From assembly GCF_007744075.1 (NCBI RefSeq), contig NZ_CP036266.1:248001-312000 (forward strand): a DNA stretch of 64,000 nt, given 5' to 3'. Below, in pieces: positions 1 to 64,000 of this stretch (the first letter of the stretch is position 1; the number at the start of each line of letters is the position of its first letter). The notes below the pieces were generated by a model. The model was given only the letters and a program-made list of their open reading frames with translations, made no database searches and had not been told where the DNA came from. This DNA is from Gimesia chilikensis (lineage in GTDB: Bacteria > Planctomycetota > Planctomycetia > Planctomycetales > Planctomycetaceae). The translations under genes were made by a program, and so were the position numbers.

Positions 1-453
1 GTTGCGCTGCTGGGAAAACCGGGTGATGAGACTGACTTTGGTGGTGCTTCGAGTGGCTTTCTTTATGGATGGTATGAGTTTTTTTATGAAACTGATACGA
101 AAGAAATCGAGGCCATACAGAATGATCATCTGCTGGATGGTGACCTGTTTGATTATCAGAACGAGCATTTCCAGGTCGATCCCTGGTTTTTCAAGGCGGG
201 AAAAGAGTTTACTTTCCCGGAGGTTGTCGATCTCCTGCAGGATGAACAGATTCCATTTCGAGTTGTCAGACGCCACGGAACGGGCCCAGAAGTAATCGAA
301 TTTAAGAGTGGCGTTCATTTCGACTTTATAGAGGAATGTGACGCACAAACAGGGAAAGAGAGCGGTGAAAATGTTCTCCTGGCAATCAGATATTTTCCGC
401 TTTATTCAGATTCCTATGAAGTGGTGTACCAAAGCGGGGGGGGTAATGAGTAA
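1..453 (+). CDS. Partial hypothetical protein, C-terminal 150 residues
   Basis: The reading frame is open from the first base and ends at TAA 451-453, so the start lies upstream of the window. The visible part begins VALLGKPGDETDFGG and continues with an aromatic stretch (GFLYGWYEFFYETDT), then a beta-rich, acidic domain without membrane segments. The 'LLGxPxDxxDFGG...YGxxEFxF' opening resembles small cytoplasmic immunity-like or integron-cassette proteins, but that is a resemblance from memory and not an assignment. It lies 23 bases before another small unknown gene. No catalytic motif is visible. Confidence 0.75.
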   Translation, partial: VALLGKPGDETDFGGASSGFLYGWYEFFYETDTKEIEAIQNDHLLDGDLFDYQNEHFQVDPWFFKAGKEFTFPEVVDLLQDEQIPFRVVRRHGTGPEVIEFKSGVHFDFIEECDAQTGKESGENVLLAIRYFPLYSDSYEVVYQSGGGNE

Positions 454-476
454 GAATCTTTTTACTCGATTTCATT

Positions 477-794
477 ATGGAACTAACCAGGCCACAACTC
501 GATTTACTGGAGCGACTGCAGTCGGCACTTGACGGTCAGGCGGTGCAGGAATTCACTTATGAAACAGAGTACCTGGGCTATCTGCCGTATGGACAATATC
601 ACTGGCTGGCAGCGGCTGGCCAGCATTTACCAAGCGAGATTCTGGACGGCATGCTATTCTCAGATCTTGAGGCGCTGGAAAAAGCAGGGTACCTGCTGCG
701 GGTGAGTGAGTGGCAAAATCCCGAAGACGATACGCACTCCAAAATTACGTTTGTGCTGCGTTCCGATGACGCTGATGTGCGAAGGTCTGTCTGA
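477..794 (+). CDS. Small hypothetical protein, 105 aa
   Basis: The product starts MELTRPQLDLLERLQSAL and has a helical N-terminus followed by an acidic, mixed region. It has no signal peptide, membrane segment or cysteine motif. It follows the preceding gene on the same strand after 23 bases, so the two may be cotranscribed. No good ribosome binding site precedes the ATG, which lowers confidence. The family is not recognised. The setting among immunity-like genes suggests a similar accessory role, but nothing in the protein itself shows it. Confidence 0.55.
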   Translation: MELTRPQLDLLERLQSALDGQAVQEFTYETEYLGYLPYGQYHWLAAAGQHLPSEILDGMLFSDLEALEKAGYLLRVSEWQNPEDDTHSKITFVLRSDDADVRRSV

Positions 795-949
795 ATTCAA
801 GGTGAGATCTGCGTTCGTCATAACGACGATGAGCGTATTCACTTGACAATGGCGCGCGAATAGACAAAATTACACTCTCCCTGTCGTTAATGAATGAATC
901 AGTTCGCATTTCGTTCAGTGCAGGCTGTCTTGTCAGAGGAGACTCCCCC

Positions 950-1375
950 ATGTTTGCTGCTGAAGACGTCAACGGTATCTTTATCACGATGCATGTCGCA
1001 GACGAACAGGTGCTTTTCCTCCTGCTGACTGCAGACGGGACGGTCAACCGGATGGGGACCGGTTCTGAAGACAATACTGAAAAGCAGCTCTTCATCGATC
1101 AACGGTCGTCTGAAATGTTCGAGGCACTGAAGTCGCGGATCCAGCCCGAAACCACAGAATGGGAGGGGGGCTACGCCGATCCTGAACCCCAGGGCAAAAC
1201 CTGTTGTCTTACCGTGGGTTTTATGAACGGGGACGGAGAGGAATCCGTCTGTAAATTCCAATATGGTTCCGAATCTCAAGGTCCGCCGCCGGATCTCTGT
1301 CAGCTGGTGATCTCCGCCATCGAGATTACGGAACCGTGGTACCAGGAACAGAAACAACTCACATCCGAAGGGTAA
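950..1375 (+). CDS. Hypothetical protein, 141 aa
   Basis: I chose ATG 950 because AGAGGAG lies just upstream; an in-frame ATG at 890 has no such site. The protein is acidic and soluble, starts MFAAEDVNGIFITMHV, and alternates beta strands with polar loops (LLLTADGTVNRMG, CLTVGFMNGDGEE). It has no signal peptide or recognisable catalytic motif. It ends 8 bases before the start of the 2OG-Fe(II) oxygenase gene, so the two are probably cotranscribed. Function unknown. Confidence 0.65.
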   Translation: MFAAEDVNGIFITMHVADEQVLFLLLTADGTVNRMGTGSEDNTEKQLFIDQRSSEMFEALKSRIQPETTEWEGGYADPEPQGKTCCLTVGFMNGDGEESVCKFQYGSESQGPPPDLCQLVISAIEITEPWYQEQKQLTSEG

Positions 1376-1383
1376 TCTGCTGC

Positions 1384-2019
1384 ATGCCTGAAGAAAACTG
1401 GCTCAATGACTCTGTTTTCACTGTCGAGAATTTTTTAACCCCCGAGGAGTGCCAGAAGTACATTCGCATCAGCGAAGATTTTGGCTACGAAGATGCACTG
1501 GTCTCCAGCCCGCGGGGCCAGGTCCTGCGGAAAGATCTCCGCAATAATGAGCGGGTGATGTTACAGAACGAAGAAATCGCCGCGTGGCTGTGGGAACGGG
1601 CCGGCGATTTTGTGCCGTATCAGTATGACGACCGGTCGGCGATCGGCGTTAACGAAATGTTACGTTTCTATCGCTACGATCCCGGGCAGCAGTTCAACTG
1701 GCACCAGGACTTTCCGTTCGAACGCGATAACGGCGAACAGAGCTATCTGACGCTGATCATCTATCTGAATGATGACTTCGAAGGGGGAGAGACCTCTTTC
1801 GAGGATTCCTATTCCGAGGAAATGTTCGATGAATTCAAAGTCGTCCCGCAACAGGGAATGGCGTTGTTCTTTGAGCATGCGATTCATCATAAAGGCGAAC
1901 CGGTGACGCGGGGCCGCAAGTATGTGTTGCGTACGGATGTGATGTTTGCCGCCGAAGAGGCAGAGGCCGCGTACGATTATGAAGATGAGTACGACGCTGA
2001 AGATGATGATGAATGGTGA
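1384..2019 (+). CDS. 2OG-Fe(II) oxygenase, prolyl 4-hydroxylase type
   Basis: A 211-residue protein of the P4H-like 2-oxoglutarate/Fe(II) dioxygenase superfamily, which hydroxylates protein or small-molecule substrates. Iron ligands are visible: H107 and D109 in WHQDFP, and the distal histidine at about 169 in HHKGEP. The strand GRKYVLRTDVMF that follows carries the basic residue expected to hold 2-oxoglutarate. The core GGETSF strand is also typical. A highly acidic tail (DYEDEYDAEDDDEW) follows the fold. ATG 1384 is preferred over an in-frame GTG at 1336 because it follows a purine-rich GAAGGG and clears the upstream gene. The substrate is unknown. Confidence 0.88.
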   Translation: MPEENWLNDSVFTVENFLTPEECQKYIRISEDFGYEDALVSSPRGQVLRKDLRNNERVMLQNEEIAAWLWERAGDFVPYQYDDRSAIGVNEMLRFYRYDPGQQFNWHQDFPFERDNGEQSYLTLIIYLNDDFEGGETSFEDSYSEEMFDEFKVVPQQGMALFFEHAIHHKGEPVTRGRKYVLRTDVMFAAEEAEAAYDYEDEYDAEDDDEW

Positions 2020-2175
2020 TTCCAGGGGGAGCAGAATGCGAAACAGGCAATTCAGCATTATGCAGATCGGTTCCTGAAGTTCTTTTCAGTTTGAGTGAGA
2101 ATCAGCTCCCACGACTCAGCAACCCGGCGGACTCAATCGAATCGACCGATTCGACTTTAGATAAAAGGTGACACT

Positions 2176-4761
2176 ATGCCCAAGATGGAATTTGATTTCC
2201 AAGGTTTAATCCAGCTACTGGCCAAGAATCTGTATAGCGAAAAACGCGTCTTCATTCGTGAACTCATCCAGAACGCGCATGACGGGATATTGCGTCGTGA
2301 ATCACGTGAACCCGATGGGTTTTCACCCCGGATCGATGTCGAAAGCCGACCAGACGAACTGCAGTTCATTATCCGCGATAACGGTCTCGGTATGGACTTC
2401 AACGATATCGGCGAGTACCTGGCTGTTATCGGCCGTGGCGCCACGCGTCTGGAAAAGGGGGACGTTACCGGATTGGTCGGCCAGTTTGGCATCGGCTTTC
2501 TGTCGGCGTTCATTGTGGCTGAGCGTGTCGAAGTCGAAACACGGAAGGTGGGGGACGACGACGGGTGGAAGTGGTCAAACAGCGGCACACAGGATTACAC
2601 GGTAACCAAGGTCAGTAAGGACTCATTTGGAACGACTGTGACGGTCTTCCTGAAAGGGGAAGAGGACAAAGGGGTTATCCATCCGGAAGAAGTTGACAAT
2701 GTCATTCGTAAATACGCCGACATGCTGAAAGTGCCGATTCATCTGAACGGCAGTCGCGAACCGATCAACCAGATGATCATGCCCTGGGAGCGTGACGATT
2801 TGAACCGGGAGACGCGTACCCGGGAAACACAAGACTATCTGGCCAAGACCATGGCCGACAGTCCGCTGGCGATTATTGATGTCGACATTGCGGACCCTGG
2901 TCCAACGCAAGGGGTCCTTTACATTTCCGATCAGCGTTCGCTGCCCAATCATGAACAGCCTCCGGGAAGAGTCAGGCTGTATCTGCAACGAATGTTTCTG
3001 TGTGAAACGACGGACCTGCTGCCGCCGTGGGCCCGGTTTGTCCGGGGAGTGATCAATACTTCCGCAATCACCCCCACCGCGGCGCGTGACAACTTTGTGC
3101 GCGACGAGGTCACCGATCGCATCAAAGAAGAATTCGGGCATCTCATCATTGAACAACTGCGCGAACTTTCGCTGGACGAGCCACAACGTTTCCAGAGAAT
3201 CCTGAAATATCATGATATCGGCATCAAGGCTGCCTGCTACGAATACGATGAACTGTTCCGCAACGTGGCCAACCTGCTCGAGTGGCGGACGAATTGTGGT
3301 GGCAAGTCGAGTGAAGAGGAGAGCTATAGCGGCTTTTACTGGCGACGCCTGCCTGAAATTCTTTCGGCGCTGCCTAAGTCGGAATCCGGGCCCCAGGCGC
3401 TGCCCTGTTTCGCCACGGCGTTCTCGGCGAATCAGTATTTCAATATGGCGGAATCTGCGAACTCACTGGTGATTGACGCCAGTGGTCCCTTTGAAATGTT
3501 GCTGCTGGAGCAATACGCAAAGTTCAAAGATGTTTCTATCAAAATTATTCGCGTCGACCAGGTTGACGACCCGAACATCTTTCGCCACCTGGAAGAACAT
3601 CAGGAAGAAGTTCGCTTTCAACGTCTGGCAACACGCATGGAACAGGTGGTCAAGCCCCGAGGGAGATCGATCCGTGTCGAGGCGCGGAAGTTCAAGCCCA
3701 CAGAGCTGGCTGCACTGATTCGCACCACCGAGCGTTCCGAGATGCATCAACAGGCAGAGGATCTGCTGAATCAGCCCAATACTCCCCAGAGTATGCGTGA
3801 GATGGCGGAGACGCTGCTCCAGATGACCTCGGCAGAAGCAATGCGGCTCACGATTAATGCGGACAACAGCCTGATTCGTGATATTGCCGAACATCCCGAG
3901 TTGTTCGGCGAACCGGACGTGGATGAAATTCTCAGCGGAATCTACAACAATGCGATTCTCTTTAATCAAGATCTCTTAACGACGGAAAATACTCAGATTC
4001 TGAATCAGCAGATGCATCGGCTGTTAGTGAAACACTGGGAAACTGTGTCTGAGATGGAAGAGGCGATGATACTGCAGCCGGAGCGGGACCAGCCCAAGCT
4101 GGATGTGGTGCCTGCGAAAAATCCGGAGCGACAGCACCGCTGTGTCTTCATGGTGACACCAGAGGCTGCGGAGTTCGACGACGTCATCGACGCCGTCCGC
4201 ACCGTTGTGGAAGACTACTGGAAATGTGAGTTACTGCTGGCTCGTGACCTGAAGCAGAAATCGACCGACGGTATTCGACGGCTGATGAATCGGGCTGACG
4301 CATTTATTGTCGAGTCCACGACCGGGCAACCGCAGGTGATGTTGGAAACCGGTGCGGTTCGCTTTGATCCTCGCTCACGTCCGTTTGTACTTCTGCGCGA
4401 TGAGACGCACGAACTGCGAGAGGACATGCCCTTCGACCCGGGCGATCAGAATTGTATTGACTACAGCGGGCGGGCAGATAAAGCGCTGGCGGAGTATCTC
4501 GACCACGAAATGCAAAAAGATGTCAACGTCGCGCAGCTGCTTAAGGATTCTGCGCGGCAGCGTTTTCTTTCCCCCAGGCGGCTCATCGAGCTGTTTAAGC
4601 CTGTGACGCTGGATGCATTAATGGTTCGTACCCTGGTGAGCAGATTCCCTACCGAGGAGCGCTGGCGAAAAGTGACCGCGGAAGATCTCGCCGACTGCCT
4701 GGATGAACATAAGGGCTTTGCCAGCATACTTCTGGATAACGTCCACAAATCACTGAATTGA
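2176..4761 (+). CDS. HSP90-type ATPase with C-terminal TIR/deoxyribosyltransferase-like domain, 861 aa
   Basis: Residues 1-350 have the HSP90 GHKL ATPase plan: RELIQNAHDG (catalytic-type E29, Mg-binding-type N33), DNGLGM at 68-73 and GQFGIGF at 102-108. The HSP90 middle domain follows (VRLYLQRMFL, then FVRGVINTS and ARDNFVRDE with the expected arginine). HtpG is about 630 residues; this protein has about 230 more. Residues 655-770 look like a Rossmann-type TIR or nucleoside deoxyribosyltransferase-like domain: a CVFMVTP strand, DAFIVES, then QVMLETGA with E724 in the usual acidic position, then RPFVLLRDE. HSP90 family membership is clear; the C-terminal domain is a pattern-based inference. 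The stop lies 12 bases before the next gene, so they form a likely operon. It is not an ordinary HtpG. Confidence 0.85.
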   Translation: MPKMEFDFQGLIQLLAKNLYSEKRVFIRELIQNAHDGILRRESREPDGFSPRIDVESRPDELQFIIRDNGLGMDFNDIGEYLAVIGRGATRLEKGDVTGLVGQFGIGFLSAFIVAERVEVETRKVGDDDGWKWSNSGTQDYTVTKVSKDSFGTTVTVFLKGEEDKGVIHPEEVDNVIRKYADMLKVPIHLNGSREPINQMIMPWERDDLNRETRTRETQDYLAKTMADSPLAIIDVDIADPGPTQGVLYISDQRSLPNHEQPPGRVRLYLQRMFLCETTDLLPPWARFVRGVINTSAITPTAARDNFVRDEVTDRIKEEFGHLIIEQLRELSLDEPQRFQRILKYHDIGIKAACYEYDELFRNVANLLEWRTNCGGKSSEEESYSGFYWRRLPEILSALPKSESGPQALPCFATAFSANQYFNMAESANSLVIDASGPFEMLLLEQYAKFKDVSIKIIRVDQVDDPNIFRHLEEHQEEVRFQRLATRMEQVVKPRGRSIRVEARKFKPTELAALIRTTERSEMHQQAEDLLNQPNTPQSMREMAETLLQMTSAEAMRLTINADNSLIRDIAEHPELFGEPDVDEILSGIYNNAILFNQDLLTTENTQILNQQMHRLLVKHWETVSEMEEAMILQPERDQPKLDVVPAKNPERQHRCVFMVTPEAAEFDDVIDAVRTVVEDYWKCELLLARDLKQKSTDGIRRLMNRADAFIVESTTGQPQVMLETGAVRFDPRSRPFVLLRDETHELREDMPFDPGDQNCIDYSGRADKALAEYLDHEMQKDVNVAQLLKDSARQRFLSPRRLIELFKPVTLDALMVRTLVSRFPTEERWRKVTAEDLADCLDEHKGFASILLDNVHKSLN

Positions 4762-4773
4762 AGGCTGTCATCA

Positions 4774-5913
4774 ATGGAACCGGAAGCATACATACTGATC
4801 GAACATGCGCGAGAAGCTTACAGACAGGGACGCTTTGTGGAAGCGGGAGTTCTGGCAGGTCAAGTTTGCAAGGATGCGAAGCAGGCCGGCCATGATGAAA
4901 TGGCATTCCAGTTGGGCCTGTTCGAGGTACAAAGCCTGCTGCGTGCGGGTAAACCGCTGGGCGCATTGAATCGCCTGCTTACGATGGAGTCCTGGGAGGC
5001 GCCGCGTCATGAGTCTTTGTACCAAATGCGAGAAGAGACTTTCAATCTGCTGCGGCTTTACAATCCCGATCTGACGCAGTTAGAAACGCGGCTTGCAGAA
5101 CTGGAGAGTCTTGCCAGAAGTGCTCTTGATGGAACTGTTTCCGACTTCCGGTTGTATGAATTTCTGTTTTTGGAAGATCAGGGTAAGGATGAGAAGGCCC
5201 TCAATGCCACAGAGCAGGCCTGGTCGGAACGCGGCCCGGCAACCATGAACCATGCGCACGCAACTGCTTCTAACAGCTGCCTGGCGAACCTGCGCCTGAA
5301 TCGACGTTCGCAGGCCGAGGAATGGATCAAAATCATGAAGCGTGATGGCGAGACCGAATGCCTGGGATTTCGAGCCGATCTCGCGGACTCTCAGGCCGAG
5401 CTTGCCCTTTATGACGGTCGTGCTGAGGACGTGTTTCATCATGCACAGCAGCAACGTCGAGTCGCCATGGAATATGCGGATTTGACGCGCGTCCATGAGG
5501 CGATCGAAAAACAGGTTCGTGCGCGATTACTTGATGCAACAAACGGAGATCCGGGCGATCGCAGGTCCGGCGTGATAGACGTCCTCAAACAGGCTCTTCC
5601 CGGGAAACGCAGCGTTCAATTAGAGTTCACTTTCAGTCTGCTGATACTCGATATCCGGCTCGCCGCAGTGCGTTGGGCTGTGGGCATGCAACCGGCAGAA
5701 GATTTCTGGTATCAGTCACCGCAGGTCGTGGCCAGTGAGTTGCGCGTTGCGAAGGATGAAGTGATCCGTCGGATTGAGAAGGCCAAGGCTGCCATCCGAC
5801 GTACGGACAAAATCGCTCGTCGAGTGGATCAGGCGTTTGGCTGTGACTGGAGACAGGCAGCGGTCAACAGCCGGAGAGAGCGGCTTCAGGAAGTGGTTTC
5901 CAATCTGGATTGA
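4774..5913 (+). CDS. Helical-repeat (TPR-like) protein, 379 aa
   Basis: The protein is almost entirely alpha-helical, with TPR-like pairs such as AREAYRQGRFVEAGVLAGQV at 13-32 and later AQAEL/ALYDGRAEDVFHHA units. It has no signal peptide or membrane segment and is probably cytoplasmic. The C-terminal third is a charged helical segment (VIRRIEKAKAAIRRTDKIARR). It starts 12 bases after the HSP90-type gene, with GAAGG upstream, and is very likely cotranscribed with it. Helical-repeat proteins commonly act as cochaperones or adaptors of HSP90, so a partner role is a reasonable inference. No catalytic residues are seen. Confidence 0.75.
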   Translation: MEPEAYILIEHAREAYRQGRFVEAGVLAGQVCKDAKQAGHDEMAFQLGLFEVQSLLRAGKPLGALNRLLTMESWEAPRHESLYQMREETFNLLRLYNPDLTQLETRLAELESLARSALDGTVSDFRLYEFLFLEDQGKDEKALNATEQAWSERGPATMNHAHATASNSCLANLRLNRRSQAEEWIKIMKRDGETECLGFRADLADSQAELALYDGRAEDVFHHAQQQRRVAMEYADLTRVHEAIEKQVRARLLDATNGDPGDRRSGVIDVLKQALPGKRSVQLEFTFSLLILDIRLAAVRWAVGMQPAEDFWYQSPQVVASELRVAKDEVIRRIEKAKAAIRRTDKIARRVDQAFGCDWRQAAVNSRRERLQEVVSNLD

Positions 5914-6030
5914 GGTCTGACTTCCGATCAACGGGGGTGATGAGGAGCCACACCCAGATTCAGTTCAGGCAGGTATAACATGAAAAAGTGCTGACGTTTT
6001 TTAATCCTTTTCAACGATGATAGCCCAACC

Positions 6031-6528
6031 ATGGAACTCGAAGCAGACATTATTGATCGCCTGCGTGACGATTTTGATGAACAGCAGGCCCCGGCAGCGA
6101 TCGCAGAACTTGTGGCCAGCGGTCAAACGGGTCGAATCGCCCGTTGCATTGTACACGCCGCTCATGGATCTATGGAGCGGTTGCGAGAACTGACAGTCTC
6201 TTTCCTGATCGCCTCGCCGGACGATTTCTGGATTTTGCCCATTGCCGATGTTGCCGACAGGCACGGATTTCGATTGACGGCTCTGGAGTCACGCCCGGCT
6301 ACAGCTGGTCCGTTCGAATACACCTCTGACCGCAATGAAGGACTCGCGTGCTTCTCAAATGGCACTACTTATTTCGCGGTACAGAAACAGGATCGGGAAT
6401 GGTCAATTTCTGCACCGGGACTCGATGTCCGTCCGTTTGGGTTGAAAAATACCTACGACGAAGAAGGATTAGGTATCCAGCTGGATGACTACCTTTCACG
6501 GAATCATACTGAAACAGGACCACTCTAA
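6031..6528 (+). CDS. Hypothetical protein, 165 aa
   Basis: A soluble acidic protein starting MELEADIIDRLRDDFDEQQ. The N-terminal half is helical (AAIAELVASGQTGRIARCIV), and the C-terminal half is beta-rich, ending with a YDEEGLGIQLDDYL segment. The next gene's ATG follows its stop codon directly, suggesting translational coupling. The compact alpha-plus-beta layout would suit an immunity-like protein, and DUF4375 lies nearby, but I do not recognise the family. Confidence 0.7.
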   Translation: MELEADIIDRLRDDFDEQQAPAAIAELVASGQTGRIARCIVHAAHGSMERLRELTVSFLIASPDDFWILPIADVADRHGFRLTALESRPATAGPFEYTSDRNEGLACFSNGTTYFAVQKQDREWSISAPGLDVRPFGLKNTYDEEGLGIQLDDYLSRNHTETGPL

Positions 6529-6855
6529 ATGTGGAGTTACAGATTAAAATGCCCCTGTGGCTTCGTATCAAACGTTGAAGGTTATGGGAGAGACCTTTTT
6601 TCATCACCCGATTATTACGTTCCCGTTGTTGTGGATGGTGACGAAAAGTTACATCATATTTGTATCCAACCAAGGGAAGGTGAGTCCGAGGAAGAATTTG
6701 ACGATCGTCTTCAATCTTCAATTGAGGAATGCTTTGCAGAACAATTTGGTGAGAATGCGACACTGATGACTGGATTGGGGATACGCGGCGACCAGATTGT
6801 GAAATGTCCGCGTTGTGGACAAAAGCAAGCAAAGTTTGATTTTGCTGGTTTCTAA
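6529..6855 (+). CDS. Small zinc-ribbon protein, 108 aa
   Basis: The protein begins MWSYRLKCPCGF and ends with KCPRCGQKQAKFDFAGF. The CxC near the N-terminus and CxxC near the C-terminus make a split four-cysteine zinc site likely. Between them is an acidic segment (GESEEEFDDRLQSSIEECF). The ATG directly abuts the preceding stop codon, so translation is probably coupled. Codon use is more AT-rich than in its neighbours, a possible sign of separate origin. No catalytic motif; the role is unknown. Confidence 0.7.
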   Translation: MWSYRLKCPCGFVSNVEGYGRDLFSSPDYYVPVVVDGDEKLHHICIQPREGESEEEFDDRLQSSIEECFAEQFGENATLMTGLGIRGDQIVKCPRCGQKQAKFDFAGF

Positions 6856-6882
6856 AAAACTCCGCACGTGGGAGAAGCGAGC

Positions 6883-7386
6883 ATGACACCAGAGGACTTG
6901 CTGGGTGAGCTTTCTATCAGAATCTACGAACCGCCGCTTACCGATATGCGCGAGGATGGTCGGATCTGTAATGCTGCGGATCCCGTGGCGGTGCTGATGC
7001 TTATCCTGGACTTTGATACTGAAGTTGCCATGAATGGGATCGATAATTTCATCGGCAACAGTAGCGGCAGGTATACGCGGGCAACCATTACCGCATTGCA
7101 GACGATTGGCGCTCAATCTCAGGCGGCTCTGCTTGAGAAAATTCTGGCGGTTGCGGATGAGGCCGGAATGACTCATGACGCGATCCAGGAGGATCGGTCA
7201 GGGCTCGACGAATTCGCCATCACTAGTTTCGAGAAACTGCATGGTGATAAATGGGATGCCGCCTCTGATGGCATCCAGACACTCGATGCGCAGATCGATT
7301 ATTCCGACATGCTGGCCTGCGCAGAGTCGTATGCAGGAAATCACAGCGCCGTGCTACACCGGGCGCTGGGGATCATAGACGGCTGA
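6883..7386 (+). CDS. DUF4375 (DMP19-like) domain protein
   Basis: The region AMNGIDNFIGNSSGRYT, followed by ATITALQTIGAQSQAALLEKI, is the characteristic DUF4375/DMP19 pattern: 'NGG..QFF.NSSG', then a helix with A..IGA. DMP19 of Neisseria is described as a DNA mimic. In many bacteria DUF4375 proteins accompany polymorphic-toxin immunity genes. ATG 6883 follows GGAGAAG at the right spacing; GTG 6868 upstream does not. The protein is acidic and cytoplasmic, 167 residues. No toxin gene is adjacent in this window. Confidence 0.75.
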   Translation: MTPEDLLGELSIRIYEPPLTDMREDGRICNAADPVAVLMLILDFDTEVAMNGIDNFIGNSSGRYTRATITALQTIGAQSQAALLEKILAVADEAGMTHDAIQEDRSGLDEFAITSFEKLHGDKWDAASDGIQTLDAQIDYSDMLACAESYAGNHSAVLHRALGIIDG

Positions 7387-7639
7387 AGCACGAGGTACGC
7401 GCGACGCAGTTTTTTTCCGTCGTGTGACTCAATGCTGCTCTACAACCCGGCCGCGGGAGTTCATTCAGAGGTCCTGTCTCGCGCACGAGCGACCTCCTCC
7501 CTTTGAGTTTCTACCCCTTCTCCGGATGGTCCCGGCTCATTGTCTCTTTGACAAAAGTTTGCCGATTCTACCCCCCATTGTGTTCCCTGAATGTTTCAGG
7601 GATTTGAAGTGAGTCTTTTTATTTAAACAGGAGATTATT

Positions 7640-8119
7640 ATGCGACGTATTCCCAGATTCATTACTAATGATGAGCGTCTCGACGAGTACCGTTCCTTGC
7701 CGCTGGATGAGGCTTTAGCGCGGATTATTGCTGTCTGGCGGTCCCTGCCGGCACTGTACCGCGGACCGGGGCCCATTGGCATGAAAGAGATTCCGTTGGG
7801 ATCTCAACTGGCCGACTGGCTTGTGTATGAGCATCCGGAAACCGAGCAGGCACTCTACGATCATCTGCAGGATGAGAGTGTCGTGTTGCGTGCCTACTGC
7901 GTTCATACGCTACTCAGGATGGGCAGTCGCCTGCTGCTGAAGGTGCCTGATACGATAACCGAGTGTCACGATAAGGTGACGCGCTGCTACGGTTGCAGTA
8001 TCGTGCCTGCCCCTTTGTCTGACCTGTTCACCGACGAACTGGATAGTAACAGGCGCATGTTCGAAGGCGAAGACGCTGATAAACCGAGCGGCTGGTGGCA
8101 TCACGAGTCAGAGCGGTAA
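7640..8119 (+). CDS. Hypothetical protein, 159 aa
   Basis: The start is well supported by AGGAG nine bases before the ATG. The protein has a helical middle with a HEAT-like segment (EQALYDHLQDESVVLRAYCV), then a cysteine-containing loop (CYGCS) and an acidic C-terminus ending GWWHHESER. There is no signal peptide or membrane segment. It is the last gene of the accessory run and is separated from the upstream gene by about 250 bases that contain no convincing coding sequence. Family not recognised. Confidence 0.65.
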   Translation: MRRIPRFITNDERLDEYRSLPLDEALARIIAVWRSLPALYRGPGPIGMKEIPLGSQLADWLVYEHPETEQALYDHLQDESVVLRAYCVHTLLRMGSRLLLKVPDTITECHDKVTRCYGCSIVPAPLSDLFTDELDSNRRMFEGEDADKPSGWWHHESER

Positions 8120-8525
8120 CAGACGGCATTCAGCAGAATGCGGATCTGAATCGATGAAAATCGTAGGCCCGGCCGGTTTCGCTGAAGTTCAGTCAGGAAC
8201 CGCCGGGTCGCAGATCCTCAGTGATGTGTGCTGGTACGCTGCTCGGGTAATGACAGGCTCCGGTCACGTAAACTGCGTCATTTTGTCATTTTGAACACTA
8301 AATTTACCCAATATTAACATGTTTAATTGTACGGCAACATGTTCCTCAGTATAGTTTCGGTCCGGGTCATTTTTATAGTTGCCGATTTTCGGATTGGCGG
8401 CTGGCGTCGCCCTCACCCATCGGTATTTCAAGGCGGACACCTGGAGGCTGGCGCTGTGCGCACGCTCCAGTTCAGACCCGATTGATGTTGAATTATCTGC
8501 TTAAATTCATACCTGGAGGGGATCG
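8120..8525. other. Intergenic region before a DUF1559 gene
   Basis: About 400 bases without a convincing gene. The right half is AT-rich (around 8276-8345) and probably holds the promoter and leader of the DUF1559 gene, but I cannot place clear -35 and -10 boxes. No strong terminator is visible. Confidence 0.5.
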
Positions 8526-9593
8526 ATGTTCGCTTGTCACAAACAGAAGAACGGGGTGCAGCGTCGGGGTGGTTTCACCCTGATTGAACTGCTGGTCGTG
8601 ATCGCCATTATTGGAATGCTGGTTTCGCTGCTGTTGCCTGCAGTGCAGCAGGCGCGTGCCGCCGCACGACGGACTCAGTGTAAGAATCATCTCAAGCAAC
8701 TCGGAATCGCGCTGCATAGTTTTGCTTCGACTTATGACGGCGACTTTCCGATGATTGGAATTCACGAGGGGGACCCGGGCGAGTATCGTTCGTGGGCGGT
8801 CATCCTGCTGCCTTACGTCGAACAGGGAACCGTGTATGAGGCATTGAAGCAGACGCCGACTTACGATCTGAGTACGGTTTCGATTCCCGTTTATACGTGC
8901 CCCGATGACGGGTCTGCGTCAGGCAAGCCGGGGCAGCTGACGTACGTGGTCAACTTTGGTTATGCGGGGCGCAGTTCGATTAACGGGACGCCGATTGCGC
9001 CTGGATTTATTCAAAAGCCTGGTTATTCTCTTCCGAGCGTTCCCTTCAGTGTGATCGCGTCCAACCGCCATGATTCGGAGACGGCTGACGGCGGATGGGG
9101 TACGGGGATGTTCTGGTCTGATAAGCCGGTGAATGTCTCGGGCGTCAACGTGGGTGACGGCACTTCGAATACGGTGGCGATGACCGAAAACATCTATGCC
9201 GGGAATCTGGGAGAATCGGTGATCTATCCCGGAAACAGTACGCCGGTCTCTGGAAATCCCGGGTTATGTCAGGTTGCGTTCGGCATAGGCGATGACGGGA
9301 TCTGGCTGGAAGGGGAATCGTCGGCCGGTAACGACACGGCGTCGCCGACGTCATTGAAGATCATCTCCACCGACCTGGAACGCTATGGGATCAATGCGGC
9401 TGTGTCGCATCCCGCGGGAGGATCGGAGGGGCTGATGCCGGCTCCCAATTCCCGACACACGGGTGGTGTGAACATGCTGTGGGTGGATGGTCGCGTGACG
9501 TTTGTGAGTGAGAACATCAATCAGGAAATCTACGCGGAATCGCTGACCTGGAATGGTGGCGACCAGCGGGGCAGAAGCAGCTCTCAGTATTGA
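8526..9593 (+). CDS. DUF1559 prepilin-like protein, 355 aa
   Basis: After a short basic leader the protein has [18 protein letters not shown], the type IV prepilin cleavage site and hydrophobic helix: cleavage after G, then F at +1 and E at +5. This is followed by the DUF1559 signature [20 protein letters not shown]. The C-terminus has the family's HTGGVNMLWVDGRVTFVSENI strand. Such proteins are greatly expanded in planctomycetes and are thought to be exported and assembled like pseudopilins; their function is not established. TGGAGGGGA precedes the ATG. Compared with the five paralogues at 46.8-55.8 kb it has a diverged helix (IGMLVS for IAILIA) and lacks the C-terminal GEF. Confidence 0.93.
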   Translation: MFACHKQKNGVQRRGGFTLIELLVVIAIIGMLVSLLLPAVQQARAAARRTQCKNHLKQLGIALHSFASTYDGDFPMIGIHEGDPGEYRSWAVILLPYVEQGTVYEALKQTPTYDLSTVSIPVYTCPDDGSASGKPGQLTYVVNFGYAGRSSINGTPIAPGFIQKPGYSLPSVPFSVIASNRHDSETADGGWGTGMFWSDKPVNVSGVNVGDGTSNTVAMTENIYAGNLGESVIYPGNSTPVSGNPGLCQVAFGIGDDGIWLEGESSAGNDTASPTSLKIISTDLERYGINAAVSHPAGGSEGLMPAPNSRHTGGVNMLWVDGRVTFVSENINQEIYAESLTWNGGDQRGRSSSQY

Positions 9594-9789
9594 GTGGCTA
9601 TGCTGTCATGTTGTTCTCGTCGAGCCAGTCTTCAAGTTTCTCGTGTGCCCTGAATCAACCTGACCTCATGTGATCTGGAGAGATGCAGCGGTTAGAGGCG
9701 CACCGCCTGACTGGTGGATGGTGTGGATCATCAATCTGTATTCTTGAGTTGGTGATGATTCTCTCAAGAAAAAGCTTGCCAGTGCGATC

Positions 9790-9813
9790 AATGTGCAGTA
9801 TTATCTGCACATT
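9790..9813. promoter_or_regulatory. Palindromic operator upstream of the BlaI-type repressor gene
   Basis: A perfect inverted repeat: AATGTGCAG at 9790-9798 and its reverse complement CTGCACATT at 9805-9813, separated by six bases (TATTAT). It ends directly before the AGAGGAGG ribosome binding site of the repressor gene. BlaI/MecI proteins bind dyads of this general size over their own promoters, so autoregulation is the natural reading. Confidence 0.75.
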
Positions 9814-9828
9814 AGAGGAGGAAGTCCG

Positions 9829-10191
9829 ATGTCGCGTTTTACACCAGGCGAACTTGCTGTGATGCAGATCCTGTGGGAACAGGGTGAGCTGAAGCCGAGC
9901 GAGTTGCAGGAGCATTTTCCGGAGCCGATTAAAAATCCGGCGCTGCGTTCCTACCTTGCGATCCTTGTCGAGAAGGGGCACATCTCACGTCGCAAGGTCG
10001 GTAAGGCTTACTATTACAAGGCGATCACGCGTCGCAAGGCGGCGTTTCGTTCGACGATTCGTCAGATAGTCGATGCTTACTGCGAAGGTTCCGCCAGGAA
10101 ACTCATTCTGGATCTGATTCGCGCAGAGAAGCTGAGCCAGGATGAGTTACTGGAACTCAAACGGCTGGCCGATGATCCCCAGCAAAAATGA
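9829..10191 (+). CDS. BlaI/MecI/CopY family transcriptional repressor
   Basis: A 120-residue winged-helix protein. The N-terminal FTPGELAVMQILWEQGELKP and the recognition-helix region (ALRSYLAILVEKGHISRRK) match the BlaI/MecI family, and the C-terminal helices supply the dimerisation and cleavage region. I chose ATG 9829 because AGAGGAGG precedes it; a GTG at 9793 lies inside the palindrome and would be a poor start. The M56 metallopeptidase gene starts 14 bases after its stop. The expected circuit is that the repressor binds the palindrome until the M56 partner inactivates it. Confidence 0.92.
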   Translation: MSRFTPGELAVMQILWEQGELKPSELQEHFPEPIKNPALRSYLAILVEKGHISRRKVGKAYYYKAITRRKAAFRSTIRQIVDAYCEGSARKLILDLIRAEKLSQDELLELKRLADDPQQK

Positions 10192-10205
10192 TTCGGGAGG
10201 CGAAG

Positions 10206-13200
10206 ATGTCATCCACCTTGAACTGGTTGATGGGCAGCAGTGATGGTTTATCAAATAGTGCCCTGCTGATTCTGATTCGATTGACGTTGATTCTGATGGT
10301 GGCCTGGCTCTGTCACTGTGCCTGCAGCCGCTGGAATCCCCGGCTGCGAATTTTACTGTGGCGGATGACGGCGGCCAGTCTGATAATCGTGACTGTTTTG
10401 AGTCTGCTGCCCTACCGACTGCAACTGGCACTGCTGCCTGCCGCCTCCCCTGTTGTGGAAGTGGATGAGGTCGTCGAACCTCCTGATCTGAATGAAACGG
10501 CTGCTGCCAGAGAGCTGACTGTGCCTGTGAGTGGTCCCTTATCCCGGGACATCGTGCTTTCTGACAGAGGGTTAACGCCGCTGAATGAGCGGCCGCCGAT
10601 CGAGGACACCGCCGCCACGCAGGCGTCTATTGTTGAGAATGCGGGGACGCAGGAGACGGTTCTCACAGCAAGTTGGTTTCCCACTGGTTTGTTGGGTTAT
10701 GCCTGCGTAATCTGGGCCCTCGGTGTGGCGCTGCTTACATTGAGCTGGTTGGGCGGCGTGCTCAGTCTCGTGGCACTCTATCGACGTGCGATACCGGTGC
10801 CTGCCGAAATTCAGGATCAGGCTGAGGCGATTGCTGCACAGCTCGGCTATCTGAAATCGATTGATGTCCGTTGCAGTGAGGAAGTGCAAACTCCCTTCAT
10901 CGTAGGAGCATGGCGGCCCGGGGTATTAATACCGGTGCAACAATGCGCTGCTGCAGAACGCCAGGAATTACAGGCGTCTTTGGCACATGAGATCGCCCAC
11001 TGCCGGGGGAATGACCTGCGCTGGCATCATCTTTTCACGCTGTTACAGATTCTGCTCTGGTTCCATCCGCTGATGTGGAGAACCCGCGTCGTGCATGCGG
11101 ACGCCTGCGATGAACTCTGCGATTTAAAAGCCGCCGGCTATCTGGGGGATGACAAATTGTATGGGCGTCTGCTGGCGGGGCTGGCGTTACGCGTGGCAGA
11201 GCGAAACAGGAGTGCCGCCCTGGCGATGGCCCGCCGATCGCAGGTGCGCAAACGAATTGAAGCCGTGAGTCGCAACCGGGCCAGCAGGGGATTGAACCGC
11301 TGGCAGGCGGGCAGCATGCTGACGACGGCGGTCGCGATGGTGGTTCTCCTGGGAGTGGTGCGCATCAGTCGCGCCCAGGAACAGCCGTCAGAGGCTAAAG
11401 ACCAGCCACAGACAGTGCAGGTCAAGGAGAGTGAGCAGGCTCAGGGCGTCAAAGAGACGCTCTCCGGAACCGGCGAACCGGGGGCGACGGTGAAGCTTTA
11501 TCGTTATCCCGAAGGGTATGCCAAGCCTGTCTTTCAGGGAGAGACAACCATTGACGACCGTGGTCACTTTACATTTCAAGATGTGCAGATGCCTGGTGAG
11601 GGAGGCCGCTTGACCATGGTTGCCACCAAGGCTGGTTATTCGTCGGCGATGTGGTCGATGTGGCCAGAGTACCAACGCCCTAAGTTATCCTTGCGCATGA
11701 AATCAGACACCGCTGCCTTGAGCGGTACGATTACCGATGAGAATGGAAACCCGGTTGCTGATGCGGTGGTCACGCTACAGTCGTCTCAGTATCCGATACC
11801 GGGATTCCGTATGGCCAAAACCGACAGCCAGGGGCGGTACACCATTAAGGATCTGGCTGCCTGGAATTCAGATAAGTCGAACACAAAGTCCCCGTCGAAC
11901 AAAAAAGGGTACACGGTCACGCGATGCTTGTTCCGGGTGCATCACGCAGATTATCCGATCACGATCGCGTCGTATTCGCAGCTTCCGCAAACCGTTGACG
12001 TTACATTGCATCCCCCGGCGATTGTGGAAGGGCAGGTGGTTGATCTGGTGACGGGAGAGCCGCTGGCCGATGTTGAGGTTCATGCGCAAGGGATCGCCCG
12101 GTATGGTGGTTTCACAACCAGGACGGATGCCAACGGCAACTACAAACTCCGCATGACGACTGATTATTACAATATCTGGGCCGTCGCACCGGAGCGGATG
12201 CCCCTGGCGATCAAAGCCCTGAAAGTGATGGAGGGACAGCGGCAGGCGGGCAGAGATATCCCGATGGCCCGGGGTGGCTATGTGACCGGGAAAGTGATTG
12301 ATCCGGCGACGGACCAACCCATTGATGGCGACAAGCTGAAGATGCAAGTGGCCCATCATGGGCCGGCGCGACCGATGACCGGGGCCGCAGTCACTAGCAC
12401 CAGAGTGCAAGCGGATGGAACCTATCGTCTGCACGTGGCGCCGGGACGAAACTACATTTACCTGATGAATGGGAGCTCTACCCCGGGTTATCTGAAAGTC
12501 GGCGATGGTCAGACGGTGCACCGTGATATTGTCATCGGTGAGCTGGCGGAGAAGCCGCAGGTTCCTGATCCGGACCTGATGTTGCGGGGTAAGTTAATGA
12601 GAGCCGCGTTAGTGGATGATCAAAGAGAGTCCCCACCTGCTGGCATCGAGGAGGATGAGGCAAAGTTGCCTCCCAAAGAATCCGTCGGAAAACTACTGGC
12701 GGAACTTAAAGAGCTGAACTCAGGGTCGGACCGGTTCAGCGATGAGTGGGCCAATCAACTGCGGAAGATCGCGGTCCTGGGACCTGACGTGGTGCCGGAA
12801 CTGGTCGCGGAACTGGATCAGACGTCGGATGATATGCTGCTCCGCTGTCTCGGTTTTATCTTGCGTGCGATTGGCGACAAACGCGCGGTTCCTGGCCTGA
12901 TCCGGGCAATTCCTAAAACGTTAATTCGCCCCGGTTCCGATATGGGTTTGCAGATTCGGGAAACGGATGTCGCACTGCTCAAGTTCATGCAACAGCACGA
13001 CCTGAGTCAGCAACACAGAGGCAGTGAATATGGATTTGGGCGGCCTGTCCGCGAAATCTTTGGTGCCCTGGAGTCGCTGACCGGTCAGAATTTTGGTGAT
13101 CAGGAACTGAATCACATCTTTCTAAATGAGTATGATTTCCCCAGTCAGAAACAGGCCAAGGCGGCGCTGTTCCACCAGGTTGCCGCACGTTGGGCGCAGT

Positions 13201-13904
13201 GGTGGGAGAAGCACGCACAGGAATTCACCGATGCCCCCGCGTTTTATCAAGTGAACCTGCCCCCGTTGCCTGCTCCGACAGCGACTGATTCCATTCCGTC
13301 CTCCGCGCTGTTGAAGACGAAGAGTGGTACGAGCGGCTGGGTGCTGCAGTCGATTCGTAGCGCACCGGAGGGGCTCGTGTTTTATGATCTCGATACGGGT
13401 CGGGCGACCGCATTGCCGAAACGCTGGCGTGATCAGAAACTGTCAGACGGTCTGTTTAAGGAAATCCGGGAATGGGCGGCCGGGCAGGGTTACGATATGC
13501 TGGGGGACGAAATCAAGGGAGAAGAGGGGCAGACTCAGTTTGTTCTGCGGCCCATCGGTCTCCGCACATGGGAGCTACCCAAGTCGCGGTGGAAAGAATC
13601 CTTGGAGCAGGCTTCCATCGACGCACTGCAGGCGGAAGGGCGCGCCAACCAACAGGATCTGCTGGTGAGCTTCGATCCGGAGACCAACCAAGCCAGACCG
13701 CTGGATACCGTCACGTTCTTCTACATCACGCGTGAAGGAACGCCGGGGATTCTGTATGTGGGGATCGAAGTCCAGGACGACAGTCTGAAGCCGGGTGGTT
13801 TTATGACTGGCGATAATGAGTTGAACCCGGTTGCCTTCCGTAAAGGCCGTCGGTTTGGACTGAATCGTCTCGTTACGGGAGCGAATTTATTCCGCGGGAG
13901 GTGA
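10206..13904 (+). CDS. BlaR1/MecR1-like M56 metallopeptidase with large ectodomain, 1232 aa
   Basis: The N-terminal part has several membrane helices (for example SALLILIRLTLILMVAWLCH) and the zinc-peptidase motif HEIAH (H261, E262, H265) followed by a membrane helix. After another helix near residue 385, about 850 residues lie outside. They include at least four carboxypeptidase-regulatory-like beta units (such as LSGTITDENGNPVADAVVTL and VEGQVVDLVTGEPLADVEV), a helical HEAT-like segment and a C-terminal mixed region. No penicillin-binding-type SxxK sensor was noticed, so the ligand is unlikely to be a beta-lactam. ATG 10206 follows GGGAGG; an ATG at 10188 overlaps the repressor stop. The 3' end overlaps the convergent gene by 18 bases. 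Confidence 0.88.
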   Translation: MSSTLNWLMGSSDGLSNSALLILIRLTLILMVAWLCHCACSRWNPRLRILLWRMTAASLIIVTVLSLLPYRLQLALLPAASPVVEVDEVVEPPDLNETAAARELTVPVSGPLSRDIVLSDRGLTPLNERPPIEDTAATQASIVENAGTQETVLTASWFPTGLLGYACVIWALGVALLTLSWLGGVLSLVALYRRAIPVPAEIQDQAEAIAAQLGYLKSIDVRCSEEVQTPFIVGAWRPGVLIPVQQCAAAERQELQASLAHEIAHCRGNDLRWHHLFTLLQILLWFHPLMWRTRVVHADACDELCDLKAAGYLGDDKLYGRLLAGLALRVAERNRSAALAMARRSQVRKRIEAVSRNRASRGLNRWQAGSMLTTAVAMVVLLGVVRISRAQEQPSEAKDQPQTVQVKESEQAQGVKETLSGTGEPGATVKLYRYPEGYAKPVFQGETTIDDRGHFTFQDVQMPGEGGRLTMVATKAGYSSAMWSMWPEYQRPKLSLRMKSDTAALSGTITDENGNPVADAVVTLQSSQYPIPGFRMAKTDSQGRYTIKDLAAWNSDKSNTKSPSNKKGYTVTRCLFRVHHADYPITIASYSQLPQTVDVTLHPPAIVEGQVVDLVTGEPLADVEVHAQGIARYGGFTTRTDANGNYKLRMTTDYYNIWAVAPERMPLAIKALKVMEGQRQAGRDIPMARGGYVTGKVIDPATDQPIDGDKLKMQVAHHGPARPMTGAAVTSTRVQADGTYRLHVAPGRNYIYLMNGSSTPGYLKVGDGQTVHRDIVIGELAEKPQVPDPDLMLRGKLMRAALVDDQRESPPAGIEEDEAKLPPKESVGKLLAELKELNSGSDRFSDEWANQLRKIAVLGPDVVPELVAELDQTSDDMLLRCLGFILRAIGDKRAVPGLIRAIPKTLIRPGSDMGLQIRETDVALLKFMQQHDLSQQHRGSEYGFGRPVREIFGALESLTGQNFGDQELNHIFLNEYDFPSQKQAKAALFHQVAARWAQWWEKHAQEFTDAPAFYQVNLPPLPAPTATDSIPSSALLKTKSGTSGWVLQSIRSAPEGLVFYDLDTGRATALPKRWRDQKLSDGLFKEIREWAAGQGYDMLGDEIKGEEGQTQFVLRPIGLRTWELPKSRWKESLEQASIDALQAEGRANQQDLLVSFDPETNQARPLDTVTFFYITREGTPGILYVGIEVQDDSLKPGGFMTGDNELNPVAFRKGRRFGLNRLVTGANLFRGR

Positions 13905-15329
13905 GACCGGTTCTTCCTCTTCTTGCTGGACGATGATTTTCGGGCGGAGCAGCAGGAAGGTGCGCGTCTGATCGGCGGTGGTCTTCTTGAAGACTTTCGC
14001 GTCGGCCGCATTGTCTGAAACGGGGACTCCTGTCTGGTTGGTCTTCTGCGCGACGAGTTCGATGAGGACGGCTTTGCCATCGGGGACGGTCGTGACGTAG
14101 GTCTGCAGTAGCTGAGGCTCGGACTGTTGATCGCTGACCCGCAGGTTAAGGCGGACTTCACGACGATCTGCGGAAATCACCGGCTGCAGATAGAAGGGAC
14201 GTTGTAACGGATGCGGCTGACCTCCCGCAGTATACTCGGTCACATGGGCGGTGTAGCCGTTTAACAACGCAACTTCAGGCGGCTGGATCAGATTGGTGCG
14301 GCTGTGGTTTTGTGCTGCTTCCAGGAGCGACTTAACCTCTTCATCGTTGAGCAGGACTCCCCCCAGTGGACCTTTGTTCTGCTGAGTGCGGGCCATCAGA
14401 CTGTTGGCATCCAGGTCGAGGCCCAGTCGTTCCCAGGCTTTGTCCGGCAGGTTTTCCAGGATGCGGGTTTCTACGGAAACGTGAAAATCCCGCTGCCGGC
14501 GGAGTTCTGTGAGTAAGGTTTCGATTTCCTGATGTGCTTCTTTCGACTGCCGGATGACGAGGCACATCGTGGGATCAAACGCACGAATCGAACCTGTGCC
14601 GCCGAGCCGCTCCCAATCGACAGGTTGCACCGAGGATTCAATGACTTCGATCAGCGAGTTGAAGTCGACCGAGTTTCTGTTGACGACCGGAATTGGTTCA
14701 TCAGCGGAAACCGGACCGGTCATGGGAATGGGGATTACCAGGTCGGCGACCGGGTAGCTGACCACATAACGCTTTCCCTGGGCTCGCGTTTTGCTGGTGA
14801 TTACAAGCACTTCGTTTTTGATTATGAATGCGAGATCCTGGGGTACTAACATCAGGTTGAGCACACTTTTCAACTTGATTCCGTCGACTTCCATGGAGAT
14901 GGGCGTCTCAGGTGTTAAGCCGACTTCGTTCAGGCCCAGTGAATCGACGACGATATTAATACCAAAATCCTGAGCGAGTTTGCGCATGACATCGGACAGG
15001 GGTTGCTTATCGGTCTTTAAGGTAGCGGGCTTACGGAGTGCCTTCCAGATTGCGATTTCGGAGGGTGTCGCATTCGCTGGTGGCCTCTGGTTGGCGGAGT
15101 CACTTTCGGAACTGATAAAAGGACACCACCATACGCCATCCCGCTTTCTGGTGAGATCGTTTGCGTCAGGTTTACGAGCTGACAGTTTCGATTCCTGAGG
15201 CTCGGGTTGTGCCGCGAAGGAAGCCTGTTTAATCGGCTTGTCCTGCGGCTGTTCTGCAGGATCATCGGCGAGGACAAAGCCCTGGATTAACAGGAGTGTC
15301 AGCAGGGTCAGGGTTACTTGATATCGCAT
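13887..15329 (-). CDS. Secretin-like exported protein, 480 aa
   Basis: The start at 15329 gives a clear signal peptide (MRYQVTLTLLTLLLIQGFVLA) with AAAGGA upstream; a longer frame exists without one. After a low-complexity linker, residues 110-200 form an STN/secretin-N-like unit (LSDVMRKLAQDFGINIVVDS, then LKSVLNLMLVPQDLAFIIKN). A second secretin-N-like ring unit follows (IEVIESSVQPVDW, then LVIRQSKEAHQEIETLLTEL) and a beta-rich C-terminal part. Such proteins are common in planctomycetes and may relate to type II secretion-like assemblies, but the full secretin barrel is not clear. It overlaps the end of the M56 gene by 18 bases on the opposite strand. Confidence 0.8.
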   Translation of the reverse strand: MRYQVTLTLLTLLLIQGFVLADDPAEQPQDKPIKQASFAAQPEPQESKLSARKPDANDLTRKRDGVWWCPFISSESDSANQRPPANATPSEIAIWKALRKPATLKTDKQPLSDVMRKLAQDFGINIVVDSLGLNEVGLTPETPISMEVDGIKLKSVLNLMLVPQDLAFIIKNEVLVITSKTRAQGKRYVVSYPVADLVIPIPMTGPVSADEPIPVVNRNSVDFNSLIEVIESSVQPVDWERLGGTGSIRAFDPTMCLVIRQSKEAHQEIETLLTELRRQRDFHVSVETRILENLPDKAWERLGLDLDANSLMARTQQNKGPLGGVLLNDEEVKSLLEAAQNHSRTNLIQPPEVALLNGYTAHVTEYTAGGQPHPLQRPFYLQPVISADRREVRLNLRVSDQQSEPQLLQTYVTTVPDGKAVLIELVAQKTNQTGVPVSDNAADAKVFKKTTADQTRTFLLLRPKIIVQQEEEEPVSPPAE

Positions 15330-15680
15330 GGTTCGATTCCTTTCGCGAGAGCGCAGCCCCGGGGCGAGGCGATTGATTCCGTTCCTCATCAGCTCGATGC
15401 GGTGACAATTCGGGGCCCGCATGGGGCGCTGTCAGCCGGGGTGGGGCAGTTGCGTTTGCTGACAATTGTCTACTACCAGAGTCGCGGCACTCTAACTCGT
15501 GACCCCGAAATCTGTCAAGACGAACCAGTGGGGCGGCAGCGGGCCGAGGCTTATTCACACAGAAATGCAGACTCATCCTTGAAAAACGGCGAAGAATAAA
15601 CGTAAATACACTATGTGGTTGCGGGTATTCTATCCGTCGCTTTTACGCCGATTTGATTCCAGACAAAAACGAGGTCGACC
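15330..15680. other. Divergent intergenic region
   Basis: About 350 bases between the start of the secretin-like gene (minus strand) and the start of a small gene on the plus strand. It must hold both promoters, but I cannot identify convincing boxes. No repeat or RNA structure was noticed. Confidence 0.45.
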
Positions 15681-16055
15681 ATGGATGAGAAGTATTTTTC
15701 CCGTAAGGCGTGCTGGCATACGATGGAGGGGCAACTGGTGGTGCACGACAGCTTCAGCGAACATGCGCCGCGGATGATCACGATGGAACCCTGGTATGCG
15801 GTGGTTTTCATGTCTGCCGATGGCGAACATACAGTCGGTGACTTTGTGATACAAATGGCTGCCCAGTACGAAGCGGGGGAACCGGCGGGGCTGCGGGAGC
15901 AGATTCACGAAATCATGGGCACCTTGATCGAGGAAGGAATTTTACGTCTGCATGAGGAACCAGAGCCGCTGCCAACCTACTTTGCGGAGGAGTACTTCGA
16001 GCAGGATGCGGAAATTCGAAACCAACAGATGCAGGCGGATGGTCTGATAGATTGA
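15681..16055 (+). CDS. Hypothetical protein, possibly PqqD-like, 124 aa
   Basis: A soluble protein starting MDEKYFSRKACWHTMEGQL. The middle, HTVGDFVIQMAAQYEAGEPAG followed by IMGTLIEEGILRL, has the helix-turn-strand pattern of PqqD-like winged-helix peptide chaperones, but the match is weak and no radical-SAM partner is nearby. The C-terminus is acidic and aromatic (YFAEEYFEQDAEIRNQQM). A lipoprotein gene starts 7 bases after its stop, so the two are probably cotranscribed. Confidence 0.65.
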   Translation: MDEKYFSRKACWHTMEGQLVVHDSFSEHAPRMITMEPWYAVVFMSADGEHTVGDFVIQMAAQYEAGEPAGLREQIHEIMGTLIEEGILRLHEEPEPLPTYFAEEYFEQDAEIRNQQMQADGLID

Positions 16056-16062
16056 GCCTGCT

Positions 16063-16704
16063 ATGAAAGCATTACCTGTTCTGCTTCTGTGTTGTTTTCA
16101 GCTGCTCAACAGCGGTTGTGGTGAACCTCAACTGGAACCTTTGAATTCTGCTATTGAAAGTTCTGCCATGCCGTCAGCCAGTACGCGTTGGTCAACCCGG
16201 GATCAGATCGCAGGCCTGCGAGTTCTGGAATACAGCGATATGGATGATGGGAAGCGTGCCGCCTGCAGGAGACGTGGACTGGATCCGGATCTGGATGCAC
16301 AGGACATGTCCGAGGCGGAGAAAGAACGCTATGATAAGTTGAATCTGTCGCTGCACAAAAAAATGGAAGCCTGGGCCGAACGTCATTTTCATGACACGCC
16401 AGTTCCCGAAATTCTGCAGAAAGCAGGTCTCGAAGGAATCTCAGTCACTCCGTTCACTTACCAGAACTGGGACTGGTACGGTCCGAGCTATGAATGTTAT
16501 ATCATTGTCTGGGAGGACGAAGTGTCATCACAGACACTGGTCGAACTACAGGCCCTGCTGACCGGCGAACACAAGGACTGGTCCATCGTGGTCTGCACAA
16601 CGCAAGATCCGCACTTCGATCCCGATTATTATGATATCGCGATCTTCTCGGATGAAGTTTTGATTCCCGAGGAAGCATTAAAAGGCCTGCAGTTTGACCG
16701 TTAA
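16063..16704 (+). CDS. Hypothetical lipoprotein, 213 aa
   Basis: The N-terminus MKALPVLLLCCFQLLNSGCGE is a lipoprotein signal with lipobox LNSGC, so C19 would be lipidated after cleavage. The mature protein is acidic and mostly helical, then beta-rich (GPSYECYIIVWEDEV, WSIVVCTTQDP), and probably periplasmic. It starts 7 bases after the preceding small gene and is likely translated with it. Not a recognised family. Confidence 0.72.
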   Translation: MKALPVLLLCCFQLLNSGCGEPQLEPLNSAIESSAMPSASTRWSTRDQIAGLRVLEYSDMDDGKRAACRRRGLDPDLDAQDMSEAEKERYDKLNLSLHKKMEAWAERHFHDTPVPEILQKAGLEGISVTPFTYQNWDWYGPSYECYIIVWEDEVSSQTLVELQALLTGEHKDWSIVVCTTQDPHFDPDYYDIAIFSDEVLIPEEALKGLQFDR

Positions 16705-16739
16705 AATTGATTACACTTCATCCCTGACAAGGCATTCCC

Positions 16740-17367
16740 ATGGCAAAAGCAGTTCGAAAGAAAACGAAGAAGGAGCTGGCAGAACCCGCTTTTCGCAAAC
16801 GTATGTCGACACAAGCAGAGGTGTTGATGAGAGCTTATGCGGAATGCGAGAAGTTATCGCAAAAAAGACTTCAATTCATACTTGATGTGGCAGAAAATGC
16901 CTGGTTCAGATGCTTTGAACATAAAGATGATAATGCTGCTCTCGAGAAGGAGTCTCGCCGGTGGGCCAAACTGCGTCGGGAGTTTATTAAATCCGTTGAG
17001 AAGCCCAGGGAAATTCATTGCTTCACTTGTCACTTACAACGCTGATCGGGGATTGAAGCCTCTCATTCGGTTAATGAAGCATCCGTCGTGCGATGCGGGC
17101 ACCGCCCTGCGACTGTTCTGGATCAATGATCCGGTCTACTTTTCCGATTACAGCACCATTTCTGAATGCCCCTATGAAGAAGAGCAGGATGCCATGAGAT
17201 TGCTGCGGACGATCAAACTTCGATTTAAAAAGAATGACTTTCAGTCGAAAAAGATGTACTTTGACCCGGAGCCTTGGATCCAGGAAGATGATGTCGACCT
17301 TGAAGTTCTGCAGTTGCCCGCAGCCATGCTGCAGGCTGTCCCTGGAACGAAACGCGGTCGTCGATAA
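16740..17367 (+). pseudogene. DUF4274 family gene with an internal frameshift
   Basis: The ATG at 16740 opens a frame that reads MAKAVRKKTKKELAEPAFRK, reaches REIHCFT, then stops at 17043-17045. The next frame (+1) carries on the family sequence from about 17032: TYNADRGLKPLIRLMKHPSC, GTALRLFWINDPVYF. Together they match the DUF4274 layout (a 'LH.FA..YNWDDG' segment, then 'HP.CD.GTAL..FW'). Joining at 17028-17032 requires skipping one base. The intact product would be about 208 residues. DUF4274 members often sit among immunity-like genes. It may be a real mutation or a sequencing error; there is no homopolymer at the site. Confidence 0.7.
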
Positions 17368-17440
17368 TCATTGCGGTGTCCATTCATCATGCAATCTACC
17401 ACAGTCAAGCTTTGTCAGAACAGGAGCCGGAGGAAAGTAC

Positions 17441-18163
17441 ATGCCTGACCGGCGGAATCATCGGGGGGCACATCCCCAGGATCGGTTGCTGTTTGCGCGC
17501 GATGCGGAGCCTGATCTGCGCCGGGCGACTTCTGATCTGAACTGGCTGTTGACTCGCGGGTATGCGTCGGTCTCTGCACTCAAGCTGGTGGGGGATCGTT
17601 ATGCGTTGAACGCGCGGCAGCGGCTGGCGGTGGGCCGCTGTGCCTGTAGTGAGGAGGACGCGAACCGGCGGCAGATGTATCAGGTCGAGACGCCGGACCT
17701 TGCGGGAGCGGAACTGTGGATTGACGGGTATAACGTGTTGACGTCGCTGGAGGCGGCGCTTTCGGGCGGGGTCATTCTACTGGCCCACGATGGCTGTTTT
17801 CGGGACATGGCCAGTATGCACGGCAGCTATCGTAAAGTGGCCGAGACGATCCCTGCAATTGAGATCCTGGGCGAACTGCTGGCGGAGTGGAACGTTTCCA
17901 GTTGTCGCTGGTTGCTGGATCAGCCGGTCTCCAACAGTGGGCGTCTGAAAACGATGCTGCGGGAACTCAGTGAGGAGCGGGGCTGGAACTGGGAGATCGA
18001 CCTCGTGCCTGACCCCGACCCTGTGTTGAGTGCTGCCGACCAGATCGTGGCTTCCGCGGACAGCCAGATTCTCAACCAGGCCGGGCGGTGGTTCAACCTG
18101 GCGCGGACCGCTGTCGAAGAGCGGGTACCCGAAGCGTGGGTGGTCGATCTGTCGGGTTGCTGA
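17441..18163 (+). CDS. DUF434 domain protein, 240 aa
   Basis: The start at 17441 follows GGAGGAAAG at good spacing; a longer frame overlaps the upstream gene. The N-terminal region (ATSDLNWLLTRGYASVSALKLVGDRYAL) with ARQRLAVGRCACS is the DUF434 signature. A Rossmann-like domain follows with ELWIDGYNVLTSLEAAL, a conserved NYN/PIN-like 'DGYN' strand, and an acidic D in LLAHDGCFRDM. A nuclease-like role for the second domain is conceivable but not shown. The protein is cytoplasmic and has no signal peptide. Confidence 0.8.
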   Translation: MPDRRNHRGAHPQDRLLFARDAEPDLRRATSDLNWLLTRGYASVSALKLVGDRYALNARQRLAVGRCACSEEDANRRQMYQVETPDLAGAELWIDGYNVLTSLEAALSGGVILLAHDGCFRDMASMHGSYRKVAETIPAIEILGELLAEWNVSSCRWLLDQPVSNSGRLKTMLRELSEERGWNWEIDLVPDPDPVLSAADQIVASADSQILNQAGRWFNLARTAVEERVPEAWVVDLSGC

Positions 18164-18272
18164 TTTTTTCGTATCGGGTCGGATGCGGATCTGTTAGACT
18201 GGTGTTCGTACTTCTACTGCTGAGTTTTGGACCTGACTCTGTCCCAGAGTCTCCAGCGAGAAAGAGACCATC

Positions 18273-19220
18273 ATGGCCAACTGGTATGTGAAACGTGGTG
18301 ACCAGACAGCAGGACCCTTAACCCGGGAACGGCTGATTGAACTGGCGGCGCAGGGCAAAGTACAGGAGTCGGATCTGGTGAGAGAAGGGGAGGCGGGTGA
18401 ATTCCGACCTGCGGGTCAGATACCGGGGCTCTTGCCGGCGGAGACAGTCAGCAGTGGGAGCTCCGACTTTGAACAGACGAGTTCCACTTCCTCTGGCCCG
18501 AAGAAAAACAACACAACGCTGATTCTGGTCCTCGCGATTCTGGGAGGCGGGGGCATTCTCGTGGTCCTGGTGCTGGTGGCTCTGCTGCTACCTGCCGTTG
18601 AGCAGGCGCGCGAAGCAGCCCGGCGGTCGACTTCCAAAAACCATCTGAAGCAGATCGGCCTGGCCATGCATAACTATCACGACACGTTCGGAGTGTTTAC
18701 CCCGGGGGGGACGACCAACGTGGAAGGCAAGCCGAACCACAGCTGGCAGACATTCATTCTGCCCTTTATGGATCAGGCGCCGTTATACAATCGAATTAAC
18801 ATCCATCAACCCTGGACGACGCCGGAAAATCGCAAGCATTTTACCCAGGTCATTCCAGACTATCTGCATCCTTCCGTTGAGGAGACCGTTTCTCCAGACG
18901 GGTTGGCGCTGTCGCATTACATCGGGAACGAACTGTTGCTGGAGACCAATGGGAACACACGGTTTCGTGATATCACCGATGGCGCCTCGACTACGATCAT
19001 GGCGATTGAATCGGGAGAGGGCTTCAAGCCGTGGGGCGATCCGACCAATATCGATCATCCTGCCAACGTGATGCGAGAGGGGAGGAAGACGTCGATGGTG
19101 GGGGGTAATCATGTGCTGCTCTCCGACGGAGCGGTGCGATTTGTTTCGGAGAATATTGATCCGGATGTGTTAAAGGCGATGAGTACCCCCAACGGTGGTG
19201 AGGCCATCGGTGAATTTTGA
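18273..19220 (+). CDS. GYF_2 domain fused to a DUF1559 domain, 315 aa
   Basis: Residues 1-55 are a GYF_2 domain (WYVKRGDQTAGPLTRERLIE, later EFRPAGQIPGL). After a serine-rich linker there is one membrane helix (LILVLAILGGGGILVVLVLVALLLPA), then the DUF1559 core ([27 protein letters not shown]). The C-terminus ends IGEF like its paralogues. The prepilin cleavage site (GFTLIE) is missing, so this version is a membrane-anchored protein and not a pseudopilin. The GYF part should face the cytoplasm and the DUF1559 part the outside. An intrinsic terminator follows at 19252. Confidence 0.9.
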   Translation: MANWYVKRGDQTAGPLTRERLIELAAQGKVQESDLVREGEAGEFRPAGQIPGLLPAETVSSGSSDFEQTSSTSSGPKKNNTTLILVLAILGGGGILVVLVLVALLLPAVEQAREAARRSTSKNHLKQIGLAMHNYHDTFGVFTPGGTTNVEGKPNHSWQTFILPFMDQAPLYNRINIHQPWTTPENRKHFTQVIPDYLHPSVEETVSPDGLALSHYIGNELLLETNGNTRFRDITDGASTTIMAIESGEGFKPWGDPTNIDHPANVMREGRKTSMVGGNHVLLSDGAVRFVSENIDPDVLKAMSTPNGGEAIGEF

Positions 19221-19251
19221 GCGAACGTCAGACAACCAGTAAGAGAAGAAA

Positions 19252-19287
19252 AAGGCAGGTCTCAACTTAATGAGACCTGCCTTTTTT
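19252..19287 (+). terminator. Intrinsic terminator after the GYF-DUF1559 gene
   Basis: A 13-base-pair perfect stem (AAGGCAGGTCTCA and TGAGACCTGCCTT) with a 6-base loop, followed by a run of T. It lies about 30 bases after the stop codon. Confidence 0.9.
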
Positions 19288-19487
19288 GTTTCAACGCTGT
19301 TTCGAATGCCTGTTCGATAATCGCTGGCTCTGGCCTCTCCTTTTTTCAGAATTGTGCATTTCCGCCGCCAAGTTTGCGCTGTGCTGACGCTTGAGAGGTT
19401 GAGCACTGTTCGTCAACTGACGTCAGTATTCCCCCTTTCGTCTTTGCCTGACACATGGTTTTGCAGTTTGAATAATGAGGTATCTCT

Positions 19488-20303
19488 ATGAATTCCAGTG
19501 ATTTATGTCAGAGGTTGCGCGTTTCGGAATCGCAGTTTCGCAAAATCTGCCAGCACCTGAAGATTGCGGCCGCCGATGATATCCAGAGGACCTTTACGCC
19601 CCGGGAGATTCAGCGGCTGCAGCATTTTGTAGAGACGCGACGGTCTGCGGCTGGAAAGAAAAATGCGACAAAGATCAAAAGCAGAACACCGTCCCGCGAT
19701 TCAACAACGCCCCCCAAACCGACGCCATCTGAGAAACCACGGGTTGTTGAGCAGACCGTGTCGACAAAACCTGCCCCCGCTGAAAAGTCGGTTGAGACCA
19801 CCGCGTTACCAGCCCGGACCAGTAGTGAGCCAGAGTCGAAGACGCCCGAAGTGGTTGCCGGTCTGCCGGAATCCGAGACGGCCACAGTTCTGCTGCGGGC
19901 AATCGCATATGTGATCGATGCACTGCTGACGCTGATCCTGGCACCGCTGGTGTTGATTCCGATTCTGGGGCAGATTCTCATCGGCCTGATGCTGTGCTGC
20001 TACTGGCTGTTCCGCGATGCGGCAGGGGCCAGTCCCGGGAAACTGCTGCTGGGATTACAGGTGTCAAATAACAGTGCCGACCCGGCAAGGGTCGGGCCGC
20101 GAATCTTGCGAAATATTCCGCTGTGTATCGGGCCGTTCCTGTTTTGTATTCCGATAATCGGGTTCGTGATTGGCGTGCCGGTCGCCATTCTGGTGGTGCT
20201 GACCGAAGTGGGGATGTTGCTGATCACGGGGAGACGGATCGGCGACTTGCTGGGTGATACTTCGATTAAAACCGTTCCCAAGGTCAGACTGGTCAGTGAA
20301 TAG
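19488..20303 (+). CDS. RDD family membrane protein with an HTH-like N-terminus
   Basis: Residues 1-45 look like a MerR/HTH-type helical segment (LCQRLRVSESQFRKICQHLK, then TFTPREIQRLQHF). A basic, proline- and threonine-rich linker of about 90 residues follows. The C-terminal 130 residues are an RDD domain: RAIAYVIDALLTLIL, then GKLLLGLQV with the family's G..LLGL motif, in a bundle of three membrane helices. RDD proteins are probably membrane transport or scaffold proteins; the function here is unknown. The linker and the N-terminal segment are unusual for RDD proteins. Confidence 0.82.
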   Translation: MNSSDLCQRLRVSESQFRKICQHLKIAAADDIQRTFTPREIQRLQHFVETRRSAAGKKNATKIKSRTPSRDSTTPPKPTPSEKPRVVEQTVSTKPAPAEKSVETTALPARTSSEPESKTPEVVAGLPESETATVLLRAIAYVIDALLTLILAPLVLIPILGQILIGLMLCCYWLFRDAAGASPGKLLLGLQVSNNSADPARVGPRILRNIPLCIGPFLFCIPIIGFVIGVPVAILVVLTEVGMLLITGRRIGDLLGDTSIKTVPKVRLVSE

Positions 20304-20449
20304 CAAGCAGCCCGTTGCCTGTTGACTGCTGCCGATTCAGTCTGGTTAAGAAATCGTTGAGAATCAGTTTTATTCCGGGGTGCAGATGTGCATAATGAGA
20401 GAGACTCTTCCAATTCTGTCTACCGATCGAGATCTCTCAGGATACGGGC

Positions 20450-21034
20450 ATGCGCAACTCGGAATACCAGCGACTTCTCAACGAATCGCTGCAGGGCAAC
20501 CAGGAGGCGATCGGGCAATTACTGGATCGCCACCGGCCCTATTTGAAATTCATCACGCAACGGGCGCTGGACGGTCGTCTGCAGGCACGCGTGGATGATT
20601 CGGATATCGTGCAGCAGACCTGTCTGTCGGCGCTGCGGAACTTTCAGCAGTTCGACGGGAAAGAAGAGGCGCAATTTGTTGCCTGGTTACAGAAGATCCA
20701 TGAACGGAATATTCAGGATACCATCCGTCGACACGCGGGCGCAGAGAAGCGAGCCGTGGGTAATGAGGTCGCGGGCTCGCGTCTGGAGGGGCTGTTTCAC
20801 CTGGAAACCCTGAGTCCCTCACAAAGGGTGATGCAGGCGGAGGATGCGGTGCGGCTGGCTGAAGTGCTGGCGTCGATTCCCGCAGACCAGGGGGAAGCGG
20901 TGCGGTTAAGGCACATTGAAGGCTGGTCGCTGGCGGATCTGGAACACCACTTTGGTCGTTCGGAAACGGCGGTGGCCTCCCTGATCAAACGCGGGCTCGA
21001 AAATTTGCGCAAACGACTCAACGGTGATGCCTGA
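20450..21034 (+). CDS. ECF-type RNA polymerase sigma factor, planctomycete type
   Basis: A 194-residue sigma-70 family protein. Region 2 is seen as LDRHRPYLKFITQRALDGRL, then DDSDIVQQTCLSALRNFQQF, and region 4 as IPADQGEAVRLRHIEGWSLA, then ETAVASLIKRGLENLRKRL. There is no anti-sigma gene next to it; a PAP2 phosphatase gene lies 84 bases downstream on the same strand. Planctomycetes carry many such sigma factors and most have no known signal. Its targets cannot be inferred from the sequence. Confidence 0.93.
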   Translation: MRNSEYQRLLNESLQGNQEAIGQLLDRHRPYLKFITQRALDGRLQARVDDSDIVQQTCLSALRNFQQFDGKEEAQFVAWLQKIHERNIQDTIRRHAGAEKRAVGNEVAGSRLEGLFHLETLSPSQRVMQAEDAVRLAEVLASIPADQGEAVRLRHIEGWSLADLEHHFGRSETAVASLIKRGLENLRKRLNGDA

Positions 21035-21118
21035 GTCCGTGAGAGAGTCGGCCCTCTACCGTCGATAGAAGAGGTGTGAGGATAGAGTTTTCTTCGTGCT
21101 TTCTGCTAAACTGAAATC

Positions 21119-21904
21119 ATGTCTGAAACCGGATGGATGAAATTGTTCTCTCGGCGGCTGCTGAAATGGTTCGAGTTTGCGGTGAACTGGCTTAAAGGTC
21201 GTGAACCGCTGCTGCTGGTCTTTTTTCTGATTCTGGCCGGCTCTACCTGGGCGTTCATTGAGCTCACCGACGAGGTGCTGGAACAGGAGACCCAGGCATT
21301 CGACAAGTGGGTCATCCGTTCGATGCGACGGGCCGACGATCCGTCGATTCCCATCGGGCCGCCCTGGGTGCAGGAGATGGGCCGCGATCTGACTGCGCTG
21401 GGGGGCGTGGCGACGCTGGTCTTCTTTACGACGGTTGTGGCAGGCTATCTCTGGATCGAAGGGAAAAAACGGGTGATTCTGTTATTGCTGTTCGCTTCCC
21501 TCGGAGGGCTGCTGCTCAGTTCTGCGCTCAAGCATTTCATCAGTCGACCCCGCCCGGATGTGGTGCCGCATCTTTCGTATGTTTATACCAGCAGCTTCCC
21601 CAGTGGCCACTCGATGCTTTCGGCGGTGATCTATCTCACGCTGGGGGCACTGCTCGCGTCGGTGATTCAGCAGACCCGGGTGAAGATTTACGTGCTCTGT
21701 GTGGCGCTGCTGCTGACGCTGTTGATCGGGCTCAGTCGGATTTACCTCGGCGTGCATTACCCGACCGATGTGATTGCCGGCTGGACCGCGGGGCTGGCCT
21801 GGGCGCTGTTCTGCTGGATTCTCGCCCGCTGGTTACAGCAGCGGCACCGGATTGAAGATGCCAGTCAGACCTCAGAATCTGCTGTTGCCGACACCGAGAT
21901 CTGA
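21119..21904 (+). CDS. PAP2 superfamily membrane phosphatase, 261 aa
   Basis: All three PAP2 motifs are present: K138-x6-R145P146 (KHFISRPRP), P161SGH164, and S206R-x5-H213-x3-D217. Several membrane helices surround them. This family removes phosphate from lipids such as undecaprenyl diphosphate or phosphatidic acid. The N-terminus has a helix pair before the domain and a long lumenal loop. The stop lies 11 bases from the convergent DUF1348 gene's stop. Confidence 0.92.
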   Translation: MSETGWMKLFSRRLLKWFEFAVNWLKGREPLLLVFFLILAGSTWAFIELTDEVLEQETQAFDKWVIRSMRRADDPSIPIGPPWVQEMGRDLTALGGVATLVFFTTVVAGYLWIEGKKRVILLLLFASLGGLLLSSALKHFISRPRPDVVPHLSYVYTSSFPSGHSMLSAVIYLTLGALLASVIQQTRVKIYVLCVALLLTLLIGLSRIYLGVHYPTDVIAGWTAGLAWALFCWILARWLQQRHRIEDASQTSESAVADTEI

Positions 21905-21915
21905 CTGTCCGTCGA

Positions 21916-22377
21916 TCAGGCGACTTCCGGAATGCCTGCGTGCATCAGTGGCCGGGGACCGGAGGTGGGCCAGTGAAAACGGCGCTGGTCTGCGGGGATG
22001 GGGACGTCGTTGATGCTGGCTTCGCGGCGGCGCATGAGTCCTGCTTCGTCAAACTCCCAGAGTTCATTTCCGTAGGCGCGGAACCATTGGCCGTCTGCAT
22101 CGTGATACTCGTACTGAAAGCGAACGCCGATGCGGTTTTCCGAATAGCTCCACAGCGATTTGACGAGCCGATAATCGAGTTCCCGCTCCCATTTGCCGGC
22201 GAGGAATTCCCGGATCTGGTCGCGTCCCTGCAGAAACTGATCGCGGTTCCGCCACTCGGAATCCGGGGAGTAGGCCAGGGAGACCGTTTCAGGGTCGCGG
22301 CTGTTCCAGGCATCTTCCGCAGCACGGACTTTGGCGGTAGCGGTGGCGAAATTGAACGGGGGTTTGATGGCAGTCAT
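21916..22377 (-). CDS. DUF1348 nuclear-transport-factor-2-like protein
   Basis: A 153-residue SnoaL/NTF2-like protein. The segment [20 protein letters not shown], then [18 protein letters not shown] and the tail SINDVPI, match the DUF1348 family, which forms small cone-shaped dimers of mostly unknown catalytic role. It reads left from a promoter at 22590-22617. Two operator-like dyads of related sequence flank its leader, suggesting repressor control, probably by a TetR-type protein. No regulator gene is adjacent. Confidence 0.88.
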
Positions 22378-22411
22378 GTGTGTCTCCTGTGTTGGGTTGA
22401 AGCTGTTGTAA

Positions 22412-22425
22412 ACAGACAGGTCTGT
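22412..22425. promoter_or_regulatory. Operator-like dyad 1 in the DUF1348 leader
   Basis: ACAGAC and GTCTGT separated by two bases, followed by ATAAT. The extended sequence AGACAGGTCTGTATA matches the second site's complement at 14 of 15 positions. Confidence 0.6.
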
Positions 22426-22589
22426 ATAATATATCCTAAAAAAGAGAACGAGGCGGACCTCATTCGATGGCGTGGGTATTTGATATCAGATAATTCATAT
22501 AATGCACGAATATCGCTAAAGACATCTGACCGGGTCGAATGTCCTGCGGCTGGTTTGTCTTTGCAGTGGTCGCGTGTCTGAATAATCAA

Positions 22590-22617
22590 AGTATACAGAT
22601 CTGTCTATTTCTGTCAA
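22590..22617 (-). promoter_or_regulatory. Promoter with overlapping operator, minus strand
   Basis: On the minus strand there is TTGACA (22617-22612), a 16-base spacer and TATACT (22595-22590). The spacer contains the dyad of ACAGATCTGT (22595-22604), whose flank repeats the sequence of site 1. A repressor bound here would cover the promoter. Confidence 0.65.
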
Positions 22618-22844
22618 GGGGGTGAATTCGGGTTTCCTGTGGAGATTATTTTCGTGGTGTCTTACTCTCTGGGGTTATGAGTCTGTACTGCTGGTTTGCT
22701 GCGGTGTGATGTGAAGTGTAACAGGGGATGATCAGTCCCGGCATCTATTCATATGGACCTGAACCCTGTTGTGTACGTAGAATGCTCGCCTTACTCCGGT
22801 TTCTGGATGAAAGAAAAATCACAGTCTGTTCTCAAGGAGGAACG

Positions 22845-23383
22845 ATGTTGTTGAGTTATGGACGCTACCGGAATCGATATATTTCAGGGTTCTCAATCTT
22901 ATTCATTTGTGTTGCCGCCCTGTTTTGGGGAGAGCATTCCGCACAGGAACCCGTCAAGGCAGCGGCGGAGCAGTCTGAGGAAGAGGAAACCGGCTTTCTT
23001 GCGCTGCCCTCTGAATTCAAGCAGCCTCAGATTGAAACCATACTGATGAGCAAAATAGAGAGCCCCCCAAGGCGAATCGTCAGTGGATCGAAATTGATGA
23101 AAAGCTGGCCAATCAGTTGTGGACTCATTTGCGGTCCGCGCGTCTCAGTGAAGATGAAGAGTCTCAAATGTTTCCGCCTGGGACGCTCCCCCAATTTGCG
23201 CCTCCCTGCTACGACGCGATTGTTATTTTCAATGATCGAGAAAAAATGAATCTGGTCATGACTGCCGGTATCTCGGAGGTGCACGTTGATTCCAAAGAGA
23301 GATTGTGGCCGGTAATTCTGCTGCGGTACGATAAAAGTTTAGTCACGCGTCTCGATCAGATCTTCTTTCCTGGCGATCAATAA
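22845..23383 (+). pseudogene. Exported hypothetical protein with a frameshift at a C6 tract
   Basis: ATG 22845 follows AAGGAGG and starts a signal-peptide-like protein (MLLSYGRYRNRYISGFSILF, then ICVAALFWG). Its frame runs to KIESPP at 23058-23069, where six C bases lie at 23063-23068. Downstream, sense continues in the -1 frame: KANRQWIEIDEKLANQLW, then SARLSEDEESQMFPPGTL, ending at 23383. A seventh C would give ESPPKANRQW in one frame. Either this is an indel or sequencing error in the tract, or slippage restores the frame (C_CCC_CCA fits a -1 slippery heptamer). The joined product would be about 179 residues. Family not recognised. Confidence 0.65.
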
Positions 23384-23445
23384 AGCTCTGGTTGATGACC
23401 GGTGTTCAGCTTTATCATTCCTGAGCAAGCCGGGCAGAGGGCCGC

Positions 23446-23473
23446 TTGTCCTGGCGGATGTGGGGCGTATAAT
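23446..23473 (+). promoter_or_regulatory. Promoter of the guanidine-responsive exporter gene
   Basis: TTGTCC at 23446-23451, a 16-base spacer, and a perfect TATAAT at 23468-23473. Transcription would start near 23480, just before the riboswitch. Confidence 0.7.
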
Positions 23474-23490
23474 GCCGGGAACATTCCCAT

Positions 23491-23537
23491 TGCAGGACGA
23501 CCTGCATGTTTTTCCCGTCGGCGGGGACGACCCTGCC
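23491..23537 (+). promoter_or_regulatory. Guanidine-II (mini-ykkC) riboswitch
   Basis: Two hairpins, each with an ACGA tetraloop, the hallmark of mini-ykkC. Hairpin P1 is TGCAGG-ACGA-CCTGCA (23491-23506). Hairpin P2 is GGCGGGG-ACGA-CCCTGCC with one G-U pair (23520-23537). They are joined by a 13-base pyrimidine-rich linker. The ATG of an SMR/Gdx gene follows 20 bases later. In this class, guanidinium binding to the paired loops frees the ribosome binding site and turns on an exporter, which fits the gene. Confidence 0.92.
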
Positions 23538-23557
23538 ACAGCAGTGACAGGTGCGTT

Positions 23558-23875
23558 ATGGCATGGGTGATTCTTTTTGTGGCGGCGGTGCTGGAGATCG
23601 GCTGGGCGGTCGGGATGAAATACACGGATGGTTTCACACGGTTGTGGCCCAGTGTGCTGACCATCGGCATGATGGCGGCGAGCATGTTCCTGCTGGCCCT
23701 GGCGGTCCGCACGATTCCAGTGGGCACCGGTTACGCGGTCTGGACGGGGATCGGCGCATTAGGGACGGCGGTGCTGAGTGCCTTCCTGTTTGGTGAACCG
23801 GTCACGATTTGGCGCGGGCTCTGTCTGGTGTTGATCGTGGGTGGCGTGCTGGGGTTGAAGCTTTCGGCTTCGTGA
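23558..23875 (+). CDS. gdx: SMR family guanidinium exporter (Gdx/SugE type)
   Basis: A 105-residue protein with four membrane helices. It starts MAWVILFVAAVLEIGWAVGM, with conserved E13 and W16, then KYTDGFTRLWPSVLT, which is the SugE/Gdx pattern and not the EmrE pattern. These proteins work as antiparallel dimers and exchange guanidinium for protons. ATG 23558 is chosen because the family sequence starts there; a longer frame would run through the riboswitch. The upstream guanidine-II riboswitch strongly supports the guanidinium role. Confidence 0.94.
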   Translation: MAWVILFVAAVLEIGWAVGMKYTDGFTRLWPSVLTIGMMAASMFLLALAVRTIPVGTGYAVWTGIGALGTAVLSAFLFGEPVTIWRGLCLVLIVGGVLGLKLSAS

Positions 23876-23976
23876 GTGGCGGGCGGTATCCTGCAAGCAG
23901 AGATTCTCTTTTTGACATCTCAGCAAACTTCATGGTATGATCATGTGATCGCTACTTTCCCAGTCAGGAGACAGTC

Positions 23977-24213
23977 ATGTCAACCGGTTATCCCCCAGAG
24001 ATTCTCAAGTTCATCGAAGAAGAAATGGCCAGCGGTCATTATGAAGATGAAAGCGCCCTGGTTACAGAAGCGCTGGAGGTCTTTCGGGAGTTGAAGCAGA
24101 GACAGGCCGAGCTGAAGCAGCAGATTCAGCAGTCTCTGGAAGCCGAGAGAGAAGGCCGGGTGATGCCCCTTGATATCGATGCAATCGTTTCAGAGCTGGA
24201 ATCGTATTGTTAA
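23977..24213 (+). CDS. ParD/CopG-like ribbon-helix-helix antitoxin, orphan
   Basis: A 78-residue protein starting MSTGYPPEILKFIEEEMASG, then HYEDESALVTEALEVF, the ParD-type ribbon-helix-helix fold, followed by a coiled C-terminal helix (FRELKQRQAELKQQIQQSLE) that would bind a toxin. CAGGAGACAGTC precedes the ATG. No ParE/RelE-like gene follows; the next 340 bases hold only repeats. It may be an orphan antitoxin or a stand-alone regulator. Confidence 0.8.
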   Translation: MSTGYPPEILKFIEEEMASGHYEDESALVTEALEVFRELKQRQAELKQQIQQSLEAEREGRVMPLDIDAIVSELESYC

Positions 24214-24276
24214 TAATGATTGGCTTTCGGTTTTGCTGTGTTGTGTTTTTCTGATGTTCTCATGAGTGCTCTGCGA

Positions 24277-24323
24277 CCTCCTGTTCGCTGCGATCACCCC
24301 GAATTGCATTCGGGGATACCCGG
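24277..24323 (+). repeat. Degenerate dispersed repeat, copy 1
   Basis: CCTCCTGTTCGCTGCGATC followed by GAATTGCATTCGGG and ACCCG. A second copy lies at 27475-27520 with about 80 percent identity over the same stretch. Neither copy is in a coding frame that makes sense. Confidence 0.6.
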
Positions 24324-24330
24324 TTAATTT

Positions 24331-24406
24331 GAGCGGAATGGCGCTAGCCACCGGTAATTGGGATCCGCGCTGGAGAATATTACCGGCGGCTAGCGCCTTG
24401 CCGCTC
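24331..24406. repeat. Long inverted repeat (REP-like palindrome)
   Basis: The arms pair in three blocks: GAGCGG (24331-24336) with CCGCTC, GGCGCTAGCC (24340-24349) with GGCTAGCGCC, and CCGGTAAT (24351-24358) with ATTACCGG, around a loop of about 20 bases. The total stem is 24 pairs with two small bulges. The GGCGCTAGCC core resembles palindromic elements I recall from planctomycete genomes. It has no T-run, so it is not a plain terminator. Confidence 0.85.
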
Positions 24407-24555
24407 AGTTGGTGTTGGTGTCCGGTCTAAATAGTAAGCCAAAAGTGGCACCTAACGCGGACCGAAATTCAATCGGGGCTTACAGCTGGATCTGACTCCT
24501 ATAGAACTTTTCGATTTTGGTGATCACCATTCCGTTCCAGATTCATGTCATTGCT

Positions 24556-24993
24556 TCACAAGATGCTTTCGGGCCATTCGATTTGCTCATCCTCGATCCA
24601 CTGAATTCGTGGTGAAGGCTCTTCTGGATGATTTAAAAAATCTTCGACTGCTAACCAGGCATCGTCAGCAGATAGAAAACAACCGACTGGATACGTCAAG
24701 TCATCTAATTCTGTAAATTCAGCAAGCCTGTTTTTGTCGCGCAGAGAAAAGCAGCAATATTCAGGACAATTCGTCTTTAAATTATCACAGGTCAGTTGCA
24801 GCAGAAATCCAAAATCTGACCAATGTATAATGACAAGCGAATAATCTTTGTCAGCTTCAGATCGATAAGTTAAAACCCCATCTCCTTCCGCATCCCAGAT
24901 TTCCGGTTTGTAATCCTGAAAATATTTCTTCCACTGATCAGGCTCACAACTACCGTTGGCAAAAGTCATAAACGTATTGTGAAAGCCTGTCAT
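24556..24993 (-). CDS. Imm1-like immunity protein, 145 aa
   Basis: The C-terminal part, YPVGCFLSADDAWLAVEDFL, followed by RIQWI, matches the Imm1 family pattern (a conserved 'A..AV..FL..G..P..V.W'). The N-terminal half is beta-rich (DYSLVIIHWSDFGFLLQL). Immunity proteins of this family protect against polymorphic toxins such as CDI or Rhs toxin tips. No toxin gene is present here. It is the downstream-most gene of the minus-strand immunity-like island. Confidence 0.72.
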   Translation of the reverse strand: MTGFHNTFMTFANGSCEPDQWKKYFQDYKPEIWDAEGDGVLTYRSEADKDYSLVIIHWSDFGFLLQLTCDNLKTNCPEYCCFSLRDKNRLAEFTELDDLTYPVGCFLSADDAWLAVEDFLNHPEEPSPRIQWIEDEQIEWPESIL

Positions 24994-25150
24994 AGAACTA
25001 TTTTAAACCTTTCCTGTTTGTTGCGCTTACCCCGAAGTGCTCTGGAAAACCTGTCATCAAAAGCAATTTCGTTGACAATCCGTTTTTCCAGAGTGGCAAT
25101 CACGATACGTTTTTTGATTACTCATACGAGTTGGGCCTGCTCCTCTCAGA

Positions 25151-25588
25151 TTAAAGTTGCTGACAGAGTTTCATAGTCTGGTTCAAGATCTTCTCGAAAC
25201 TCATCTGAGGTATTTCTTCAATATCAGTCCCATCACTATTGTGATCAACAAAGATCCGCTCGGGACGTGAAATCGAAATCAGAAATGATTCCACTTCCAA
25301 TCCTGATCCGAAGCAAAAGTATTTCCCGTGGTAACAGGAGTTTGCCTGGATCCATTCCTGTGTCAGGGGGAAGAACCCCCGAATCTCGAGGATGCCCCTG
25401 GCGTCAGTAATTTCGACAGGGGTGACTTGTGCCAGCAAGTCTTTACATTCATAAAGCGACTTCAGCCCGTTGGGGACCTTAGCTCCATAATACGCTGCAA
25501 ACGCAGCGAAATCGGGAGATCGAAATTTCTCCTGCAGTTGTGCCCTGTGTGTCCTGCGATAACCTTCGTAGTCAAAATTGTCTGTCAT
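25151..25588 (-). CDS. SUKH/SMI1-KNR4-like protein, 145 aa
   Basis: The region AAYYGAKVPNGLKSLYECKD, then a strand with ITDARGILEIRGFFPLTQEW and CFGSG, is the SUKH (SMI1/KNR4) layout, a family of immunity proteins. The start at 25588 gives MTDNFDYEGYRRTHR; an upstream ATG at 25609 adds seven residues and is also possible. It lies between an Imm1-like and an unknown gene on the same strand, with loose spacing of about 90-160 bases. Confidence 0.75.
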   Translation of the reverse strand: MTDNFDYEGYRRTHRAQLQEKFRSPDFAAFAAYYGAKVPNGLKSLYECKDLLAQVTPVEITDARGILEIRGFFPLTQEWIQANSCYHGKYFCFGSGLEVESFLISISRPERIFVDHNSDGTDIEEIPQMSFEKILNQTMKLCQQL

Positions 25589-25681
25589 AGTTGATTTCCC
25601 GGTTTGCATTCAATGCGCTTCGCTTCAGGACTGCTCCTTTTGGTCCTCGTTGTGTGAACCCCAGTAAAACATGGGAACTGA

Positions 25682-26203
25682 TCAGAGGATAGACCGTGTG
25701 TAGTTCAGCAGCAGATCGTGGCAATTGATTTCTGAGCCGGATCGGCGTTGAAAATCGATGATATCCTCTAAATGTTTGAACTGTAATTGACTGTTGAGTC
25801 GCAATAGAGATTCAGATTCATGATTTCCCTGCTTAAGGTGTTGTGCGCCACCGAGGTCCTCAACGAGATAGAAAAACAGATAAGCCAGAATGCCCTGTTC
25901 GCTTCGCGCGATTACTGTCAAATCCTCCAGATCATCATAGTCAATTTCCACGAATTCTTTGTCCCGAAGAGCCAGCAGACTGAGCTCACATTCCCAGAGA
26001 GGAACAATCTCTGGAGCCGATTCCCCATCCCAGGTGGCCGGCAGGGGACCGCCCGTCTCACTCGACGCATAGCAGTATAAGTCTGAAGTATGGCAGCGAT
26101 ATGCTAACTGCTGATCAACTACTTCCCCCAGGCTCAATTCGCGCAAACCAATTTTCAAGACTTCCAGTCTCTTTGATCGAAGATGTAGCGAAATAATGGG
26201 CAT
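25682..26203 (-). CDS. Hypothetical protein in an immunity-like island, 173 aa
   Basis: A soluble acidic protein starting MPIISLHLRSKRLEVLKIGL. It has a central alternating strand and helix region (IDYDDLEDLTVIARSEQGIL), then a helical C-terminus. It has no signal peptide. It is on the same strand as the Imm1-like and SUKH-like genes, and I infer an immunity-like role from position only. Family not recognised. Confidence 0.65.
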   Translation of the reverse strand: MPIISLHLRSKRLEVLKIGLRELSLGEVVDQQLAYRCHTSDLYCYASSETGGPLPATWDGESAPEIVPLWECELSLLALRDKEFVEIDYDDLEDLTVIARSEQGILAYLFFYLVEDLGGAQHLKQGNHESESLLRLNSQLQFKHLEDIIDFQRRSGSEINCHDLLLNYTRSIL

Positions 26204-26298
26204 GCTTTATTCCCGGGGAGTAATTTAACAGGGTTAGTTTCAATGGTTCTGATGGTGAAGTCCTGGGGATGCAGCCTTTCTGGCGTTTCGATGCAAGA

Positions 26299-26529
26299 TC
26301 ATTTACCTCCGAAGGCCTGGCCGTCTTCGCGGAGGTTTTGCAGTGCGCGGTCGACGATGCGGCGGAACTGCTGTTCCAGTTCGTGGATGTTGCGTTTGTC
26401 ATCAGGGAGCATCATCCAGCACAACATCAGTGCCTGACGGACGGACTGGTCTACCTGCGCCGGGCTGAAGAGATCGCGCATTTTGTCGAACGATTCCTCG
26501 TCGTCGGGGTTGAATGCCTGAAAGACCAT
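26299..26529 (-). CDS. Small helical protein, 76 aa
   Basis: The product starts MVFQAFNPDDEESFDKMRDLF and continues as amphipathic helices (VDQSVRQALMLCWMMLPDDK, then ELEQQFRRIVDRALQNLRED). It is acidic and cytoplasmic. On the minus strand, AGGAAGAACCCCC precedes the ATG. The high hydrophobic content and regular heptads suggest a coiled, probably oligomeric protein. Not recognised; it lies next to the internally duplicated protein. Confidence 0.7.
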   Translation of the reverse strand: MVFQAFNPDDEESFDKMRDLFSPAQVDQSVRQALMLCWMMLPDDKRNIHELEQQFRRIVDRALQNLREDGQAFGGK

Positions 26530-26599
26530 GGGGGTTCTTCCTACTAAATAGTTGAGGTGTAAAGTGCCGGCGCTGCTGTCACAGTTTGCAACCTGTGTT

Positions 26600-27151
26600 T
26601 TACTGTTCAGAAATGGGAGGAGTCTCCTGATCCAATAACTCCAGGGCTTTAGAACAATTGGGATATAAATTGACCAGATCTTTGATCAGTTCTCGAATGC
26701 TTTCCGTTTTGTCGGCTTTCTCCAGAATGTATTCCGGGATGATTTCGAGATAGTCAAAGGCGGTTGACATTCTCCTGTCACCAGCCATACCTGCATTGTT
26801 TTCCATCGAGACAAAAAATACGTGAAGCGCATACATGGCATGCCGGTATTTATCTTCTCTGATCATGGCATCCCTCTCGATCTGACCCAACTTCAATAAA
26901 GGTGGTTCCTCTTCGTCAAATGCGTCCAATGCCCTGGTGCTCATGCAGTCTACCTGTACGGCATTGATGATGAGCTGCCGAATGGCCTCTGTTTCATCTT
27001 GATTACTCGCTAGAAGAAGGGGGAGGTCTTCAAAAGTCTTCAAGAAATCCGCGAGTTCCCTGTGATTCGTTTGAGTCGCTTCCGATTTCATTTGAACGAT
27101 TATTGTATGCAGCGCATACATAAGTTGCGGGAGTTTCTTACTGTCGAACAT
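26600..27151 (-). CDS. Hypothetical protein with an internal duplication, 183 aa
   Basis: Two related units are seen. Unit 1 has MYALHTIIVQMKSEA, then DETEAIRQLIINAVQVDCMS, then EEEPP. Unit 2 has MYALHVFFVSMENNA, then DKTESIRELIKDLVNLYPNC, then QETPP. Each is about 75 residues and helical. The protein has no signal or membrane segment. A duplicated helical domain suggests a scaffold or immunity-like binding role, but the function is not known. Confidence 0.72.
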   Translation of the reverse strand: MFDSKKLPQLMYALHTIIVQMKSEATQTNHRELADFLKTFEDLPLLLASNQDETEAIRQLIINAVQVDCMSTRALDAFDEEEPPLLKLGQIERDAMIREDKYRHAMYALHVFFVSMENNAGMAGDRRMSTAFDYLEIIPEYILEKADKTESIRELIKDLVNLYPNCSKALELLDQETPPISEQ

Positions 27152-28517
27152 CGGTCACAGCCTCAGACATCAGAATCCTTGAGATGGGGTACGGGTTCTA
27201 AAGGAAGTTGCCATCTGCTTACAGCGTGTCGGCATCACCAGGAGAGTGCGCTTTCCTACAGCTTAACGATTTTCAGCTACGGGGGTGAGTTTCTTTTTTG
27301 TAAAATGGGGGATTGGTTTTCTCGGAAGACGCTGAGTTGATCTACCACGAAAGACACGAAAAGCACGAAAGAGGGGGGCGGGAAATTCGAATAAAAGGGG
27401 GAGTGGATGAAATCCGGTAGTGCTGCAGGCGACAGGAGGTCGTTGTGTGGTGGCTGGCTGGTGATGCGTTGTGTCCTCCTGCTCGCTGCGCTCGGCTTGA
27501 ATTGCATTCGGGCTCACCCGATTCTGTTCGTGGAATATCATAGAACATGTTTCTTCATTCGGATGTTTTATACCAAACTCGTTTCAACCGGGGCTAATGC
27601 CCTGCGGCTAATTTCTTTTTCTGCTTTGACGCTGGTTAGCAATGGGACGATTCTGATTTTTAAGTATGGATACCGGTGGCTGATGCCTTGCTGCTTATTT
27701 TTATTGGGGGTGGTGATGTTGATGTTGGATTTTGTTGAACGGCGTGTGGGGGTCAAGGGGGATTCGGGTTTTGAGTTTGTTGCGAGTTCCTTTGAGATGG
27801 GGGTGAGTGGTCACTCAAATGCTGTGAGAGTGCTCCGAAATGATTTGAAATTATACGGAACAATGGGAACCGGTTCAGTTTGTGTCGGTGAAAACCGGGG
27901 GAAATCGACGGCGATTCAGGTGCTGCTGGGTCACTGGTGGGCGGTGTTCCAGTGCTCGGATCATCCGCCTCGCGCGCAAAGCACATTTGCGACAATTTAT
28001 GATTCGGGAGACGCCGATCAAGGGCAATCTTTTCAGTGAAAACAGGTGATGGTCAGTCGTGCACAAAGCTCATCAGTGATGATGGACGTGGGAGGCGACC
28101 TGTCTCATGATGACGGACGGAGTCCGGGAAAATTATCTCAAAAAAATCCGGAGTGGGTTCCTGGCGGGACGACCGATTTTCTTAAGTTTGTATATATATG
28201 ACATAAGTATCTTGATTACAGGATGTTAGTAGAGATGGATGACAGACCAGGGGGTTCAGGAGAGATTAATCGGCCCCAACTCGTTTCTGGGTTTCAGATT
28301 AGAACAAGTGCAGAGACTCAATTGACGGTCCCCTGCAGGGCTCGCTATTGTGGAAGAAAACGCCTGGATGTTGAGACGCGGGCGACCACTGCTCCGCGTC
28401 TGGCGTACTCGCTCTACTACAAAGTTTCTGAAATATCGGAAACGATTTCCCGCCTCGTATCGTAGTAAAAACGGTACCACTCCCCACGAAGCTAATCAAA
28501 CTGAAAAGGAAGATGGA
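27152..28517. other. Long non-coding region with degenerate repeats
   Basis: Nearly 1.4 kb with no gene I can support. It contains a short ACGAAA-type tandem repeat near 27345-27370, the second dispersed-repeat copy (27475-27520), and AT-rich sequence (28180-28215) that may hold the promoter of the large PVC gene. An open frame at 27407-28039 has no family features and a repeat inside it, so I treat it as spurious. GAAAAGGAAGATGGA just before 28518 is the ribosome binding site. Confidence 0.55.
27475..27520 (+). repeat. Degenerate dispersed repeat, copy 2
   Basis: CCTCCTGCTCGCTGCGCTC, then GAATTGCATTCGGG and CACCCG, matching copy 1 at 24277-24323. The match is imperfect, consistent with an old decaying family. 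Confidence 0.6.
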
Positions 28518-31500
28518 ATGCGACTTTGTCTGGTAATTGCCGCTCTGATTCTGTGCAATCTGCATTCGACAGTAAGGGCCGACAAACCTTTTGAACTCAA
28601 GAAAAACGAACGCATCGTGGCGGTCGGAAACGCGCTGGCAGAACGGATGAATCTGTTCGGGCAGTTCGAGACCCTGATGCAGACCCGGTACCCCGAGAAG
28701 GAAATCATCTTCCGGAACTTCGGCTGGCCTGCAGATGAAGTGGGAATTCAGCAGCGTCCGAGTAACTACACCACGATCGATGATCCGCTGGAAGTCTTCG
28801 GACCGGAAACGTTTTTCTGTTTCTTCGGTTTCAACGAATCGTTCGCCGGGGATTCGAAAGAGAGCCTGGACGCCTTCAAGCAGAACTACCGGAACTACAT
28901 CGCCGAACAGACAAAGCGTTTCACCAAAGATGGCAAACAGCCGCGGTTTGTGCTGATCAGCCCGATTGCCTTTGAATCGACGGGCGATCCGCTGCAGCCT
29001 TCCGGTGAAGAAGAGAACAAGAACCTGGCCGCTTATACGGCTGCCATCAAAGAGCTGGCGGAAGAAGACGGTCACCGTTTCGTCGACCTGTTTACGGAAA
29101 CGAAAGCCAAATTCGGTGCAAAGCCGGGTAACCAGTATACGGTTAACGGAGCGCATGCGAATGAGCAGGGTTACCGGGTCATTGGTCAGCTGCTGGACGG
29201 CAGCCTGTTCGTCTCAGAGCATCCACTGGGGATGGGGACGTCGAAGTTCAATGAGATCCTCAAATGGGTGAATGACAAATCGTGGTTCCACGCACAGGAC
29301 TACCGGATGCTGAATGGCTGGTATGTCTATGGGGGCCGCCGTACCTGGGACATGGAAACATTTCCGGGCGAATATCAGAAGATTCGTAAGATGGTCGCCG
29401 TGCGTGACCGCTATATCTGGGAGATGGCTGCGGGGGGCGAAGTACCCGATCAGCCGGACGATTCGAAGACGGGTGAAGTTTTCATTCCCGAAACGATGTT
29501 CGGCAGCCGCGATGAACGCTTCCGCGAAATGCGCGAGCCGAAAGAGCTGAAGTATCCGACGCCGGAAGAGTCGATCGAGATGATGACCGTTCCCGAAGGG
29601 TTCAAGGTCGAGCTGTTCGCATCCGAGCGGGAGTATCCCGAACTGGCGAATCCGAACCAGATTGCCTTCGATAACAAGGGCCGTCTGTGGGTTTCCTGCA
29701 TGGCGAACTATCCACAGTGGATGCCCGGTGCAGGGAGACCCAGTGACCGCCTGCTGATTTTTGAAGATACCAACGGCGACGGTAAAGCCGATAATTGTAC
29801 TACGTTCTACGACAAACTGATCTGCCCGACCGGATTTGAATTCTGGAACGGCGGCGTACTGGTAGTTGATGAGCCGCGAATTCTGTTCCTGAAAGACACC
29901 GATGGCGACGACAAGGCCGATGTGGTCCAGCAGATTGTCGACGGGATTGCGACCGATGACACGCACCATACAGTGGGTGCCTGGGAATATTCGAACGGCG
30001 GTCTGTTACACATGCTGGAAGGGGTTTCGCTGTCGACGACGCTGGAAACACCTTATGGTGCCTTCCGCAACAAGGACACCGCCGGCTGTTATACGCTGGA
30101 TCCCCGTACGTTGAAATTCCGTCACTTCCGCACGCCCGGCTACGGAAACCCGTGGTGCCTGGTATTCGATCAGTGGGGTAACGGGATGGTTGGTGACGGA
30201 ACCAACGCCAAGCAGCACTGGACGAGTCCGCTCTCCGGTCTGGAGGTCAACACGCGGCGTACGCTGGAGCCTAACTTCGATAACCAGGGAATGCGTCCCG
30301 CGGTGGGTAACGAATTCCTGATTTCGCGTCATCTGCCGGAAGACGTGCAGGGCCAGTTCATCTATGCCTGCGTGATCAACATGCACGGCATGCCGCGATT
30401 CAATCTTCGTGATCAGAAAGATGGTTCGGGTTTCGAAGGGGAACGCGTGGAAGACCTGCTGTCTTCGACCGACATGATTTTCCGTCCTGTCGATCCGAAG
30501 ATCGGTCCTGATGGCGCGGTCTGGTTTGGAGACTGGTGTAACGCATTGATTGGTCACATGCAGTACTCACAGCGTGACCCGAACCGCGATCACAAGCATG
30601 GCCGCGTTTATCGTCTGGTCAATACGAAGAAACCGCTGCTCAAGCCGGTGACACAAGCCGATAAGTCGATTGAAGAACTGTTGGAGCAGTTGAACGCCTA
30701 CGAACTGCGGACCCGTTATCGTGCCCGTCGCGAATTGTGGGACCGTGATCGGGACCAGGTTCTGGCGGCTGTGAACAAGTGGGTCGAAGGTGTGGATGAT
30801 CCGAAGCAGCTCTGCGAAGCGATGTGGCTGCAGGAGAGCTTCCGTGCCGTGGATACCAAACTGGTCGATCGGATTCTGGCGAGCGATGTCTACCAGGCAC
30901 GTGCTGCCGCGATTCATACGCTGGTCAATGAAAAGGATCGTCAGCCGCAGTTGAAAGAATACCTGGCGAAAGCCGTTAACGACCCGAACCCGCGGGTACG
31001 AATGGAAGCCGTCCGTGGTCTGAGCTTCTTCGGAACCGTAGAAGCGACTCAACTGGCGCTGCAGGCTGCCAATCATGAGATGGATTACTGGATCGATTAC
31101 ACGCTGGAGCACACGCTGCATGCGTTGAAGCCGGCCTGGGAAGTGGCGGAATCGAAGCCCGATTTCCTGGAAGGTTCATCCACGGCCGCGAAGAAATATC
31201 TCGACCGTTATAAGAAGATGACCGGACCGGGCGGAGCGGCTGTGAAACCGCTGGAGATTGCCGGTTCCGAGGAAGCCTCGGACAGCAAACGTAAAGCTGC
31301 GATTCGTGATCTGGCCAAGATGAGTGGCGGTAATTACGAGCGGGGCGAAGGCGTGTTCAAGCAGGTCTGTTCTGCCTGTCATATGGTGGGTGACCTTGGT
31401 AAGAAGTTCGGTCCTGACCTGAGCGACATTGGTCAGCGGGTGAGCAAGATCGAGATGATGACTTCGATCCTGATGCCCAATGATAAAATTTCCAAAGGTT

Positions 31501-32225
31501 TCGAGACGGTCGCGATTGTGACGATCGAAGGTGAAGTGCATACTGGCTTCATCCTGGCCGAAGACGAGAAAATGATTTCGCTCGGTCTGGCGAAGGGGAA
31601 GAAGATCGACATTCTCAAAGACGACATCGAACTGCGTAAGCCGATGAAGTCGAGTTCAATGCCCGAGGGATTGATCAAGACGATTGCCCCGATCGAGTTT
31701 CTGGACCTGGTGGCCTATCTTTCCCGGCAGCGGCAGATCGCCGCAGTAGAGGATCAGGAGGGCTGGATCAGTGCGAAGCAGAAAACAGTCAAGCTGCGGA
31801 AGAAGAATGGCTTCAAAGAGATCTCCCGCGATGCTGCTCTCAAGTTTGGCGGTAAGTTCGGGAACGAGACCTGGAACAAGGACGCGTATCTGTTTCTGAC
31901 CGACGTTCCGGCGGAGCGGTTTGATTTCGCGTTCCATTCCGATCTGGATTCCGAGTCGCCTTACGTCACGATTCGGCTGAAGGACGATTCTGAAATCCGT
32001 TCGATCTGGTTGAAGAACCGGAAGGGACTGCAGGAGCGGGCCGCAGGTCTGACGGTGTGGATCTCTTCTGACGGGACGAATTTCGAGAAGGTCTGGACGG
32101 CTGAGAAAGTGCAGCCCGAGTGGACCATCGATCTGCCCGAAGGGACACGTGCGAAATTCGTCCGCGTGGGCCTGGAAGGGGAAGGGACGCTCCACCTGCA
32201 TCAGGGCGCGATTTTCGGTCGATAA
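28518..32225 (+). CDS. PVC-type exported haem protein: SGNH-like, beta-propeller, HEAT and cytochrome c
   Basis: A 1235-residue protein with signal peptide MRLCLVIAALILCNLHSTVRA. Domains in order are an SGNH/GDSL-like domain at about 35-245, a PVC dehydrogenase-type beta-propeller (QIAFDNKGRLWVSCMANYP, with EDTNGDGKAD and KDTDGDDKAD calcium-type loops), HEAT-like helices, a c-type haem site CSACH (C951, C954, H955), and a C-terminal beta domain. In the SGNH part the nucleophile position reads VGNALAE where hydrolases have GDS, so it is probably inactive. Such proteins are secreted and linked to polysaccharide or sugar oxidation in planctomycetes, by family knowledge. ATG 28518 follows AAAAGGA. 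Confidence 0.9.
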   Translation: MRLCLVIAALILCNLHSTVRADKPFELKKNERIVAVGNALAERMNLFGQFETLMQTRYPEKEIIFRNFGWPADEVGIQQRPSNYTTIDDPLEVFGPETFFCFFGFNESFAGDSKESLDAFKQNYRNYIAEQTKRFTKDGKQPRFVLISPIAFESTGDPLQPSGEEENKNLAAYTAAIKELAEEDGHRFVDLFTETKAKFGAKPGNQYTVNGAHANEQGYRVIGQLLDGSLFVSEHPLGMGTSKFNEILKWVNDKSWFHAQDYRMLNGWYVYGGRRTWDMETFPGEYQKIRKMVAVRDRYIWEMAAGGEVPDQPDDSKTGEVFIPETMFGSRDERFREMREPKELKYPTPEESIEMMTVPEGFKVELFASEREYPELANPNQIAFDNKGRLWVSCMANYPQWMPGAGRPSDRLLIFEDTNGDGKADNCTTFYDKLICPTGFEFWNGGVLVVDEPRILFLKDTDGDDKADVVQQIVDGIATDDTHHTVGAWEYSNGGLLHMLEGVSLSTTLETPYGAFRNKDTAGCYTLDPRTLKFRHFRTPGYGNPWCLVFDQWGNGMVGDGTNAKQHWTSPLSGLEVNTRRTLEPNFDNQGMRPAVGNEFLISRHLPEDVQGQFIYACVINMHGMPRFNLRDQKDGSGFEGERVEDLLSSTDMIFRPVDPKIGPDGAVWFGDWCNALIGHMQYSQRDPNRDHKHGRVYRLVNTKKPLLKPVTQADKSIEELLEQLNAYELRTRYRARRELWDRDRDQVLAAVNKWVEGVDDPKQLCEAMWLQESFRAVDTKLVDRILASDVYQARAAAIHTLVNEKDRQPQLKEYLAKAVNDPNPRVRMEAVRGLSFFGTVEATQLALQAANHEMDYWIDYTLEHTLHALKPAWEVAESKPDFLEGSSTAAKKYLDRYKKMTGPGGAAVKPLEIAGSEEASDSKRKAAIRDLAKMSGGNYERGEGVFKQVCSACHMVGDLGKKFGPDLSDIGQRVSKIEMMTSILMPNDKISKGFETVAIVTIEGEVHTGFILAEDEKMISLGLAKGKKIDILKDDIELRKPMKSSSMPEGLIKTIAPIEFLDLVAYLSRQRQIAAVEDQEGWISAKQKTVKLRKKNGFKEISRDAALKFGGKFGNETWNKDAYLFLTDVPAERFDFAFHSDLDSESPYVTIRLKDDSEIRSIWLKNRKGLQERAAGLTVWISSDGTNFEKVWTAEKVQPEWTIDLPEGTRAKFVRVGLEGEGTLHLHQGAIFGR

Positions 32226-32712
32226 GGCTGAAAAGGCGGAACTTTTCTGCCGCTGTGGTGCTCAATATGATTAGATGATTTCTCCCCTGGTCTGGGTCTT
32301 CAGATCAGGGGTTTTTATTGGATTGACGGGTTTTATGAAGATTGCGATGAACCGGCTGTCTGGCGGATTCGTTCGCGTGAAAGGGCCGCTTAGCGAAAGA
32401 TCGTTCCACTGATTGTCTGAGTTTGTGGAATTTGGGCGCTGTGCATCCTGTTTTTACCTTTTCTTTTTCGGGTGACTGCCGTTAGTATGTGTGGTATATA
32501 CTTGTATTGCATGGAGGCGAAAAACAGGCACATCTGACGGTAAAGCAGGGAAAAAACGGATCTCACTGTTAAAAAGTGGAGAATGTTGTTCCTTCCGCAT
32601 TACTTTTTGACTAAATTCAAGTCCCTATCGTATCTCATTTTAGCATTATTTCAGGCCAGATATTCGGGTCTTTCCTGTCGCAGGATCAGTCCCGGTTTTG
32701 AGGTGCAACAGC
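32226..32712. other. Intergenic region before the PilB-like gene
   Basis: About 490 bases. The left end has the terminator of the PVC gene (32284-32316). The rest is AT-rich with no clear gene. TGAGGTG at 32699-32705 is the ribosome binding site of the next gene. Promoter boxes could not be placed with confidence. Confidence 0.5.
32284..32316 (+). terminator. Intrinsic terminator after the PVC haem protein
   Basis: The arms are CCCCTG and CAGGGG, extended inward by TCTG and CAGA with single-base bulges, followed by a five-T tract. It lies about 60 bases after the stop codon. Confidence 0.75.
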
Positions 32713-34527
32713 GTGAAATCTTTCTGGGCATATTTATTGATTCTGTTGAGCGTGTTATGCGTCTCGGCAGAGTTGCAGGCTCAACCCGTTGTCGAGGGCG
32801 ATAACGGGAACGATTCTGCAGCGCGGACACCTGCGAATACAGGGCAGGTAGGAAAGTATCCCCCGATCCCGATCCGGTTCTTCAGGGGCAACGGGCCTGC
32901 GACCTCCTCGCAGGGGTTTTATTTCAACTTCTGGAAGATGCTGTTTGTCTGCCTGCTGTTTCTGTTGTGGGCGAAAACATCTTACTGGGTGGACGATGAC
33001 AGCAGGGCGTTGAAGTGTAACACGGAATTCTGGAGTTCGCTGATTCTGGTAGCCGGTGCGCTCGGATTTCTGCTGGTGTTCTGTATGCCGAATTTCATTG
33101 TCGGTTTTCTGGTTCTGGCAGCCGCCTATGCGGCGCCGCTGGGGTTCTATATCAATGAGCGGAATGCCAAAGTGCCTGCTTCCAGCAAGGTGATGACGCC
33201 CGATCATATTCGCAAGCTGACTTTACGTTACCTCGCACGGATGGGAATCCGCGTGGGGGGCAAGAAGACCCAGGAAGCCGCGATGGGGCCCGATATCCGT
33301 TTTATCGGGAAATCAGCGACGGGGCGGGGTGACGATCCCAGCAGTTCGCGTCGGGTGGAGAATTCGCGTGGGTTCCTGGCAGCGAAAGAGCTGATTCACG
33401 ATGCGATCATGCGTCGCGCCACCGACGTGCACCTGGAGCCGAAAGAGGATGAATACGGGGTCCGCCTGCGTATCGACGGGGTGATGTATCCCACCGAAGG
33501 CTTTGACCGTTCGATTGGTGAAGCGGTACTGAATATTTTCAAAGTGCTTGGTGCCATGGACATCACGGAGAAACGTCGTCCCCAGGATGGTAGTTTCCGT
33601 GCGATCATGCCAGACCGGGAGATCGATTTTCGTCTTGCCAGCCAGGGGACCCGTTACGGCGAAAAGATGAGTCTGCGTATTCTGGACCAGACGAACTCAA
33701 TCGCTTCACTTTCGGAACTGGGGCTGCGGAAACAGATCGTCGACAAGATGAGCTCAATTGTCAAGCAGCCGCACGGCCTGTTCCTCTGCTGTGGTCCTAC
33801 CGGTGCCGGTAAATCGACGACCTTGTATGCCGCTTTGCACGAAATTGACCCTTACCAGCGAAACATCATTACCATTGAAGACCCGGTGGAATACCGGATT
33901 GAGAATGTTTCGCAGATTGAAATCAACCAGAAAGCCGGCCAGACCTTTGCCGAGTCGCTGCGGAGTATTCTGCGTCAGGACCCGGACGTAGTCATGATCG
34001 GCGAAATTCGAGATGCCGAAACCGCGCGAATTGCCTGTCAGGCCGCGAATACCGGTCACATGGTGTTCTCCACGGTTCACGCCAACGATACCTTTACCGC
34101 TTTGTACCGTCTGATCGACCTGGAAGTCGAGCCGTTCATGCTGGCCAGTTCGCTGTCGGCACTGTTGGCTCAGCGTCTGGCGCGACGTCTGTGTCCGGAC
34201 TGTAAAGAGGCGTATCAGCCCAATCCGGAGTTCCTGAAAAAGGCGAATCTGCCGCCGGATAAGGTAAAAAGTTTTTATCGTCAGCCGAAGAATCCGGAGA
34301 TTGTCTGTCCGACCTGCGGCGGTCTGGGCTACTTCGGACGTATCAGCGTGGTGGAGCTGCTGGAATTCAACGAGCGGATGCGGGATATGATTCGCGACGA
34401 TGCCGGCATGTCCCAGTTGAAAGCACAGGCCCGTAAGAACGGGATGCTGTATATGAAAGAAGAAGGCCTGCGGCTGGTAGTCAAAGGCATTACCTCGATT
34501 GATGAATTACTGCGTGTCGTGAAGTGA
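32713..34527 (+). CDS. Membrane-anchored PilB/GspE-type secretion ATPase, 604 aa
   Basis: GTG 32713 follows TGAGGTG and is preferred to a TTG at 32698. The N-terminal 160 residues carry a signal-like helix (VKSFWAYLLILLSVLCVSAE) and two or three further membrane helices, which is unusual because PilB/GspE are normally soluble. The ATPase core has RATDVHLEPKE, Walker A GPTGAGKST (361-369), an acidic box ITIEDPVEY, and a Walker B-type segment DPDVVMIGEIRDAET. A four-cysteine zinc motif (CPDC, CPTCGG) closes the C-terminal domain. It should power a type II secretion- or type IV pilus-like machine, possibly one using the DUF1559 pseudopilins. Confidence 0.93.
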   Translation: MKSFWAYLLILLSVLCVSAELQAQPVVEGDNGNDSAARTPANTGQVGKYPPIPIRFFRGNGPATSSQGFYFNFWKMLFVCLLFLLWAKTSYWVDDDSRALKCNTEFWSSLILVAGALGFLLVFCMPNFIVGFLVLAAAYAAPLGFYINERNAKVPASSKVMTPDHIRKLTLRYLARMGIRVGGKKTQEAAMGPDIRFIGKSATGRGDDPSSSRRVENSRGFLAAKELIHDAIMRRATDVHLEPKEDEYGVRLRIDGVMYPTEGFDRSIGEAVLNIFKVLGAMDITEKRRPQDGSFRAIMPDREIDFRLASQGTRYGEKMSLRILDQTNSIASLSELGLRKQIVDKMSSIVKQPHGLFLCCGPTGAGKSTTLYAALHEIDPYQRNIITIEDPVEYRIENVSQIEINQKAGQTFAESLRSILRQDPDVVMIGEIRDAETARIACQAANTGHMVFSTVHANDTFTALYRLIDLEVEPFMLASSLSALLAQRLARRLCPDCKEAYQPNPEFLKKANLPPDKVKSFYRQPKNPEIVCPTCGGLGYFGRISVVELLEFNERMRDMIRDDAGMSQLKAQARKNGMLYMKEEGLRLVVKGITSIDELLRVVK

Positions 34528-34602
34528 TCTTCGACGAGCAGAGGTTGATCCCGGGTTGAGTGCCCGTTGAAACGCGATTCAGTTCAGTTTGGATTTATAA
34601 CC

Positions 34603-35262
34603 ATGATTGATATTCTCTTGCTGGCGATTCTGGGAATTGTAACCTGGTGTGTTGCCAGCGAAGGCGCCTGGGGAGCGGGGTTCATTTTTGTCTCCGTGCT
34701 GTTGTCCGGGCTGCTGGCAATGAATTTCTTTGAACCGCTGGCCACGTTCATGTCCGGCAATGTGATTGGCTCTGGTGCCTGGCAACAGCGGTGGGACAGT
34801 ATTGCGCTGATCGGGTTGTTTGTCGGATTCATATTCCTGTTTCGCGAGGTGACCGTACGGATTGCGCCTGCGTACATGCAGGTCCATCCCCTGGTGCACG
34901 AGATTGGTCGCTGGGGTTTCGCAGCACTCACCGGTTACATCACAATGGCGTTTCTGTTGACTGCCCTGCATACTACGGCATTGCCGCGAGAATTTATCGG
35001 TTTTACTCCAGAACGTCAGAACCTGTTTGGAGTGGTTGCCCCCGACCGCCAGTGGCTGGGTTTCACCCAGTACGTGTCTGAGAAGTCGATGCGGAACGGT
35101 GCCCTGGGGCATATCTTCGATGGTCCCGAGTACCCGCTGCCGAATCATCAGAATCGGGTCTGGCCTTCATTTCCGATTCGCTACGCTTCACGCCGGGCCA
35201 GTGGGACGGGGGCTGTTGCTCCGCCGCCGGTCTCCAAAGATAAAGCAGATCGCTCGTTCTAG
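34603..35262 (+). CDS. CvpA-like membrane protein, 219 aa
   Basis: The protein starts MIDILLLAILGIVTWCVAS with four hydrophobic helices in the first 140 residues, then a soluble tail with a proline-rich end. The start MIDILLLAI and helix spacing match CvpA (colicin V production) family proteins. ATG 34603 is chosen over a TTG at 34567 because the family sequence starts there. It lies 75 bases after the PilB-like gene on the same strand. Its role is unknown; CvpA proteins are linked to envelope homeostasis. Confidence 0.72.
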   Translation: MIDILLLAILGIVTWCVASEGAWGAGFIFVSVLLSGLLAMNFFEPLATFMSGNVIGSGAWQQRWDSIALIGLFVGFIFLFREVTVRIAPAYMQVHPLVHEIGRWGFAALTGYITMAFLLTALHTTALPREFIGFTPERQNLFGVVAPDRQWLGFTQYVSEKSMRNGALGHIFDGPEYPLPNHQNRVWPSFPIRYASRRASGTGAVAPPPVSKDKADRSF

Positions 35263-35305
35263 CCCGAGGCTTCCGGGCTGAGCGTGATCTAAACGGTGCG
35301 GGGTC

Positions 35306-35926
35306 TTAATCATCCAGTTTATGGAAGAGGTCGACCAGCTGCGGTATGAAGCGTTCAAAAGCTCGTGCGCGGTGGCTAAGGTGCTGCTTGACGATGGGGG
35401 CCAGCTCGCCGAACGTTTTGTGCAGCTCGATGATCTCGAAATAAGGATCGTAGCCGAAGCCGTTTTCGCCGCGTGCTTCGTCTGTCATTCGTCCCCGACA
35501 ACGGGCTTCGACCTGCAGGCAAATCTCCCCCTGGGGATTGGAGAGGGCCACGTTACAGATGTAGGCGGCGGTCCGTTCGGGCAGGGGAACATCTTTGAGT
35601 TCCTCCAGCATTTTGGCGTTGTTTTTTTCGTCGGTCGCATTCTCCCCACTATAGCGGGCCGAATAGATTCCGGGCGCTCCGTCTAACGCGTCGATCATCA
35701 GCCCGCTGTCTTCGCCGATGGTCCACTCGGAGATTGCCTGTGCGGTTTCGGATGCTTTCTTGGCAGCGTTCTCTGCGAAGGAATGGCCGTCTTCAACGAC
35801 CTCCTGCGCCTGGGGAAAGTCGGCGACACTCTGAACTTCGATACCATGCGGTTCGAGCAGTTCGGCGATTTCGCCTGCTTTTTTCTGGTTACGACTGGCG
35901 AGCACGATGCGTGGGTAGTGAGACAT
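35306..35926 (-). CDS. rdgB: XTP/dITP diphosphatase (RdgB/HAM1 family)
   Basis: This enzyme hydrolyses XTP, dITP and ITP to monophosphates and so keeps damaged purines out of DNA. The 206-residue sequence starts MSHYPRIVLASRNQKKAGEI, then has EDSGLMIDALDG, GIYSARYSG and GENGFGYDPYF, which are the family's substrate- and metal-binding motifs. The start at 35926 is where the family begins; a longer frame reaches 36070 without support. It is single-gene and monocistronic as far as can be seen. Confidence 0.95.
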   Translation of the reverse strand: MSHYPRIVLASRNQKKAGEIAELLEPHGIEVQSVADFPQAQEVVEDGHSFAENAAKKASETAQAISEWTIGEDSGLMIDALDGAPGIYSARYSGENATDEKNNAKMLEELKDVPLPERTAAYICNVALSNPQGEICLQVEARCRGRMTDEARGENGFGYDPYFEIIELHKTFGELAPIVKQHLSHRARAFERFIPQLVDLFHKLDD

Positions 35927-36010
35927 GAATGAGCTGGATTTCACTGCTGAAACGGAAGAAGAAAACGTTGTCCGGCTCATTCTGCCTGCGGTCGCTGTGA
36001 ACCACTGCGC

Positions 36011-36068
36011 AAAAAGAAGCCTTCCCGATGTCTGGCACTTTAGCAGGCCTGACTGACAGAGGGAAGGC
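36011..36068 (-). terminator. Terminator of the SPOR-like protein gene
   Basis: Read on the minus strand, GCCTTCCC and GGGAAGGC pair around a long inner loop, followed by a T-rich run. It lies 30 bases after the stop at 36099. The long loop makes it less certain than the others. Confidence 0.55.
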
Positions 36069-36098
36069 AACAGGATGAATCGATTATCCGTTGTTTTG

Positions 36099-37169
36099 TT
36101 AGCGGGACTTGGGGGTCTGCATCAGCATCGGTTTGGGATCGAAGACCCAGGAAGCCGACGGTGGTGCAGAGGGGGTGCTGCCGGGAATCACGAAGTATTC
36201 CGCAGTCATGGTCTCCACACCGGTTTCCGGATGCGGCTTCATTTTGGAGCCGAAGAGTTTAGCGTATTCCTTGATCCGGGGATCGTCGGCAGAGTCAAAC
36301 GAACCGACGGTCACAATGGAACGGTACTTTTCGTGTAAAACGTACGCATCGATATTTCGGGGGGCACCCGCAGGGAAGCCATAGCTTTTCGCGTTACGTA
36401 ATGCTTTGGCCAGTGACCAGGCATTTTCGGCAGCCCGGTCCAGGGCGTTGCTGACTTTCAGAGTATCATTGGCATTTTGAAAGCGGGAAGTCGCGGTCTG
36501 GGTGACGGAGTTACCGTAGAACGAAGCCACGACCAGCGAATATTTACCCTGATTCTTCAGCAGCGAGTATTCGATACCCGAGTTCAGTTTGGCGATCAGT
36601 GGATCCTGTTTCCGCTGAGCAACTTCCTGTGGAGAGAGCAGCGGATTGATCGTGAGGAACGCACCGCTTAACGGTCCGGGCTGGCCGGGAGTCTTTTTAT
36701 AAACGCCGTTTTCGGTGATGACTTTAGGATGGAAGTTCTTGATGTACTTCAGAGTTTTCTGAGCGACATCGTCTTCGCTGTCGGAATAGTTACCGGCGAT
36801 CACGGAGATCATGGCCCGCTGGGCAGCGTAGCTGCGGCGTTCTTCCCGGCCGAGACGATCCAGCGTGTTGAAGCGTTGGATAACAGCTTCCTGGCTGAAG
36901 GTATAAGCGGGAATTCCCCGTTTACGCAGTTCGAAGACCAGTTCGTCGGCTGCTTCCTGGGCGGACAACCCTTTGGAACGCCTGCTTTCAGGAATATCAC
37001 GCAGGCTGGCGACCATGATCATCCAGGGCCCATGCCGTTTGGTAAGCTTGTACTTCTTGCCTTTCTCAGCTTCAATCCGTGCGTGCGCTTCCGGCATGAC
37101 AGCTGTCGAAAAGACAATAGCGGTGAGTAAAATGATCAGGCTTTTGCTAAGCAGTTGCGTGGTCCGCAT
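36099..37169 (-). CDS. Secreted protein with three SPOR-like repeats, 356 aa
   Basis: The start at 37169 gives a signal peptide (MRTTQLLSKSLIILLTAIVF, cleaved near MPEAHA) with GAAGGG upstream. Three similar segments of about 80 residues occur, each with a strand of the 'G.[WY].[IL]V.[AG]SF' kind: GPWMIMVASLRD, GKYSLVVASFYG and YRSIVTVGSFDS. Each is followed by a helix carrying A..L...G, as in SPOR (peptidoglycan-binding) repeats. A cell-wall role is plausible but not shown. The C-terminal end is proline- and serine-rich. Confidence 0.72.
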   Translation of the reverse strand: MRTTQLLSKSLIILLTAIVFSTAVMPEAHARIEAEKGKKYKLTKRHGPWMIMVASLRDIPESRRSKGLSAQEAADELVFELRKRGIPAYTFSQEAVIQRFNTLDRLGREERRSYAAQRAMISVIAGNYSDSEDDVAQKTLKYIKNFHPKVITENGVYKKTPGQPGPLSGAFLTINPLLSPQEVAQRKQDPLIAKLNSGIEYSLLKNQGKYSLVVASFYGNSVTQTATSRFQNANDTLKVSNALDRAAENAWSLAKALRNAKSYGFPAGAPRNIDAYVLHEKYRSIVTVGSFDSADDPRIKEYAKLFGSKMKPHPETGVETMTAEYFVIPGSTPSAPPSASWVFDPKPMLMQTPKSR

Positions 37170-37537
37170 ATCAGTATCCCTTCTGAAAGCGTCCGAACCG
37201 GTTGGAATTTTAAGGCTAGCGGGCGGAGATTCCACTGCATCCTGAGCGCGAATCGGTACCCGTGTTACAGACTTTGGTCGTGAAGATGTTGAGATGACTC
37301 AGACATGTGCGGGGGAGTCTAGCAGTTCTGCAAAATTGAGTCCAGAGCTGATTTCTCTCGTCTCACAGGGGGCTGGTTCTTGAGAGAATCAGCGGGATTT
37401 CACTCACAAAGTCAGAAAAAGATTCCCCTGCCTGCCCGAAGAAACATATAATCTAAGTGTAAACAAGATAATAAGATAAGGTGGAGGGTGAGGGACTCAG
37501 AACCTCACTGTGGCGGCGTCTTAGCAGGAAAGCAGAC
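37170..37537. other. Divergent intergenic region
   Basis: About 370 bases between the SPOR-like gene and the phosphoesterase gene. A TATAAT at 37447-37452 is the best -10 candidate for the phosphoesterase gene; the matching -35 is weak. Nothing else stands out. Confidence 0.5.
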
Positions 37538-38251
37538 ATGCGTGTACTCGTGATTTCGGACATTCATTCCAACTGGGCGGCTCTGTCTTCGCTTCAGGAA
37601 GAATTCGATTATTGTCTCTGTATCGGCGATCTGGTGGATTATGGCACCGACCCGGTGCCCTGCATCGAATGGGTGAAGCAGCATGCGACCGCCTGTGTGC
37701 GGGGGAACCACGATCACGCCGTCGCCCAACGAGTGGAAGCCAAGGGGTCGACCGGATTTCGAAAGCTGGCCTGTTTCACGCGTCCGCTGCACTGGGACCT
37801 GCTGGATCGGGTACGTATGAAATACCTGGCGCGGCTGCCGATCTCACAACAGATCACAATTGAAGGGGTAACCTTCTACCTGGTACATGGAACCCCCCGC
37901 GATCCCCTGGATGAATATCTGGGTGAAAACGAAGCGGGCTGGAGGTCACGTCTACAGGGAATCAATGCGAATTTTGTCTGCGTGGGGCATACCCATCTTC
38001 CGTTCCATCTCGATCTGGGAGACAAGCAGGTGATTAACCCGGGCAGCGTGGGACAGCCTCGCGACGGGGACCCGCGTTGTTCCTATGCGATCATTGAGGA
38101 CGGTAAGGTGACTCTCAAGCGGCAGGAATATGATATCGAGGCCGCGATTCGTCAGATGGAAGCGGCCGGCCTCTCCGGAGAATCACTGGAGCTGGGCGCC
38201 AGCGTTCTCCGGAATGGACGAATGACTGCAGAAGCGAGTCAGAAAGAGTGA
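37538..38251 (+). CDS. YfcE-like metallophosphoesterase, 237 aa
   Basis: The calcineurin-type phosphoesterase motifs are all visible: ISDIHSNWAAL (D-x-H), CIGDLVDYG (GD), VRGNHDH (GNHD), VHGTPRD and VGHTHLPF (GH). ATG 37538 follows AGGAA and puts the core strand at the N-terminus. The stop lies 4 bases from the convergent fumC stop. Family members act as phosphodiesterases; the substrate is unknown. Confidence 0.9.
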   Translation: MRVLVISDIHSNWAALSSLQEEFDYCLCIGDLVDYGTDPVPCIEWVKQHATACVRGNHDHAVAQRVEAKGSTGFRKLACFTRPLHWDLLDRVRMKYLARLPISQQITIEGVTFYLVHGTPRDPLDEYLGENEAGWRSRLQGINANFVCVGHTHLPFHLDLGDKQVINPGSVGQPRDGDPRCSYAIIEDGKVTLKRQEYDIEAAIRQMEAAGLSGESLELGASVLRNGRMTAEASQKE

Positions 38252-38255
38252 CCGC

Positions 38256-39680
38256 TTAGGCCTGAGGCTCGGTCATGCTCATCGGGTCGAGGGCTTCTTT
38301 CAGAGTCTCTGCAGGCAGGATTTCCTGCTCGGTGCAGAGCTCACGAATCGTCTTGCCTGACTTGAACGCTTCCTTGGCGAGCGCAGATGCTTTCTCGTAG
38401 CCGATATGTGGATTCAGGCTGGTCACCATCGACAGGCTGTTTTCCACGGCCGCGTTGCAGGCCTCTTCGTTGGCTTCCATGTTATCCAGACAGAGCTTCA
38501 CGAATTCGTTGCAGGAATTCGCCAGCAGGTGCACGCTTTCCAGGGCGGTGAAGCCCATGACGGGCATCATGATATTCAACTGGAACTGACCGCCGGCGGC
38601 TCCCGACATGGTGATGGTCTGGTCGTTGCCGATCACGCGGGTGGTGGCCTGCATCATGCTTTCGCACATGACCGGGTTAACCTTGCCCGGCATGATCGAG
38701 CTGCCCGGCTGCAGGTCGGGGATTTTAACTTCATAGAATCCGCAGCGCGGACCCGAGCCGAGCCAGCGAATGTTGTTAGAGACGTTGAACAGAGTGGTGG
38801 CGATGGTTTTCAGTTCGGCGTGGCATTCAACCAGACCGTCGCGCTGGGCGTTGCCTTCGAAGTGGTCGACAGCTTCGACGAAAGCGATTCCCGTCAGCTT
38901 CGCCAGTTCTTCGCTGACCCGTTTGCCGAATTCGGGGTGCGTGTTGATTCCGGAACCAACCGCCGTTCCACCGACGGGCAGTTCATAGACGGCTTCCGCG
39001 GCTCGTTTGGCTCGCCCGATACTCAGTTCCAGCTGACGGGCGAAGCCGCCAAATTCCTGGCCGAGTCGCAGAGGTGTGGCGTCTGCCAGGTGAGTCCGTC
39101 CGATCTTGATGATCTGGTCCCAGGCTTTCGCCTTTTCTTTCAGGCTGGCAGCCATCTTTTCCAGACCGGGGATCAGCTGTTCGTGAATGCTGGTCGCGAC
39201 AGCGACGTGAATGGCGGTTGGGAAGGTGTCGTTGGTGCTCTGTCCCATATTCACGTGATCGTTGGGATGCACGGATTTATCTGCGGCGAAGCGGTCTTCT
39301 CCCAGAATTTCAATCGCCCGGTTGCTGATCACTTCGTTGACGTTCATGTTGCTCGAGGTTCCCGAGCCGGTCTGGTAGACGTCGATCGGGAACTGATCGT
39401 CGTATTTGCCTTCGGAAACTTCGGTGGCAGCTGAGACCAGGGCCTTGATCTGTTCGTCATTGAGGGGATTCTTACCCGTGCCTGAGAGTTTTCCCAGATC
39501 GCGATTCGCATGTGCGGCGGCCAGCTTAACCTTGCCCATGGCGTGGATCAGGCTGGGGGGCAATGTGTTCCCGGAGATCTGAAAATTCTCAACGGCCCGC
39601 TGTGTCTGTGCGCCATAATACGCTTCTGCGGGAACCTGCACTTCGCCCATTGAATCACGTTCGGTTCGAAACCCCGACAT
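38256..39680 (-). CDS. fumC: Fumarate hydratase class II
   Basis: A 474-residue class II fumarase that interconverts fumarate and malate in the TCA cycle. The signature GSSIMPGKVNP is present near residue 320, together with GSGTSSNMNVNEVI and HVNMGQSTNDTFP, which hold the substrate. The start MSGFRTERDSMGEVQVP is the usual family start. It lies on the minus strand, convergent with the phosphoesterase gene; the next minus-strand gene upstream has its own terminator before it. Confidence 0.97.
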   Translation of the reverse strand: MSGFRTERDSMGEVQVPAEAYYGAQTQRAVENFQISGNTLPPSLIHAMGKVKLAAAHANRDLGKLSGTGKNPLNDEQIKALVSAATEVSEGKYDDQFPIDVYQTGSGTSSNMNVNEVISNRAIEILGEDRFAADKSVHPNDHVNMGQSTNDTFPTAIHVAVATSIHEQLIPGLEKMAASLKEKAKAWDQIIKIGRTHLADATPLRLGQEFGGFARQLELSIGRAKRAAEAVYELPVGGTAVGSGINTHPEFGKRVSEELAKLTGIAFVEAVDHFEGNAQRDGLVECHAELKTIATTLFNVSNNIRWLGSGPRCGFYEVKIPDLQPGSSIMPGKVNPVMCESMMQATTRVIGNDQTITMSGAAGGQFQLNIMMPVMGFTALESVHLLANSCNEFVKLCLDNMEANEEACNAAVENSLSMVTSLNPHIGYEKASALAKEAFKSGKTIRELCTEQEILPAETLKEALDPMSMTEPQA

Positions 39681-39725
39681 GGTTTGTTTCCTGTCACTAA
39701 GAGAGTGTAAATATTGTCTTCACGT

Positions 39726-39759
39726 AAAAAAGCCGGTGATCTGTCAGCAGAACACCGGC
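39726..39759 (-). terminator. Intrinsic terminator of the second PVC gene
   Basis: Read on the minus strand, GCCGGTG and CACCGGC pair around a 14-base loop and are followed by a run of six T. It is 60 bases past the stop at 39820. Confidence 0.85.
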
Positions 39760-39819
39760 CTCAATTTTAGCAAGTTGTACCGTTTTCTCAATTGCCCCGC
39801 CACCTGGGCGGAAATTTGC

Positions 39820-42800
39820 TTACGGCAGCGGCTGGGAGCTGCGGAGGTAGCTGAACAGGTCCTGGATTTCCTGATCCGAAAGCTTGTCGAGCAGCCCCTC
39901 GGGCATCAGCGATTTTTTCTGGGGCAGCATTTCGTCGATGTTGTCGCGTTCGACGGTGATGCTCTGGCCGTCCGCACTGCGGATGACGATCACATTGTTG
40001 TCCTGGTCTGCCAGGAAGCCGTTCACTACCCGTCCGTCATCAGTGACAACCAGATAGGTTTCGAAACCTTCCCGGATTTCATTGGACGGATTGACAATGT
40101 TGACCAGCATGCGGCCCACGTCGTCCCGTTTGAAGGACGTCAAATCGGGGCCGATCTCACCGCCATCGCCGAACAGTTTATGGCATTTACCACAGTGCTT
40201 CTGGAAGAGCTTCTCACCCGCGTAGCGATCGGGCTCTGCCTGACTGGCGAGCAGCATCTTCTGGTGCGCTGCGATCTGTTGCTGCATCTGTTCGGTGGTC
40301 GCACCCGCGATCGAGCCGAAGTGTTTCTGAATCAGATTGCTGATGCCATCATCGCTGAAGACTGTCATCTTGCGGGCGGTTTCGACGGGGACTGTTGTCT
40401 TGTTAATCTTGCCGGCATCGATGGCCTGCAGGAAATCCTTCGCCCATGCTTTACGAATCGTAAGCAGGGTCTGGGCGGCACTCCGCAGATCGTCCGACAT
40501 ATTGGGATAGAGGTTAGTCACTGTTTTGCCGATGGTGTCGTCCGGGTATTGCTGCAGGGCGCTGATGGCTGCGATCTGCATCTGCAGGTCACTTGAGTTG
40601 GAAATGATATCCAGCAGGACGGGGACGCAGGCAGGAACTTTGACTTCACCAAAGATCTGAATCAGGTCGAGTCGCTTCTGGTTATCTGCTTTGGAATCCG
40701 CGACGATCTTCAGCGCTTTCTGGATAGCCTCTTTGTCACCCTGTCGCAGACCCAGGGAGATCGACTGTCCGCCATACTTCGACATGGCGGCGACCAGCTC
40801 TTTGGGGAAGCTGGCCGTGGAGCGTCCCTTCATGGCGGTTTCGAAGCCGGACATCAGAATTTCGGCGTGTGATTTTTCAGGAGCCAGCTCGAGCAGTTTC
40901 GCACAGACCAGTAGATCGTTACGCGAGCCAGTCGCGGCGAAGCGGCGCATGATCCGCTCCAGAATGTATTTCTCCACGAGTGGCGACTGCCAGACTTCCG
41001 GTTTTGCGAAGTACGCCAGCAGGGCGTCCCGGTCTTCATTGACCCGTTTTTCCAACGACCACCAGAGGATCAGCGGGATATGTACGTCGTCCAGATCTTC
41101 CGAGCGAGTGAGCAGGTTAAAGGCGATCGGCAGTCCCGGATCGGCGGGAAGCCGTTTCGACGAACTGGCCAGCTGGCTGCGGACCTGAACGTGAGGCTCG
41201 GTGAGTGCCAGGGCGATCAACTGTTGTCCGATTTCGGGAGAGACCCGGTGGTCATCGCAGAGCAGGCGAATCGTCCAGGCCCTGACGAAGGGGTCAGAGT
41301 GTTTGAGCGACTTCGCTGCGACCGCTTCATCAAAGCCGCCACTGAGGTTCAGCGCCCAGAGTGCTTCCAGTGCAGACTGGCCGTCGGTTTCGAACAGCTT
41401 CTGTTTCAGGGCGGGGATCACCGAGGCATCCTTGCGGTCGCCGAACAGCCGTAGTGCCTGTTGACGGAACCAGCGGTTGGGATGATCGAGCACCGCGATC
41501 AGTTCTTGAGATGACTTCTTGCCCAGGTCAAACGGTGCCAGCGGCCTGGCATCTTTCGCTGTCAGCCGATAGATGCGGCCGTCCCCTTTTTCGACCTGCC
41601 CCGAGTAATGCTGTCCGTGGGCAATCTGATGTTCGTACATGTCGCAGAAATAAATTGCACCGTCCGGGCCGAGTTTAATGTCGACGGGGCGGAAGCGTTT
41701 GTCGGTGGTCGCGACCGGACGTTGCAGGTCTTCGGTCTGGTAGGATGAACCGTCGGCAGTGACTGCGCTTTCTACCACGCGGCCCTGCAGAGGTTCGATG
41801 CCAAACAGGTGCCCCCAGTACTTTTGGGGCAGTGTCTCGGCTTCGTAGATAATGAAGTTATGCGTGAAGCGGGGAACCTTGGCATGCTTCATGGCCTGAA
41901 AGTAGCCGAAGGCGTAAGGGTTCGAGAGGGGGCCGTGTTTGCCAAACCCTTTCTGGTAATAGCTTCCCTGGGTGTAGTGGAAGCCGCGTGTGTTACCGCC
42001 GTTATGGCCGGAGTAGAGACGTCCCTTATCGTCGATCTCGACGCCGAACGCATTGCCGCCCCCTTCCGCGAAGATCTCGTAAATTTTCTTTTCGGGATGA
42101 TAACGCCAGATCAGCTGGCCGAGCGTCTGGATGGCTTCGCTGTCTTTCTGTCCCGGCTTTTTCACTTTACCGGAGACGGTACTTCCCTGAGAGGAATAGA
42201 GCCAGCCGTCCGGTCCCCAGCGGAGACTGTTGACGACCGAGTGGGTATCTTCCAGGCCGAAACCTTCGAGGTGCACAACGGGATCGCCGTCCGGTACATC
42301 GTCGTTGTTTTTATCCGGATAGAACAGCAGGTAAGGCGGGTTCAAGACCCAGACGCCGCCCCGTCCTTTGACGAACGAAGAGGCGATGTTCAAATCGTCG
42401 AGAAAAACAGAATGTTTGTCATACTTGCCGTCACCGTCGGTATCTTCGTGAATGGTGATCTGGTCGTCTCCCTTGTCGCCGTGCGGGGGAGGCAGGGGGA
42501 CTTTGTCGTAGACGGCCCGGTGGTGTTTATCTTTACTGAGGATTCGCAGTCCCTCAGGGTAAGGGTACTGCAGATAGTTGATGACCCACATCCGTCCCCG
42601 CTCATCAAAGTTGAGGAAGATGGGCTGTTTGACATTTGGCTCGGCCAGCACCTGTTCGAGCTTGAGATCTTCCGGAACGGTGAATTGTTTCAGCGAGTCG
42701 GCGGGACTGAAAAATTCGCCTCCCGTATTATTAGGCGGCGGTGTCGGAGGAGCCGCCTGGCTGACGACGTAGAGAGAACCGGAGGCGAGGATGGTGAGCA

Positions 42801-42822
42801 GTAAGAACAATCGCAGTTTCAT
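39820..42822 (-). CDS. PVC-type exported haem protein with propeller and HEAT repeats, 1000 aa
   Basis: It has signal peptide MKLRLFLLLTILASGSLYVV. A beta-propeller with calcium-type loops (HEDTDGDGKYD, PDKNNDDVPDGD) is followed by HEAT-like repeats (residues 450-780) and a c-type haem site CGKCH (C877, C880, H881). The C-terminal region (SLMPEGLLDKLSDQEIQDL) is the characteristic planctomycete 'PEGLL' end. Compared with the protein at 28518-32225 it lacks the N-terminal SGNH-like part. Both probably act outside the cytoplasm in electron transfer coupled to sugar oxidation, inferred from the family. Confidence 0.92.
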   Translation of the reverse strand: MKLRLFLLLTILASGSLYVVSQAAPPTPPPNNTGGEFFSPADSLKQFTVPEDLKLEQVLAEPNVKQPIFLNFDERGRMWVINYLQYPYPEGLRILSKDKHHRAVYDKVPLPPPHGDKGDDQITIHEDTDGDGKYDKHSVFLDDLNIASSFVKGRGGVWVLNPPYLLFYPDKNNDDVPDGDPVVHLEGFGLEDTHSVVNSLRWGPDGWLYSSQGSTVSGKVKKPGQKDSEAIQTLGQLIWRYHPEKKIYEIFAEGGGNAFGVEIDDKGRLYSGHNGGNTRGFHYTQGSYYQKGFGKHGPLSNPYAFGYFQAMKHAKVPRFTHNFIIYEAETLPQKYWGHLFGIEPLQGRVVESAVTADGSSYQTEDLQRPVATTDKRFRPVDIKLGPDGAIYFCDMYEHQIAHGQHYSGQVEKGDGRIYRLTAKDARPLAPFDLGKKSSQELIAVLDHPNRWFRQQALRLFGDRKDASVIPALKQKLFETDGQSALEALWALNLSGGFDEAVAAKSLKHSDPFVRAWTIRLLCDDHRVSPEIGQQLIALALTEPHVQVRSQLASSSKRLPADPGLPIAFNLLTRSEDLDDVHIPLILWWSLEKRVNEDRDALLAYFAKPEVWQSPLVEKYILERIMRRFAATGSRNDLLVCAKLLELAPEKSHAEILMSGFETAMKGRSTASFPKELVAAMSKYGGQSISLGLRQGDKEAIQKALKIVADSKADNQKRLDLIQIFGEVKVPACVPVLLDIISNSSDLQMQIAAISALQQYPDDTIGKTVTNLYPNMSDDLRSAAQTLLTIRKAWAKDFLQAIDAGKINKTTVPVETARKMTVFSDDGISNLIQKHFGSIAGATTEQMQQQIAAHQKMLLASQAEPDRYAGEKLFQKHCGKCHKLFGDGGEIGPDLTSFKRDDVGRMLVNIVNPSNEIREGFETYLVVTDDGRVVNGFLADQDNNVIVIRSADGQSITVERDNIDEMLPQKKSLMPEGLLDKLSDQEIQDLFSYLRSSQPLP

Positions 42823-43111
42823 TGTTCCCGTTCCTTTGATTACAAATTTCGCGGATCCTGATTCACAGGGAATGAACAGGGCAGGAGTTCAGGTGAGAAG
42901 ATTCCGGGATTTTTAAAGGAAATTCAGAATCTGACTATCAGTCTGAGGGGAGAACAGGCCAAAATCAAGTAAACCATGGTGATTCCCCGGGGATTCTCTG
43001 ATTCTCACAGGGGAACGCCGGTCGTCATGCTTGCATTACGACGAATCTCCGAGTTTGTTGAATCGCGGTCTGTTCTTTTTTGAAAATCATTCGCACCAGG
43101 AACCTGCTGCC

Positions 43112-44038
43112 ATGCTGAAATCTGTGACATCGATACTGCTGTTGTGCCTGCTCGTCTGTGACACGCTCCCGCTTTCTGGAGCAGAGCCGAAAGAATCGCA
43201 CCCGGTCCCCAGGACTGTGGCTCCCGGTGCCGAGTTAGAGGAAGAGTATGCTGCGAAAGCCTTCTTTGAGGGCCCCGTCTGGGATCCCGTGGGGAAGAAG
43301 TGGTACTTCACTTCGTTTGTGGACAAAGACACCAAGATCCTACGTCTGGACGGGGAAGGGCAGGCGCGCATCTGGCTGGATAATACCAAAGGCATCAATG
43401 GCACCTATCTCTCCAACGAGGGGAACATGCTGGGAGCGCAGGCCTACGGTCAGCACGTGATGAGTTACGGCTTTGGTGAATCGGGGCCGAGTGAGACCAC
43501 CGTGATTGCCGCGAACCCGCAATGGAATCAGCCCAATGATGTCTGTCAGACTCCGAATGGAAATATCTATTTTACCGACCCGGATTTCAAGAACCGGAAA
43601 ACGAGCGCTGTCTACGTTAGAACAACCGATGGTGCTGTGAAGAAAATCATTACCGAGATGCCGGTGCCGAACGGAATTATCGCGTCGAATGACGGCAAGA
43701 CTTTGTATGTCGGCGACAGTCATGAGAAACTGTGGCGGAGCTATCCCATTCTAGAAGATGGCACGGTCGGTGAGGGCAAAGTCTTTTTCAATCCGGAGAC
43801 CGCACGTCAGGATTCGCCCGACGGGATGAGCATCGATGCCGAAGGGAACCTGTATCTGTCAGGGCGGGGCGGTGTCTGGGTGGCGAGCCCTGAGGGGAAA
43901 TCGCTCGGACTGATTCCCGTGCCTGTCTTCTGTTCGAACGTCAGCTTCGGCGGCGAGGATGGCAAGACTCTCCTGCTGACCTGCTCCAACAAGGTTTACA
44001 GCCTGAAAATGAAAGTCCCGGGTGGCCAGTACCGCTGA
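43112..44038 (+). CDS. SMP-30/gluconolactonase family secreted protein, 308 aa
   Basis: The start at 43112 yields a signal peptide (MLKSVTSILLLCLLVCDTLP). The rest is a six-bladed propeller of the SMP-30/LRE type: EGPVWDPVGKKWYFTS, NQPNDVCQTPNGNIYFTD and PDGMSIDAEGNLYLSGRGG, which hold metal-binding residues. These enzymes hydrolyse aldonolactones, and the signal peptide puts it outside the cytoplasm. AGGAA lies upstream. A hairpin follows at 44051 between this and the convergent pilT gene. Confidence 0.9.
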   Translation: MLKSVTSILLLCLLVCDTLPLSGAEPKESHPVPRTVAPGAELEEEYAAKAFFEGPVWDPVGKKWYFTSFVDKDTKILRLDGEGQARIWLDNTKGINGTYLSNEGNMLGAQAYGQHVMSYGFGESGPSETTVIAANPQWNQPNDVCQTPNGNIYFTDPDFKNRKTSAVYVRTTDGAVKKIITEMPVPNGIIASNDGKTLYVGDSHEKLWRSYPILEDGTVGEGKVFFNPETARQDSPDGMSIDAEGNLYLSGRGGVWVASPEGKSLGLIPVPVFCSNVSFGGEDGKTLLLTCSNKVYSLKMKVPGGQYR

Positions 44039-44050
44039 GTCCAAAGCAAC

Positions 44051-44082
44051 ACAGGGTGCTGCCTGGTGAGACAGCACCCTGT
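44051..44082. terminator. Hairpin between convergent genes
   Basis: ACAGGGTGCTG and CAGCACCCTGT form a perfect 11-base-pair stem with a 10-base loop. It sits 12 bases after the lactonase stop and 31 bases past the pilT end. T-runs are weak on both sides, so it may work in both directions. Confidence 0.65.
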
Positions 44083-44113
44083 AGTCTGGTCTGATTGATG
44101 ATGCAGCCAGCGA

Positions 44114-45268
<1,155 letters not shown>

Positions 45269-45508
45269 TAACAAACTCCACTAATCTCATATTCGATTTC
45301 ACTGCAAGAGCCTGCAGCATTGTTGACAGGAATGACTGTTCTGACATGTGGTCACGATTTCGGGCCAACGGGCCAAAATCAGTGCCTGCAGCAGAAGCCG
45401 CTATTACTATTTTGAAGACTCTCAAGGAACATGCAAGCTCCTTTTATCGTGATACCGGTAAATTTGTCACTCTGATGAGGCCCTCGGTTGATCTGGAACG
45501 GCTGTCGG

Positions 45509-46303
45509 TTACGACCGTGTGAGTGAAACTTCGCTTTTGAAACGGATCGGAATTCCCCGCTCAGCCAGATAGTGTTTGGTTTCGTCAACAGGATGGGTGC
45601 CATAATGGAAAATACTGGCGGCCAGCGCTGCACTGGCTTTCCCTTCGGTTAAGATTTGATATAAGTGTTCAGGGCAGCCGGCACCACCACTGGCGACGAC
45701 CGGAATGGAAACCGCTTCCGCGACGGCCTTGGTCATCGGTAAATCGTAGCCGTCTTTCGTACCATCTGCGTCCATCGATGTGAGGACGATTTCCCCCGCA
45801 CCCAGTTCTTCAACTCGTCTGGCCCACTCGATCGCTTCCAGTCCGGTGGGAACGCGTCCGCCATTAACGTGTACTTCCCAGAATTCCTGTCCGTCTTTCT
45901 CTACCCGCTTGGGATCGATATTCACCACGATACACTGGCTGCCGAATCGCAGGGCCGCCTCGCGGATCAGGTCCGGATTTTTCACAGCCGAAGAATTGAT
46001 GGATACCTTGTCACAGCCCGCATTCAGCAGGGCGCGAATGTCTTCCAGCGTGCGGATGCCCCCGCCGACAGTGAGAGGCATGAAGATGACTTCGGACGTG
46101 CGACGCACGATATCCAGGATGATGTCACGTTCTTCATGGCTGGCGGTAATATCCAGGAAGACCAGCTCGTCGGCCCCCTGTTCTTCGTAGCGGGCAGCGA
46201 CCTCGACCGGATCGCCGGCGTCCTGCAGATTAACGAAGTTGACCCCTTTGACGACCCGTCCCGCATGCACATCGAGACACGGAATAATGCGTTTAGCCAG
46301 CAT
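45509..46303 (-). CDS. hisF: Imidazole glycerol phosphate synthase, cyclase subunit
   Basis: HisF forms a TIM barrel that, with HisH, makes imidazole glycerol phosphate and AICAR in histidine synthesis. Catalytic D11 ([10 protein letters not shown]) and D130 (VVNIDPKR) are visible. [10 protein letters not shown] and VASGGAG are the two phosphate-binding loops. Length (264 residues) is slightly above the usual 250-258 because of a short C-terminal extension. It stands alone; no other his gene is in the window. Confidence 0.97.
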
Positions 46304-46819
46304 GAAATTACCTGGAATGATTCAGACAGTTGTGATGGGAACTGACAGGTTTTGTTCCCGTTGCATTGTAGATTAAACGACTGTGCCCCGTTTCGGTAGC
46401 CTGCAGAAGCGAATAAGCCACTGACTCTCCAGTATCAGTTCTCTCTGAAACTGTCGTCTCAGTGTTAATGGTGGTGCTGATTCTCTGTCTTTAACCCACT
46501 CGACCGCTTTCGGGTAATCGCTGTTTCACGCCACGATGGCAGCAGATTTTCTAAACATACTATACAAACGGTGGTTATCTGAATTTGTATAGATAAGAGA
46601 TTGACAGGCTGAGTTCACGGTCTCTAAACTAAACCTTATTAATCATTTGTATATTAATGTACTGATGATTGATGTTGTCGTTCGGCGCTGCGGCATTATG
46701 CCCCCGCGACTTCCTTTCATGAGATCTTTCGATCCGAAGCCGGGGCCTGGTGAATTCAATCAGGTCTCAGTTGTTCGACCGTCCTTTCATTTTCTTTATC
46801 TAAAAAAAGGAGCAAAGAC
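46304..46819. other. Promoter and leader region of a DUF1559 gene
   Basis: About 515 bases. A strong promoter at 46601-46630 is followed by a leader of roughly 180 bases before the DUF1559 gene. AAAAAAAGGAGCAAAGAC is its ribosome binding region. No gene is seen. Confidence 0.6.
46601..46630 (+). promoter_or_regulatory. Promoter of DUF1559 gene A
   Basis: TTGACA (46601-46606), 18 bases, TAAACT (46625-46630). This TTGACA-N18 plan recurs before the other DUF1559 genes here. Confidence 0.6.
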
Positions 46820-47878
46820 ATGAGACGTCATCAATGGCAAAGACGAGGTTTTACCCTGATTGAGTTGCTGGTGGTGATTGCCATCATCGCGATCCTGATT
46901 GCCCTGCTGCTACCGGCAGTCCAGCAGGCGCGCGAGGCGGCACGCAGAAGCACCTGTAAAAATAATCTCAAGCAGATGGGCCTGGCACTCCATAATTATC
47001 ATGAAGCCTTTGGTTGTTTTCCTCCGGGACAGATTCGCGGCTGGAATGGTACTGTCGAACTGGGAAGCGGTGCTTCCTGGGGGGCCTTGATTCTACCCTA
47101 CATGGATCAGGCACCGCTGTATAACAAACTCAATTTTAACATCGGAATCTATGAGGGAACCAACAAAACCGCGATCAATGCTGTTTCCGGTTTAAGTATT
47201 GTGCTGTGTCCCAGTGATACTGACCGGGCTCCGACACGCAGCATCCATTCTTCGAGTACGCCCAACTATATGAGCTCAATCCCGAGCACCAGTTATTTCG
47301 GCAGCATCGGCGGTTTCCAGAATGGAGACAGTACAGATCCCCGGCTTTCCGGTGGCTTTTTCACCTATGATCGGGCACGCCCCACCAAGATTGCCTCCAT
47401 CAGCGATGGGACCTCGAACACGATTGCCGTCGGTGAAAAGTCTTACCAGGTCTGGACCGGTGGCTCATGGCTGGGCGTGCAACATAATACCTATCAGACT
47501 TCGAGTCCGGGGAATGATACCGCCTGCTGCCAGGACTGGTACCTGGGAGCGGGGATCTATCCGATGACCAATCAGCTCACTCCCGGTCTGGGCAGCACGA
47601 ACTGGCGGTATGGCAGTGTGCATACGGGCGGCGCACATTTCCTGATGGCTGATGGAGCTGTACGTTTCATTTCCGAAAACATTCAGCACATCGTTTCTAC
47701 CCGCAGCGCTTCTACCTGTGCCACGAATAACTGTGGTTGTGAATGGAGCAATGACGCCAACGCTTGCGCGCCAGGTGCACCAGGGGGCTGGAATGACAAA
47801 GCTTATCTCGGTAATCACTTTGGCATCTATCAGCGGCTGCATCACAGAAATGATGGATTGACCCTCGGCGATTTTTAA
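46820..47878 (+). CDS. DUF1559 prepilin-like protein A, 352 aa
   Basis: The N-terminus [20 protein letters not shown] is a type IV prepilin signal (cleavage after G, E at +5). Then comes the DUF1559 core [20 protein letters not shown]. The C-terminal region has a cysteine-rich stretch near 318-324 ([11 protein letters not shown]) and ends GLTLGDF, in place of the usual GEF. Compared with the paralogues it has a longer insertion before the end. A small lipoprotein gene follows 47 bases later. AAGGAGCAAAGAC precedes the ATG. Confidence 0.93.
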
Positions 47879-47925
47879 TCAGGAACTGACTAAAACGAGG
47901 AGTACCTGTTTCGAAAGGAGAAACC

Positions 47926-48096
47926 ATGCATCTGAAAAAAATCAAACGCAGCTGGAATCTGATTCCCCTGAGTCTGTTCTGTCTCTGTCTGTCGCTTTCA
48001 GCGTGTGCTGACAAAACGACTGCAGAATACACCCAGCCTGATCCCGGACTGAATGCTGAAGAGTCCAGCGCCCAGATGGATCAGGGGGGCAAATAG
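47926..48096 (+). CDS. Small lipoprotein, 56 aa
   Basis: The frame was read directly from ATG 47926 to TAG 48094-48096, with AAAGGAG eight bases upstream. It starts MHLKKIKRSWNLIPLSLFCL, ends its signal with the lipobox LSAC, and has a short acidic polar tail (KTTAEYTQPDPGL). It follows the DUF1559 gene closely and fits the pattern 'DUF1559 then lipoprotein' seen three more times in this array. Function unknown. Confidence 0.75.
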   Translation: MHLKKIKRSWNLIPLSLFCLCLSLSACADKTTAEYTQPDPGLNAEESSAQMDQGGK

Positions 48097-48732
48097 CAGT
48101 CTTCGATCTGCGGAGCGTTCCCGTTTTGCAGCAGATTCTGGAATGGACTCCCACAGTTAGCATGACGAATTGTCGGGGAGAGTGAGATGGTCATTTCACT
48201 CTCCCCGCTGCTTTACCATCACAGACTCTCTGACCTCCATGCTGGTGAAATCATTCGCCATACACCCTCTCTCGATCTGTCGTCATTGTTCTGTCAGCGC
48301 AGACAAACTTTTCCGTCTGCAGCGGTCAGGTGTTTTGTCATAATCGATCGCGCAGTGGTAAGCGTTATTTAGTATTCCATTCTAATTACCAAGATAATGC
48401 GCTAATCGGGATTGACTCCCTTTCCATTCAGGGTAACCTGAAAGTAATTCGAATCTCAGATGACTGGTGAATAGTTGATTCGAAGACCATCCATAACCCA
48501 CCTTCGGGGCGCTCCTGAACTGTCGTTTCCACATAACACAGGACCGATGCCCTGACTACTAGTTCCTCCGCTACACATTGCATTCTCTATTCCTGCGCTG
48601 AAAGAAAATGCCTGCACGGAACGACCCAGAAACGAGTCACCCTATGCTGCATGACGCTCCAGGCAAAAGCTTGATCATTGTCTGGCTGCGACTTCATACC
48701 ATTTCTTGATAGATCCGAGACTGGAGACCGAC
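48097..48732. other. Intergenic region of the DUF1559 array
   Basis: About 640 bases. A perfect hairpin lies at 48174-48207. A weak TTGACT-N16-TAACCT pair at 48412-48439 is the best promoter candidate for the next DUF1559 gene, which would have a leader of about 290 bases. No gene seen. Confidence 0.5.
48174..48207 (+). terminator. Hairpin after the small lipoprotein gene
   Basis: CGGGGAGAGTGA and TCACTCTCCCCG form a perfect 12-base-pair stem with a 10-base loop. It lacks a T-run, so it may stabilise the 3' end rather than terminate strictly. Confidence 0.6.
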
Positions 48733-49716
<984 letters not shown>

Positions 49717-49735
49717 GAGTCATTTAAGCTGATTT

Positions 49736-49768
49736 CGACGGGTCGGTTGATTCAAATCCGGCCCGTCG
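49736..49768 (+). terminator. Hairpin after DUF1559 gene B
   Basis: CGACGGGTCGG and CCGGCCCGTCG pair (ten Watson-Crick and one G-U) around an 11-base loop, 20 bases after the stop. No T-run follows. Confidence 0.6.
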
Positions 49769-49826
49769 TGATGCATAGGCCAATTTGCATGTGTTTACAT
49801 TTCTGACGCGGGTTACACAAATCTGG

Positions 49827-49856
49827 TTGACAGGGAATTCTCCCGAACTCAATAAT
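49827..49856 (+). promoter_or_regulatory. Promoter of DUF1559 gene C
   Basis: TTGACA (49827-49832), 18 bases, AATAAT (49851-49856), in AT-rich sequence, about 190 bases before the gene. Confidence 0.6.
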
Positions 49857-50053
49857 TATTAAAGCTAAATATTAAAAGGTGTTTCCCTTGCGGGTAATTA
49901 ATTGAGATTTTTAAATCTCCTTTATTTTTGATCGCTACATCAACACCTGATGAGTGTTTATTTAATTGTCTTATTCAATTCGACTCCGAATTGTAGTCAT
50001 CTCTTTTAGTCGTTTTTTTTCGTTCCTTTCTCTTATTTAACTGGAGACACCCA

Positions 50054-51031
50054 ATGCGACAGAAATTATTCAAGCGGGGCTTCACCTTGATCGAACTGCT
50101 GGTGGTGATTGCCATCATTGCGATCCTGATTGCTCTGCTCTTGCCGGCGGTACAACAGGCGCGTGAAGCAGCCCGCAGATCAACGTGCAAAAACAACCTG
50201 AAGCAGATCGGTCTGGCACTGCACAACTACCATGACACCCATCGCGTATTCCCCTATGCCACTGCCAATCCTGGTACCTGCACAACCGCAGGTGGAGCCA
50301 CTATCACGAACCATACCGGCTGGCTTTATCTGCTGCCTTTCATGGACCAGGCAAACCTGTATAACCAGTACAATTTCAGTGCTGCCACAGGATCACGAAA
50401 CGATGTCAGCGGGACGCTGGCAGGTGGAGGCGCGATTGCCAGCGGGAATGCGGTTCTTGGTACGAATGTCATTCCGATCCTGATCTGCCCTTCTGATGAT
50501 GGCGGGGCTCAGTATGCTCCTGCCAGTACAGCCTACGGAACCGGAGTTGCCAATTCCGCGCGCACCAGCTATGGCTTCAGTGTGACGAACGCCCACGACA
50601 CGGGGGCCTGTAATCTCTGGACTTTGGAAGGTAAAACCTCACGCGCCATGTTCGGGATCAGCTCAAACTGTCAGGTTCGTGATGTCAAAGATGGTACCAG
50701 TAACACAGTCGCTGTCGTAGAGACCACACTGGATGTCGATGATGGTGAATGCCAGTCCTGGGCGGCTGCGTCGCATGTAGGTCTGGGGACCAATTTCAAG
50801 TCAAGCCGGGGTATCAATGAATTCCGTTGCTGCACTTGGAGAACTCCGCCTATGCAACAGTTTCAGCCTGGCCGTCTTGGTGAATGGGGCGATCCCGGCA
50901 GTACCCATGTGGGCGGGTTGCATGTGTTGATGGGTGACGGTGCTGTTCGATTTGTCAGTGAAAACATCGATACGACGACTCGTAATAATCTGGCGAATAT
51001 CTCTGACGGAAACGTTCTCGGAGAATTCTAA
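50054..51031 (+). CDS. DUF1559 prepilin-like protein C, 325 aa
   Basis: ACTGGAGACACCCA precedes the [23 protein letters not shown] is the prepilin signal and [20 protein letters not shown] the family core. It is highly similar to protein B along its whole length (GYGFSVT/TSYGFSV, then [18 protein letters not shown], ending NVLGEF), indicating tandem duplication. A carboxypeptidase-regulatory-like lipoprotein gene follows after about 170 bases. Confidence 0.95.
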
Positions 51032-51202
51032 TTTTAATTTCCAGAGTCAGACCTGGTTGTTCTCCTTCTTCCCTCAACCGGATGAAGGAGGACCGTCTTT
51101 TTCTCCTCTTCAGGGCGAAAATTAGATGAGCAGGATCTGAAGCGATGTGACTGAGAATAACCAACGACGAATTCCCATCCGACAAGATTGAAAGAAAGAT
51201 GT

Positions 51203-51661
51203 ATGTTGAAATTGAATAGACAGATGGCCGTTCTGCTGATGACGGTCGGCTTACTGAGTGGTTGTGGTGGTCACACTTCAGAGGTTCCCGATGATCTTGT
51301 CCCCGTTACGGGGACCGTAAAACTGGATGGCGAGCCGAAGGCGAATATTACCGTTATCTTCAACCCGGGAAAGAAGACCTCCGGAACGGGTGGGTATGGT
51401 GTGACTGATCAAGATGGTAAGTACACGCTGACTCACCGCAGCAATAAGCCTGGAGTAGAACCGGGAGAGTATGTTGTCACTTTCTCTATGATGGGCCTGC
51501 CAGACGGAAGTCCCATTCCTGAAGGGAAAGATGCGGCCGATGTGGGGGCAGTGCAGTTACTGCCCGAGAAGTACACGAATCCCAACCGTGAGATGAATCT
51601 GACCATCGCTACGGTGGCAGCGCCCTCTGCAACTCTGGATTACGAAATTAAATCAAAATAA
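51203..51661 (+). CDS. Lipoprotein with carboxypeptidase-regulatory-like domain, 152 aa
   Basis: MLKLNRQMAVLLMTVGLLSG with lipobox LLSGC directs lipidation. The mature part has VTGTVKLDGEPKANITVIFN, then a GKYTLTHRSNKPGVEPGEYVV strand pair, the regulatory-like beta-sandwich. ATG 51203 is the start with the family sequence; a TTG at 51188 would add five residues. It follows DUF1559 gene C and is likely on the same transcript. Probably on the periplasmic side of the membrane; function unknown. Confidence 0.82.
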   Translation: MLKLNRQMAVLLMTVGLLSGCGGHTSEVPDDLVPVTGTVKLDGEPKANITVIFNPGKKTSGTGGYGVTDQDGKYTLTHRSNKPGVEPGEYVVTFSMMGLPDGSPIPEGKDAADVGAVQLLPEKYTNPNREMNLTIATVAAPSATLDYEIKSK

Positions 51662-51728
51662 AGTTCGCAATCAAAAATGCTTCAATTTTGAACGGTCTGG
51701 AGCAAGTTTACAGCAACAATGAATTTCA

Positions 51729-51758
51729 GGGAGGTTGGTTCCAACCTCCCATTTTTTA
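51729..51758 (+). terminator. Intrinsic terminator
   Basis: GGGAGGTTGG and CCAACCTCCC form a perfect 10-base-pair stem with a two-base turn as written (tetraloop in practice), followed by ATTTTTT. Confidence 0.9.
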
Positions 51759-51922
51759 TGGCTTTAGAGAATAATTCCTATTCACCAGCAAGCGTTGTCG
51801 ACTGGGGTACTGGTTGTTCTATATGCGAGCAGGCAAGGCTGGTTGACTTTGAGTCCAGAGGGATGCGTTTCACACTTCTGTCAACGAAATGTCGAAAAAG
51901 TTAACGAACCTCAGAAAAATGA

Positions 51923-51952
51923 TTGACATATTGAAAGCCCCAATAACATAAT
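51923..51952 (+). promoter_or_regulatory. Promoter of DUF1559 gene D
   Basis: TTGACA (51923-51928), 18 bases, CATAAT (51947-51952). Confidence 0.6.
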
Positions 51953-52235
51953 AAGAATTATTAATCATCTCTTCATATCTAGTTTCAGAGATGAAATTCC
52001 CTTCTGACTTTAAAATCGTCTAATCATAAATTCGTTTTGTGTTGTTTCAGTATTCACTAAGTTCTTAGTGTCGGCACATACAATTTCATGCTGTGTGATT
52101 GTTGATTCGTCGTTCTTTTCAGCTTCTATTTCATGTCCAGAATCAGTTAGACAATTGCGCATTTTAAAATCTGTTTGAGCCCGCACTTAAGCGTATTTAT
52201 ACCTCATTTCTTTTTCTTTTTTCCGGAGGTGGAAA

Positions 52236-53237
52236 ATGCTGCAGCTCAAAAAAAGGCGTGCGTTCACACTGATCGAATTGCTGGTCGTCATCGCGATTAT
52301 CGCAATTCTGATCGCTCTCTTATTGCCTGCCGTTCAGCAGGCCCGTGAAGCAGCCCGTCGCTCGACTTGTAAAAACAATCTGAAACAGATTGGACTGGCC
52401 CTGCACAACTATCACGATGCACACAAGGTATTTCCTTATTCTGTGTCGCATCCGCATAGTATTACGTCAGGATCCGCCAGTACTGCGTTTGGCCTGAATC
52501 ATCGTGGATGGTTGATGCTGTTGCCTTACATTGATCAGGCAAACCTCTACAACCAGTTTAACTTCAGCCTGGCAGCCAGTACCGGGGCTCCGTCTGCGAA
52601 GCCTGTACCTGGCAATATTCTGCCTGGGGCAGCCGGCAATGCGAACGATCAGGTGATCTCGAAGATCATTCCTGCATTCATGTGTCCTTCCGATGACAAT
52701 GATACGCACTATCGTACGACAAGCAGCGCTCATTACTCAATCGCACCTGGTAGTTCCACTCAGACTGCGGCTTACACGAACTACGATTTCAGCACAACTC
52801 GTACATCCAGTTCCGCCAGCAACTGGCTGCTGGAAGGTCGGACGACCCGTCGGATGTTCGGTATCAATGCCTGTGCTCAGATTCGTGATGTCAAAGACGG
52901 AATGAGTAACACAGTCGCTGTCGCCGAAACAATCAGATGGACCTTCAACGGGGTATCGCAGACGTGGGGCCACGCGAAATGGGTGGGCCATGGTGTCGAC
53001 CTGACTTACGGTAACGGTATCAATTACTGGAAATGCTGTTCCTGGTACTCACCACCAAATGTCAGTGGAACCGTGGGCCGATTGGGTGACTGGTCTTCCG
53101 TGGGCAGTTTACACACCGGTGGGGCCCATGTCTTAATGGGCGATGGTGCAGTTCGCTTTGTTAGTGAGAACTTGGATGCCACCACTCGTAATCGGCTTGC
53201 CTACATTGCCGATGGAAACCCGATTGGTGAATTCTAA
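52236..53237 (+). CDS. DUF1559 prepilin-like protein D, 333 aa
   Basis: GGAGGTGGAAA precedes the ATG. The prepilin signal is [20 protein letters not shown], where alanine replaces the usual glycine before the F; cleavage might still occur but is less certain. The DUF1559 core and the C-terminal [20 protein letters not shown], ending NPIGEF, are normal. It has its own [20 protein letters not shown] segment with close parallels in B and C. A lipoprotein gene follows about 145 bases later. Confidence 0.93.
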
Positions 53238-53383
53238 ACCAGGCGGTGCAACTATCTGTTAACCTGATTATGAAGAGGGCCACGGGAGGACGTTCCTTCG
53301 CCCGTGGTCTATTTTCTACTCATCTATCTTCAGATCCCTCTCAATCTACATTTGATCTACCGACAGGACTGGATATTAATCTG

Positions 53384-53836
53384 ATGCTGAAATATCGACT
53401 ACTTTTGAGCTGTTTGCTTCTCTGCCTGACAGGATGTGGTGGTGGAGGTGGCGACGAATCGACCCTTGATGTTTACCCTGTGAACGGGACTGTGACTGTA
53501 GACGGAAAGCCATTGCCTTCTGTGACAGTCTTTTTCATGCCTGCGGAAGGAACCTCAGGATTAGGTGCAGGCGGGGTGACCGATGAAACAGGGGCTTTTA
53601 CTCTGAAGTATAAAGATGACCGGGACGGTGTTCCTGAAGGGACTTATCGAGTCCTGTTTTCCCGCCTGGTCAAACCGGACGGCAGTTCCATCGGAAACGA
53701 TGAGATCGCGATTGATGTGGGCGCCGTAAATCAAATCGCAGATATCTATAACGATCCCGAGAAAACACCAGTTTCTGCCACGGTTGGCAAGACGAATGAA
53801 CCTTATAAATTTGAAGTCAAAAGCAAAGGGAAATGA
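53384..53836 (+). CDS. Lipoprotein with carboxypeptidase-regulatory-like domain, 150 aa
   Basis: MLKYRLLLSCLLLCLTGCGG has the lipobox LTGC, followed by a glycine spacer. The domain NGTVTVDGKPLPSVTVFFMP, then ETGAFTLKYKDDRDGVPEGTYRVLF is a regulatory-like beta-sandwich, related to the lipoprotein after gene C. ATG 53384 is taken because it begins the signal peptide; an in-frame start at 53246 lacks support. A strong terminator follows at 53899. Confidence 0.82.
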   Translation: MLKYRLLLSCLLLCLTGCGGGGGDESTLDVYPVNGTVTVDGKPLPSVTVFFMPAEGTSGLGAGGVTDETGAFTLKYKDDRDGVPEGTYRVLFSRLVKPDGSSIGNDEIAIDVGAVNQIADIYNDPEKTPVSATVGKTNEPYKFEVKSKGK

Positions 53837-54152
53837 TCTTTAAAAGATTACCTTGCTTTATCTAATAGATAAGGTTCGACAGCACTGGTCCCCCTTGTAA
53901 ACAGGGCAGTCCCGTTGGGGATTGTCCTGTTTTCATTTCTATCTATCAACCGAAAGTAAAAGTGAGTTCATTGGCTTTTCCGGAGTTCGATAGGTGATCG
54001 TTAGAGGCACATGTCAACTTCATGTAGACCATATTGAAATGGGTGAAGCTGGTTTCAGAAGGCGAGTTCAGGGGAAATAGATTGTTAGCGCACAGTGACC
54101 GGAACTGCAGCTTGCAATTCGAGTTTTGAAAGCATGTTGTCAGTGACAATGA
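53837..54152. other. Convergent intergenic region
   Basis: About 315 bases between the plus-strand gene D unit and the minus-strand gene E unit. It has the terminator at 53899-53940 and no convincing gene. Confidence 0.55.
53899..53940 (+). terminator. Intrinsic terminator after the gene D lipoprotein
   Basis: AAACAGGGCAGTCCC pairs with GGGATTGTCCTGTTT (with G-U pairs) around a four-base loop, followed by TTTTCATTT. The stem is about 15 base pairs. Confidence 0.8.
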
Positions 54153-54680
54153 CTAATCGATCGACAGATCAAAGTCGATGACATTTTCCCCGTCAGTGAC
54201 CTCTGCCTGAAGCTCCGTCTTGGTATTGTACCTGGCGGGGATCACTTCTTTGCCGGTTTTTTTCGGCTTGGGTCGGGCGCGTCTCATGGTGACATCAGCT
54301 TCAGATTCGGCTGGAGGAGTCGAAATGTCGATGGTGTCGGCTGAATCCATGCTGGCGAAATCCGTGTCAGCATTGACTCCGGCCATTTCTCCCAGTGGTT
54401 GTCCCGTGGTGATCCTGACGGAATGTTTGCCCACGATAGCGCCGGGCGAATTTCCCAGATAAGTCAGGTCGTAATTTCCATTGCTGTCCGTTCTGCCTGT
54501 CGAAGGATTACCCTCTGCCGGCTTGAAAACCACGATGGCATCAGCCAGGGGCTCTCCATTCATTGTGACCAGCCCGGTCACTTTGCCTAGTTCTACATCA
54601 GATCCACCAGAGCATCCCAGGCAGCAGGTCAAGATAAGCAACAGGCAGGGTTTTAGTGACATCCTTAGAATGCAGGTCAT
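54153..54680 (-). CDS. Lipoprotein with carboxypeptidase-regulatory-like domain, 175 aa
   Basis: The N-terminus MTCILRMSLKPCLLLILTCC ends with lipobox CLGC. The domain has VTGLVTMNGEPLADAIVVFK, then TDSNGNYDLTYLGNSPGAIV, in the regulatory-like fold. A longer acidic and basic tail (RRARPKPKKTGKEV) distinguishes it from the two related lipoproteins. GAGGGAAGACAAC precedes ATG 54680; M7 is an alternative start. It lies 140 bases downstream of DUF1559 gene E on the same strand. Confidence 0.8.
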   Translation of the reverse strand: MTCILRMSLKPCLLLILTCCLGCSGGSDVELGKVTGLVTMNGEPLADAIVVFKPAEGNPSTGRTDSNGNYDLTYLGNSPGAIVGKHSVRITTGQPLGEMAGVNADTDFASMDSADTIDISTPPAESEADVTMRRARPKPKKTGKEVIPARYNTKTELQAEVTDGENVIDFDLSID

Positions 54681-54820
54681 GTTGTCTTCCCTCGCAAATT
54701 CGCTGAAAGTCTTATTCTTGTGTTGTGTTAGGGCGTAACGATGAAAAAAAGAAGTCCCGGTTTTACCTGAGGGTAAAACCGGGCGCTGGTTCGTCTTTCA
54801 TTAAATAGTCAGTGAAACGC

Positions 54821-55771
54821 TTAGAATTCCCCAATCACATTTTTGTCGTTGATGCCTGCCAGATAGACGAGCAGATTTCCGTCAATGTTTTCACTGATAA
54901 ATCTGACACCGCCATCTCCCAGCAGGAAGTGACAACCACCTTCATGAGAACTGCTTAATGACCAGGCATAACGCAGTCCGTCGTTGTTGTTGATCCCGTT
55001 GATCAGATAAATTGTAGATGGGTCTGGTGTTGCAGAGGCACCCTGCCAGGTACGCACCAGGGCAGTATGCCAGGGCCAGTTGCCATAATTGCCTGCACTG
55101 GCATTCGTAGTGACAACAGAAGTCCCCATCCAGACCCCTCCTGATCCCCGGTCTTCCGTGGTGCGTTCGCCAACCATAATGACGTTACTGGGACCATCCG
55201 TAAAATCACGCAGGCGTCGGGCTGTATGATTATTGAATGCGCCGTTATAGCATCGTCCTGTGCCGCTGGTGGGGTTGATGTCGCAGGGAGAGTAAATTCC
55301 CGGATAGTTGCTCTTGCCGTAGGAACCAATGTTGGTATTGATACCGTTATCCATCGGGTCAGAAGGGCAGTTGAGGGGGGGGATCGATGTTTTGACCAAC
55401 GTGGGTTGCAGTAATGTGCCTGAGGAATCACGCCAGGCGGCATCGAAGTTAATCTTGTTGTACAAGGGGGTCTGGTCCATGAATGGAAGCAACATGACGG
55501 TCCAGGCCAGATAGCTTTCCGTGGGGATGTCATCCGCTGCAGTACGACGACTTTCAACGTGCATCTGTGGGAAGATACGGTGTGTATCGTGGTAGTTATG
55601 CAGCGCGAGGCCAATCTGCTTGAGATTGTTTTTACAGGTCGAGCGACGGGCAGCTTCACGGGCCTGTTGAACTGCAGGGAGCAGTAGTGCGATCAGGATC
55701 GCAATAATCGCGATCACGACCAGCAATTCAATCAGGGTAAAGCCTCGTTTCTTTTGTGTGAGTCGTTTCAT
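54821..55771 (-). CDS. DUF1559 prepilin-like protein E, 316 aa
   Basis: [20 protein letters not shown] is the prepilin signal, with [20 protein letters not shown] following. Its middle region lacks the WRTPP segment of B and C and has an ARRLRDFTDGPSNVIMVGER block instead. It ends KNVIGEF. ATG 55771 is chosen because GGAGG lies five bases upstream; a GTG two codons earlier would overlap that site. This is the only DUF1559 gene of the array on the minus strand, yet it keeps the order DUF1559 then lipoprotein. Confidence 0.94.
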   Translation of the reverse strand: MKRLTQKKRGFTLIELLVVIAIIAILIALLLPAVQQAREAARRSTCKNNLKQIGLALHNYHDTHRIFPQMHVESRRTAADDIPTESYLAWTVMLLPFMDQTPLYNKINFDAAWRDSSGTLLQPTLVKTSIPPLNCPSDPMDNGINTNIGSYGKSNYPGIYSPCDINPTSGTGRCYNGAFNNHTARRLRDFTDGPSNVIMVGERTTEDRGSGGVWMGTSVVTTNASAGNYGNWPWHTALVRTWQGASATPDPSTIYLINGINNNDGLRYAWSLSSSHEGGCHFLLGDGGVRFISENIDGNLLVYLAGINDKNVIGEF

Positions 55772-56477
55772 CTTCACCTCCGGAGATTAAGTGGATTAAG
55801 AGAAATATAGGACTTCTCTTACTCTTATCCGGAGCTCATCCAGCCTCAGAGTGAAGCGAAAATCAGCGTACACAACACGAAATACGAAAGAAAGGAGATC
55901 GAACTATGCGAACGCAATTTTCAGACAGGAATTCAGAGCGACTTGAGAGTTCAGACAAGAGTAAAGAATATATATTACGCCACATTAACTGCCAGAATTG
56001 ACAGGAAAAGTCTCACTTTTTAAGGGGCGATTGCCCTGATGAATGGAATATAGGTCCGTTCATTAAAGAACAGATTAAAAATTTGTCAACAATTTTTTGA
56101 AAAATCAAAAACGCTCAATCCAAATCGCGACGGCTATCTTATGTGATTACATGCGTTTATAAATCGTCGATTTTTTTTGAGGTTTTCTCCTCATCGTTAA
56201 GCATGCACCAGATTACATTTCGTATGACAGACTTCTCATCAACATTCAAGGCAAACCACAGTGCGCAATCCGTTGAGAACACAAATGTCTCTACAGAATT
56301 GATCACGAGCGATCGGTCATTTGTCTGGAAAACTACAAATTCAAAAGCACTCCGCTTGAACAGGCAATCTGCATCGAGTCCAATCAAAGGTAGTAAAACA
56401 GAGGCCGGTAAAAAATTAACAACATTGAATAATGTCTGGCCTGAAAAATAAACAAGGATTAGAAAGCAGGGATAACA
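55772..56477. other. Divergent AT-rich region
   Basis: About 700 bases between DUF1559 gene E (minus) and the sialidase gene (plus). A minus-strand promoter is at 56061-56089, with a leader of about 280 bases. Open frames near 56143-56451 on both strands have no family features and are not accepted. Confidence 0.55.
56061..56089 (-). promoter_or_regulatory. Promoter of DUF1559 gene E
   Basis: On the minus strand: TTGACA (56089-56084), 17 bases, TTAATG (56066-56061). The layout matches the promoters of the plus-strand DUF1559 genes. Confidence 0.55.
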
Positions 56478-57644
56478 ATGAGTAGTCGCACAGTGATCTG
56501 GAAGTTTGTAATGGCAGGTCTGTTACCGATCTCATTTCTGGGTGCTGCTGAGCAATCAGCCGATTCACTGGTGAAGCAAGGCAAAGCCACACGTGCGCTG
56601 CAGCTGCCTCCTGCAAAAGATAACCCCCGCAACAGTGAAGGGGACTTCATTACCCTCAAAGATGGTCGCATCCTGTTTGTCTACACCCATTTTACCGATG
56701 GCGCCGCCGATCACTCTTCTGCTTACCTGGCCGGACGTTACTCCTCTGATGGTGGTAAAACCTGGACCGCAGAGGATGAAACGATCATGCCGAACGACGC
56801 GCAACAGAACATCATGTCTGTTTCACTGCTGCGTCTGCACGATGGTTCGATCGCGCTGTTCTACCTGCGGAAGAACTCCATTCATGATCTCCGACCGGTG
56901 ATGCGGATCAGCCGTGATGAAGGAGCTACCTGGAGTGAAGCGACCGAAATCATTCCTGCATCAGAAGTCGGTTACTATGTCATGAATAATGATCGGGTGA
57001 TTCAGTTACAGGATGGTCGACTGGTACTGCCTTTAGCGTTGCATCAGAATCTGCCTGGTTCGAACCGCTTCAATCCCAATGCCCGTTTTCTCTGTTACTA
57101 TTCTGATGACCTGGGAAAGAGCTGGCACCGCGGCCAGGCAGCTGAAGTCGAGACGCAACCCGGCAAGAAGCAACCTTACATGCAGGAACCGGGAATCGTT
57201 CAGCTTAAAGACGGAACGGTTATGGGGTTCTGCCGCACGAATGGTGGCAGCCAGTATGTGGCCACATCGAAAGATGGGGGAAAAACATTTTCCACACTCA
57301 AGCCCTCGCAGATCATCTCCCCTGTCTCACCCGCGTCGATCGAGCGTATTCCCTCCACTGGCGATCTGCTGCTGGTCTGGAATAATCACAAGGACATTCG
57401 TCCGGAGCTCCGCGGTAAGCGTACTCCCCTGACGATCGCCATCTCAAAGGATGAGGGGCAGACCTGGGAACTCGTCCAGAATGTAGAAGACAATCCCAAC
57501 GGGTGGTACTGTTACACTGCGATAGAATTTACAAAGGATGGCGTGCTGCTCGGACATTGTGCCGGAGACCGAACTAAGAACAACGGTCTGGCAGAATCTC
57601 AGATTACTTTGATTCCCCTCTCGGCGATTTACGGAAAAGACTAA
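56478..57644 (+). CDS. Exo-alpha-sialidase / BNR-repeat protein, 388 aa
   Basis: A signal-like N-terminus (IWKFVMAGLLPISFLGAAEQ) is followed by a six-bladed sialidase-like propeller. Asp-box repeats are SSDGGKTWTAED at 89-100, SRDEGATWSEA, SDDLGKSWHRG, SKDGGKTFSTL and SKDEGQTWELV. Secreted planctomycete members probably cleave sialic acid-like or related sugars, but many BNR proteins of this group act on other glycans, so the substrate is open. Confidence 0.88.
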   Translation: MSSRTVIWKFVMAGLLPISFLGAAEQSADSLVKQGKATRALQLPPAKDNPRNSEGDFITLKDGRILFVYTHFTDGAADHSSAYLAGRYSSDGGKTWTAEDETIMPNDAQQNIMSVSLLRLHDGSIALFYLRKNSIHDLRPVMRISRDEGATWSEATEIIPASEVGYYVMNNDRVIQLQDGRLVLPLALHQNLPGSNRFNPNARFLCYYSDDLGKSWHRGQAAEVETQPGKKQPYMQEPGIVQLKDGTVMGFCRTNGGSQYVATSKDGGKTFSTLKPSQIISPVSPASIERIPSTGDLLLVWNNHKDIRPELRGKRTPLTIAISKDEGQTWELVQNVEDNPNGWYCYTAIEFTKDGVLLGHCAGDRTKNNGLAESQITLIPLSAIYGKD

Positions 57645-57816
57645 CGGTGCTAAGCAGGGTCAGTTGTCTGAAAGTGACAGGCAGCTGGCCGATAGCGCAA
57701 GCGCACTCAGGCGATTCCTGATTTAGGTCGAATTTCTCTTGAACTTACAGGCTGCTTACGGGAGACTAATTGATTAAGAGTGTTTATTAATTCCCTGTAT
57801 CGTTTCGGAGTTCATC

Positions 57817-59163
57817 ATGCCTGCATCGTCCGTATCCCGCCGTCAGTTTCTCGGAGCCGCACTCGCTACTGGATTGGGATCAGCTGCGACTGGAAAGCTG
57901 GCCGCAGGTCAGAAGCCAGCGGTAAACGATCCGCGGGCCACCGATGGCGATCAACGGTTTGAACCGAACTGGGACGAGCGACTGTCGATCTCCGTGGGAA
58001 CCGACAAAGGGGACATCGTAGGCAGCAGTGACAAAGCGTTGCAGGCCGCCATCGACTATATCGCCGGCAAAGGGGGCGGTACGGTTCAGATCCTGCCCGG
58101 CACGTTCACATTGCGTAATGCCCTGCATCTGCCCTCTCATATCCGTCTGCTGGGAAGTGGCCCCGAGACGATCATCACCAAAGGCCCATCGGAAACGGTG
58201 GCGATTTCTGAAGACTCGGACTGGTACGATCAGGAGATCACACTGGAGAAGTCGGCCGGTTTCCAGGTAGGCGATGGTGTCGTGCTGGTCACAAAGAATC
58301 CGAGTACCGGCGGACAGGATGTCATAAAACGCACACTCGTGGCGCGCTCGGGAAATCGTTTCAAGTTGAATGATGGTCTGCGGAAAAATGTCTGGCTTTC
58401 CGGAAAGCCGACGGTTGCTTCACTGTTCCCGCTGCTGGCCAGCGAATATACCCGCGATGTTGTGATCGAAAATCTGACGCTGGACGGCAATCGGAAAAAC
58501 AATACCAACCTCAACGGCAACTACGGGGGTTGCATCTTTCTGCAGGATTGCAATCGCTACTCAATTCGGAATGTCACCGCGCGCAACTACAACGGGGACG
58601 GCATCAGCTTCCAGATCTGTCACGATGTGAAAGTCGAAAACTGCCACAGTCATGATCACGAGGGACTGGGCGTGCATCCCGGCTCCGGTTCACAACGCCC
58701 CCTGATTCAGAATAACCGCTTCGAGAACAATCATATTGGACTGTTCTGGTGCTGGGGTGTGAAATACGGACTGGCCGAAAAGAATCAGCTGACGGGAAAT
58801 GATATCGGCATCTCTATCGGTCACAACGATACCGACAATGTGATGCGTGAGAATATTGTCGCCGACAGCAAGCAGGTGGGGATTCTGTTCCGCAACGACG
58901 CCCGCGGCAAGAATTTCTGGGCGAACCGGAATACCGTGGTCAAAAATCAGATCCTCAACAGCGGTGCCGCGAATGGTGTGGCCATTGATATTACGGGCCG
59001 CACTTCGGATCTGGTCATCAAAGAAAACCTGATCAGCGAGCAACGCCAGCCGATGCAGCGGACCGGGATCCGCATTGGTCCGGAGGCAGGCAAGATAGAG
59101 CTGGCAGACAACAAGATTGAGGGCTTCATGAAGTCGATTGACGATCAACGTCAGGCGACCTGA
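57817..59163 (+). CDS. Tat-exported right-handed beta-helix protein, 448 aa
   Basis: The N-terminus has a twin-arginine motif (SRRQFLG, R8-R9) and an alanine-rich signal, so export by Tat is expected. The rest is a right-handed parallel beta-helix of pectate-lyase type, with repeated turns such as NVTARNYNGDGISFQIC and NRFENNHIGLFWCWGVKYG. Such proteins bind or cleave polysaccharides. The neighbouring gene encodes a sialidase-like protein, so a joint role in glycan use is possible. A hairpin follows the stop. Confidence 0.88.
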   Translation: MPASSVSRRQFLGAALATGLGSAATGKLAAGQKPAVNDPRATDGDQRFEPNWDERLSISVGTDKGDIVGSSDKALQAAIDYIAGKGGGTVQILPGTFTLRNALHLPSHIRLLGSGPETIITKGPSETVAISEDSDWYDQEITLEKSAGFQVGDGVVLVTKNPSTGGQDVIKRTLVARSGNRFKLNDGLRKNVWLSGKPTVASLFPLLASEYTRDVVIENLTLDGNRKNNTNLNGNYGGCIFLQDCNRYSIRNVTARNYNGDGISFQICHDVKVENCHSHDHEGLGVHPGSGSQRPLIQNNRFENNHIGLFWCWGVKYGLAEKNQLTGNDIGISIGHNDTDNVMRENIVADSKQVGILFRNDARGKNFWANRNTVVKNQILNSGAANGVAIDITGRTSDLVIKENLISEQRQPMQRTGIRIGPEAGKIELADNKIEGFMKSIDDQRQAT

Positions 59164-59193
59164 GCACTCTGATCCCCGTTGGAATCAGAGTGC
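59164..59193. terminator. Hairpin between convergent genes
   Basis: GCACTCTGAT and ATCAGAGTGC form a 10-base-pair perfect stem around a 10-base loop, directly after the beta-helix stop codon and 12 bases before the end of the convergent aminotransferase gene. Confidence 0.7.
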
Positions 59194-59205
59194 GCGGCCC
59201 GTTGT

Positions 59206-60444
59206 TTACTTGTTGGCGGCGATTTCTTCCGACTTCATGACTTTGCCGATCTGCTTGACGGCCTGCCGCAGTCGCTGGGAATTCTCGACGATGGCCATCC
59301 GCAGGTAGCCTTCGCCGTCTTCACCGAATCCACGTCCGGGGCTGACAGCAACGCCTCCTTCGTCCAGCAGTTTCATGGCGAAGTCGATTGAGCCCATCTG
59401 TGCCCAGGGTTCTGGAATCTTGGCCCAGATGAACATGCCGGCTTTTGGACGTTCAATTTCCCAACCCAGGCGTTCCAGGCCATCACAGAAGACATCCCGT
59501 CGCTGCTGGTACTCGGCGGCGATACTGTCGACGGCGGCTTCACAGTGCCGCATGGCGACGATGGCTGCAATCTGAACCGGCTGAAACAGGCCGTAGTCGT
59601 AGTAGCCTTTAATGGTGGAGAGTGCCCGCACCATTTCCGAGTTGCCTGAGCAGAAGCCGATACGCCAGCCAGCCATGCTGAAGCCTTTACTCATAGTTGT
59701 GAATTCAACGCCGACGTCTGTGGCACCGGGAGTAGCGAGGAAGCTGGGAGCCTTATAGCCATCGAAGCAGATGTCGGCGTAAGCGAAGTCGCTGATCACC
59801 ATGAAAGAGTACTTGCGGGCCAGGCGGACCAGCTCGACATAGAAATCCTGTTCAATGACGGTCGCGCTCGGATTGTGGGGGAAGTTGACCACAACGACCT
59901 TGGGTTTGGGATACAGGTGTTCGCAAGTGTAAGCGATGTTCGAGAGGAATTGATCCGGCTCGCGGACGTCGAGTTCAATCACGTTACCTGCAGCCAGCAT
60001 CACGGCATAGACGTGGACCGGGAACGAGGGGGACGGCACGATGGCAGTGTCCCCGGGGCCCATCAGTGCCAGGCACATGTGGCTGAAGCCCTCTTTAGAT
60101 CCGATACAGGTCACGACTTCGGAGTCGGGATCGAGTCGGACACCATATTTTTTCCAGTAACGGGCCGTCACTTCTTTTCTCAGGTTGGCAATTCCGTTCG
60201 CGACTGAATAGCGGTGGTTCCGCGGATCAGCGAGTGCTTCGGACATTTTCTCAACGATCAGCGGATCCGGCGGGTCTGTGGGATTCCCCATACCCAGATC
60301 GATGACATCGATTCCCGCCACCCGTTTCTGGTATTTCAGCTTGTTAATTTTTCCGAAAAGGTATGGGGGTAAACGCTTTACTCGTTCAGCAACCGGGATG
60401 GTAAAACCGTCATCTGAAGAGGGAACTTCGGATTCGCCACGCAT
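59206..60444 (-). CDS. PLP-dependent aminotransferase, AlaC-like, 412 aa
   Basis: Class I/II aminotransferase fold type I. K253 in [13 protein letters not shown] is the PLP lysine, with [20 protein letters not shown] and [14 protein letters not shown] (aspartate and tyrosine that hold the cofactor) in the expected order. The N-terminal [13 protein letters not shown] matches the AlaC / alanine transaminase subgroup, which transfers amino groups between alanine and 2-oxoglutarate. Other amino acids could be substrates. The first ten residues extend the family start slightly. Confidence 0.9.
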
Positions 60445-60624
60445 AATGAAAACACTACCTGTAATACATGGAATATTTGTCTACTGTCATCCAGGGGCTG
60501 TCTGTTCCATTCGCTTCCACCGGAGGCGATGGCCCTGGCCTGACCTCTGCCATTTTACGCGATTGTCCTGAAAAATGCGCCTGCGGAATATGAGTAATTT
60601 TTCACAGAACGCAGCAGGACACGA

Positions 60625-60658
60625 AAAAACGCGTGTCAGTAAGGCAGGACTGACACGC
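60625..60658 (-). terminator. Intrinsic terminator of the SurA-like gene
   Basis: Read on the minus strand, GCGTGTCAGT and ACTGACACGC pair around an eight-base loop, followed by a six-T run. It lies 52 bases after the stop at 60710. Confidence 0.88.
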
Positions 60659-60709
60659 GCCGGGGTGAACTGGTTCTCTTACAGGAGAATATTCAGGCCG
60701 AATCCACTC

Positions 60710-61810
60710 TTAGCGAGTCGGACGGTTCAGTCCCTGTGTGGGGCTGGGAATGGCCTGCTGTACCGGATTCTGTCCGAAGTTGGTCCCCGATGTCTGGGAA
60801 ACACCACCGGTCACGGTGTTGGTAATGTAATTGTCGACACGGGTTTCTTCTTTCAGCTTGGCGAAGACCCGGGCAACAGCTTCCTGAGTCTGTTCTTCAG
60901 TCAGCTGTTCGATCAGCTGGCTTTTGACTTCCTCGATGTTGGTAACGACCGGATCGGTGTGTCCTTCGCACATCAGGATGGCATACCGGCTGGGACCGAT
61001 CTGAATGATTCCGGAGATTTCGCCTTCTTTCAGTTTGAAGGCTGCTTTCCAGAGACTTTCGTTATCAGAGTACTGTGGGATCGGCTGGATAGCACCACCC
61101 AGGGCACGGCTGTTAGGTTCGATGGAGAAATCGCGTGCTTTGCGTTCGAAGTCGGCGGGGTTCCGTTTCACGTCATCCCAGACTTTCTGAGCGCGGTGCA
61201 GGTTGTCCATCATGATCATGCGGGCTTTGACCCGGGGGCCGTAATCGCGAACGAAGGCTTTCTGGACTTCAGCCTGTGTCAGGTGAGTCTGCTGCCCGGC
61301 CAGTTTCCGCAGGGCCAGCATCGGCCAGATAACATTACGGCGATACTGGCTGGGGTTCATTTTCCGTTCTGCCTGCAGCATGTCGTACCAGGTTTTGGTA
61401 TCCAGGTTGAAACGCTTGGCGATTTTCTCGACTTCAGCGTGAACTTCAGCCTGTTCAACAGTCACGCCGGCTTTTTGACAAGCCTGTTCGATGACGGCAC
61501 GGTTGATTACGTTTTCCAGAACTTCCGGACCATACAGGGCGATACATTCGCGGGCCAGTTCATCTTCGGTGATAACGACACTGCCGACTTTCGCAACGGG
61601 CTGGCTGCGAACGGCGGGCTGGTTACCTGAGAGGCGTACTTTGCCAGCGGATTTGTCTTCTCCGGCAGAACCGGTTTTGGCGTTGAAGGTCTGGAAAAAG
61701 AGGACGCCAGCGAGAAGAACCAGTCCGGTACCGGCTGCGAAAAAGATGATTTTCCGTTTTGATTTAGTCTTGGTCTGGGTCGCATGCGGGTTTGGGGTTG
61801 GTTCGCCCAT
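60710..61810 (-). CDS. SurA-like peptidyl-prolyl isomerase / chaperone, 366 aa
   Basis: A basic N-terminus and one membrane helix (IIFFAAGTGLVLLAGVLFF) anchor the protein facing outward. A SurA-N-like helical domain (VITEDELARECIALYGPEVL, AVIEQACQKAGVTVEQAEVH) is followed by a parvulin-like segment (DFSIEPNSRALGGAIQPIPQ, then KLKEGEISGIIQIGPSRYAI). It probably folds or handles exported proteins. The Q/P-rich C-terminus is not conserved. A clear terminator follows. Confidence 0.88.
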   Translation of the reverse strand: MGEPTPNPHATQTKTKSKRKIIFFAAGTGLVLLAGVLFFQTFNAKTGSAGEDKSAGKVRLSGNQPAVRSQPVAKVGSVVITEDELARECIALYGPEVLENVINRAVIEQACQKAGVTVEQAEVHAEVEKIAKRFNLDTKTWYDMLQAERKMNPSQYRRNVIWPMLALRKLAGQQTHLTQAEVQKAFVRDYGPRVKARMIMMDNLHRAQKVWDDVKRNPADFERKARDFSIEPNSRALGGAIQPIPQYSDNESLWKAAFKLKEGEISGIIQIGPSRYAILMCEGHTDPVVTNIEEVKSQLIEQLTEEQTQEAVARVFAKLKEETRVDNYITNTVTGGVSQTSGTNFGQNPVQQAIPSPTQGLNRPTR

Positions 61811-62392
61811 TGCTTAAAATCTCCATTTTTGTATCCGACGCGAGTGGATCATGTGATTGCCTGAGTTCACCCCCACCGGCTCTCCTGGCCGGGTTCCAGG
61901 ATCCTTTGGGTCTGCGGATCGCGAGGAAACGTTTGCGGAGTCATCAATCACGTTGATACTGATTCGTCAGAAGATTTACGAAACTTCCTTGTCTCAAGCT
62001 CTACCATAAGAGCGCGGCGGAAATGTAAAACTTTCAACGAAACAGGTCAACAGCAATTTATTGGAGCGGAAAAGCAGGTGTTTTTTCACCTTTTTCACCA
62101 GAAATATCGCTGTTTTTTGAGCCAAAAGTCATCGGTGTGCGTTTTTCTGCACAGGCACTACTGGAGTCGATTCCAGTCTCGAATCAGAGCGAGGACAGCG
62201 TCGGGCAGGATTTTTGCTCTGTGAGGCGCCTGATTCGAGAATATTCAGTCGGTCAGCGATTTCTTTGATTGCGGGCCAAGTTGACAGAGGGGTACAATCA
62301 GGTGAGCGGCCCATTCGTGGCCCGCGATTCTCATTGACCTTTCAACCGATCAGATAAATTAAACAGCGAGAGAGCAGACAGGGGAGATCAAT
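61811..62392. other. Divergent intergenic region
   Basis: About 580 bases between the SurA-like gene and the SPFH gene. No repeat, terminator or RNA gene was recognised. A GGGGAGATCAAT ribosome binding site precedes ATG 62393. No convincing pair of promoter boxes was found. Confidence 0.5.
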
Positions 62393-63502
62393 ATGGGATT
62401 CTGGATGGATAAATTGCGGGGAGAGCTGGTCGATATCATCGAGTGGATCGATGATTCCAAGCATACCCTGACCTGGCGTTTTCCCCGGTATCAGAATGAA
62501 ATCAAAAATGGAGCCGAGCTGATCGTACGACCGGGGCAGATGGCCCTGTTTGTGCATCGCGGACAGGTGGCCGACGTCTTCGAGCCAGGCCATTACCAGC
62601 TTACAACAGACAACCTGCCGATTCTGGCAACGCTGCAGGGCTGGAAACATGGTTTTAACAGCCCGTTTCGATCCGAAGTCTACTTCGTCAACACGACTCA
62701 GATCACAGACCTGAAGTGGGGAACTCCCAATCCGATCATGCTGCGGGACCCGGAATTCGGACCCATCCGTCTGCGGGCATTCGGGAATTATTCGCTCAAA
62801 GCCAACGATCCCCGGATTCTGGTCAAGGAACTGGTGGGCACCGATTCCGAGTTTCATTCCAACGAAATCAATGAGCTCCTGCGGTCGATCATCATCAGTT
62901 CCTTCGCTGATCTCCTGGGAGAGTCGAAATACGCGGCCCTGGATCTGGCTTCCAAATACACCGAAATTTCGCTCGAGTTGAAAAAGCTGGTCAACGAACG
63001 CATTGACGATGAATACGGGCTGGAAGTGCCCCAGATGCTGATCGTGAATATCTCCCTGCCGGAGAGTGTCGAGAAGGCGCTCGATACGCGAACCAGCATG
63101 GGAGTCATCGGCGATATGAACCAGTTCCAGCAGTACCAGATGGGGCAGGCGATGCTCTCAGCTGCCGAGAACCCCGCCGGAGGTGGCGCTGCGGATGGGA
63201 TGGGACTGGGCATGGGTTTTGCGATGGCCAACCGGATGATGCAACCCGGAGGAGCCGGTGCACCCGGACCGATGTCGCCACCCCCTCCACCGCCGGCAGC
63301 CTGGCACATCGCTGCGAACGGGCAGTCGCAAGGGCCGTTTGCGCTGGAAGTCATTTCGGACGGAATTGCCAAGGGGCAGATCACCGCCAACACCCAGGTC
63401 TGGTCAGCCGGCATGTCGGGCTGGTTACCTGCGGGGCAGGTTCCCCAGCTGGCGGCACTCTTCCAGGCAGCTACACCTCCTCCACCGCCGCCAGCCAGTT
63501 AG
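62393..63502 (+). CDS. SPFH-domain protein with C-terminal GYF_2 domain, 369 aa
   Basis: Residues 30-220 form a YdjI-type SPFH domain (ELIVRPGQMALFVHRGQVAD, then NSPFRSEVYFVN and RLRAFGNYSLKANDP). The middle is low-complexity with repeated Gly, Met and Pro (GGGAADGMGLGMGFAM, PPPPPPA). The C-terminal 55 residues are a GYF_2 domain (WHIAANGQSQGPFALEVISD, then MSGWLPAGQVPQL), the same domain type as in the protein at 18273-19220. SPFH proteins organise membrane microdomains, but this subgroup has no clear membrane helix, so it may act peripherally. Confidence 0.9.
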   Translation: MGFWMDKLRGELVDIIEWIDDSKHTLTWRFPRYQNEIKNGAELIVRPGQMALFVHRGQVADVFEPGHYQLTTDNLPILATLQGWKHGFNSPFRSEVYFVNTTQITDLKWGTPNPIMLRDPEFGPIRLRAFGNYSLKANDPRILVKELVGTDSEFHSNEINELLRSIIISSFADLLGESKYAALDLASKYTEISLELKKLVNERIDDEYGLEVPQMLIVNISLPESVEKALDTRTSMGVIGDMNQFQQYQMGQAMLSAAENPAGGGAADGMGLGMGFAMANRMMQPGGAGAPGPMSPPPPPPAAWHIAANGQSQGPFALEVISDGIAKGQITANTQVWSAGMSGWLPAGQVPQLAALFQAATPPPPPPAS

Positions 63503-63591
63503 CAGAGAAGGTGCAGTCAGCAGGCCATGCATTGTAGATTCCACAGGCACGGGAATGATTCCCTGCCGCGAGACCGGAGGCGGGTGTTCGC

Positions 63592-64000
63592 GTGAGAGTA
63601 GCACACATTATCACGCGAATGATCATCGGCGGTGCGCAGCAGAATACGCTTTACACAGTGGAAGATCAGTATCGGGATTACGGCGACGAGGTTTCGCTGA
63701 TCACCGGACCGACCACCGGTCCGGAAGGCACACTGATCCCCCGGGCCGAGCAGGGGGGCTTTGATTTACAGATCATCCCGCATCTCCTGCGCAGCATCAG
63801 TCCGCTGAATGACTGGCTGGCTTACAGGGAATTGATCGCCGCCCTGCGCGACTATCAGCCGGACCTGGTTCATACTCACAGTTCGAAAGCGGGCATCCTG
63901 GGACGCGCTGCCGCCTGGCATCTGAAGCTGCCCTGCGTGCATACCATTCATGGCGCCGCCTTTCACTTCGGTCAGTCCCCTTTGAATTATCATGCTTACA
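63592..64000 (+). CDS. Glycosyltransferase family 4, partial
   Basis: The frame begins GTG at 63592 (MRVAHIITRMIIGGAQQNTL) and runs off the right end of the window after 136 residues. The glycine-rich loop IIGGAQQNT at the N-terminus, HTHSSKAGILGR and CVHTIHGAAFH are the GT4 pattern (GT-B fold, nucleotide-sugar transfer). GGAGG lies upstream at 63576. It probably takes part in cell-surface polysaccharide synthesis. The C-terminal domain is not in the window. Confidence 0.85.
   Translation, partial: MRVAHIITRMIIGGAQQNTLYTVEDQYRDYGDEVSLITGPTTGPEGTLIPRAEQGGFDLQIIPHLLRSISPLNDWLAYRELIAALRDYQPDLVHTHSSKAGILGRAAAWHLKLPCVHTIHGAAFHFGQSPLNYHAY

Follow-up and report, generated by a model that had tools for sequence, protein, structure and literature searches.

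In a window of 64,000 nucleotides of the Gimesia chilikensis genome (contig NZ_CP036266.1, positions 248,001 to 312,000), two adjacent genes encode P0001, an HSP90 that carries a TIR-like domain, and P0002, a TPR superhelix partner. We consider it fairly likely that the two proteins constitute an accessory immune or conflict module in which the TIR-like domain is gated by HSP90. Since the pair recurs across distant phyla, sometimes beside parts of conflict systems, it probably represents an undescribed HSP90-controlled bacterial immune system. Whether it is also a new class of immune system seems to us evenly balanced; in such a class, a fused TIR-like enzyme would be gated directly by an HSP90 clamp and a dedicated TPR co-chaperone, and TIR-type domains would have been added at least twice to an HSP90-TPR operon that is widespread in bacteria and so far undescribed.

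The HSP90 part and the TPR partner

P0001 (positions 2176..4761 of the window, plus strand) and P0002 (4774..5913, plus strand) are open reading frames of 861 and 379 amino acids separated by 12 bases, in agreement with the sequence-only reading of this stretch. Residues 1-611 of P0001 (2176..4008, plus strand) compose the HSP90 part: the NCBIfam HtpG profile aligns with residues 5-611 and the PRK14083 profile with residues 5-380, PF00183 and HATPase_c_3 score above their cut-offs, and TRAP1 and HtpG entries of the PDB are matched at about 1e-39. The residues E29 (codon 2260-2262, plus strand), N33, D36, D68, G70, G72, G102, G107 and R304 (codon 3085-3087, plus strand) align with the genome's own HtpG, and P0001 has the catalytic Glu, the Asp, the glycine motif and the middle-domain Arg of a GHKL ATPase. 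The PF00183 score and the aligned key residues therefore bear out the earlier claim of an intact HSP90 ATPase core. P0001 scores 253.6 vs 371 bits for NF003555, the HtpG equivalog, and 339.3 vs 455 bits for NF010683 (PRK14083), missing both cut-offs.

P0002 is modelled by AlphaFold2 as a TPR superhelix (pLDDT 89.6, pTM 0.87) and its Foldseek matches are mostly TPR proteins, which, together with the reading-frame coordinates, supports the TPR-like protein that had been proposed immediately downstream. The Pfam TPR models give no match to P0002 at E ≤ 1.

The TIR-like tail and E724

An ordinary HSP90 C-terminal domain was considered as the tail of P0001 and rejected, because the alignment to the HtpG profile stops at residue 611 and residues 647-860 belong to another family, as the profiles and the AlphaFold2 model indicate. 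A profile of 10 homologues, built without the row of the window protein, matches residues 647-860 at 7.6e-58, and the model is an alpha/beta fold (pLDDT 85.6, pTM 0.84). The homologue profile, the model and Foldseek place a TIR/nucleoside deoxyribosyltransferase-like domain at about residues 647-770 (4114..4485, plus strand), in line with the TIR- or deoxyribosyltransferase-like fold suggested for residues 655-770; what that suggestion lacked is a C-terminal helical domain at about residues 771-861 (4486..4758, plus strand), seen as helices in the AlphaFold2 model and spanned by the homologue profile in trypsin-fused copies too.

The acidic position pointed out at E724 (codon 4345..4347, plus strand) is indeed conserved, being invariant in all 13 aligned HSP90-fused sequences, the window protein included, and kept even in the divergent P0001 and P0004. 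The motif of P0001 is off-consensus, QPQVMLETG vs NPNVMFELG. A conserved Glu within an alpha/beta flavodoxin-like fold is the structural hallmark of TIR-like NADases, and P0001 has both with modest Foldseek support. E724 is a putative catalytic Glu, by which P0001 may cleave NAD+.

The assignment within this fold has to be weighed against a metabolic explanation, in which a deoxyribosyltransferase or nucleotide N-hydrolase is attached to a housekeeping HSP90 and serves a stress or damage response rather than immunity. The best Foldseek match of the tail in the PDB is a nucleoside deoxyribosyltransferase (E 2.8e-3, with none at or below 1e-3), and the top matches also include MilB and DNPH1 along with the SPARTA chain 8u72_B, a plant TIR and the SpbK TIR; other Rossmann-like proteins, namely FixJ, PorX, Lmo0035 and lysine decarboxylase, share the top 50 with similar scores. 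PF05014 is matched by six of the 11 family members at E ≤ 1 (best 9e-4). By sequence, the best match in the PDB is DNPH1; in this weak profile alignment (E 0.15), the Glu of the family falls on that of the DNPH1 ELG motif. However, PF10137, the CAP12/PycTIR TIR family, is matched by more members and more strongly (8/11 at E ≤ 1, best 5.1e-7). P0003 scores 19.5 bits against the 24.7-bit cut-off of PF10137, and the P0001 tail alone matches no Pfam family at E ≤ 1, neither PF10137 nor PF05014. In addition, the position of Asp80 of DNPH1 is occupied by V or I in the family, according to the E 0.15 alignment and with the numbering deduced. Asp80 is a residue that we take to be important in DNPH1 besides the Glu, and the structure of an Asp80 mutant of DNPH1, 8rpt, is among the Foldseek matches listed. 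Considering also the patchy spread and the conflict-system neighbours of some relatives described below, we regard the metabolic explanation as unlikely.

Spread and linkage of the pair

HSP90-TIR-like proteins occur in Planctomycetota, Acidobacteriota, Actinomycetota, Cyanobacteriota, Desulfobacteraceae and Chromatiaceae, and the possibility of an orphan confined to one genome is accordingly rejected. A P0002 homologue adjoins the HSP90-TIR-like gene in 13/14 loci across several phyla, with gene overlaps of 1-4 bases in four of them; L163, which has in-frame stops, and L113, truncated where its contig stops, are excluded from the fusion and partner counts. The pair is therefore neither unique nor free of conserved adjacency, either of which would have spoken against the initial proposal. 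In the scan of genome contigs, a single-sequence query confirmed nothing and an alignment query confirmed homologues, with 80 of 196 relatives kept.

The architecture is very rare, found with the seeds included in 2/392 Planctomycetota, 2/244 Cyanobacteriota, 1/246 Actinomycetota and 1/199 Acidobacteriota. Rarity is what a chance gene fusion without functional consequence would entail, but P0001 shares the same architecture at 39-46% identity with 9 of the other 12 aligned sequences, together with the conserved partner and Glu. Because of this conservation, we judge a chance fusion highly improbable.

The Chromatiaceae sequence (L112) groups with the Holophagales one (L111) at 100/100 support, both from MAGs. 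Several homologues come from MAGs, where mis-binning could look like transfer. Long frames in two planctomycetes (G257 and L171) were inspected by eye as further fusions and set aside, having no recognisable extra domain; they are probably frame artefacts of high-GC DNA. A phage-borne origin was likewise tried and rejected: among 51 viral loci found by the TIR-like motif, none matched P0002 or the N-terminal 600 residues of P0001 at E ≤ 1e-3, where a motif scan may miss viral copies. Against plasmids, the P0003 tail retrieved, apart from the record of P0003 itself, only a single hypothetical protein of Paraburkholderia that adjoins AbiE genes.

A tail-less HSP90 with an adjacent helical partner is present in 49 of 57 further loci, and a Streptomyces gene annotated as 'HSP90 family protein' also has such a partner. 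The partner profiles of the plain and the TIR-like pairs show a remote relationship (hhalign probability 93). Plain HSP90-TPR pairs are widespread, so the HSP90-TIR-like pair is one branch, armed with a TIR-like domain, of a common operon; the plain pairs may have a housekeeping role. TIR-type fusion to HSP90 probably occurred more than once, because a separate planctomycete HSP90 of the same genus carries a canonical TIR_2 and is followed by three TPR genes.

The presence/absence segment and the neighbours

The pair lies in a segment of 4,770 bp (2102..6871) that is absent from a relative, G005. Window positions 1-2101 (97.0% identity) and 6872-11213 (94.5% identity) align to contiguous sequence in that relative (L247), and this presence/absence defines an exact insertion site, with GAGAA flanking both junctions (2097-2101 and 6872-6876). 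The copy in G008 has a different chromosomal location. Downstream of the pair, the segment holds two small plus-strand reading frames, one of 165 aa (6031..6528) with no Pfam family, which is perhaps cargo, and one of 108 aa (6529..6855) with sub-threshold zinc-ribbon or rubredoxin-like matches only, a possible zinc ribbon and perhaps cargo as well. The accessory nature of the region, proposed at the outset, thus holds for the segment, which has no counterpart in a close relative, but no defence island was found around the pair: the nine further window frames tested gave no PADLOC match.

Conflict-type neighbours, as tested, are found in only 5 of the 14 loci, and these support the conflict-system reading. 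Cyanobacterial operons add trypsin-like proteases that bear the same TIR-like domain, with Trypco1-like or EAD8 parts: Trypsin_2 with a Trypco1-like part stands beside the pair in three loci (L103, L098, L099), and a TIR-like-EAD8-Trypsin_2 protein in L240. EAD domains are reportedly linked to the work of Kaur et al. from 2020. In the Desulfobacteraceae locus L093, TIR_2/ThsB_TIR and SLOG genes lie in the same plus-strand gene run. No cyclase was recognised among the scanned neighbours.

The TIR and SLOG genes of that locus and the protease genes of the cyanobacterial relatives would also fit a signalling function, in which the HSP90-gated TIR-like domain is not itself a toxin and makes a cADPR-type messenger for effectors as in Thoeris. 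In the window segment, however, neither a SLOG nor a protease gene was recognised, and searching the genome turned up no further TIR-like copy. We therefore keep this as a tentative possibility.

The conserved Glu is lost in three of the four protease-fused copies and in both standalone copies, and is kept in the HSP90 fusions. Such Glu-less copies, along with the off-consensus motif of P0001, could indicate that the TIR-like domain of P0001 is non-catalytic and that the HSP90 acts as a scaffold recruiting through TIR-TIR contacts. We think this quite improbable, as E724 is retained throughout the aligned HSP90 fusions, P0001 and P0004 among them, and the window genome yielded no other member of this TIR-like family that could act as a partner.

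Proposed mechanism

The reading that we prefer is the HSP90-gated module. As we infer its HSP90 dimer, trigger, gating, chemistry and phenotype, the ATPase dimer would be the switch, the adjacent TPR protein a co-factor dedicated to it, serving as a sensor, a client adaptor or a brake, and the TIR-like domain at the HSP90 C-terminus the output. In the resting state, the TIR-like domains would be kept separate by the TPR protein together with the open clamp of HSP90. A client or ligand arising from infection or stress might then induce ATP-dependent closure of the clamp, which would bring the TIR-like domains together, and E724 would allow cleavage of NAD+ or a related nucleotide, resulting in depletion or in production of a signal. 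In the richer relatives, the output may be passed to the protease bearing the same TIR-like domain, where the Glu-less protease-fused copies would be docking copies, or to the TIR/SLOG pair. The pair would presumably act in phage defence. Several observations argue against the module: the divergent motif, the tail of P0001 with no Pfam match, Foldseek scores that unrelated Rossmann-like proteins equal, the rarity, the window with no recognised defence neighbour, the lack of a further TIR-like copy in the genome, conflict-type neighbours in only 5 of the 14 loci, no HSP90 or P0002 homologue in the 51 viral loci, the possible housekeeping role of the plain pair, and the MAG origin of several homologues.

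Comparison with known systems

The nearest NCBIfam model of P0001 is PRK14083/NF010683 'HSP90 family protein' (a 604-aa model), which lacks the TIR-like tail and whose cut-off P0001 does not reach; the short HSP90s of the plain pairs may correspond to it. In PADLOC-DB 2.0.0, the matches of P0001 are confined to ATPase stretches at the N-terminus of the TmtA and REase_II models (best 7.1e-12, residues 8-121), with no specific whole-protein match, and P0002 has no match. Among the matches listed from the open-licence PMC literature, as far as its text is available, we found no account of an HSP90 fused to TIR in bacteria, nor of an operon that pairs HSP90 with a TPR protein.

MoxR-vWA conflict systems use a chaperone-type NTPase as a threshold switch and trypsin-like peptidases with Trypco1, according to Kaur et al. 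2020 (PMC7159879). HSP90 would here replace MoxR-vWA; 'HSP90' and 'GHKL' appear 0 times in the main text of PMC7159879, and the four reading frames of the segment match neither MoxR nor vWA. In the case of bNACHT25 (PMC12169576), DnaJ takes part in phage sensing by the immune protein; DnaJ is a separate host protein, whereas the chaperone and the output domain of our pair are joined in one protein. The Swarozyc/DUF4062 TIR-like NADases have a divergent TIR-like domain near NDT and a conserved Glu (PMC13174449), and 'HSP90', 'GHKL' and 'chaperone' occur 0 times in the main text of that article. According to PMC7688965, Hop, a TPR co-chaperone, has no orthologue in bacteria. With the plain HSP90-TPR operon, which is widespread, bacteria would possess an HSP90 that has a TPR partner of its own.

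The CAP12/PycTIR TIR domains (PF10137) of CBASS and Pycsar effectors share the Glu in a motif of the NPNVMFELG type, but differ in that the regulator fused here is HSP90 and that no cyclase was recognised among the neighbours scanned. The TIR and SLOG genes beside the Desulfobacteraceae unit resemble Thoeris, composed of the TIR protein ThsB and the SLOG protein ThsA. To our knowledge, Thoeris contains neither HSP90 nor a TPR protein, and ThsA and ThsB are not matched by the four reading frames of the segment.

TIR effectors are shared by plant, animal and bacterial immunity, and plant TIR receptors are serviced by HSP90 with TPR co-chaperones: HSP90-SGT1-RAR1 works with TIR-NLR receptors, which brings HSP90 and a TPR protein together with TIR immunity. 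The plant triad is encoded by separate genes, whereas HSP90 and the TIR-like domain are here in one polypeptide, and we do not claim common descent. If our reading is true, the unit would be a single-polypeptide bacterial counterpart of the plant HSP90/TPR/TIR immunity triad, and an HSP90-TIR-like fusion with its own TPR partner would let the ATP cycle of HSP90 be tested as an immune switch.

HSP90 core and TIR-like tail

P0001, an HSP90 with a C-terminal TIR/nucleoside deoxyribosyltransferase-like tail (HSP90-TIR-like; 2176-4761, + strand, 861 aa), is followed after 12 bases by the gene of its helical TPR partner, P0002 (4774-5913, + strand, 379 aa), on a chromosome represented by one 8.29-Mb contig. 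The host is a planctomycete: G454, a genome given as belonging to the same class, has an HSP90 identical to the one in Blastopirellula marina. The Pfam models HSP90 and HATPase_c_3 are matched above their cut-offs, and the HtpG profile covers residues 5-611, while P0001 scores below the cut-offs of the HtpG and PRK14083 models alike. Residues E29, N33, D36, D68, G70, G72, G102, G107 and R304 align with the HtpG that the host genome encodes separately.

Since P0001 searched alone gives no Pfam match past the HSP90 part, the tail domain was assigned via its relatives. A ten-homologue profile, from which the window row was excluded, matches residues 647-860 at 7.6e-58. At E <= 1, and with the window included, PF10137 (the CAP12/PycTIR TIR family) is matched by 8 of 11 tail-family members (best 5.1e-7) and PF05014 by 6 of 11 (best 9e-4). 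At this threshold the tail of P0001 itself has no match to either family. The AlphaFold2 model of the tail (pLDDT 85.6, pTM 0.84) shows an alpha/beta fold with helices at the C-terminal end. The best Foldseek matches of this model in the PDB include a nucleoside deoxyribosyltransferase (2.8e-3), the SPARTA chain 8u72_B (2.9e-3), which is probably the TIR-APAZ subunit, the RPS4 TIR, MilB, DNPH1 and the SpbK TIR. None of the PDB matches reached 1e-3, and the top 50 also hold other Rossmann-like proteins (FixJ, PorX, Lmo0035 and lysine decarboxylase).

E724, the putative catalytic Glu, is invariant in all 13 aligned HSP90-TIR-like sequences. DNPH1 (8rpt_B) is matched weakly by profile (E 0.15): the tail family's Glu aligns with that of the ELG motif, and the position of DNPH1 Asp80 (mutated in 8rpt_B; numbering inferred) is occupied by V or I. 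This makes us lean towards TIR-type rather than DNPH1-type chemistry for the tail, although it does not settle the question.

The TPR partner

No Pfam TPR model matches P0002. Its structure model (pLDDT 89.6, pTM 0.87) matches TPR superhelices, among them APC5 (6.8e-6), OGT, LGN, IFIT1 and NprR. In 13 of 14 loci, a P0002 homologue adjoins the HSP90-TIR-like gene in the same orientation, downstream in 10 and upstream in three cyanobacterial loci (L098, L099 and L103), and tandem copies are found in the congener G008 (two) and the Desulfobacteraceae locus L093 (two). Leave-one-out profile E-values for the 12 aligned partners range from 1e-19 to 1e-142, and the partner of a second Microcoleus locus scores 1.3e-44 against the partner profile. 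The exception is Pseudanabaena, where a TPR protein of a different kind lies one gene farther along.

Origin of the fusion

An HSP90 tree of 39 rows places the window protein in a cluster with ten other TIR-like members (100/100). The Pseudanabaena, L093 and second Microcoleus proteins fall outside this clade, among tail-less short forms (Competibacter, Geomonas), implying either loss of the tail in the short forms or its repeated gain. Across phyla, the members from Chromatiaceae and Holophagales form a pair (100/100), as horizontal transfer would give; a mis-binning artefact is possible, because both come from MAGs. In the congener G010, an HSP90 gene bears a canonical TIR_2 domain (1.1e-19) and is followed by three tandem TPR genes (L034, 418-6608). 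This HSP90 lies outside the window clade on a long branch, in a placement flagged as unsure by the tree program. It is likely a second, independent fusion with another TPR family, because its TIR belongs to a family other than that of the window tail.

HSP90 genes without the tail are also paired. A plain HSP90 has a helical partner, about 340-390 aa long, beside it in 49 of 57 further loci (L114-L172 without L157 and L163). One of the 49, L114, coincides with a row that went into the profile, and one of the eight misses lies at a contig end. These HSP90s are mostly about 580-620 aa, the partner follows, often with a 4-base overlap, and the pairs occur in Bacillota, Bacteroidota, Planctomycetota and others. 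By hhalign (probability 93.4), the partners of the plain and of the TIR-like HSP90s are remotely related families, and the plain pair appears to be the ancestral state. Plasmid-borne short HSP90 genes in Pseudomonas, Xanthomonas and Streptomyces records (L048, 5878-10119; L049, 5944-10167; L051, 5974-10944) are directly followed by a large gene (765-1034 aa) with TPR matches or annotation.

Neighbouring genes

Protease/Trypco1-like/EAD8 or TIR/SLOG neighbours are present in 5 of the 14 HSP90-TIR-like loci; none was seen in the others as far as they were inspected, for most of them by ORF reading rather than by profile. The operons of L098, L099 and L103 share the order Trypco1-like gene (E 6e-5 to 3e-4, slightly below cut-off), Trypsin_2 protease with a fused TIR-like domain that lacks the Glu, TPR partner and HSP90-TIR-like gene, and L103 carries an additional standalone, Glu-less TIR-like copy. 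The second Microcoleus locus encodes HSP90-TIR-like, TPR and a TIR-like-EAD8-Trypsin_2 protein with the Glu kept. In L093 the HSP90-TIR-like gene is followed consecutively by two TPR genes, one TIR_2/ThsB_TIR gene and one SLOG gene. On a Pseudanabaena plasmid (L047, 10619-11317), a standalone TIR-like protein with Gln replacing Glu lies beside the HSP90-TIR-like gene, with TIR, VWA and AAA ATPase genes in the vicinity. The Glu is kept on the HSP90 fusions and lost in three of the four copies fused to proteases and in both that stand alone, a residue pattern suggesting that active and docking TIR-like copies may form mixed assemblies.

Distribution and genomic context

The segment 2102-6871, which also holds two small ORFs of no assigned function, is exactly absent from the relative G005, whose flanks are 97.0% and 94.5% identical; GAGAA is common to the junction. 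Either a gain in the window genome or a loss in G005 could account for this, but among 16 congeners (two under 80% complete) only G008 has an orthologue. An 8-bp inverted repeat (CTCCCACG at 2106-2113, CGTGGGAG at 6867-6874) lies near both segment ends and might or might not stem from the insertion mechanism; when 2000 pairs of 40-mers were drawn at random, 27 had an inverted repeat of at least this length. The G008 orthologue is at a different chromosomal place, with synteny to G000 and G009 beside it on one side only. One of the genes past this copy (L256, 3752-6738) has a weak match to SocA/Panacea-type antitoxins (E 0.007, below cut-off), which hints that the region is variable.

A three-row alignment scan of genome contigs gave 196 relatives, 80 of which were retained. 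The 23 inspected comprise 10 with a TIR-like tail, 11 short HSP90s without it, one truncated (L113) and one broken (L163). Together with the window, G008, Pseudanabaena and the second Microcoleus locus, at least 14 HSP90-TIR-like loci are found, in Planctomycetota, Acidobacteriota, Actinomycetota, Cyanobacteriota, Desulfobacteraceae and Chromatiaceae. P0001 shares 39-46% identity with nine of the 12 other aligned sequences, 31% with the Desulfobacteraceae protein, 29% with the Pseudanabaena protein and 91% with its G008 counterpart. The module is rare: counting the seeds, it occurs in 2/392 sampled genomes of Planctomycetota, 2/244 of Cyanobacteriota, 1/246 of Actinomycetota and 1/199 of Acidobacteriota. 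A full-length profile, scoring at most two candidates per genome in the 392 genomes, matched over its whole length only in the window genome, G008 and the TIR_2-bearing G010.

Proposed action and comparison with known systems

The most economical reading of P0001/P0002 is that the HSP90 gates a TIR-like output, with the TPR protein as co-factor. Upon a trigger, the TIR-like domain would cleave NAD+, and the pair might protect against phage. Against this reading stand the rarity of the module, the off-consensus motif in the window protein and surroundings in which no defence gene was recognised: PADLOC gave no match among nine further ORFs tested out of the many in the window. Among the matches listed in open-licence literature, we found no description of the HSP90-TIR-like/TPR unit or of the plain HSP90-partner pair. 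Kaur et al. 2020 (PMC7159879), whose main text contains neither 'HSP90' nor 'GHKL', named Trypco1 as accompanying trypsin-like peptidases in conflict systems.
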